Source of the DNA: Gammaproteobacteria bacterium
Lineage (GTDB): Bacteria; Pseudomonadota; Gammaproteobacteria; GCA-001735895
NCBI GenBank assembly: GCA_029864185.1
Contig: JAOTTY010000004.1
Location: 1 to 42,180, forward strand
DNA length: 42,180 bases
Direction of reading: 5' to 3'
Below the pieces are notes generated by a model. It made no database searches and was not told where the DNA came from. It saw nothing but the letters and a program-made list of their open reading frames with translations. Position numbers and translations under genes: made by a program. Below, in pieces: positions 1 to 42,180 of the stretch. Position 1 is the stretch's first letter. Every line of letters starts with the position of its first letter.

Positions 1-2
1 GA

Positions 3-110
3 CGTAAGACTCTGGCGTACTTCGAAGCCGTCATCGACGATGCCGACACCGGCAATTCAGACGACGACGCAACCTCGCTTTACGCCGTGCTGAAATACGA
101 CATCGAGTAA
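3..110 (+). CDS. C-terminal fragment of a CDS truncated by the window edge, product unknown
   Basis: Open frame from position 3 to TAA at 108-110 (...TLAYFEAVIDDADTGNSDDDATSLYAVLKYDIE*), followed directly by an intrinsic terminator. Confidence 0.6.
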   Translation, partial: RKTLAYFEAVIDDADTGNSDDDATSLYAVLKYDIE

Positions 111-135
111 GTTTCGATCTTGTACTGAAAGAATT

Positions 136-163
136 AAAGGGCTCCTTCGGGAGCCCTTTTTTT
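136..163 (+). terminator. Rho-independent terminator
   Basis: Perfect stem aaagggctcc-ttcg-ggagcccttt followed by a T run, 26 bp after the stop at 110. Confidence 0.93.
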
Positions 164-280
164 ATGGATGACAGCGTCATTCCCTGACGTTCTCGCCTTT
201 CCCGCGCGACAGAAAATATTCCCCGGCAAACGGCCGGATGGGTTAGAATCTGCGCTGGTTCAAAATTCCTCCCCGGTCGC

Positions 281-931
281 ATGAAACAGCTTTTCGATTT
301 TTTTCCGATCTTACTCTTCTTCATCCTGTACAAGTTTTATCTGGACTTGCCGGACGAATTAATCCTCGGTATCAATAGCTGGATTCCTTTGATGAAGTTA
401 ACGCCCGGAGAAGCCAGCGACGCGATTTACCTGGCGACGCTGGCGGCGATCCTGGTCACGCTGGCGCAGGTCGTGCTGGCGGCGATCATCGTCAAGAAAG
501 TCGAAAAGATGCCGCTCATCACGTTGGCCCTGCTGGTGATATTCGGCGGCGCGACGCTGGCGCTGAAAGATCCACTATTCATCCAGTGGAAACCGACCGC
601 GATCAACTGGATGTTCGCGCTGGTGTTCCTCGGTAGCCACCTGATCGGCGACAAGCCGTTGATCCAGCGCATGATGGGACACGCGATCGAGATTCGCGAA
701 CAGCGCATCTGGAATCAGTTGAACCTGGCCTGGATCGGCTTTTTCCTGGTCGCCGGCATCGCCAATATCGTGGTCGCGCCCGCAATCGATCCGCTCGGAT
801 TCGAGTTCAGCGAGGACACCTGGGTGGATTTCAAATTATTCGGCCTGATGGGCATGACCATCGCGTTCGTCGTCGCGCAGGCGTTTTTCCTGGCCAAATA
901 CATGCCGAGTACGGACGAGGAGACCAGTTGA
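281..931 (+). CDS. yciB: YciB/IspZ family inner-membrane septation protein
   Basis: Multi-TM protein starting [20 protein letters not shown]; typical YciB sequence; followed by yciI. Confidence 0.93.
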
Positions 932-1230
932 TGTTATACAGCATAGTCGGAGTCGATAATGAAAACAGCCTCGACGCGCGCCTGTCGGTACGTGCCGATC
1001 ACGTCGCGCGCCTGAATGCGCTCAAGAACGAAGGCCGGCTGATCATCGCCGGGCCGAATCCCGCGATCGACAGCGACGACCCCGGCGAGGCCGGCTTCAG
1101 CGGCAGCATTATCATCGCGGAATTCGAATCGCTCGCGGCCGCGCAGGCCTGGGCCGACGATGACCCCTATATCGAGTCCGGCGCCTATGCGTCGGTCACG
1201 GTGAAGCCCTTCAAAAGGGTCCTTCCCTAG
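931..1230 (+). CDS. yciI: YciI family protein
   Basis: [42 protein letters not shown]...; TGATG overlap with the yciB stop. Confidence 0.9.
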
Positions 1231-1256
1231 TCGCCAGGCGTCATTCCGCACCGCGT

Positions 1257-1332
1257 GTCATTCCCGCGAAAACGGGAATCTTGTTGATGTACCGCCATTA
1301 AGGTTCTCGCCGGACCGCGCAGGTTTGCGCGG
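1257..1332. repeat. REP-like intergenic element with two hairpin modules
   Basis: gtcATTCCCGcgaaaaCGGGAATc (IR 1260-1266/1273-1279) and CCGCGCaggtttGCGCGG (1315-1320/1327-1332) between yciI and rsd. Confidence 0.6.
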
Positions 1333-1365
1333 GGACGACGTCGGGACCTATTGTCGCGGGCGTGA

Positions 1366-1875
1366 TTAGAGGGCCTTGCTCGGGCTTTCGAGGTTATCGC
1401 TGATTTCACGCAGCAGCATATCCTCGGATTCGATACGCTCGGCCATCGCCTCGCCGATCGACGACAGGTCCTGATACAGGTCGGTGAGGCTGTCGGCCTC
1501 GTCGGCTCCATCGTACTTGTCGTTGAAATCGACAAATAGCTGCGTGGTTCCGGAAATCGACGGGTAAACCCGGTCGGCAATCATTTTGATGTTGCCGCGC
1601 CGCTCCTTGCCGTCGATGATCCGCTCGTAGATCTCGAAATGCCCGAGCGCCGTGTAATCCACCAGGCGCTGGTTGAAATGGCGCAGATTGTGGATTACGG
1701 TTTCCGCCGGCACCTCGGCAGCCTCGAGTTCGGCCAGTTCACACATCGACACCAGCACCTGCTGTCGTTCCTCGAGCAGGTTTTTGATGGTATGGGTTTG
1801 TCGGGTTCGTCGGTTATTTTCGGCCGAAATCTTCTCGGCAATCCTGGCTATTTTGTCAATCTGGGAATCGCTCAC
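1366..1875 (-). CDS. rsd: Rsd/AlgQ family anti-sigma-70 regulator
   Basis: Conserved NQRLVDYTALGHFEIYERI and DLSSIGEAMAERIESEDMLL; likely GTG start near 1875 (VSDSQIDK) within ORF 1366..1929. Confidence 0.8.
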   Translation of the reverse strand: MSDSQIDKIARIAEKISAENNRRTRQTHTIKNLLEERQQVLVSMCELAELEAAEVPAETVIHNLRHFNQRLVDYTALGHFEIYERIIDGKERRGNIKMIADRVYPSISGTTQLFVDFNDKYDGADEADSLTDLYQDLSSIGEAMAERIESEDMLLREISDNLESPSKAL

Positions 1876-2028
1876 TGGTATCCTCGTTGCCGCTGCTGTC
1901 TGGTAATGCCTGAACAGGATGCATGACACATATTATGCGGATGAATTCATCATCGGTAAACTATCATTGTATGGTTTGCGCGAGATAAATTTTGTTAAAC
2001 TGGTCAGATTTCGCAAGGATAGAACATC

Positions 2029-2247
2029 GTGATCGAATCGCTTCAGGCCAGGCTAGACCATCTCGAGTCGCTGTATACCGAGCAGGATCACACGATCCAG
2101 GCGCTTAACGATATGGTCGCGCAGCAAGACCGGGAAATTTCCCGGCTGAACCTCGGTATCGAATTCCTGAAAGATCAGCTAAAGGCAGTGAGGAGCGAGC
2201 TTGCGGGAGATATCGGCGCCGAAGTCGAAAAGCCGCCGCACTATTAG
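2029..2247 (+). CDS. slyX: SlyX family protein
   Basis: 72 aa coiled-coil MIESLQARLDHLESLYTEQDHTIQALNDMVAQQDREISRLN; GTG start. Confidence 0.88.
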   Translation: MIESLQARLDHLESLYTEQDHTIQALNDMVAQQDREISRLNLGIEFLKDQLKAVRSELAGDIGAEVEKPPHY

Positions 2248-2949
2248 ATGAGTGACAACCGACCAGGGACAGCAGAGGTCCTGCTCGGCCTGGCCAGCGC
2301 CGCTGGGATCGATATCGATATTAATGTCGAAGACGAGGGCATCAACATCGAATTGCCCGGGGCAGATCTCGGTTTTCGTCACAGCTTCGTCAACGGCCCC
2401 ATGGCAAGGCGCGCCAGGCAATCCACCCAGGCGCTACTGCGCGCCTGCACCAACCGGCAGCGCAATATCCGTTCGGTACTGGACCTGACCGCCGGCTGGG
2501 GGGCGGATAGCCTGACGCTGGCTGCGCACGGTCAGCAGGTAACGATGCTGGAGCAAAACAGCCTGCTTTGCGCGATTCTCGCCTGTTCGCTGGAGCGGCT
2601 CGCGCTAGACGAACGCGGTCACGAGATCGCGCGGCGCCTGACGCTGACGAAAGCAAACGCTCGTGATTTCCTGCAAGATCTCGATGCCGGCCAGGATTTC
2701 GACTGCATATATCTGGATCCGATGTTTCCGGCACACAAATCGGGCGCCAAACCCGGCAGGGAAATGCAGATTCTACAGACGCTGACCGGCAATACCGACA
2801 TCGAATCGTGTTTCGAACTGTCGCTGCAAAAGGCGCGCCGCCGCGTCGTGGTCAAACGTCCGTTGAAGGCGCCGGCCTTCGGAGAATCCAGGCCCGACAT
2901 GGTCTACCGCGAGAAATCGATCAGGCTGGACGTGTACCTGACTCGCTGA
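2248..2949 (+). CDS. rsmJ: 16S rRNA (guanine1516-N2)-methyltransferase RsmJ
   Basis: FVNGPMARR, VLDLTAGWGADSLTLAAHG and YLDPMFP motifs of the RsmJ/YhiQ family. Confidence 0.92.
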   Translation: MSDNRPGTAEVLLGLASAAGIDIDINVEDEGINIELPGADLGFRHSFVNGPMARRARQSTQALLRACTNRQRNIRSVLDLTAGWGADSLTLAAHGQQVTMLEQNSLLCAILACSLERLALDERGHEIARRLTLTKANARDFLQDLDAGQDFDCIYLDPMFPAHKSGAKPGREMQILQTLTGNTDIESCFELSLQKARRRVVVKRPLKAPAFGESRPDMVYREKSIRLDVYLTR

Positions 2950-3042
2950 CGCCAGGCGCTGAATGGCCCGATTCGAATGGACCCCGCGATCGAATCGCGG
3001 GATGGCAGCTCAGTCGCGGCGTGGACGGTTGAGCCCCGGGGC

Positions 3043-3525
3043 TCAGTCGCGGAAATTGTTGAACTGCAGCGGGATCCCCAGTCCAGCTTCGCGCAGCATT
3101 TGCATGACCTGCTGCAGGTCATCCCGTTTCTTGCCGGTGATCCTCAGTTGCTCGCCCTGAATTGCGGCCTGGACCTTGAGCTTGCTGTCCTTGATCAACT
3201 TGACCATTTTGCGCGCCACGTCCTTGTCGAGACCCTCCCTGACGGTAACAGCCTGGCGTGCGCGCTTGTTCATTTCGACGATTTCGCCCAGGTCGAGACA
3301 GTCGACATCGATGCCCCGCTTCGACATTTTTTCCCTCAGTATCGGCAGCATCTGTTTTACCTGGAACTCCGATTCGGCCTCGAGAGTCAGCGCGTTACCG
3401 GAATGCGCGATGCTGGCATTCGAACCCTTGAAATCATAACGAGTGCCGATTTCACGATTGGCCTGATCGAGCGCATTGGTCAATTCATGGTGGTCAACTT
3501 CGGAAACAACATCGAATGAAGGCAT
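3043..3525 (-). CDS. yajQ: YajQ family nucleotide/cyclic-di-GMP binding protein
   Basis: MPSFDVVSEVDHHELTNALDQANREIGTRYDFKGSNA...GIPLQFNNFRD. Confidence 0.95.
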   Translation of the reverse strand: MPSFDVVSEVDHHELTNALDQANREIGTRYDFKGSNASIAHSGNALTLEAESEFQVKQMLPILREKMSKRGIDVDCLDLGEIVEMNKRARQAVTVREGLDKDVARKMVKLIKDSKLKVQAAIQGEQLRITGKKRDDLQQVMQMLREAGLGIPLQFNNFRD

Positions 3526-3539
3526 GGCATACTCCCTGA

Positions 3540-4127
3540 TCAGGGCCTGATCGTCAAAGTGTTGAAATCGTCGCTGAAATTATAATCGGGAATGCCGAGA
3601 TTCTGAAATTCACCGTCACTCCGCAAGGCCCGGCCGGCAAAATCGTAGCGTGCCCTGCCGCAGATTTCCACGAGTTCGAAACCGTCGACGCGCAGTGGAC
3701 AACCGAGATCGGTGCCGATGGCATAACTTACGAACAGCTCGGGATGCCTGGAGCGTAACGCATTTTCGGCAAACCCGGGCTGCCTGCTGCGGCGCGACTC
3801 CGGATCCTGCAGGTGTGCCGTCGCCCGCTCGAGCCCGGAAATCAACGCCGGAGAACGCCTGATGACGAGAATGGACAGGTTATCCTGGCGCAGGATCCTG
3901 GCCTGATCCACGACCAGGTCGCGCAGCCTGAACTGGTAGGAGCTGTGCACCTGCGGCGGGCGAACGTCGATCGCGAAATCGAGCAGCACGTAAAGGATAG
4001 CCGCGACAACAACCAGGCCGAAATATTTCACCAGCCTTTGCAGCGGGCCTCGTTCAGGAGCCCGCGACACGTGACTGCCCAAAGCACTGGGCCGCGGTTT
4101 CACCCACGGTATGGTCTTTGATGCCAT
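3540..4127 (-). CDS. Hypothetical single-TM membrane-anchored protein
   Basis: Start at MASKTIPWVKP; one TM (YFGLVVVAAILYVLLDFAI) followed by a soluble domain; no family recognised. Confidence 0.6.
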   Translation of the reverse strand: MASKTIPWVKPRPSALGSHVSRAPERGPLQRLVKYFGLVVVAAILYVLLDFAIDVRPPQVHSSYQFRLRDLVVDQARILRQDNLSILVIRRSPALISGLERATAHLQDPESRRSRQPGFAENALRSRHPELFVSYAIGTDLGCPLRVDGFELVEICGRARYDFAGRALRSDGEFQNLGIPDYNFSDDFNTLTIRP

Positions 4128-4373
4128 GCGCGTTCGAAGAAATGTCGCAAACCATCCGATTTGCAGCTGCCTTCGAATAAACACGGATTTGCAGACCATG
4201 AAAATGCCGGATTTCGGGTGGCTTTGCCGTCATAGAGTCGTCTTCGATATCCTGGTGCAACCGCAAAGGCCCTCGAGACAGCGCTTTCAGGGCCCTACTC
4301 CGAAAATTTTGATACTTCCCCCGTGAACAAACCGCGAGTGGATCTCCTGGGGGTTATCGGTTTACCGGATGAA

Positions 4374-4694
4374 CTATTCAAGTACCACTTCTTCTCCGGA
4401 CTGCTCGCTGCAGTAACGGCCCAGGCAGCTGAACAGGTCTTCGCCCTGCCCCTGCAACCGCCAGCGCCCGCTGTCGTCGTCATAGTCGAAATGGAAGCCG
4501 CCCGAGCGGGCCGCCACCCAGATCTGCGTCAGCGGAGCCTGCTTGTTGACAATGATCTGGCTGCCGTTGGCGAACTCGAGCGTCAGAATCCCGCCCGCCG
4601 AATCGTAGTCGATATCGACGCCGCAGGCGTCGATCGCCTCTTCGATGGCGACCATCGTTTCTTCTGCCAGCCGGTCGAAGTCGGATTCATTCAT
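4374..4694 (-). CDS. cyaY: Frataxin-like iron-sulfur assembly protein CyaY
   Basis: [22 protein letters not shown]...[41 protein letters not shown]. Confidence 0.95.
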
Positions 4695-5068
4695 CGACGC
4701 TTGCCTCGAAAGCGAGCGACAGCGAATTGATACAGTAACGCTTGCCGGTGCTTTCCCGGGGACCATCGTCGAAGACGTGACCGAGATGGCAGCCGCAGCG
4801 GTCGCAGCTGACCTCGACCCGGCGCATGCCAAGACTGCTATCCTCTTCTAGACGCACAGCCTGCTCCGCAACCGGCCTGTCGAAAGAGGGCCAGCCTGAC
4901 CCCGAATCGTATTTATGGCTCGAATCGAACAGGGCTTCGCCGCAACACTTGCAGAGATACCTGCCGGAACGGTGGTTGTGATAATACTCGCCGGTGAAAG
5001 GGGGCTCGGTGCCCTTTTCCCGGCATACCCGGTACTCTTCGGCGCTAAGCTTGCTGCGCCACTTTTCG

Positions 5069-5079
<11 letters not shown>
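4687..5079 (-). CDS. msrB: Peptide-methionine (R)-S-oxide reductase MsrB
   Basis: [44 protein letters not shown]...[16 protein letters not shown]...RYCINSLSL. Confidence 0.96.
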
Positions 5080-8179
<3,100 letters not shown>

Positions 8180-8180
<1 letters not shown>

Positions 8181-11100
8181 TACTGTACCCCGGCCAGCAC
8201 CACCGCTTCGCCGACGTCTACCGACACCAGGCGCGACACACCCGGTTCGTGCATCGTCACGCCATTGAGACTTTGTGCGGTTTCCATCGTGATCTTGTTG
8301 TGCGTGATCATGATGAATTGCACCTGTTGCGACATTTCCGAAACCATCGAGCAAAAGCGCCCGACGTTGGCGTCGTCGAGCGGCGCGTCGACTTCGTCGA
8401 GCATGCAGAACGGCGATGGGTTGAGTTCGAAGATTGCAAATATCAGCGCCACCGCGGTCAGCGCCTTTTCTCCCCCCGACAGCAGCTGCAAACTGGTGAC
8501 GCGCTTGCCCGGTGGGCGCGCCATGATCTGTACCCCGGTGTTCAACAAGTCGTTTTCTGTCATTTCGAGGTGCGCTTCGCCGCCGCCGAACAGCTTGGGG
8601 AAGCGCTCGCCAAGCCTGCTGTCGACCTGTTCGAAGATATCCTTGAAGCGGCCCCTGGTCTCACGGTCGATCTTTCTTATCGCTTCCTCCAGCGTGTCCA
8701 GGGCGGCGACCAGATCCTGGTGCTGGGCGTCCAGGTACTGCTTGCGTTCGGCCTGCTCCTGGTATTCGTCGATCGCCGCCAGGTTGATGGGGCCGAGGCG
8801 TTCGATACGATTATTCAGTTTGTCCAGACGCCTGCTCCATTCCTCCAGTTCGGCTTCGGGATCGAGGTCCAGCTTTAAGGCATCTATGTCCTGGCCCGAT
8901 TTCCGCAACTGCTCCTCGATCGTGTTGGCGCGTATCTTCGCTTCCTGCAGCAGCATGCGTTCGCGTTCCAGGTCGTTGCGCATTTCATCGACCCGCTGCT
9001 GCCGGTTGTTGCGTTCGTTTTCGAGTTCGCGCTGCCGGTTATCGAGTTCGCCGACGGCCATTTGCGATTGACCCAGCTCCTGTTCGTTCTGGCTGCGCAA
9101 CTCCAGCAATTCCTGTAACGCCGCTTCCAGCGCTTCAATGGGATCGTCGGCGCCGTTTATCGCAGCGTCGAGCTCGCCGACACGATGACCGAACTGTTCG
9201 CTTTGCTGCTTGATGCGCTCGATATTCGATTGCGTGGCGCGTCGTTCTGACTCCAGCGCCTGTTGCCTGATTTGTTGCCGGTGAGCGTCCTCCTGCGCCT
9301 GCTGCAGGGACTCCCGGCTCTCGCTCAACTGCTGCTGCAGCAGCGTTTTCTGTTGTAACAATCCGGATTCGAGCTCGGACATTTGCGCGATCTGCTCGAG
9401 AAAATCGTTTCTCTTGGCGCTATTGGACTGCAATTCGGTGGAGTGTCCCGCCTTGAGATCATCCAGTTCAGCCAGTTCTGTCTGCAGTTGCCGGCGCCGG
9501 TTTTGCACCTGTTCCGCCTGGCTTTGCCGGGCGCCGAGCTGCTGACGCTGCTCCGCTAGCCGGTGCTGTAATTCCGCCAGCGCCTGCTGATCCCGGTCCC
9601 ACTCCTGCTCCAGGCCCTGCAGCCGCTGACGATCGCCGTCGTAACGAGATTTCATCGCCATCGCCGACTGCGTAATTTCGCCGAGACGCGCCTGGATCTG
9701 CTCGATTTCCTGCGCTCGCGCGAGCATCCCGGCGTGTCGGTCTTCGTCACCCAGCTGCAGAATCCAGTTACCGCCTGCCCACAGTCCCTGCGGCGTCACC
9801 AGGCTCTCCCCCGCCTTGAGCTGCGGTCTCTTTGCCCGCAGGTCCTGCAGGTCGTGGCACAGGTAAATCCCGTCGAGAATCGCCGAAAGGTCGATTTCGC
9901 AATCGATATAATCGCTTAACCTGGGCCAGTTGCGTTGCGGAGCCTCCGATGGGACCGGATCGCAGTCAAAAACGGCAACATTGTGATTGGGCACGAACGC
10001 ATCGGGGATCGATTCTCCGGGCCTGACGCAATAGGCGCCGAGAAACGACGCCAGCACGACCTCGATTGCCTTGTCGATCTTGCCCTTGACCCGGATCAAG
10101 CCGGTCAGGCGCCGCGCCGAATCGATCTGGTTGCGATCGAGCCAGCCCCTGACTTCGTCGCTGGTCTCGGCGAGCACATGTTGCTGCAGGGCCTGCAGCG
10201 AACTCAGGCGTCCGCGCAGGGTTTGCACCTGGCCGCGCAGCTCGTCGAGCTGACTCGACGCCTGTTCGCAACTGCCGCGCAACTGCTGGATCGCGTCGGC
10301 TCTACTCTGCGCATCGGCCATGGTAGCCGTGTATTCCTCGGCGCTGGCCTCGACCTGGCTCCCGAGCTGCTTTATTTCCTGAACCGCGACGGTCGCGTCG
10401 AGACCGTCCAGCTCCTGCTGCAGCCTGGCGCGCTGCTGATCGGTGCGCTGCACCTGGCGTTCGATGTGTTCGATGCCCCGATTCTCGATCTGGGCGGCCT
10501 CGTGCACGCGGTGGAACTCGCGCCGAAACTGATCCCACAGCTCCTGCCATTCCTGCATTTTTGTTTCGGCCGTGGCCAGCGCTTGCTGCTGCTGGCGCAG
10601 TCTTTCGCCGCTGGTTTCGAGCCCCGGGGCAATCTCGTCCTGCTGTTGTTGCAGCTCTGCGAGCTTCGCCTCGTCGGCCGCCAGCATCTGCTGTGCCTCC
10701 TCGAGCGACTGCTTCAGCCCGGCCAGCTCCTGGCGGTTCAGCTGGCGCAGGTTTTTCTGGTAATCTATCTCCTGCTCCTTGCTCGAGATTTCCGATCCGA
10801 GCTTGTAGAACCGCCCCTGAACCTGGTTGTGTAGTTCGCTTGCCGCGGCAAGTTCCTGCCTGCCCTGCTCGATTTCGCGTTCGGTCTGGCGCAACCCGGC
10901 GGTGCGCTCTTCCATCGCCGTTTCCGTGCTCGCCAGCTTACGCGTCTGGGTTTCGATTTCGTCATCGAACACCCGTTTCTGCAACAGCAGGCTTTCGGCC
11001 TCGAGGCGGCGCTGGTCCTGCTTCAATGATTTGTATTTTGCCGCTGTTTTCGACTGCCGGTCGAGCCGCGACAACTGCTTGTCGATTTCGTCGATCAGGT

Positions 11101-11686
11101 CGATCAGGCGATCCAGGTTTTCGCGGGTGTGACGAATCCGGGTTTCGGTTTCGCGACGGCGCTCCTTGTACTTCGAAATGCCCGCGGCCTCTTCGAGATA
11201 AACCCGCAGCTCCTCGGGCCTGGCATCGATAATCCGGCTTACCATCCCCTGTTCGATAATCGAGTAACTGCGTGGTCCGAGCCCGGTACCGAGAAAAATA
11301 TCGGCGATATCGCGGCGCCGGCAGCGGGTATTGTTCAAATAATATTTCGATTTGCCGACGCGGGTCGCGATGCGCTTGACCGAGATTTCATTGTACTTCG
11401 CGTACTCTCCCTTGATGCGACCGTCCGAGTTGTCGAAAACCAGCTCTACCGATGCCTGGCCAACCGGCTGGCGGCTGGACGATCCGCTGAAGATGACGTC
11501 TTCCATCGATTCGCCGCGCAGATTGCGCGCCGATGATTCGCCCATGACCCAGCGCACCGCGTCTATGACGTTGGATTTGCCGCAGCCGTTGGGACCGACG
11601 ATGCCGGTTATGTTCGCCGGAAAGGCGATTTTGCTTGGATCGACGAACGACTTGAAGCCGGATATTTTAATTTGACTGAGACGCAT
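8180..11686 (-). CDS. smc: Chromosome segregation protein SMC
   Basis: MRLSQIKISGFKSFVDPSKI...GIVGPNGCGKSNVIDAVRWVMGE Walker A; hinge; LLSGGEKALTAVALIFAIF...CMLDEVDAPLDDAN. Confidence 0.97.
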
Positions 11687-11769
11687 CGGCGCGCGAACTT
11701 CCAGGGTGCAAAATGGCGGCCAGAGTATACCATTTGCGTTACCCATCATCAGTAAATCGCGGCAAATAA

Positions 11770-11797
11770 TTGCCTAATCCGCATGCAGCTATATAAT
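11770..11797 (+). promoter_or_regulatory. Sigma-70 type promoter upstream of queF
   Basis: TTGCCT (11770-11775), 16 bp spacer, TATAAT (11792-11797), followed by a GC-rich discriminator. Confidence 0.7.
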
Positions 11798-11854
11798 GTC
11801 GCGCCGCGGGCCCCGAGTTGCGCTGGCCGTCCGCGATAACCTGAGAGAGCAATT

Positions 11855-12244
11855 ATGACCACGCAGCCATCCACGTCGCTGGATACGTTCGACAACCCGA
11901 ACCCCGAGCGGGACTATACGATTCGTATCGAAACGCCCGAGTTTACCTGTTTGTGCCCGGTTACCGGACAACCCGACTTTGCCGAAATCGAAATCGAGTA
12001 TGTGCCGGACAGGCTGTGTCTGGAACTGAAGGCGCTGAAGCTGTATTTCTGGTCGTATCGCGACCGCGGCGCTTTTCACGAAGCCGTTACCAATCAAATC
12101 CTGTCGGACCTGGTTGCCGCGGTATCGCCACGGTTTATGCGCCTCAACGCCGATTTCAACGTGCGTGGCGGCGTCTACACGCGGGTCGTCGCCGAGCATC
12201 GTGCCGAGGGCTGGGTCGCGGCTGAAGCGGTGGTGCTGCCGTGA
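11855..12244 (+). CDS. queF: NADPH-dependent 7-cyano-7-deazaguanine reductase QueF, short form
   Basis: [56 protein letters not shown]. Confidence 0.96.
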
Positions 12245-12257
12245 CGCCGGCCAGCCG

Positions 12258-13001
12258 ATGATTGCCGACGTTACCATCGGAACCCAGGCGCTGGCGCGCG
12301 CGCTGCGTTTGCTCAACACGCCCGGCATTAGGGCATACGTCATCATGCCGCTGCTGATCAATTTACTGATATTCGGCGTGCTGATCTGGTATGGCTACAG
12401 CCAGTTTTACCCTTTCGTCGAGTGGCTGATGTCCTACGTTCCGGGATTTCTCGATTTCATCAGATGGCTGATCTGGCTGTTCTTCGGCGTGCTGGCCGCG
12501 ATCACCGTGTTTTTTGCCTTCACCCCGGTGGCCAATATCATCGCGGCGCCTTTCAATGCCCTGATGTCGGAGAAAATCGAAGCGCTGCTAACCGGCCGGG
12601 CGGTCTCGTCCGACGTCGGATTTATGCGCATGGCGATCGACGCAATCGCTTCCCAGTTAGGCAAGCTGGTTTACATACTACTGTGGGCATCTGGATTATT
12701 CCTGGTCAGCCTGATCCCCGTCGTCAACCTGGTCGCCCCGCTGCTGTGGGTGATTTTCGGTTCCTGGCTGCTCTCGCTGGAATACTTCGATTACCCGATG
12801 GGCAATCACGACATCGTGTTTGCGGAACAAAAGCGACGCCTGGCGCAACGCCGCGGTATCTCGCTCGGATTCGGTGGCGCGGTCATGATCATGACCAGCA
12901 TCCCCATCGTCAACTTCCTCGCGATGCCGGTCGCGGTGGCAGGCGCCACCCTGCTCTGGGTCGAGCAATTTCAGTCCTCTTCCGCTTCTGCAACGGGCTA
13001 A
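12258..13001 (+). CDS. cysZ: CysZ/EI24 family membrane protein
   Basis: Multi-TM; PFNALMSEKIEALLTGR, LEYFDYPMGNHDIVFAEQKRRL; start at 12258. Confidence 0.82.
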   Translation: MIADVTIGTQALARALRLLNTPGIRAYVIMPLLINLLIFGVLIWYGYSQFYPFVEWLMSYVPGFLDFIRWLIWLFFGVLAAITVFFAFTPVANIIAAPFNALMSEKIEALLTGRAVSSDVGFMRMAIDAIASQLGKLVYILLWASGLFLVSLIPVVNLVAPLLWVIFGSWLLSLEYFDYPMGNHDIVFAEQKRRLAQRRGISLGFGGAVMIMTSIPIVNFLAMPVAVAGATLLWVEQFQSSSASATG

Positions 13002-13053
13002 TCCTGCACACCAGCCCCTCCGATAATTCCGGGGAGCGTGTCGCGGCTGGCTG

Positions 13054-13881
13054 TTACAAGCTTAACGGGGGGAGGTGCAGCGGCTGGCCGCGCTGGCGGC
13101 GCTCGGTATCGGGGAGTATATCGATACTGGGCCACAGGCCGCTCGCTAGCGCCTGGCCGTATTCGATCATGCCAGCCGCGATGGTCGCGTCCCGGCTGAT
13201 CTCGTAATCGTATTCGAGTCGATGCCAGCTGACCATGGGCCGTTCCCCGGTCGGATCGATCAGCATGTACCAGCCGTGGCTGCCGCCGTCGTTGGCCGGC
13301 ATGCCGATGACGCCCGCGTTCAGCCAGAAACAATGGTCGATACGCTGGCCGAAAGGTATGCCCGAATGCCCGCCGATCACGACATCGGCGCTGGCTTCCC
13401 TGATTTGCGCAATCTTGGCCTCGGCATCGCTGGAGGCAAACACGAACGCGTTGATGCTCGACAGGCTGCCGTGCACCGCCCTGAAGCGCATCCCGGACAT
13501 CTCGAAGGCAATGCTACGCGACAGGCCCCGCATCCAGCGGCGCAACCCGCTGGCGACACGCAGATCGGCGTATCGATACCAGGTGCTCGCCAGCGTGGAG
13601 CAACTGCTGCCTTCTTCGAAGCCGCAGCCGCAATCGGGCTCGTTGAATGCGAGCGCCTCCTCGCAATTGCCCATCACCACGTGGATGCCCCAGTCACGGA
13701 TCAGCTCGAGAGTTTCGGCGGGTTCGGCGCAGTAGGCAACCAGGTCGCCGGTGCATATGACGCGATCGGCAGCGATACCGGCGTCGCGCGCGCGTTGCCG
13801 CATCGCGGTGGTAGCCGCAAGGTTGCTGTAGGGGCCGCCGAAAACCAGCATTTCCTGGTCGATATCGCCGAGTTCGAGCAT
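13054..13881 (-). CDS. Metallophosphoesterase-fold protein with degenerate metal motifs
   Basis: FGGPYSNLAAT, CTGDLVAYCAEP, VMGNCEE, DCGCGFEEGSSC, VHGS, IGGHSGIPF, WLNAGVIGMPAND. Confidence 0.8.
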   Translation of the reverse strand: MLELGDIDQEMLVFGGPYSNLAATTAMRQRARDAGIAADRVICTGDLVAYCAEPAETLELIRDWGIHVVMGNCEEALAFNEPDCGCGFEEGSSCSTLASTWYRYADLRVASGLRRWMRGLSRSIAFEMSGMRFRAVHGSLSSINAFVFASSDAEAKIAQIREASADVVIGGHSGIPFGQRIDHCFWLNAGVIGMPANDGGSHGWYMLIDPTGERPMVSWHRLEYDYEISRDATIAAGMIEYGQALASGLWPSIDILPDTERRQRGQPLHLPPLSL

Positions 13882-14001
13882 TTTCGTCCGCTGTTGTTTG
13901 AATTGCAAAATTGGCGCGGTTGCGTCTCTGAGGTACCGCGGATAATACCTCCTCGGACCTTGACCGGGGGGTAAAAGTTCGCATACTGCTCGGCTATTAT
14001 C

Positions 14002-14826
14002 ATGGCAAAGGATTTAAGTTTGCGATTTTTGTTACCCGGCCTGATCCTGTTCGGCCTGCTGGCTGCCCAGGCGCAGGCGCAACCGCGTCAGTCGCTGGTA
14101 CCCGGCGGCATCGCCATCATCTCGCTCGAGCAGGAAAATACGACAAACTACCGGTTTCGGGACAAACCCGTGCTGATAGCCAAAATCGACGGTGTGCCGA
14201 GCGCACTGGTCGGATTGCCGCTCAACCTGAGGCCGGGCGAATATTTTATCGAGGCCCGCGACAGCAGTCAGGTGCGCAAGAAATTCTTCTCGATCAGGGA
14301 CAAGAAATACAGCACGCAACACATCACCATTACCGACGAGCGCAAGGTCAATCCCTACGCCAGCGACATGGAGCGCATTCTCGCCGAAAAAGCGCGTCAG
14401 CAGGTGGCACGCAACCACTACTCGCCGGCCGCGGTCGACGTCGATTTTATAACCCCGGTGAGCGGCGTCAGCACCGGCAGCTTCGGGCGTCGCCGGGTGT
14501 TCAATGGTCAACAGCGCCGTCCGCACAGCGGCATGGACATCGCCGCAGACACCGGCACGCCGGTGTTAAGCCCCAGCGCGGGCAGGGTTGTCGAACTGGG
14601 TGACTTCTTTTTCAGCGGCAACCTGGTCTATATCGATCACGGGCAGGGGCTGATCTCGATGTTTGCGCATCTAAGCGAAATCGACGTCAAGCTCGGCGAC
14701 CGGGTCGAGAAAGGTCAGATCGTCGGCAAGGTCGGTGCCACCGGCCGGGTGACCGGTCCGCACCTGCACTGGAGCCTGGGCCTGAACGGAACCTGGATCG
14801 ATCCCGCCCTGTTTCTACCAGACTAG
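14002..14826 (+). CDS. Secreted M23 family peptidase
   Basis: N-terminal signal sequence; HSGMDIAADTGTPV, GLISMFAHLSEI, GPHLHWSLGLNG with catalytic residues intact. Confidence 0.92.
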   Translation: MAKDLSLRFLLPGLILFGLLAAQAQAQPRQSLVPGGIAIISLEQENTTNYRFRDKPVLIAKIDGVPSALVGLPLNLRPGEYFIEARDSSQVRKKFFSIRDKKYSTQHITITDERKVNPYASDMERILAEKARQQVARNHYSPAAVDVDFITPVSGVSTGSFGRRRVFNGQQRRPHSGMDIAADTGTPVLSPSAGRVVELGDFFFSGNLVYIDHGQGLISMFAHLSEIDVKLGDRVEKGQIVGKVGATGRVTGPHLHWSLGLNGTWIDPALFLPD

Positions 14827-15395
14827 AAAGTCAGCCGCACGCCAAAATGAACATTATCGTCGTCGGCCTCGTAGTCGGCACGATCCAGTTCGATTTCGAA
14901 ATGCCGGACCCCGATGAAAGCGACGGTCTGCGGCAAAGCCTCGATCTGAAATCCGAAGGTATAATCGATGATGGCGTCCGAGTCTGAAAAACTGGTGATC
15001 TCGGGGGCGAAGAACCCTTCCAGGAACACCGCCATTGGCATGGTGCCTGCAATGGTATACCTGACCTGTCCGCCGACGGCGAATGCGAACACGTCCTTGT
15101 CGGGCTTATCCAGCTGCCCGAGGTATCCTTTTACGCCGACGCCGAAGGTCAATGGATTTTGCTCCGATGGCTGGCGCATCTGCAATAATCCGCCCTGAAT
15201 AACATAGTCGCTCTCTTCGTTATAGAACAGGCCGAGCGAGAGATCGGCGCCGCCCCAGCCGATTACGCTGGAATCCGAGCGAAACGTGAACTGTGCGGTT
15301 TCCTTGCTCAGGGCGGCCTCGAAGTCGCTGGCTTTGACCGTGGAAAATGTCGCGAAGCAGATCATGCAAAAAATGGTGATGCGTAACAGATTCAT
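14823..15395 (-). CDS. YfaZ-like outer membrane beta-barrel protein
   Basis: Signal peptide, alternating beta-strand pattern, terminal Phe (VHFGVRLTF). Confidence 0.7.
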   Translation of the reverse strand: MNLLRITIFCMICFATFSTVKASDFEAALSKETAQFTFRSDSSVIGWGGADLSLGLFYNEESDYVIQGGLLQMRQPSEQNPLTFGVGVKGYLGQLDKPDKDVFAFAVGGQVRYTIAGTMPMAVFLEGFFAPEITSFSDSDAIIDYTFGFQIEALPQTVAFIGVRHFEIELDRADYEADDDNVHFGVRLTF

Positions 15396-15507
15396 CGTAC
15401 TACCGTGGTAAAAAAGTCGCGCAATAATAGCACAGGGTTCGGTGCCGTTGCCCGCCGAAAACGCGATAATTGAAAAAGTTACACTATCGCCGACAGCGGC
15501 GAAGGGA

Positions 15508-16215
15508 TTACCGCTCGAAGCTGTTGAACAACGGTGTAATCGGCGCAGTTTCGCTGACTACCGGGGTATCGAGCCAGCGAAACACGGGAGCCCATTGTTC
15601 CCTGTCGATGCGGTTGCGCGAGGTCGAAATCTCCTGCACCCCGATTCCCATTTCGATAGCCTGGGCATAAAGCTGCGTATCTCGCAGGCTTGAAATAAAT
15701 GGAATATTGAGGCTGAACAGGAACCTCTCCAGCGAGTGATACATCAGCGTATTCTTGCGCACCCGGTTCGCGACGACGGCGAGCCGAATCATTTTCCTGC
15801 GTGCACCGCCGGTCGTCAGCAGGGCCTTGATGAAGTGCGCGGTCGCATGAATATCGATAGGCGAAGGTAAAACCGGTATCAACACCGAGTCATTTTGTTG
15901 AAACAGCAATGCGAGTTCGGAGATATCGGTCCCCGCCGGCGAGTCGACGATCGCAACATCGGTTTCTGGTGGTACTCGCAGCTGCCACGAACGCGTCAGG
16001 CGGTGATCCGAGTTCTTCGACGCGTCGACGCCAGTCACCGGCGCGACATCCCCGGGACGTCGTCTGATCCAGGCCAGCGAAGAACCCTGGGTATCGTGAT
16101 CGAACAGGCGCACATTCTTCCCGACACGCGCGTAATGCGAGGCGAGATTGGTCGCGATGGTAGTCTTACCACAGCCGCCTTTGGCGTTGGTTACCAGAAT
16201 TCGTTGCAGGCTCAT
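15508..16215 (-). CDS. Orphan ParA/MinD-family ATPase
   Basis: ILVTNAKGGCGKTTIATNLASHYA Walker A, VAIVDSPAG Walker B; no ParB beside it. Confidence 0.88.
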   Translation of the reverse strand: MSLQRILVTNAKGGCGKTTIATNLASHYARVGKNVRLFDHDTQGSSLAWIRRRPGDVAPVTGVDASKNSDHRLTRSWQLRVPPETDVAIVDSPAGTDISELALLFQQNDSVLIPVLPSPIDIHATAHFIKALLTTGGARRKMIRLAVVANRVRKNTLMYHSLERFLFSLNIPFISSLRDTQLYAQAIEMGIGVQEISTSRNRIDREQWAPVFRWLDTPVVSETAPITPLFNSFER

Positions 16216-16291
16216 GCTGTAAATTCTATGTGTAAATGCACTAATTTTCAGATTTTTTGCCGATTTTGGGCTGTTTTTTTAATATTGGATC

Positions 16292-17635
16292 TTATTTTTT
16301 TCGCTTTTTGGTGCGTTTTTTGCCTGCAAAAGGATTTTTACCGGTCTTGAGCTCGATGCGCAGCGGGGTGCCCTTGAGTTTGAGCCTGGTGATAAAAAAG
16401 TTTGTCAGGTAGCGCAGGTATGCGTCCGGTAAATGCTGGGTTTGATTACCGTGGATGACGATTATCGGCGGATTGCGCCCCCCCTGGTGGGCATAGCGCA
16501 GTTTGATGCGTCTGCCATGATGCAGCGGCGGGTTATGCTTGAACACCGCCTCCTCGAGCAGGTCGGTCAAATAACGCGTATTGAAATCGCTACAGGCCGA
16601 GCGATAGGCCTGATCGACGGAGGCCATCAGCTCGCCGACACCGGTACCGTGCAGCGCCGAAATGAAATGCTGGGCCGCAAAAGACACGAACGACAGCCTG
16701 CGCTGCAGGGTACTGCGATTTTGCTCGCGCTGCTCGCTATCGAGCCCATCCCATTTGTTTACCGCAATAACCAGCGCGCGGCCGCTGTCGAGCACGTATC
16801 CCAGCAGGGTCATATCCTGATCGGTCAGGCCCTCGCGCGCATCGATGACGAGGATGACCACCTGCGATCTCTCGATGGCTTCTAGGGCCTTGATGACGCT
16901 GAATTTTTCGATCGCCTGCTGTACCTTGCCGCGCCGGCGCACGCCGGCGGTATCGATCAGCGTGTAAGCCTTGCCGTGCCGCTCGAAGGGGACGGATATG
17001 GTATCTCTGGTGGTGCCGGGCTGATCGAAGGCGACCACTCGCTCCGCTCCTACCAGCCGATTGATCAGCGTCGATTTACCGACATTGGGCCGCCCTACGA
17101 CCGCAATCAGGGGTCCGCCATCAGCGGTCTCGGGCTCCTGCTGCGGTGGATAGGCCTGCAGCAACCGGTCGAGCAGCATCCCGGTTCCCTTGCGATGCGC
17201 GGCCGATATGACGTGCACCTGTTCGAAGCCGAGCGCATAGAACTCGGATCGCGCCTGGTCCGCATCCATGCCGTCGGTCTTGTTGATCACGACATGGCAG
17301 GTTTTCCCCGCCTTGCGGGCCAGGTCGGCGATCATATGATCCCCATTGGTAAGGCCGTCCCGCGCGTCGACGATGAAAAGTATTTCGTCCGCCTCGTCCA
17401 TCGCGAGCCTGGTCTGGCGCGCCATCAGGTCATCGAGATCCTGTTTTTCGCCGCTGAGGCCGCCGGTGTCGACGACGATAAACGACTTACCGTCCCGTAC
17501 TCCGACGCCATACTGCCGATCCCGGGTCAAACCGGGCTCGTTGGCGACGATGGCGTCGCGGCTGCGGGTAAAAACATTGAACAGCGTGGATTTGCCGACA
17601 TTGGGACGGCCGATCAACGCGAAGACCGGAATCAT
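16292..17635 (-). CDS. der: Ribosome biogenesis GTPase Der
   Basis: Two G domains (GRPNVGKSTLFN and GRPNVGKSTLIN), KH-like C-terminus, KKRTKKRKK tail. Confidence 0.98.
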   Translation of the reverse strand: MIPVFALIGRPNVGKSTLFNVFTRSRDAIVANEPGLTRDRQYGVGVRDGKSFIVVDTGGLSGEKQDLDDLMARQTRLAMDEADEILFIVDARDGLTNGDHMIADLARKAGKTCHVVINKTDGMDADQARSEFYALGFEQVHVISAAHRKGTGMLLDRLLQAYPPQQEPETADGGPLIAVVGRPNVGKSTLINRLVGAERVVAFDQPGTTRDTISVPFERHGKAYTLIDTAGVRRRGKVQQAIEKFSVIKALEAIERSQVVILVIDAREGLTDQDMTLLGYVLDSGRALVIAVNKWDGLDSEQREQNRSTLQRRLSFVSFAAQHFISALHGTGVGELMASVDQAYRSACSDFNTRYLTDLLEEAVFKHNPPLHHGRRIKLRYAHQGGRNPPIIVIHGNQTQHLPDAYLRYLTNFFITRLKLKGTPLRIELKTGKNPFAGKKRTKKRKK

Positions 17636-18783
17636 CGCTGCAGCGAAACGGAGGCGAGTAATCCGGATTTATCCAGCGTCAACACCGAAGCCTCCCAGGT
17701 CAGCGGCTGCACGTAATTTCTGGAGTCCGTAACCTTTAGCCTGCCCAGCAATCTGCCATCAGCCTTGTTGAACCAGTGCAGGTAACCATCGAGATCGGCA
17801 ACCACCAGCTTGTCGTCGATTAGCGACGGCGCCGTTATCTTGCGCGCGTGCAGCACGTCCTGCTTCCAGAACGCCGAGCCGGTGCGTCGGTCGATCGACC
17901 ATATATCGCTGTTGTCGGCGCTCAGGTACAAGGCGTCGTCATCGATCGCAATCGACTGAAAACTCGAAAACTGACGCGACCATAGTAAATCCCCGCTTAC
18001 CGCCTGTACCGCCGCGAGGCGACCCTGAAACGAAACCACGTAAATAACGCCGTCGCGCAAAACGAAGCGACCGTCGAGGTCGACCAGTCGCTCTACCTCG
18101 GTGCGCCCGGTGGGCAAGCTAATGGTTGATTCCCACCTTACCTGGCCGCTGCTGCGCTCGTAGGCAACGAGCTTGCCGTCGTCGAAGCCTCCGAAAACCA
18201 GTTCGCCCCTGACCAGCGGCTCGCTGTTGCCGGTCAAGGATAGCGATGGCACCCGCCGCGAAACCACCCACTGCTGGCTGCCGTCGACCGCCGACAGGCT
18301 GCGCAACTTGCCGTCGACGCTGCGCAAGAAAACCTGCTCCCCGTCAATCACGGGCGTCGCGCGAATTTCACTGTCTATCTGGATCTGCCAGAGGATTTCC
18401 ATGCCCAGGTCGGCATTCCGGTAGGCGGCTACATCGCCATCCTGGGAAGTCGCTATCAGAATTCGCTCGTTGCCACCCAGACCGGTGATTGCGGCCAGTT
18501 CGGTGTCGTATCGCCACAGGCGTCTTCCGCTGGTCACGTCGACGCAGACGACCGAGCCCCTGGTGTCGATACTGTAGACGCGATTACCGAGCAGCAGCGG
18601 ACGCAATCGGTAGGAGGCCCTGTTCGCGGCCGCGCGCGTATCGAGCTTCCAGTTGAGCTTAAGCGCGACTTCGTCTTCGATATCGGTCAGTGGCGCCGGC
18701 GGTTCGCTATTGTCCTTTTCGCCCGAACAGGCGGCCAGCAATGCCACTAAAATCGGCGCAATCAGTCTGACAGCCTGATTCAA
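17632..18783 (-). CDS. bamB: Outer membrane assembly lipoprotein BamB
   Basis: Lipobox LLAAC; PQQ-like beta-propeller; between yfgM and der. Confidence 0.95.
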   Translation of the reverse strand: MNQAVRLIAPILVALLAACSGEKDNSEPPAPLTDIEDEVALKLNWKLDTRAAANRASYRLRPLLLGNRVYSIDTRGSVVCVDVTSGRRLWRYDTELAAITGLGGNERILIATSQDGDVAAYRNADLGMEILWQIQIDSEIRATPVIDGEQVFLRSVDGKLRSLSAVDGSQQWVVSRRVPSLSLTGNSEPLVRGELVFGGFDDGKLVAYERSSGQVRWESTISLPTGRTEVERLVDLDGRFVLRDGVIYVVSFQGRLAAVQAVSGDLLWSRQFSSFQSIAIDDDALYLSADNSDIWSIDRRTGSAFWKQDVLHARKITAPSLIDDKLVVADLDGYLHWFNKADGRLLGRLKVTDSRNYVQPLTWEASVLTLDKSGLLASVSLQR

Positions 18784-19403
18784 CTGCGCGCCCCGAGATC
18801 ATCGAGTTTCTGCTGCAGGAATTCACCATTGGCCGGACCGGGAACCGACGACTGCGCCTTGCGGTAGGCCGCAATGGCCTCGGCAACCTTCCCCTGTAGC
18901 GCATAGGCATCGCCACGCAACTCGTCGGCGCGCGCGGAGAACTCCTGTGGAAATTCGAACGCGAGCGTCGCCAGGGCCTGGTCGTATCGTTCTTGCTGGA
19001 TCTGCACGGCCGCCAGCCGGGTGCGCGCGATATAGGCCAGCGGCTTGTCCGCCGCAATGCCGACAGCCTGCTGCAGGGCAAGCTCGGCCTTGTCGAATTC
19101 GCCGTTACCGACATGGTTGGTGGCAAGGGCGAGTTGCGCCATCAGCGCATAGTCGGTCGATGCATAGTCATCGATCAGGAGTTCGGCCTGTCGCTGGACG
19201 GTATCGTCGTCCTTGGCCTCGAGCGCTTCGATCATTTGCGAAAAATGTCTGGATGCCTCGGCCGCGGTGGTTTCCTGCCAGTGGTTCCAGTAGTTGTAAC
19301 CACCGATGCCACCGACTCCGATAATGATTCCAAATACTATCGAAAGCCCGTTCTCTTTGAGCCAGGCTTTTAGCTTTTCGACCTGTTCTTCGTCGGTATC
19401 CAT
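18780..19403 (-). CDS. yfgM: YfgM family tetratricopeptide membrane protein
   Basis: MDTDEEQVEKLKAWLKENGLSIVFGIIIGVGGIGGYNYW; synteny hisS-yfgM-bamB. Confidence 0.93.
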   Translation of the reverse strand: MDTDEEQVEKLKAWLKENGLSIVFGIIIGVGGIGGYNYWNHWQETTAAEASRHFSQMIEALEAKDDDTVQRQAELLIDDYASTDYALMAQLALATNHVGNGEFDKAELALQQAVGIAADKPLAYIARTRLAAVQIQQERYDQALATLAFEFPQEFSARADELRGDAYALQGKVAEAIAAYRKAQSSVPGPANGEFLQQKLDDLGARS

Positions 19404-19420
19404 TTAACCCCTCTAATGAT

Positions 19421-20692
19421 TTAGTCGAGAAAAGACGACAGCCTCGTCGCAATTTCGTTCTGTCTCACTTCTTCCTGTGGGCGCTCCTCGCGCAGGAATT
19501 TTACCGCCACCGTGCCCGCTTCCATTTCCGACTCAGCAAGAATCAGCGCAATACGGGCGCCCGACCTGTCGGCCTTGCGCATCTGGCTTTTGAAACTGCC
19601 CCCGCCCGCGTGCACGATCAGCTCGAGCCTCGGTAACCGGTCGCGCAGGCTCTCGGCCAGCTGCTGCGCACGGGCGACGCTGTTAGCGCCGCGCATCACG
19701 AAATATACGTCGCTGCCGGTTTCGCCGCGCGCCCGGCCCTGATCGGCCAGCATCGATACTAGCCGCTCGCAACCCATCGAGAATCCAGCCGCGAAATTCG
19801 GCCTGCCGCCGAGCTGCTCGACCAGCCCGTCGTAGCGGCCGCCGCCGCAGACGGTACCCTGCGCGCCGAGGGTTTCGGTCACCCACTCGAAGACGGTGTG
19901 GCAGTAGTAATCCAGCCCGCGCACCAGCCGCCGGTTGACGCGATACGGGACCGCGGTCTTGTCGAGAATATCCAGCAACTCGTCGAAATGGTCGCGCGAT
20001 TCGGCGTCGAGACTGTCCTGCAGGGTCGGCGCCGCCTCGATCAGGAGCTGCATTTCCGGGTTTTTGCTGTCCAGTATCCTGAGCGGGTTGGATTCGAGCC
20101 GCCGCCGGCTGTCATCGTCCAGCGACTGGTAGTGATCGCGAAAATACGCGACCAGCACGGCACGGAAGGCCTGCCTGCAAGCGCTGCTGCCGAGACTGTT
20201 TACCTGCAACTCGATGTCCTCGAGACCGAGCCGTTTCCAGAAACGCGCCGCCATCAAAATCAATTCGGCCTCGATGTCGGCACCTGGCATGCCGAAAGTT
20301 TCGGCACCGAGTTGATGGAACTGGCGGTATCGGCCCTTCTGCGGACGCTCATGGCGGAACATCGGCCCGCTATACCACAGCCTGTGCTGCTGATCCTGAA
20401 GCAACCCGGCCTGCAGGCCGGCACGGACCACGCTTGCGGTGTTTTCGGGCCGCAGGCTCAGGGAATCGCCGTTGCGGTCGGCGAAGCTGTACATCTCCTT
20501 TTCGACGATATCGGTTACCTCACCGATAGAGCGCGCAAACAACGCGGTTTTCTCGACGATCGGGGTCCTGATCTGCCGATAACCATAAGATTCCGCGAGC
20601 GCGCGGTACTCGTCTTCCAGCTGGTTCCAGACAGGCATGTCCGACGGCAGAATATCGTGCATTCCGCGAATGACCTGTAATTGATCCGCCAC
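19421..20692 (-). CDS. hisS: Histidine--tRNA ligase
   Basis: IRGMHDILPSDMPVW, LRPENTASVVRAG, RGLDYYCHTVFEW, class II synthetase motifs. Confidence 0.98.
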   Translation of the reverse strand: MADQLQVIRGMHDILPSDMPVWNQLEDEYRALAESYGYRQIRTPIVEKTALFARSIGEVTDIVEKEMYSFADRNGDSLSLRPENTASVVRAGLQAGLLQDQQHRLWYSGPMFRHERPQKGRYRQFHQLGAETFGMPGADIEAELILMAARFWKRLGLEDIELQVNSLGSSACRQAFRAVLVAYFRDHYQSLDDDSRRRLESNPLRILDSKNPEMQLLIEAAPTLQDSLDAESRDHFDELLDILDKTAVPYRVNRRLVRGLDYYCHTVFEWVTETLGAQGTVCGGGRYDGLVEQLGGRPNFAAGFSMGCERLVSMLADQGRARGETGSDVYFVMRGANSVARAQQLAESLRDRLPRLELIVHAGGGSFKSQMRKADRSGARIALILAESEMEAGTVAVKFLREERPQEEVRQNEIATRLSSFLD

Positions 20693-20705
20693 AACCTACT
20701 CCGTT

Positions 20706-21770
20706 TTATCCACCGATCTTGAGACGGGCAGTGTTGTCATTGCGGATTCTCGAGGAAAACTCGATCTCCTCGTCGTTAAACCTGATTTCGACGCCATGGC
20801 CATTGCCAAGGAAAACCGAGAACGGGGCCGTGCCCGTGAGTTCCAGCGCCTGGTCCGCACGCAGCAAATCGTAAACCAGTTGAAAATCGTTGGCGTCCTT
20901 GATGTCAGCCCAGGTGTCGGCGATTACGGTAATCATCAGCTTGTCGGAGCCGCTGGGGGCCACCGGGCTGGCTTCGCTGCGGGGATCCCGCTCAACCAGC
21001 GGCGGCGCACTCGTCGTTGCGGTGACGGCGCTTCCCGCTTCGTCGATCTGCTGCATCCCGGGCGCTTCTACCTGTTGTATCGCGGGTGTTTCTACCGGTT
21101 GCATCGGCGTTTCCACCTGTTGCGCCGGTACCTGTTCGGTACCCGTGTCGGCCGCGACGTCGCTCGCGGGAACTTCAATTTCGACGGGTTCATCCGGCTC
21201 CTGCTGCTGCGTCACGGGCGCGTCGGATTCCGCGCTGTCGACGGCGCCCTGTGAAACCGCCTCGATCTGACTGTCGCTCCGTTGCGCGCCAGGCTGGCCG
21301 TCCTGTCCGACACCCCGGCCCTGCGTATCCAGCGAAATCGGTGTTTCGCCATTCTGTTCCCTGTTCCACCACCACGCGGCCAGCAATGCCGCCAGAACAA
21401 AGATGACCAGGTAAGTCGTCCACTTGATACGCGCATCGTTGGCCGAGAGTTCGGGCGCCATGTTGCTAGTCGACGAAATCGGAGGATCTTCTTCCGAGTA
21501 GTATTCGATGTACTGCTGGATCATATCGTCTTCATCGAGCGCAACGATGCGCGCATAGGCGCGCAGGTATCCCTTTACAAATATCGGCGCGGTTATTTCT
21601 TCGAAATTGTTTTCCTCGATGGCCTCGAGAATGGCGGGGCTCAAATGCATGCGATCGGCGACATCGTCGATCGACATCCCCTGCTGGATACGCGCCGCCT
21701 GCAGCCGGTCGCCGGGACCGATACCGGTGGGACGAGGATCGCTTTTTGTGTTATTTTCGCCGCTGCTCAT
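20706..21770 (-). CDS. rodZ: Cytoskeleton protein RodZ
   Basis: N-terminal HTH (RLQAARIQQGMSIDDVADRMHLSPAILEAIEENNF), TM helix, low-complexity linker, C-terminal DUF4115-like domain. Confidence 0.93.
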   Translation of the reverse strand: MSSGENNTKSDPRPTGIGPGDRLQAARIQQGMSIDDVADRMHLSPAILEAIEENNFEEITAPIFVKGYLRAYARIVALDEDDMIQQYIEYYSEEDPPISSTSNMAPELSANDARIKWTTYLVIFVLAALLAAWWWNREQNGETPISLDTQGRGVGQDGQPGAQRSDSQIEAVSQGAVDSAESDAPVTQQQEPDEPVEIEVPASDVAADTGTEQVPAQQVETPMQPVETPAIQQVEAPGMQQIDEAGSAVTATTSAPPLVERDPRSEASPVAPSGSDKLMITVIADTWADIKDANDFQLVYDLLRADQALELTGTAPFSVFLGNGHGVEIRFNDEEIEFSSRIRNDNTARLKIGG

Positions 21771-21771
21771 A

Positions 21772-22518
21772 TTACTGGATCTTCAGCCAGGCCTGGTATT
21801 CGGGTGAGTCGAAAAAATCCTTTTCCAGCCGCAGCGCAAATTCCTCGACGTTCGCACTGCTGTCGAGTTGCAACTCATTTCTGATCGAGAGCCACAGGCT
21901 TTTCGCGGTCGCCCGCGCGACCAGGTGGAAGCGGTCCAGGTAAATCTTGGTCTGCGCGTGTTCGCCTTCCTCGAACAACAGTTCGGCCATCGACAGCAAT
22001 GCCGGCGAAAAATCGCTTTTCGCGGTAAGCGCCTTGCGCAGGTACTCTTTGCCCGCATCCGTTTTTCCAGCCTTGATCAGGCAAATCGCCGCGTTGGTGT
22101 AGGCATATTCGGGCGTGTTGTAGAGCGGGTTGTCGAGCGCCAGTAAAAAATACTTTTCTGATTCGAGTTCTCGACCGTTGCGGCACAGGAAGGCGCCGTA
22201 GTTATTGGCGGCCTGCGAGTCCTTCGGGTCGAGCGAGGTTGCCTTCCTGTAATGGAATTCCGCCAGCTCGTTTTGTTTGAGCCTGTCCTGCAGGATCGCG
22301 TAGGCGTTATGCGCCGCGGCGGAGTCCGGATTTTGCGCTATCGCCTTGCTCAGCTTTTCGCTGGCAAGTTCCAGCTTGTTTTGCTGCAGGTAGCCGATGC
22401 CGAGCTGCACGTTGATCGCGCTGGCTTTTGCGTTCTTGCTTTGCTGCGGGTTTACCGCCACACAGGCCTGTAACAGCCCGGCCATCAGCAATACCGCGAT
22501 GAATCGGTCAATGCGCAA
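21772..22518 (-). CDS. pilW: Type IV pilus biogenesis/stability protein PilW
   Basis: Lipobox GLLQAC; TPR repeats; between rlmN and rodZ. Confidence 0.92.
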   Translation of the reverse strand: MRIDRFIAVLLMAGLLQACVAVNPQQSKNAKASAINVQLGIGYLQQNKLELASEKLSKAIAQNPDSAAAHNAYAILQDRLKQNELAEFHYRKATSLDPKDSQAANNYGAFLCRNGRELESEKYFLLALDNPLYNTPEYAYTNAAICLIKAGKTDAGKEYLRKALTAKSDFSPALLSMAELLFEEGEHAQTKIYLDRFHLVARATAKSLWLSIRNELQLDSSANVEEFALRLEKDFFDSPEYQAWLKIQ

Positions 22519-23629
22519 CTGTCACCCCTCCCACCTGTGCGAGGCTCAGCTGATACTTCTCGCTGCGCCGACTGCGGTCCTGAAAAGACCCGACCAGCTG
22601 CCCGCAGGCGGCGTCGATGTCGTCACCGCGCGCCCGCCGGGTCACGGTCACGATTCCCTTGCTCGAGGTATAGTCACGAAAGCGATCGATGGTTTCGGCA
22701 TCCGAGCAGCGATATATCGCGTGCGGGTAGGGATTAAAGGGTATCAGGTTCAGTTTGCACGGGATTTTGCCGATGACTCCGACCAGCTCACGCGCGTGCT
22801 CGAGACTGTCGTTGACGCCTTCGAGCATGACGTATTCGAATGTGATCTTGCGGCTCCTGTAGCCATCGACATAGCCGCGGCATGCTCGCATCAGTTCGCG
22901 AATCGGGTATTTCCGGTTCAGCGGCACCAGCTGGTTGCGCAGCCGATCGTTCGGCGCATGCAGCGACACCGCGAGCGCAACGTCTGTCACCTGCTCCAGT
23001 TTTTCCATGGCTGGCACCACCCCGGCGGTGCTGATCGTGACACGGCGTTTGCTTAATGCATAGCCGAAATCATCGCACATCATATCGACCGCCGCGATCA
23101 CCGCGTCGAAATTGAGCAATGGTTCGCCCATACCCATCATCACGACGTTGGTGACACCCTGATCGTAGCCTTCCTCGCGCAGGCCGTGATGCGCAAAATG
23201 CAGCTGGGCGATTATTTCCGCGGTCGTCAGGTTGCGGTTGAAACCCTGTTTTGCGGTTGAGCAAAAGCTACAGTTCAGGGTACAGCCCAATTGGGATGAA
23301 ACGCACAAGGTCATGCGCGTCTTCTCCGGGATCAGTACGCACTCGATCGCGTTGTCGCTATCGTCGACGCCGAGTAGCCACTTGCGCGTGCCGTCGGTCG
23401 AGCGCTGTTGCGTGAGGATTCGGGGACGCTCGATACGGCAGTTCTCCTGTAAAAACTCGCGCAGTTTTTTCGACATGTCGGTCATTTGCGCAAAATCGGT
23501 GACCCCGCGCTGATGCACCCACTGCATCAACTGCCTGGCGCGAAACGGCTTTTCTCCATTGGCGACGAAAAAGGTTTCAAGCGCGGCTCGATTGAAATCG
23601 AGCAAGTTTATTTTATCGTTCACAGACAT
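22508..23629 (-). CDS. rlmN: 23S rRNA/tRNA adenine-C2 methyltransferase RlmN
   Basis: SSQLGCTLNCSFCSTAKQGFNRNLT radical-SAM CxxxCxxC; VNVVMMGMGEPLLN-like motif. Confidence 0.97.
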   Translation of the reverse strand: MSVNDKINLLDFNRAALETFFVANGEKPFRARQLMQWVHQRGVTDFAQMTDMSKKLREFLQENCRIERPRILTQQRSTDGTRKWLLGVDDSDNAIECVLIPEKTRMTLCVSSQLGCTLNCSFCSTAKQGFNRNLTTAEIIAQLHFAHHGLREEGYDQGVTNVVMMGMGEPLLNFDAVIAAVDMMCDDFGYALSKRRVTISTAGVVPAMEKLEQVTDVALAVSLHAPNDRLRNQLVPLNRKYPIRELMRACRGYVDGYRSRKITFEYVMLEGVNDSLEHARELVGVIGKIPCKLNLIPFNPYPHAIYRCSDAETIDRFRDYTSSKGIVTVTRRARGDDIDAACGQLVGSFQDRSRRSEKYQLSLAQVGGVTVAH

Positions 23630-23670
23630 CGGATTGTTTACGGATACTCTGGCTCGGCCATACGTGACAG

Positions 23671-23693
23671 CCCGGCATGGACAGACTGCCGGG
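23671..23693. promoter_or_regulatory. Hairpin in the rlmN/thrC divergent intergenic region
   Basis: Inverted repeat CCCGGCA-tggacagac-TGCCGGG. Confidence 0.4.
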
Positions 23694-23860
23694 TCAATCG
23701 CGGGATTTTACGCATAAATCGGTTCCAGTAGAAGTGAAATGCTTCGTCGGACCGTGTATTTCCGAACTTTTGCCGTAATTTTACGGGAAAACCGCTTGTT
23801 AGGTCGGGTTTGGCCGATATAATTCGCAAATTCAAAGGTTTACCCAGGCGCCAGCCGCAG

Positions 23861-25342
23861 ATGATCTTCACCGAAACCCGAGGTAATGACGGCAGTCGCG
23901 ATGCCCGTGTCGGCTTCGCGTCGGCATTGCTGTCCCCGGTGGCGTCGTTCGGGGGCATCTATAGCCCCGAGCCCCTGGCGCCGCTGCCGCCGGATTTTTT
24001 GCGCCAGCACCTGGGCAGCTCCTACCAGCAAATGGCGCTGGCCCTGCTGCAATACCTGGGTATCGACATCGACCTGTCGATACTGCGCGAGGCGCTGGCT
24101 TTGTACGATTGTTTCGACGACCCCGACGACCCGGTACCGGTCGTCAAGATCGGTGAAAAGTTGTTCGTCGCCGAGCTCTACCACGGACCCACTCGCGCGT
24201 TCAAGGACATGGCACTGCAGCCCTTCGGGCTGATTCTGTCGCGACTGGCGCAGCAGCACAACCGGCAATACCTGATCCTGACGGCAACCAGCGGCGACAC
24301 GGGTCCGGCGGCACTCGAGACCTTTCGTGACCGTGCCAATATCCGCGTGGCCTGCCTTTATCCGGACGGCGGCACCTCCGACGTGCAGCGTCTGCAGATG
24401 GTTACCGAGGCGGCCGGCAACCTGAAGGTCATCGGCATCCGCGGTAACTTCGACGACGCCCAGGCGGCCCTCAAATCCCTGTTGTCGTCGCAGAGATTCA
24501 ACCAGCGGCTGCGCGAACTCGGGGTTTCGCTATCCGCCGCGAACTCGGTTAATTTCGGCCGCATCATTTTCCAGCTGCTATATCATTTCCATGCCTACCT
24601 GGCGCTGGCGCGTCAGCGCGAAATCGCACTGGGTGATGAAGTCGTGCTGCACATTCCCAGCGGCAACTTCGGTAACGCACTAGGCGCCTACTATGCACAT
24701 CGGCTCGGTTTGCCGATAGCAAGAATCGTGATCGCGTCGAATGCCAACAACGTGCTCACCGAGTGGATCGAAAGTGGGCGTTACGATCTCAGCAAACGCG
24801 ATTTGATTGCGACAACGTCGCCGGCGATGGACATTCTCAAATCCTCCAACGTCGAACGCGTCCTGTTCGACCTGTACGGCGCCGTACGCACGCGCGAACT
24901 GATGGGCCGGCTCGATGAGCAGGGCTGGTATCAGCTGGATCCCGCGGAGCACGCCCGTATCGGCTCGATATTCGCCGCCGACTTTTGTTCCGACACGGAA
25001 AGCATGCAGTTCATCAGGCAGGCATTTGCCGGGGGTTACCTGCTTGATCCGCATACCGCCACCTGTTTCAAAAGCTGCCGCAGGCCCGAATTTACGGACC
25101 GCGTTAACCTTATTTACTCGACCGCCGAGTGGACCAAGTTCGCGCCGACCGTCGATCAGGCAATCAACGGCGGCCAGCGGCAGCCCGATCGTGCGGCGCT
25201 GGCAGCGGTCGCGACGACGGCCGGAATCGAAGTACCAGCGGTGATTGCGGGCCTGTTCGACAAACCGATTGCCCACCCGGACATAGTCGACAGGCAGGCG
25301 ATCGAATCCCGGATTCTCGAATTTCTGGAGTCGAAAACTTAG
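23861..25342 (+). CDS. thrC: Threonine synthase
   Basis: MIFTETRGND...FGGIYSPEPL; ELYHGPTRAFKDMALQPFG PLP-lysine motif; TATSGDTGPAALE. Confidence 0.95.
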   Translation: MIFTETRGNDGSRDARVGFASALLSPVASFGGIYSPEPLAPLPPDFLRQHLGSSYQQMALALLQYLGIDIDLSILREALALYDCFDDPDDPVPVVKIGEKLFVAELYHGPTRAFKDMALQPFGLILSRLAQQHNRQYLILTATSGDTGPAALETFRDRANIRVACLYPDGGTSDVQRLQMVTEAAGNLKVIGIRGNFDDAQAALKSLLSSQRFNQRLRELGVSLSAANSVNFGRIIFQLLYHFHAYLALARQREIALGDEVVLHIPSGNFGNALGAYYAHRLGLPIARIVIASNANNVLTEWIESGRYDLSKRDLIATTSPAMDILKSSNVERVLFDLYGAVRTRELMGRLDEQGWYQLDPAEHARIGSIFAADFCSDTESMQFIRQAFAGGYLLDPHTATCFKSCRRPEFTDRVNLIYSTAEWTKFAPTVDQAINGGQRQPDRAALAAVATTAGIEVPAVIAGLFDKPIAHPDIVDRQAIESRILEFLESKT

Positions 25343-26553
25343 TTTTCCGGCGCCGCCCCGGTCTCGGTCCAGCGCATCGTCAGAACGCCCGCAAGCCCCA
25401 GCACCGCGAACCCTAGCACCAGCGGCAACACCGTGTTGTCGTAGGCGCCGGCCACGACGACGCCGAAAACGACCGAGATAAGCGTGGATATTGACCCGAT
25501 TACCGCGGATCCCAGTCCCGCCATATGCCCAAGCGGCTCCATTGCCATCGCATTGAGATTCCCGAAAAGAATTCCGAAGCAGAAAAACACCACCAGCAGG
25601 TAAAGCATTAGCAGGTTCAGATGTGGATGCCCTTCGAACAACAGCACGACGACCAGAAACAGGAACGATAACGCGCTGATCGTAAGCAGCGCGAGTCGCG
25701 ATAGACGGCGCATGCCGAATCGCATCACCAGGCGTGCATTAACCAGCGAGGCAAAACCGATCGCGCAGGCCAGAATCCCGAAATACAGCGGAAAAAGTTC
25801 AAACAGTCGGTACTGCACCTGGAATATCTGCTGGGAACTGCTGAGATAACCGAGAAAGGCGCCGAAGGTAAAGCCCATCGTCAGGGTATAACCCAGGGCG
25901 GCACGAATACGCAGGATAACCCCGATGTCGATTACCAGTTTCGCGAACGAAAAGGCGTTGCGATTTTCGTGGGTTAGCGTCTCCGGCTGGCGTTTCCAGA
26001 ACCATAGCCCCGTCAGCAGCGCCATTACGAGAAACGTCGCGAAAATGAATCGCCAGTCTGCGGCCAGCAGAATACCCTGGCCCAGCGCCGGTGCAAACAC
26101 CGGCACCAGAATAAATACCGTCATTACGAAGGACATGACCCGGGCCATCTCGCGGCCCCTGTAACGATCTCGCACCAGCGCGATAGACACGATCCGCGGG
26201 CCCGAGGCGCCCAGACCTTGCAGGAAACGCCCTAGCAGCATTTGCGTGAAATCCGTGGCGAGCAGCGATAAAACGCAACCCGCGCAAAATACGACAAGGC
26301 CCGATATGATCGCGGGGCGGCGGCCGATGGAATCCGACAAGGGCCCGAAAAACAGCTGCCCCAGGGCCATGCCTGCAAAAAACACCGAGATAACGTACTG
26401 GCTGTCGTTGATCCGGGTAACGCCAAGATCGGCGGCTATGACGGGCAAGGCCGGCAGCATCGCGTCGATCGACAACGCAACCATCGAAATAATCAACGCG
26501 ATCAGGATCACGAATTCGACAAAGTCCGGACCGCGGCTTGCGCCGGGATTCAT
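25339..26553 (-). CDS. MFS drug-resistance transporter, Bcr/CflA type
   Basis: 12-TM pattern; DAMLPALPVIAADLGV, GQLFFGPLSDSIGRRPAIISGL, RFLQGLGASGPRIVSIALVRD. Confidence 0.88.
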   Translation of the reverse strand: MNPGASRGPDFVEFVILIALIISMVALSIDAMLPALPVIAADLGVTRINDSQYVISVFFAGMALGQLFFGPLSDSIGRRPAIISGLVVFCAGCVLSLLATDFTQMLLGRFLQGLGASGPRIVSIALVRDRYRGREMARVMSFVMTVFILVPVFAPALGQGILLAADWRFIFATFLVMALLTGLWFWKRQPETLTHENRNAFSFAKLVIDIGVILRIRAALGYTLTMGFTFGAFLGYLSSSQQIFQVQYRLFELFPLYFGILACAIGFASLVNARLVMRFGMRRLSRLALLTISALSFLFLVVVLLFEGHPHLNLLMLYLLVVFFCFGILFGNLNAMAMEPLGHMAGLGSAVIGSISTLISVVFGVVVAGAYDNTVLPLVLGFAVLGLAGVLTMRWTETGAAPEN

Positions 26554-26575
26554 GTAGAGGGAGCTCGCGGGCGAT

Positions 26576-27082
26576 TCAATTCGGCGGCAGCCGCATCAGC
26601 AGGCAGCTTGCGCTTTCGGGACACAGCGATGCAAATTGTCGGGTCCGCTTAATCGCGGCGGGCACCCGGTCACGCGACACCCGGTAAAATCCGAGATGCT
26701 CGAAGTAATCCGCCGCCGTCTCGGTGAGCAGGTAAATCGCCTGGCTGCCCCGAGCCCGTGCCTGCGCGATCAGGAATTCGGTTATCAGACGCGCTAGTCC
26801 GCGCCCGCGATACCGTGGATGCACGACCAGCGAGCGCAGCAGCGAGAATTCCGCGGCCGGTTCGAGCCCGCCGGCCGCGATCAGCCGGCCCCGCTTAATA
26901 ATGCCGTAGAATATATCGGACTGTTCGGCACAATCCTGCGAGGGCAGGCCGTTGCTGTCCAGCAGATCAGCGAGCTGGGGCAGCTGTTCGGGTTGCAGCC
27001 TGGCAATCGAGTATTCTGGCAAGGCTCCGGAAACCCCTGTCTCAGTCGCTATCCAGCGTTTCGACGCGGATACGATGGACAT
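26576..27082 (-). CDS. GNAT N-acetyltransferase, ArsN2-like
   Basis: LLRSLVVHPRYRGRGLARLITEFLIAQARARGSQAIYLLTETAADYFEHLGFYRV...AIKRTRQFASLCPESASCLLM; start uncertain. Confidence 0.75.
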   Translation of the reverse strand: MSIVSASKRWIATETGVSGALPEYSIARLQPEQLPQLADLLDSNGLPSQDCAEQSDIFYGIIKRGRLIAAGGLEPAAEFSLLRSLVVHPRYRGRGLARLITEFLIAQARARGSQAIYLLTETAADYFEHLGFYRVSRDRVPAAIKRTRQFASLCPESASCLLMRLPPN

Positions 27083-28358
27083 CCCCATGCACGACATCGA
27101 GTCCCGTAATCGCATCTATGGCATCGACCATTCGCTGCTCGCGAATTTTCTGCGTCAGCATGATGATGGTTGCGCGGGTAACGCCCGACTCGGGCTCCTT
27201 CTGCAGGATCGCCTCGATGGAAATTTCGTTGTCGCCCATGATGCGGGTAATTTCCGCCATGACGCCGGGGCGATCGTCGACGCGCATGCGCAGGTAATAA
27301 GAAGTCTCGATCTCGGTGATCGGCAGAATCGGAATATCGACTATCTGATCCGGCTGGAATGCCAGGTGCGGCACCCGGTTCTGCGCGTCGGTGGTAATGG
27401 TTCTGGCCACGTCTATGATATCGGCGACGACCGCCGAGGCGGTCGGGTCTGCGCCCGCGCCGGCGCCGTAATAAAGCGACGGCCCGAGCTTGTCGGCCTG
27501 CACCAGTACCGCGTTCATGACGCCGTCGACGTTGGCGATCAGGCGTTTTTCAGGGATTAAGGTCGGGTGTACGCGCATCTCGATGCCAGCCTCGGTGCGG
27601 CGCGCGACACCGAGATGCTTGATGCGGTAACCCAGCTGACCGGCATAGACGACATCCTCGGTCGAGATGCCGCTGATCCCCTCGGTGTATACCGCATCGA
27701 ACTGCAGCGGAATACCGAACGCGATCGACGACAGGATACAGAGCTTGTGCGCAGCGTCGATTCCCTCGACGTCGAAGGTCGGGTCCGCCTCGGCGTATCC
27801 CAGCGCCTGCGCTTCGGCGAGAACGTCGTCGAAGTCCCTGCCCTTATCGCGCATTTCCGTCAGTATGAAATTACCGGTACCGTTGATAATGCCGGCAACC
27901 GATTCTATGTGGTTGGCGCTCAGGCCCTCGCGGATCGCCTTGATGATGGGAATCCCGCCGGCAACCGCCGCTTCGAAAACAACATTCACCCCCCGGCGCT
28001 GGGCGGCGCTGAATATTTCGTTTCCGTGCAGCGCGATCAAGGCCTTGTTGGCGGTCACGACGTGCTTGCCGTTTTCGATCGCGCGCATCACCAGCTCAAG
28101 CGCAGGGTCGTATCCACCTATCAATTCGATGACGATATCGATCTGCGCATTATTGACGACCTCGAAGGGATCGGCAGTCAGGCTGATGTCACCGCTGCCG
28201 CCGGGCATCCCGGCAGCGACGTTACGCCGCGAAGCCTGTACGATCTCGATACTGCGCCCCGCGCGGCGTGCGATTTCGGCCGCGTTATTCTTCAACGTCA
28301 ATGCGGTACTGGCACCCACGGTGCCGATACCAAGCAAACCCAGTTTTACCGGTTTCAA
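27042..28358 (-). CDS. hom: Homoserine dehydrogenase
   Basis: LKPVKLGLLGIGTVGASTALTL, FEAAVAGGIPIIKAIREGLSANHIESVAGIINGTGNFILTEM, ACT domain; probable TTG start at 28358. Confidence 0.95.
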   Translation of the reverse strand: MKPVKLGLLGIGTVGASTALTLKNNAAEIARRAGRSIEIVQASRRNVAAGMPGGSGDISLTADPFEVVNNAQIDIVIELIGGYDPALELVMRAIENGKHVVTANKALIALHGNEIFSAAQRRGVNVVFEAAVAGGIPIIKAIREGLSANHIESVAGIINGTGNFILTEMRDKGRDFDDVLAEAQALGYAEADPTFDVEGIDAAHKLCILSSIAFGIPLQFDAVYTEGISGISTEDVVYAGQLGYRIKHLGVARRTEAGIEMRVHPTLIPEKRLIANVDGVMNAVLVQADKLGPSLYYGAGAGADPTASAVVADIIDVARTITTDAQNRVPHLAFQPDQIVDIPILPITEIETSYYLRMRVDDRPGVMAEITRIMGDNEISIEAILQKEPESGVTRATIIMLTQKIREQRMVDAIDAITGLDVVHGDVHRIRVETLDSD

Positions 28359-28490
28359 TCCAAGTCTCCAGAAGTCATCGCAGGGGGATTTGCGACCGCG
28401 CAACCTTAAGAAATGTGTACTCGGCTGTCAACCGCGGCGCGCGCGGACGGGGCGTTGATCGACGGCCGAATTTACATTATTCTGAAACCC

Positions 28491-28865
28491 ATGCCTCTCG
28501 CCGAAGATATCGTCACCAGCCGCCACCGCATCACCGCCTACAGCGCGCAAACGGTGACCGTCAACGAAGTCGTTCATCGCCACAGCCTGGTGCTGACCGC
28601 GCAGCATGTCGTGAGCCCGTGGCCGGTTACTTCGCTGGCCGACCTCAGCGACGACAATCTGGCGCCGGTGCTGGAAACGAAACCGGCGGTGGTCTTACTC
28701 GGCACCGGTGCGCGCCAGCGGTTTCCGAACGCGCGGATTTTCGCGCTGTTCGGGCAACAGGGCATCGGCCTCGAAGTCATGGATAATGGCGCGCTGTGCC
28801 GCACCTTCAATATTCTCGTCGCCGAGGACCGCGCTGTCACCGCGGCCATCATCCTCGCACCCTGA
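28491..28865 (+). CDS. Mth938-like domain-containing protein (DUF498)
   Basis: MPLAEDIVTSRHRITAYS...AVVLLGTGARQRFPNARIFALFGQQGIGLEVMDNGALCRTFNILVAEDRAVTAAIIL. Confidence 0.88.
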   Translation: MPLAEDIVTSRHRITAYSAQTVTVNEVVHRHSLVLTAQHVVSPWPVTSLADLSDDNLAPVLETKPAVVLLGTGARQRFPNARIFALFGQQGIGLEVMDNGALCRTFNILVAEDRAVTAAIILAP

Positions 28866-28960
28866 TCCCGCGCCTCGTCCCAGGCGTACAATTACGGCGC
28901 ACGGCCGAAGACGGCCGACGACTGGTACCAGCCACGAACGGGATCAAAACCAGCGCGGGA

Positions 28961-30061
28961 TTATTCTTCGATAATGTTTTCGCGGGAATAGCCGCTGTGC
29001 TCGAGAATGCGGCGCAGCTTGCGCAGCGCATCCATCTGGATCTGGCGTACGCGCTCGCGGGTCACGCCCAGTTCGAGTCCGACTTCTTCGAGCGTGCCGC
29101 GCGGATGGTTGCGCAAACCGAAGCGTCGCACCACGACGTCACGCTGCTTTTCGTCGAGTTCGTCGAGCCAGCTGTCCAGGTGCTTGATGACGGTTTCATC
29201 CTGCAGGATGCTGGACGGGTCCGCATTGCTGTCGTCGGGGATAACATCGAGCAGCGGGCGCTCGCCCTCCCCGCCCATGGGTATATCGAACGACGAAACG
29301 CGGTCGGCCAGTTTGAACATCTTCTCGACATCCTTGACCGGTTTTTTCAACAGCCTGGCAACGTCTTCCGGCGTCGCCTCGCGGTTGAGCTCCTGGGTAA
29401 GCTTGCGCGCCGCCCTGAGGTAGGTGTTCAATTCCTTGATGACATGAATCGGCAGCCTGATGGTTCGCGTCTGGTTCATCAGTCCGCGTTCGATAGTCTG
29501 GCGAATCCACCAGGTAGCGTAGGTCGAAAAACGGAAACCACGCTCGGGATCGAATTTCTCCACCGCACGAATCAGGCCGAGGTTGCCTTCCTCGATCAGA
29601 TCGAGCAGCGCCAGGCCGCGATTCATGTAGCGCCGCGCAATCTTTACCACCAGGCGCAGGTTGCACTCGATCATTTTGTCGCGCGCGGCGGTGTCGCCTT
29701 TCAACGCGAGTCGCGAATAATAGACTTCCTCTTCGGCGGTCAGCAGCGGTGAAACCTCGATCTCCTTCAGGTACAGCCGGGTGGGATCGGCATCGGAGGC
29801 GCGGCGGGTGCTTACCTTGCGGCGATCTTCAGGCTTGCGACGCTCGACGAACTTTTCGGTATCGATCGTCTCGTCTTCGTCATCATCATCATCATCGTCA
29901 TCGTCATCGTCATCGACTTCGATTATGGTCGCGTTTTCCGCGTCGTCATCGTCATCGTCGGCAATATCCGAGATCTCTTCATCCTCAATAAGGTCCTCTC
30001 CCAAATCCTCAGGCGGTATTTCGGTATCTTCGATAAGCGACTTATCGGTAGGTTTGGTCAT
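28961..30061 (-). CDS. rpoS: RNA polymerase sigma factor RpoS with acidic N-terminal extension
   Basis: [75 protein letters not shown]; directly downstream of nlpD. Confidence 0.95.
29879..29914 (-). repeat. In-frame GAT/GAC microsatellite encoding Asp12 in rpoS
   Basis: Coding strand (GATGAC)3(GAT)5GAC; second Asp6 tract at 29942-29959. Confidence 0.95.
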
Positions 30062-30073
30062 TCAGAGATTCCT

Positions 30074-30778
30074 TTATTGATCCGGCAAATACTTCATGGG
30101 GTCCACCGGTTTGCCATTTCGTCTAATTTCAAAATGCAGTTTTGCCATATTATCCCAGCGCCCCATTTCGGCGACGATATTCCCGGCCTTCACCGCCGCA
30201 CCTTCCTGCACCAGACGTTTCCGACAATATGCATAAGCGCTTAAATACTTTTCGCTGTGCTTGATGATTATCAGATTACCATAACCGGCCAAACCATTAC
30301 CACTATATACCACCTTGCCATCGGCAACCGCCCGCACCGGCTGGCCGAGCTTCCCGGCGATATCTATGCCGCGGCGATCGAGCCTGGAGGCGAGAAAAGT
30401 ATTGATCGGTTTGCCCGCTGTCGGCCAGATCCAACGATTCGGGTCCCGAACCTCGGGCTCGCTAGATAGATTGCTCGCGCCGGCGCTGCTGCTCTCGGTT
30501 CCGCCCTCTCTTTCCTCGGGAGCCACCACTACAGCCTGATTTGCTGGCCGTACCAGGCGCAGGCGCTGTCCGGGATGGATCGGCGTGCTAATGTCGATCT
30601 GGTTCCACTGCGCCAGCTGATGGTAGTCAAGACCGTAGCGCCAGGCGATCGAGTAAAGGGTGTCGCTTTGCTTTACCGTATACCATCCGGCGCCGCGCGC
30701 TACCCGGGTCGGCGGATTAACCACGACACAGGACGCGAGCAACATCAACGCAACGACGACGGTAACAATTGCTTTCAT
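30074..30778 (-). CDS. nlpD: NlpD-like lipoprotein (LysM + degenerate M23)
   Basis: Lipobox LLASC; LysM (YTVKQSDTLYSIAWRYGLDYHQLAQWN); LytM domain lacking catalytic His; next to rpoS. Confidence 0.93.
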   Translation of the reverse strand: MKAIVTVVVALMLLASCVVVNPPTRVARGAGWYTVKQSDTLYSIAWRYGLDYHQLAQWNQIDISTPIHPGQRLRLVRPANQAVVVAPEEREGGTESSSAGASNLSSEPEVRDPNRWIWPTAGKPINTFLASRLDRRGIDIAGKLGQPVRAVADGKVVYSGNGLAGYGNLIIIKHSEKYLSAYAYCRKRLVQEGAAVKAGNIVAEMGRWDNMAKLHFEIRRNGKPVDPMKYLPDQ

Positions 30779-30794
30779 GACTCGGATTCCGCTA

Positions 30795-31376
30795 TCAAAA
30801 ATAATAGATAACGATTGCCAGCAACAGGGCGACGACCACGGCCCAGCCTATTACTTCGATATACTTAATCAGTTTCGGCTCTATCGACGGCCCGAACCTG
30901 GCGAGACACCACGCCAGCAGAAAAAAACGCAGGCCGCGTCCAATGATCGAGGCCAGCAGGAACGGGATTATGGCAAGGTTCAAAACGCCCGCGGCGATCG
31001 TGAAAATCTTGTACGGGACCGGTGAAAAACCGGCCACCAGCACCGCCCAGAAACCCCATTGCCCGAACCAGTTTATCACCGTTTCGAATCCGGATTGATA
31101 ACCCCATTCGATGATCAACGGCTCGGCCAGGTCGAACAGAAAGGCTCCGATCAGGTAGCCGATCAATCCGCCGAAAACCGAGAATAACAGCGTCAGGGTT
31201 GCGAATCTCATCGCCATCGAAGGGCGCGCGATCGCCATCGGGGCCAGCATCACGTCAGGCGGCGGAAACGGCAGGATAAAAGACTCGACGAAGCTTAGTA
31301 AGGAAAGGTAATAAGGCGCCTGTGGGCGCCGCGAAAATCGCATTACTCCCTGATAAATATTCTCGAAAACCTGCAC
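30795..31376 (-). CDS. yqaA: YqaA family (DedA/SNARE-associated, VTT) membrane protein
   Basis: SFVESFILPFPPPDVMLAPMAIARP; GFSPVPYKIFTIAAGVLNLAIIPFLLASIIGRGLRFFLLAW; GTG start at 31376. Confidence 0.88.
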   Translation of the reverse strand: MQVFENIYQGVMRFSRRPQAPYYLSLLSFVESFILPFPPPDVMLAPMAIARPSMAMRFATLTLLFSVFGGLIGYLIGAFLFDLAEPLIIEWGYQSGFETVINWFGQWGFWAVLVAGFSPVPYKIFTIAAGVLNLAIIPFLLASIIGRGLRFFLLAWCLARFGPSIEPKLIKYIEVIGWAVVVALLLAIVIYYF

Positions 31377-32047
31377 TAACTCAGTCCCGGCAACAGCGGA
31401 ACGAATACCACCTTCTCGAGCGCCTCGCTGATCAGCCCCTCGCTGCTGCGGGTTATCCTGGTCATCGTCTGATCGACCCCGTTATCGAACGGGAGTACCA
31501 TGATGCCGCCCGGAGTCAGTTGCGCCGCTAGCGCTTCCGGTATTTCGCCGCAGGCAGCCGTCATCATGATCCGTTCGAAGCGGTAGGTCAGATTCGGCCA
31601 GCCCTCGATGCCGTCGGTATGGCGCAGCTGGACGTTGTAGATCTCGAACTCGGCGAGACGTTTTTTCGCCTGCTGATGCAATGCTTCGATGCGCTCGACG
31701 CTGTAGACCTGCGGAAAAATACTCGCCAGCACCGCGGTTTGGTATCCGCAGCCGGTGCCGATCTCGAGCACCGAGCTGGCGTTGCCCTCCTCGAGCAGCA
31801 GCTGGGTCATATAGGCGACGATAAAGGGTTGTGAAATCGTCTGTCCATACCCTATCGGCAGTGCGGTATCCTCATAAGCGCGGTGCGCCAGCGCCTCGTC
31901 GACGAACAGGTGACGCGGCACGCGACGCATCACATCGAGCACCTGCTCGTTATTTATGCCCTGCTGCTGCAGGCGCTGTATCAATCGGTCGCGGGTACGC
32001 TGTGAGGTCATGCCGATACCCTGGTGATTGCGGTCCGCCAAGGTCAC
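31376..32047 (-). CDS. pcm: Protein-L-isoaspartate O-methyltransferase
   Basis: PRHLFVDEALAHRAYEDTALPIGYGQTISQPFIVAYMTQLL...VLEIGTGCGYQTAVLA; GTG start at 32047 or ATG at 32011. Confidence 0.96.
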   Translation of the reverse strand: MTLADRNHQGIGMTSQRTRDRLIQRLQQQGINNEQVLDVMRRVPRHLFVDEALAHRAYEDTALPIGYGQTISQPFIVAYMTQLLLEEGNASSVLEIGTGCGYQTAVLASIFPQVYSVERIEALHQQAKKRLAEFEIYNVQLRHTDGIEGWPNLTYRFERIMMTAACGEIPEALAAQLTPGGIMVLPFDNGVDQTMTRITRSSEGLISEALEKVVFVPLLPGLS

Positions 32048-32790
32048 ATTTGCTCCAGCCAGACTTGCAGTGGCTCGATACCACCGTGGCGGGTCAAATC
32101 GATTTGCATCGGCGTAACCGATGCGGTGGCGTGTTCGACCGCGTGAAAATCGGTACCCGGTCCCGCGTCCTGCGCCGCGCCGGGAGGGCCCACCCAGTAA
32201 ATCGGACGCCCGTAGGGGTCGCTTTGCCTGACCATGGATTCGGCCCTGTGCCTGAAACCCAGCCGCGTTGCCCTGGTCGCAATAACCGCATCGATCGGCA
32301 GGTCCGGGACATTTACGTTGAGCAAGGTATCGTCCGGCAGCGGATCGCGCGTGAGTCGCTCGACCAGGCGGCGGGTGACCAGCGCCGCGCTCTGGTAATG
32401 GGTGGCCGGTTTCCCGACCAGCGACACCGCGATCGCGGGCAGGCCCAGGTAGCGGCCCTCCATCGCGGCAGCAACGGTGCCGGAGTAAAGCACGTCGTCG
32501 CCGAGATTGGGGCCGGCGTTAATACCGGAAACGACCATATCCGGCGTACTGTCGAGCAATCCCGATAGCGCCAGGTGTACACAATCCGTTGGCGTACCGT
32601 CGACATAGTAAAATCCGTCCTCGGACTGGTGCACCCGCAGCGGCCTCATCAGGGTCAGCGAGTTGCTGGCACCGCTTTTGTTTCGATCAGGTGCGACCAC
32701 GGTAATTTCGGCCACCTGTGACAATTCCTGCGCGAGTATTTTGATACCGGGGGCCAGATAGCCGTCATCGTTGGTAATGAGAATATGCAT
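32044..32790 (-). CDS. surE: 5'/3'-nucleotidase SurE
   Basis: MHILITNDDGYLAPGIKILAQEL, VVAPDRNKSGASNSLT, VSGINAGPNLGDDVLYSGTVAAAMEG. Confidence 0.98.
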   Translation of the reverse strand: MHILITNDDGYLAPGIKILAQELSQVAEITVVAPDRNKSGASNSLTLMRPLRVHQSEDGFYYVDGTPTDCVHLALSGLLDSTPDMVVSGINAGPNLGDDVLYSGTVAAAMEGRYLGLPAIAVSLVGKPATHYQSAALVTRRLVERLTRDPLPDDTLLNVNVPDLPIDAVIATRATRLGFRHRAESMVRQSDPYGRPIYWVGPPGAAQDAGPGTDFHAVEHATASVTPMQIDLTRHGGIEPLQVWLEQM

Positions 32791-32880
32791 CGGGGAAGAA
32801 TTCTATATGATTTGAATGTAGGTCAGAGAACATTTTCGGATAATAATAGCGAAATTAGGCATTTACCCCGTGAATACTCC

Positions 32881-33384
32881 ATGAACGACGAAGACGATTC
32901 CGAATTTGCCAGGCTGATACCGGGCGTCAAGCGACTGCAAACCGACCGCATCAACCTGTTCCGGCAACGCAATCGTAAAAAGCCTGCACGGATGGCGCCG
33001 CAGCAGGATACCGCGATCGAGGACGACGCGACTTTCCGCGCCACGCCGCAGCGCGACGCCTATTTCAATTCCGGCCTGCAGAAAAAACTGCAGCGCAGAA
33101 TTCGCCAGGGCCTGATTCGACCCGAAGCCAGCCTCGATCTGCACGGCTGCCGCCAGCAGGAAGCCCTGCAAATGCTGCAGCATTTCTTCGCCAACGCGCT
33201 GCAACAACGCCAGCGCATGATCGTGATAATCCACGGCCAGGGTTACCGATCGCAAAACGACGCGATACTGAAACCGCTGGTGCAGCGCTGGCTCACGGGC
33301 CGGCCCGAGGTCCTGGCCTGGTGTCCAGCGCAACCACGCGACGGTGCCGCCGGCGCCAGCTACGTCTATCTCCGCTCCAGCTAA
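32881..33384 (+). CDS. Smr domain endonuclease-like protein
   Basis: SLDLHGCRQQEALQMLQHFF, IIHGQGYRSQ...LKPLVQRWL Smr motifs; start at 32881. Confidence 0.93.
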   Translation: MNDEDDSEFARLIPGVKRLQTDRINLFRQRNRKKPARMAPQQDTAIEDDATFRATPQRDAYFNSGLQKKLQRRIRQGLIRPEASLDLHGCRQQEALQMLQHFFANALQQRQRMIVIIHGQGYRSQNDAILKPLVQRWLTGRPEVLAWCPAQPRDGAAGASYVYLRSS

Positions 33385-33453
33385 TTCGAACCCCTCGGGG
33401 TGCCCCGCGTCGCCGACGCCCCTGCGCGCAGGCAATGCCTGCTCGCCTCAACG

Positions 33454-34221
33454 CTAATCGACCGGCCAGTTAATCTCGCGCGCGGTGTAGGTACCGACCA
33501 GCACCTCGTCCAGCGACCGCGGCATTTCAAGCTGCAGCGGCGATAGCGGAATCCGGCCGCCCATGATTTCCGCCTTGCGCTGCGGCAACAGGGGCTGGCG
33601 GTAAGGTTCCGCGTAACCCTCGGGGTGTAGCGGCATGTTAGCGGCGTCGTACTTGTCCTTTGCACCCAAAGTGTGCATCAGTTCATGGGTGATCACGACC
33701 TGGTTGGAGCCGCGATAGGATTTATCGGCAAACGCGTTGATGAGGCCGATCAGCCCGCCCCGCAAACCAACCGAATGACCCAGCGAGTGCGTCGTCGCGG
33801 TATCGTAGTAGCTGACAAAAAGCTCGATATCGCCGTCGTCGCTGTCGCTGCTCCAGGCGCGGTGAGCGGACCAGGCCCTGAACTTCAGGCTCCACCAGAT
33901 ATTCTGCAGTATGTTGCGACCCGACGGCGGCTGCGGCGGATGTGACTGCAGGCGACCGTTATACTCGACGTCGATGGCGTCGATCCCGATACCGTAGCGA
34001 CTCGCCTCGCGATTGACGAATTCCTCGATCGCCTCGAAGCTCGCGCTGGTCAGCGTATCGATATAATCGTCGGTGGCTTCCCTGCCATCGCCGTTGACCG
34101 CGTAAATCCTGACCCACAGAGGATGCTCCCAACTGGTCGAGCGCATTTTGTTCAGGGCTTCGTTGACCGCCACGAATAATAAAATCAGGAGCAGTATCAG
34201 ATAACGCAGGTTCCTGTGCAT
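33454..34221 (-). CDS. Putative membrane-anchored zincin metalloprotease, uncharacterised
   Basis: N-terminal TM/signal; VVITHELMHTLGAKDKYD (HExxHxxGxxxxxD); downstream AEIMGG resembling a Met-turn. Confidence 0.72.
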   Translation of the reverse strand: MHRNLRYLILLLILLFVAVNEALNKMRSTSWEHPLWVRIYAVNGDGREATDDYIDTLTSASFEAIEEFVNREASRYGIGIDAIDVEYNGRLQSHPPQPPSGRNILQNIWWSLKFRAWSAHRAWSSDSDDGDIELFVSYYDTATTHSLGHSVGLRGGLIGLINAFADKSYRGSNQVVITHELMHTLGAKDKYDAANMPLHPEGYAEPYRQPLLPQRKAEIMGGRIPLSPLQLEMPRSLDEVLVGTYTAREINWPVD

Positions 34222-34230
34222 CGCTAGACT

Positions 34231-35241
34231 TCAGCCGAGCAAAGTTTCCGCCTGCTGCAGCACTTCTATGCCGGCGGTTTTAGAATGGCTGTTTTCAGCG
34301 ATGAAGCGTCTCCAGCGCCGCGCGTTCGGTTTACCGTTGAAAAGCCCCGTCAAATGCCGCGTCATGCGCGACAGTGGTACGCCAAGACCCAGCTGTCGCT
34401 CGATATAGGGATACATTCGGTGCAGGATTTCGCGCCGGCTGCCGCAGATGGCTACTTGCCGATCAAAAATCACGCGGTCGACATCGTGCAGCAGGTAAGG
34501 GTTGTGGTAGGGCTCGCGGCCCAGCATTACCCCGTCGACGTGGCGCAGGTGTTGCTGGCAGGCGTCGAGCGTTTTGATGCCGCCATTGATGACGATTTCG
34601 TGATCGGGGAAATCCCGTTTCAGGCGGTAAACCCAGTCATACTTCAACGGTGGAATTTCACGATTCTGCCTCGGATTGAGCCCCTTTAACCACGCGTTGC
34701 GCGCGTGCACGATCAGGGCCTCGGCGCCGGCCTCGAGCTGCGCCGCGGCGAACGCGGCGAAGCGATCGTAGTCCTCCTGCTGGTCGATGCCGGTACGATG
34801 CTTCACCGTTACCGGCAGCGAAGTCGCCGACCTCAGGGCTGCCACGCAGTCAGCCACCAGCATCGGTTCGTTCATCAGGCAGGCACCGAAGCTACCGGAT
34901 TGCACGCGCTCGCTGGGGCAACCACAGTTGAGATTTATCTCGTCGTATCCGAAGTCGCCACAGATCCGGGCCGCGCGGTACAGCTGTTCGGGATCGGAGC
35001 CACCGAGCTGTACTGCAAGCGGATGCTCCTCGCCGCTGAATGCGAGCAGGCGCTCGCGGTCACCGTGCAGCACGGCCGCCGCCGCCACCATTTCGGTGTA
35101 GAGCAATATGTCGCTCGAAAAAAGGCGCAGAAAAAAACGGCTGTGGCGATCGGAGCAATCCATCATCGGCGCGATACAGAAGCGCCGATTCATCGGAAAA
35201 CTGCGCACCCGCGCCTGTACGACTTCGCTGCCCGGTCGCAT
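34231..35241 (-). CDS. dusA: tRNA-dihydrouridine synthase, DusA type
   Basis: CIAPMMDCSDRHSRFFLRL, INLNCGCPSERVQSGSFGACLM, VKHRTGID, VINGGIKTLD; start 35241 or 35193. Confidence 0.95.
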   Translation of the reverse strand: MRPGSEVVQARVRSFPMNRRFCIAPMMDCSDRHSRFFLRLFSSDILLYTEMVAAAAVLHGDRERLLAFSGEEHPLAVQLGGSDPEQLYRAARICGDFGYDEINLNCGCPSERVQSGSFGACLMNEPMLVADCVAALRSATSLPVTVKHRTGIDQQEDYDRFAAFAAAQLEAGAEALIVHARNAWLKGLNPRQNREIPPLKYDWVYRLKRDFPDHEIVINGGIKTLDACQQHLRHVDGVMLGREPYHNPYLLHDVDRVIFDRQVAICGSRREILHRMYPYIERQLGLGVPLSRMTRHLTGLFNGKPNARRWRRFIAENSHSKTAGIEVLQQAETLLG

Positions 35242-37370
35242 CAGGCTATTCTCCGTACATCCTGGACGTTGGGCAATTGCGATAACTTGTCGATGATGAC
35301 GACCAGTTCGTCGACGCTGTGGATCTCCATCGTCAGCCGCGTGTATACAATCTGGTCGTCCCGGTTGGTATTCGAATTGACATGCAACAGGTTGACCTTG
35401 AGATTCGCCAGAATGGTGCTGATATCCTGCATCAGCCCGGTACGCTGGTAGGCGCTCATGCTGACTTCGACCGGGTATACCGACCCGTTGTGGCCACCCC
35501 ACTCGACCTCGATCAGGCGCTGGCGCTTCTGTTCCGGTAGCGACAGGATATTCGAACAACTGCGCTTGTGAATGCTGATACCGCTGTTGATCGTGATAAA
35601 GCCGATTATTTCGTCCCCCGGCACCGGCTTGCAGCAACGCGCAAACTGGGTCATCAGATTGCCCACTCCCTGGATGCTGACCTCGTCCCTGGAAGACGGA
35701 GCCCTGGTCTCCTTCTTGATTTTCCTGAACGGATCCTGCTCGTTTTCAACCTGCAGAAAACCCAGGATCTGTGCCGAGGTAATCTGACCGCGCCCGATAT
35801 CGGCAAAGAACTGGTCGGCGTCCCTGCGTTTGAAATGTGCGACCAGCTGCTTCAGATCGGCGTTGTGGATCGAGTATTTGCTCAGGGTTCGGTCGTAAAT
35901 CGATTTGCCATCGAGCAGGTTTTGCTCGAAGTCCTGGTGGTTGAACCAGTTGCGCACCTTTGAGCGCGTACCGGCGGACTTGATGAAGCCGAGATTCTTG
36001 TTCATCCAGTCGCGGCTCGGCCGGCTCTCCTTGGTGGTCAGAATTTCGACCTCGTCCCCGGTTTTCAGTACCGTGGTCAGGTTAACGATACGCCCATTGA
36101 CCTTGGCGCCGCGACAGCGGTGACCCACTTCCGAATGAATGCTGTAGGCAAAATCCAGCGGCGTGCCTCCCTGCGGAATATCGACGATTTGCCCGGTCGG
36201 GGTGAAAACGTAAACACGATCGTTGGACAGCTCGGTCGAGATCTCCGAGATCGCATCGGAAACTTCTTCCGCCGATCCTTGCAGCAGGTCGCGCATTTGC
36301 GAAATACTGGATTCCATGCGCCGATCGAGTTTGGCGCCTTCCTTGTAACGCCAGTGCGACGCGACGCCAAGTTCCGAGTTCTGATGCATTTCATGGCTGC
36401 GAATCTGCACCTCGACCACCTTGCCGTCATCGGTTACCACGGCGGTGTGCAGCGAGCGGTAACCGTTTTCCTTCGGGTTCGCGATATAGTCGTCAAACTC
36501 CTTGGGGATGTGCTGCCAGGTGGTATGCACGATGCCGAGCACCGCGTAACAGTCGGCAACCGAATCAACCAGGATGCGCACCGCGCGCACGTCGAATAGT
36601 TCGTGAAATTCCAGGTTCTTGCGCTGCATCTTACGCCAGATACTGACGATGTGCTTGACCCTGCCCTCCACGTTGGCGTGGATTTCCTGCTCCTCGAGCA
36701 GCGCTTCGAGTCGCGTCGTGAACTTCTCGATAAAGGCCTCGCGCTCGCTGCGCTTTTCCTCGAGCAGGCTGGCGATGCGCTTGTATACCTGGGGCTCGAG
36801 CGCACGAAACGCCAGGTCCTCGAGCTCCCATTTGAGCAGTCCCATGCCCAGCCGATTGGCCAGCGGCGCGTAAATATCGAGTGTTTCCCGCGCGATCCAG
36901 CGCCGCAGTTCGTAATCCCCGTGCTTGAGCAGGCGCAGGCGCTCTACGCGGTAGCAAAGTTTGATCAACATCACGCGCACGTCGCCGATAATCGCCAGCA
37001 GCAAACGGCGCAGTTTCTCGGCCTGCTCGGGACTGTCGATGTGCGCCGGCGTGCCGTCTTTGAGAGTGTTTAACTGGTTTACGCCATGGGTCAGCCTGGC
37101 GATTTTGCCGCCGAACTCGTCTTCGATCGATTTTACGTCGAGCCTGTCGCGCAGGCCCGGGTCGCTGAGCAGGGTTGCGATCACCGTATCACGGTCGCTG
37201 CCGAGCTCTAGTACGCGGCGGGCAACGTCTATGCTGCGCGGCCTGCCCTTGTCCGGATGGTTCGAAGTGGACGCGTAATCCAGCGCGCGGGCGAGGTCAT
37301 CGTCCCAGCCAATCTGTCTGGTTACCGCGGCGATAAATGGTTCGTGATCAGCAGTGTTCACGGCCAGCAA
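35241..37370 (-). CDS. relA: GTP pyrophosphokinase RelA
   Basis: EFDDYIANPKENGYRSLHT, VVEVQIRSHEMHQNSELGVASHWRYKEG; TGS and ACT domains; degenerate HD domain (SNHPDKGRP, LLSDPGLRD) as in RelA rather than SpoT. Confidence 0.94.
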   Translation of the reverse strand: MLAVNTADHEPFIAAVTRQIGWDDDLARALDYASTSNHPDKGRPRSIDVARRVLELGSDRDTVIATLLSDPGLRDRLDVKSIEDEFGGKIARLTHGVNQLNTLKDGTPAHIDSPEQAEKLRRLLLAIIGDVRVMLIKLCYRVERLRLLKHGDYELRRWIARETLDIYAPLANRLGMGLLKWELEDLAFRALEPQVYKRIASLLEEKRSEREAFIEKFTTRLEALLEEQEIHANVEGRVKHIVSIWRKMQRKNLEFHELFDVRAVRILVDSVADCYAVLGIVHTTWQHIPKEFDDYIANPKENGYRSLHTAVVTDDGKVVEVQIRSHEMHQNSELGVASHWRYKEGAKLDRRMESSISQMRDLLQGSAEEVSDAISEISTELSNDRVYVFTPTGQIVDIPQGGTPLDFAYSIHSEVGHRCRGAKVNGRIVNLTTVLKTGDEVEILTTKESRPSRDWMNKNLGFIKSAGTRSKVRNWFNHQDFEQNLLDGKSIYDRTLSKYSIHNADLKQLVAHFKRRDADQFFADIGRGQITSAQILGFLQVENEQDPFRKIKKETRAPSSRDEVSIQGVGNLMTQFARCCKPVPGDEIIGFITINSGISIHKRSCSNILSLPEQKRQRLIEVEWGGHNGSVYPVEVSMSAYQRTGLMQDISTILANLKVNLLHVNSNTNRDDQIVYTRLTMEIHSVDELVVIIDKLSQLPNVQDVRRIA

Positions 37371-37371
37371 T

Positions 37372-39822
37372 TCAGGAACGCAATATTCTCATCGGAGAAA
37401 CATTATAAACCCTGCGGCTGACTAATGTGCCGGCAATTGTCAATACCAGCGTGGCGGATAGCAGGCTGTAGGCCCATACCGCAGGCGAAAAATGAAAGTC
37501 GATATTGAAGAAATACACGCTGATCGCCCAGCCGGCGGCGGTCGCGAAAGCGGCGGAGAAGAAACCGATCAAGGCGCCCATCAGCGTGAATTCGAGTACA
37601 TGTACCCGATACAGCTGGCTGGTATGCGCGCTGAGCGCACGCAGTAGCGACGACTCGATTTCGCGTTCCTGCCTGCCGGTCTGTATCGCAGCCAGCAGCA
37701 CGATCAGGGCCGAGGCCAGCGCAAACACGAAAAAGAACTGCAGCGCCACGCTGGCCTTGTCGACGATGCCGCGAATTCGCGCCATCAGTTCGGTGATATC
37801 GAGCAGCGTTATCGACGGAAAACGTTTCAGCAACTGCTTCAGGTCTGCCTTGTTCCGGTCCCTGATCAGGGCGCTCAACAACCCGGTCTGCGGCAGATCC
37901 GCGAGCAGCTCGGGATTGGCTATCAGGTAAAAATTCGGTTTGAAGTTTTCCCATACGACCGAGCGGATACTGGTCACCGGCGCGTGCAGGGTTTTACTGC
38001 CTACCGTCATGGTGAGTTCGTCGCCGAGCTCGAGGCCGAGTTTCTCGGCCATGCCCTGCTCGACCGATAGCTGCGCGCGCGGATTGTCGGCATCGATCCA
38101 GCTGCCGGCGATGATTTTGTTCTGATCGGGCAGCTGCGTCGAGTGCGTCATGTTAAAGGTGTGCTTGACCAGAAAATCGGCACGCGGATGCGGAAAGTCG
38201 ATCTGGTCGACATCGACCGAATTAATCTGCGACAGGCGCGCGCGCGCCAGCGCAAACGGCATCGAGGCTTCGATTCGATGCTCTCGCATAAACGCACCGA
38301 CGGCCTCGATGTCATCGCTGCGTATGTTGATCATGAAGTAATTCGGGATGTCGGCGGGTAGTTGCTCCTGCCACGAGCCGAGCAGTTCGTCCTTGACGAC
38401 CGCGATTAATAAAATCGCGATCAGCACGAGGCTGAAACCGGACATTATGTAAATCGCGCCGCGCGAACTGGCCCGCAGGCGGCTCAACAGGTACTGGCGC
38501 AACCAGAAACGCCGCCGCGAGGAATACAGCAGCAGCTTCACCATCAGGCCCAGAATCAGCGGCAGGATAAACGCGCAGGCCAGTACCAGCGCAAGGGTCG
38601 CCACCGCCAGTAGCGAACTTTGCATCAACAGCACCAGCACCGCGAATACGGCGACGATCGCGCTGCCCGATATCAGCAGGCCGCGCAGCCAGGATCGGCG
38701 GCTGACCACGGTGCGCAATACCTGCATCGGCGGCGTCGCGGTCGCGTTGACCAGGTACGGCAACGAAAAGCCGGTCAGCGCCAGCAGTCCGACCAGGCCC
38801 GCGGTGAGATAGGGGCGAAAGCTGTTCACCTGCGGCAATGCCTTGCCAAACCAGCCGTCCAGGGCCCATTGCAGCGGGAACTGGGTCATCCATCCGACCA
38901 GGATCCCGGTGACGGTCGCGGTAATCCAAAGCGTCCCCAGCTGTCGCAGGTAATACCTGAACAGGTTTCCCTGCGATATGCCGAAGGCACGCAGCATCGC
39001 GACCTTCGGCGCCTCCTGCTGCGCGGTATAGCGCGCCGTAATCGCGATCGCGGACATCGCGATCACGAGGGTCAACACTATCGCGAGCGCGAAGAACTTG
39101 CGCGTGCGTTCCAGCGCCTGGCGCATTTCCGGACGCGCGTTTTCGAGGTCCTGGATTTCTTCGCCGGGCTTGACGTTGATCGTGAGCCAGTTTTTGAAGC
39201 GCGTGATATCGGCCGGCTCGCCGGCGAACATCATACGGTAGCTTACCCGGCTGCCGGGAACCACCAGCGCGGTCGCGGCGAGGTCGTCGAGGTTCATCAG
39301 CACGCGTGGAGCGAGATTGAATATCGCGCCCCCGCGGTCGGGCTCGTAAGTCACGAGCCAGCTGGTGTCGAAGTCTTTTTCGCCGAGCGTGATGCGTTCG
39401 CCGACCAGCTGAGCGAGCTTGGTGTCGACCCAGACCTCCCCTCGCGCCGGGATCTCGGTGGTTGCCGCACGATCTCCGGTCACCTCGCGAGACCGCTCCA
39501 GGCGGCCGCGCAACGGGTAGGCCCCGTCGACGGCCTTCAGTTCGACCAGGACGGGATCGTCGTCGATAAAGATTGCACTGCGCAGGCTGGCGCTACGGCT
39601 GACCTGCAGGCCAAACTGCTCGGCCGTTGCGCGGTATTCGTCGGCAAATTCGGCACTCGACAGAACCACCATGTCCGCCGCCAGCAATTCACTTGCCTGG
39701 CGGTCGAGCAGCAGGCCGATACGGTCGGTAATCAACTGGCTCGAGGTGACGATGCCGACGGTGATCACCGTGGCGACGAACATCAGCCAGTAGGAATGGA
39801 TGGTTGCGCGCTTGACGTTCAT
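37372..39822 (-). CDS. ybbP: ABC transporter permease, FtsX-like (YbbP family)
   Basis: 816 aa with two FtsX-like TM blocks; overlaps the ybbA stop. Confidence 0.9.
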   Translation of the reverse strand: MNVKRATIHSYWLMFVATVITVGIVTSSQLITDRIGLLLDRQASELLAADMVVLSSAEFADEYRATAEQFGLQVSRSASLRSAIFIDDDPVLVELKAVDGAYPLRGRLERSREVTGDRAATTEIPARGEVWVDTKLAQLVGERITLGEKDFDTSWLVTYEPDRGGAIFNLAPRVLMNLDDLAATALVVPGSRVSYRMMFAGEPADITRFKNWLTINVKPGEEIQDLENARPEMRQALERTRKFFALAIVLTLVIAMSAIAITARYTAQQEAPKVAMLRAFGISQGNLFRYYLRQLGTLWITATVTGILVGWMTQFPLQWALDGWFGKALPQVNSFRPYLTAGLVGLLALTGFSLPYLVNATATPPMQVLRTVVSRRSWLRGLLISGSAIVAVFAVLVLLMQSSLLAVATLALVLACAFILPLILGLMVKLLLYSSRRRFWLRQYLLSRLRASSRGAIYIMSGFSLVLIAILLIAVVKDELLGSWQEQLPADIPNYFMINIRSDDIEAVGAFMREHRIEASMPFALARARLSQINSVDVDQIDFPHPRADFLVKHTFNMTHSTQLPDQNKIIAGSWIDADNPRAQLSVEQGMAEKLGLELGDELTMTVGSKTLHAPVTSIRSVVWENFKPNFYLIANPELLADLPQTGLLSALIRDRNKADLKQLLKRFPSITLLDITELMARIRGIVDKASVALQFFFVFALASALIVLLAAIQTGRQEREIESSLLRALSAHTSQLYRVHVLEFTLMGALIGFFSAAFATAAGWAISVYFFNIDFHFSPAVWAYSLLSATLVLTIAGTLVSRRVYNVSPMRILRS

Positions 39823-40508
39823 GATTGTCGATCCGTGAGCAACTCGCCCGATTCGATCAGGATCTGACGATCGCCGCGTTCCAGCAACTCGCTCTCGTGT
39901 GTCACCAGAACCAGGGTTGTCCCCGACTGGTCGCGCAGATGGAACATCAGGTCCGCGATCTGTCGACCGGTGCCGGCATCGAGATTACCGGTAGGTTCGT
40001 CGGCAAACAATACCTTTGGCCTGACCGTGAATGCACGTGCAATTGCTACCCGTTGCTGTTCTCCACCGGACAGGTGCTCCACCAGGGTCGTGGTTTTGCT
40101 CCCCAGCCCGACCTGCTGCAGGCTGCTCAGGGCGAGTTCCTGCGCATCGGCGACCCCGGCCAGTTCCAGCGGCAGCATGACATTTTGTATCGCAGTCGCT
40201 CCCTGCACCAGGTGGAACGACTGGAACACGAAACCGACGCGGCCGGCGCGTATCGACGAACGCTGTTCTTCGCTGCAGCCGCTCAGGTTTTCGCCGAACA
40301 GGAACACGTCTCCGGTGCTGGCCTGGTCCAGGCCGGCCATCAGTCCCAGCAGCGTGGTCTTGCCCGATCCCGAGGCGCCCTTGATCACGACCGCTTCGCG
40401 GTACTTAACATCGAGAGTTATATTCTTTACGATGTCGAGCTTTCCGTCCGGCGTAACAACGGATTTACCAACCCGGCTTAACGCGATGCATAAATTATCT
40501 TCAGCCAT
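39819..40508 (-). CDS. ybbA: ABC transporter ATP-binding protein (YbbA family)
   Basis: IKGASGSGKTTLLGLMAGLDQASTGDV, HLSGGEQQRVAIARAF, VLFADEPTGNLD. Confidence 0.94.
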   Translation of the reverse strand: MAEDNLCIALSRVGKSVVTPDGKLDIVKNITLDVKYREAVVIKGASGSGKTTLLGLMAGLDQASTGDVFLFGENLSGCSEEQRSSIRAGRVGFVFQSFHLVQGATAIQNVMLPLELAGVADAQELALSSLQQVGLGSKTTTLVEHLSGGEQQRVAIARAFTVRPKVLFADEPTGNLDAGTGRQIADLMFHLRDQSGTTLVLVTHESELLERGDRQILIESGELLTDRQS

Positions 40509-41115
40509 GTTCCTGCTTGTGATGCTCGGTATTCACACCTGTGGATTTGCGAAACACGCCGCGATCGATATCCTGATCCTGGGCGACAGTTTGAGCGCCG
40601 CCCACAATATCCCGGTCGATAAGGGCTGGCCCCGGTTGTTCAGCGATAATATAAGGTCAAGTTTTCCGCAAACAAGCGTCGTCAACGCAAGCATCAGCGG
40701 CGAGACCACCTATGGCGGGCTGCAGCGGCTGCCGCAGCTGCTGGACGAGCATCGACCGAGCCACCTGATCATCGAGCTCGGCGGTAACGACGGGCTCAGG
40801 GGCCTCAGCTTCGGCCAGAGCACCGAAAACATTAGGCAAATGGTGCGCCTCGCCCGGGACCGGGGCATTACGGTTCTGCTGATCGGGGTGCGCATGCCGC
40901 CAAACTTCGGCGCCGTCTATAATGCACGATTTCAGCGCATCTTCGAGGATATCGCCATAGAATTCTCGATCCCCTACCTGCCCCGGTTTCTCGAAGGCGT
41001 CGCCGGCAGCGACCCTGCCCTGATGCAATCCGATGGAATTCATCCCACCGCCATCGCGCAGCCGATCCTGGCGCAAAAGGTCGAGAAGAAGATGATCGAG
41101 ATTCTCAACCACTGA
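40486..41115 (+). CDS. tesA: TesA-type SGNH arylesterase/thioesterase I
   Basis: Signal peptide MHKLSSAMFLLVMLGIHTCGFA; ILGDSLSAAHNI, ELGGNDGLRG, SDGIHPTA; alternative start 40507. Confidence 0.94.
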   Translation: MHKLSSAMFLLVMLGIHTCGFAKHAAIDILILGDSLSAAHNIPVDKGWPRLFSDNIRSSFPQTSVVNASISGETTYGGLQRLPQLLDEHRPSHLIIELGGNDGLRGLSFGQSTENIRQMVRLARDRGITVLLIGVRMPPNFGAVYNARFQRIFEDIAIEFSIPYLPRFLEGVAGSDPALMQSDGIHPTAIAQPILAQKVEKKMIEILNH

Positions 41116-41797
41116 GCAGCGCCTCGAGTTCGTGCAAATCGGCGACCTGGTGCGGGGGTTCGGGCAAGTGCTCAGGCCACGGCATCCGTTCGCGGTTGAT
41201 CCAGACTGCCTGGTAGCCTGCCTCGATCGAGCCGACAACATCGTAGGCGGGATGATCGCCGACATAAACTATCTCTGCCGGGGACGCATCGAAACGCTCG
41301 GCCAGGTGCTCGTAAATCAGCGGATCGGGTTTGGCTACCTTTAGCTCCGCGGCGCTGACCGAATGTTCGATCAGGTGACCCAGCCCGACGTGCTCGACGC
41401 TGGCATTGCCGTTGCTGATGGCGCCGAGTCGATATTTTTGACCGAGTCGCTGCAGGCAGGGCATCACGTCGTCGTAGAACTCGACCTGTTGCCGCGCTTC
41501 GAAAAACACGTCGAAACCGTGGCGCGCGACCTGCCGGCCGTCGTAATCGTGCAACTCTCCAATATGGCGAAGGAAATCGCGCCGCATCAAGGTCATGTCG
41601 ACCGCGTAACTCTGATCGCGGGCACTGAATTCACGGCGCAGCTCGATCATTTGCAGCGGATCGTAATTCTCGGTGATGCGCGGATAATGTCGCTGCAGCC
41701 ACTGGTACAGCGTTTCTTCGGCACGATGAATCGTCGGCATGCAGGGCCAAAGGGTATCATCGAGGTCAAAAGCGATTACGGTTATCTGGTCGAACAC
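41105..41797 (-). CDS. HAD family hydrolase (YigB/YjjG-like)
   Basis: VIAFDLDDTLWP, GAISNGN, KPDPLIYEHL, VYVGDHPAYDVVGSIEAG. Confidence 0.88.
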   Translation of the reverse strand: MFDQITVIAFDLDDTLWPCMPTIHRAEETLYQWLQRHYPRITENYDPLQMIELRREFSARDQSYAVDMTLMRRDFLRHIGELHDYDGRQVARHGFDVFFEARQQVEFYDDVMPCLQRLGQKYRLGAISNGNASVEHVGLGHLIEHSVSAAELKVAKPDPLIYEHLAERFDASPAEIVYVGDHPAYDVVGSIEAGYQAVWINRERMPWPEHLPEPPHQVADLHELEALLSG

Positions 41798-41986
41798 GGC
41801 ACTTCCATTCAGCGCAGGGCGGAATTCTAAATGTTTTAATCCTGTAGCGAAACAGGGCGCGTGGCTGGCGCCGCTGATTACGCCGAATGGCGCGGGACCG
41901 AATAATCACTTTGCCGCGGCTTAATTCTTTAACTGCAGCCGAATGTTCTTTACTATTGGCGACCGCCAGGCTGCAGAACGCGTTAA

Positions 41987-42180
41987 ATGAAATCTTTCAG
42001 CAACAGACACAGCGTCGACGTTTCCGGGGTCACCATCGGTGGCAATACTCCGGTCGTGGTGCAATCGATGACGAATACCGATACCGCGGATATCGCCGCG
42101 ACGGTCGCGCAGGTCAGGCAACTGCACGAGGCCGGTTCGGAACTGGTCCGCATCACCGTCAACAACAACGCCGCCGCGCG
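41987..42180 (+). CDS. ispG: IspG (GcpE) N-terminus, truncated by the window end
   Basis: [65 protein letters not shown]. Confidence 0.9.

Follow-up and report, generated by a model that had tools for sequence, protein, structure and literature searches.

Metallophosphoesterases with a dinuclear site hold their metals through a set of seven ligands (D, H, D, N, H, H, H). The first metal (M1) is bound by the Asp and His of motif I, the Asp of motif II and the last His of the GHxH motif, and the second (M2) by the Asp of motif II, the Asn of motif III, the His of motif IV and the first His of GHxH. Car1, which Shen and colleagues are said to have described in Mol Microbiol in 2024, reportedly combines a dinuclear site and weak phosphatase activity with coupling to thioredoxin. 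A paper on Paraclostridium presents Car1 as an arsenate reductase of Rufibacter tibetensis, to which orf1 of Paraclostridium is approximately 40% identical, and reports that Cys74 and Cys76 of Car1 are essential for its arsenate reductase activity (PMC12124457).

A search of plasmid proteins identified distant metallophosphoesterases, several of which are encoded inside arsenic (ars) operons:

Rubrobacter, metallophosphoesterase gene adjoining arsH and arsC
Hymenobacter, metallophosphoesterase genes adjoining ArsR and, on a second plasmid, ACR3
Pedobacter, metallophosphoesterase gene following ArsR and ACR3
Paraclostridium, metallophosphoesterase gene with ArsR and ACR3 on either side and arsM present
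Adhaeribacter, metallophosphoesterase gene flanked by arsM and ACR3
Pontibacter, Rubrobacter tropicus and Mucilaginibacter, comparable ars-operon settings

In an alignment of eight ars-operon proteins, C-G-C at residues 74–76 is invariant, as are all seven ligands (D8, H10, D36, N62, H130, H165 and H167), and motif III reads GNYD. The cysteine pair of the relatives from Hymenobacteraceae, the family of both Rufibacter and Hymenobacter, lies exactly at residues 74 and 76, as reported for Rufibacter Car1. Some ars-operon paralogues of this clade have no CxC, so the pair was perhaps lost in these or gained more than once. A second metallophosphoesterase, with canonical GNHD and GHSH motifs and no C-x-C, occurs beside the Car1-like one in ars operons of Pedobacter (L226:4775-5512) and Mucilaginibacter (L236:3001-3735); such pairs are reported in a Mucilaginibacter paper, which calls them uncharacterised (PMC10652896).

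The protein studied here (P0001) is encoded on a stretch of 42,180 nucleotides from a gammaproteobacterial contig (JAOTTY010000004.1), the whole of which is referred to as the window. The coding sequence and its motifs are as follows:

13054 to 13881 including the stop, minus strand, coding sequence of the GGPYSN-type metallophosphoesterase-fold protein P0001 (275 aa, ATG at 13881)
13822 to 13839, minus strand, motif I position G15-G16-P17-Y18-S19-N20, in which G16 and Y18 stand where D and H (M1 ligands) are canonical, aligned to D8 and H10 of the Car1-like proteins
13744 to 13755, minus strand, motif II C43-T44-G45-D46, with the shared ligand D46 kept and C43 near-invariant
13660 to 13671, minus strand, motif III G71-N72-C73-E74, with the M2 ligand N72 kept and the catalytic His replaced by C73
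13600 to 13632, minus strand, cysteine segment C84-G-C86-x7-C94, with C84 and C86 aligned to C74 and C76 of the Car1-like proteins and C94 specific to the subfamily
13471 to 13473, minus strand, motif IV H137 (M2 ligand), kept in 108 of 108 members
13360 to 13371, minus strand, motif V G171-H172-S173-G174, with H172 (M2) kept and the second His (M1) replaced by G174

An alternative in-frame start (TTG at 13908) is possible; alignments of the relatives begin at the ATG. The gene is a single copy in its genome and stands alone, between a divergent gene starting at 14002 and a convergent gene ending at 13001 (both plus strand). P0001 matched the Pfam profiles Metallophos_2 (42.4 bits, cut-off 27) and Metallophos (25.5 bits, cut-off 21.5), the former being matched by 16 of the 17 aligned subfamily members. 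No specific NCBIfam family was reached at its cut-off, and the profile likeness to the YfcE family phosphodiesterases (TIGR00040, PRK09453) was weak, at 22 bits where the cut-offs are 56 and 117. Approximately 13 kb away in the window, and outside any ars operon, lies a gene for an ArsN2 arsenic resistance N-acetyltransferase (26579-27115, minus strand; 139 bits against the NCBIfam cut-off of 125).

Conservation was counted in 108 subfamily members compared at no more than 90% identity. At the M1-only positions, G16 and G174 were found in all 108 members and Y18 in 107, while the M2 ligands D46, N72, H137 and H172 were each present in all 108. Under the standard ligand assignment, four of the seven ligands are therefore kept (the M2 set) and those exclusive to M1 are all replaced. 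The cysteines are similarly constrained (C84, C86 and C94 in 108 members each, C43 in 104, C73 in 103 and C51 in 100). As motif III reads GNC where GNH is canonical, Cys73 occupies the catalytic-His position, which holds Cys in 103 members, Val in 4 and Tyr in 1, and the catalytic His of GNH(D/E) is missing from the subfamily. Further motifs read in P0001 were F14 before G15, V136-H137-G138 and D83-CGCGF-E-E-G-S-S-C94. The motif changes are fixed across the subfamily, far beyond chance. Decay to a pseudogene was considered and ruled out by this conservation together with dN/dS, which shows purifying selection acting on the gene within the window's genus (dN 0.068, dS 0.266 against an 87%-identical relative). 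Judging from sequence, a subfamily that has neither M1 nor the catalytic and last His is unlikely to hydrolyse phosphoesters.

An initial annotation of the window had read motif I as GGPYSN in place of D-x-H-G-N and motif V as GHSG in place of GHxH, with the GD of motif II and VHG kept and a Cys-rich segment following motif III. All of these features were read again in the open reading frame, and both altered motifs proved near-invariant. The changed metal site that it had suggested is borne out by the replacement of the M1-only ligands beside an intact M2 set, but its wording of lost metal ligands holds for the three M1-only residues and not for the four invariant M2 ligands. The change from GNH to GNC had not been mentioned.

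Structure prediction, which the initial annotation had proposed as a check, gave a phosphoesterase fold. The AlphaFold model (apo, from a 17-sequence alignment) had a mean pLDDT of 95 and a pTM of 0.93, with pLDDT values of 82–94 in the Cys segment. The best PDB folds found by Foldseek, all with a probability of 1.00, were Pyrococcus Pfu-1218608 (1nnw), a Sphaerobacter thermophilus metallophosphoesterase (3rqz) and the asymmetric Ap4A hydrolase SapH (3qfm), which resemble P0001 over the whole chain at 14–21% identity. However, the CGC pair is missing from the aligned part of 1nnw, and 3rqz has the D-x-H motif and an alignment by phmmer in which the Cys segment of P0001 is left out. VPS29 and other phosphoesterase-fold scaffolds match P0001 in structure only, at 13–19% identity. 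Going by homology, the cysteines would be placed near M2.

Tests of relatedness to Car1 used the ars-operon homologues in place of Car1's own sequence. HHalign aligned the subfamily profile with that of the eight ars-operon proteins at a probability of 99.9 and an E-value of 9.5e-36, with CGC falling on CGC. Most Car1-like proteins scored 98–115 bits against the subfamily profile (one scored 87), ars-operon copies without CxC 82–89 bits and other metallophosphoesterases 35–76 bits; with the Cys stretch cut out, the top ten matches still all belonged to the ars-operon clade. A tree constrained to join the subfamily and this clade had a likelihood 9.3 log units above that of the free tree (p-AU 0.68). 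By profile ranking and constrained tree, the Car1-like ars-operon proteins are the closest relatives found. A position of the subfamily as sister to the Car1 clade is favoured, though not proven by the tree, and it can be said with considerable confidence that the GGPYSN-type proteins are a Car1-related subfamily.

The two groups share their fold, the placement of C-G-C, the G-D and G-N motifs and their length, as seen with the homologues from Hymenobacter, Rubrobacter, Pedobacter, Paraclostridium and others. They differ in that the Car1-like proteins have all seven ligands and GNYD, whereas the window's subfamily is without the D, H and last H, has GNCE and an additional invariant cysteine (C94), and sits outside ars operons. 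P0001 and its relatives resemble a Car1-type protein in the CxC pair and in their closest relatives, and depart from it in the dinuclear site and the ars operon; the subfamily is described here as a Car1-related variant and the label of arsenate reductase is withheld. The initial annotation had supposed that the subfamily might be unexplained, which holds in so far as there is no named family, but the CxC has a precedent in the exactly aligned CGC of the Car1-like ars-operon metallophosphoesterases.

GGPYSN-type relatives are found in 27 of the 41 genomes of the window's order, and also in other Gammaproteobacteria and in Alphaproteobacteria. A scan of named genomes confirmed at least 573 loci, and among the 80 of these matches listed are members of Oceanospirillaceae, Thiodiazotropha, Sedimenticola, Desulfuromonadales and Rhodospirillales. 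These 80 loci were chosen by patterns that include the GGPYSN or the CTGD stretch, with C84, C86 and C94 in neither pattern, and members found by profile or tblastn carry the same residues. Across 17 divergent members, 44 columns of the alignment are invariant, and the subfamily forms one clade with full support in the tree. Of the residues of GGPYSN and CGCGF, G16, C84 and C86 are common to all 108 members and Y18 to 107, in agreement with the conserved, unnamed subfamily that had been suspected from the window alone. One member is publicly annotated as 'metallophosphoesterase family protein', and a literature search found no paper on the GGPYSN-type subfamily. An origin in viruses or phages was rejected, as no relative was found in the viral contigs and phages searched. 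Broken copies were also observed in a few relatives: the gene of G001 (L026/L028) is divided between two overlapping frames, G038 (L029) has a second copy interrupted by stops, and G031 (L027) has a remnant. The retention of the gene in genomes of only 1.2–1.6 Mb (G820, G488 and G599; L190, L192 and L193) speaks for a basic role more than for an accessory one.

Outside the window's genus, a gene for an SSS-like Na+/solute symporter adjoins the gene in 60 of 65 named loci, usually overlapping it or sitting a few tens of bases upstream. The encoded protein weakly matches the SSS superfamily, with no specific match among NCBIfam models and solved structures, and no shared regulatory motif was seen in 57 regions upstream of the symporter gene read by eye. 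The symporter is mostly absent from the window's genus, being present in 6 of the 41 genomes of the window's order and missing from the window's own genome; at least one relative (L071) still has it with the flanking genes unchanged, which points to its loss in the window's genus.

In six alphaproteobacterial loci the neighbour is a radical-SAM gene, apparently fused to the P0001-type gene in one. In the alphaproteobacterial sample this gene occurs in 16 of 19 carriers of a P0001-type gene against 66 of 270 non-carriers (p 2.5e-7). Radical-SAM loci without a P0001-type gene have metZ, apaG and trkH as neighbours, or else genes that look TIGR04282/04283-like by eye. The apparent fusion is a 717-aa open frame (P0002; L176:4660-6810, minus strand) that joins a metallophosphoesterase-like domain to a radical-SAM protein, in the opposite order to that of the adjacent genes; it is a single case and possibly a sequencing artefact.

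Genes of arsenosugar-type clusters (ArsS, TIGR04282/04283 transferases, VTT-FAD oxidoreductase, CMD-family protein and PhnDEC) occur within approximately 8 kb at 13 of 107 loci. The ArsS at locus L072 was tested and scored above its family cut-off, and both genomes with ArsS in the alphaproteobacterial sample carry a P0001-type gene (2 of 19 against 0 of 270, p 0.004). No TIGR04282 gene was found in the window's own genome. Membership of a classical ars operon was rejected, because ArsM, ArsC and ArsR were all absent from the stretches around the 107 family loci, which argues that the P0001-type gene does not belong to an arsenic-resistance operon; one weak ACR3-like match around these loci fell below its family cut-off. 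Seven loci (L103, L106, L112, L113, L114, L124 and L093), of which six are from Amphritea, have what reads by eye as a SelU-like gene (tRNA 2-selenouridine synthase) approximately 1–2 kb downstream. A pathway restricted to selenium was set aside as not obligate, given this narrow distribution and the presence of selD above cut-off in only 27 of 49 carrier genomes.

The reading that we favour, with a probability of roughly 0.45, is that P0001 is related to Car1, does not hydrolyse phosphoesters and works by thiol redox chemistry on arsenate, an arsenical or a similar oxyanion. Given the loss of half of the metal site and a cysteine pair placed as in Car1, a thiol-redox or metalloid-handling role is more likely than that of a phosphatase. 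A thiol redox function for P0001, as suggested by its motifs, stands at about even odds, and the odds lean against arsenic being the substrate. Car1 and the ArsS-type clusters would make arsenate or an organoarsenical the likeliest candidate, and selenium or other oxyanions may serve as alternatives.

Under this thiol-redox reading, the subfamily would have given up phosphoester hydrolysis, and the one metal left, at M2, would hold the oxyanion or arsenical. One cysteine of C84 and C86 could then attack the substrate and the other resolve the adduct, after which C94, perhaps with C73 or C43, would hand the disulfide to thioredoxin in a cysteine relay likened to those of other arsenate reductases. 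Import of the substrate may fall to the linked symporter or to a PhnCDE-like ABC transporter, and the presence of the symporter suggests that the compound is taken up to be used, not to be detoxified. Counting against the proposal, arsenosugar-type genes lie near just 13 of the 107 loci, an uptake symporter is ill-suited to arsenate detoxification, and the two metals reportedly bound by Car1 are impossible here with canonical ligands.

A binding role was also considered, in which the M2 residues with C84, C86 and C94 (and C43 and C73) would hold one metal or As(III), and the protein would sense or regulate the neighbouring symporter or transporter from the cytoplasm in the manner of a VPS29-like scaffold. 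The tight coupling, at most loci, to the gene of a membrane transporter, the loss of M1 and the catalytic His, and the presence of Vps29 among the structural matches are all consistent with such a role. It is nevertheless unlikely, since the CxC falls on a cysteine pair that a relative reportedly cannot do without in redox catalysis, purifying selection persists in the window's genus although most genomes there have no symporter, and the partner gene differs in the radical-SAM-linked and PhnCDE-linked loci.

It is less probable again that P0001 is an active hydrolase, with thiolates standing in for the M1 ligands and an imported or biosynthesised compound as its phosphoester substrate. The M2 ligands and the end region with N188, G193 and P195 are kept, and neighbours include PhnCDE-like transporters and nucleotidyl- or glycosyltransferase-like genes, but the three M1 ligands are gone with no obvious replacement and the catalytic His has become Cys or Val in nearly all members. 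We regard as quite improbable a partnership with the radical-SAM enzyme in maturation or biosynthesis, in which the cysteines would bind an iron-sulphur cluster or hold a thiol intermediate. Adjacency in the six alphaproteobacterial loci, the apparent fusion and the strong co-occurrence argue for it; however, the radical-SAM gene is common without a P0001-type protein, and the window's order gives only weak generic matches (at most 48 bits), all of them outside the window's own genus.

The subfamily is carried by hundreds of genomes. The public label 'metallophosphoesterase family protein' is probably wrong as to chemistry, and the subfamily offers a test case for how a phosphatase fold came to serve in redox or metalloid handling. 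A further pointer is to a transporter system of two genes that is common in Oceanospirillales, in Sedimenticola/Thiodiazotropha symbionts and in Desulfuromonadales. More tentatively, a new class of one-metal, three-cysteine thiol-redox enzyme, built on half of a phosphoesterase site and coupled to a dedicated Na+-driven importer, joined in some lineages by a radical-SAM enzyme, may constitute an uptake-and-reduction route for arsenic, selenium or other oxyanion compounds in marine and sediment Proteobacteria.
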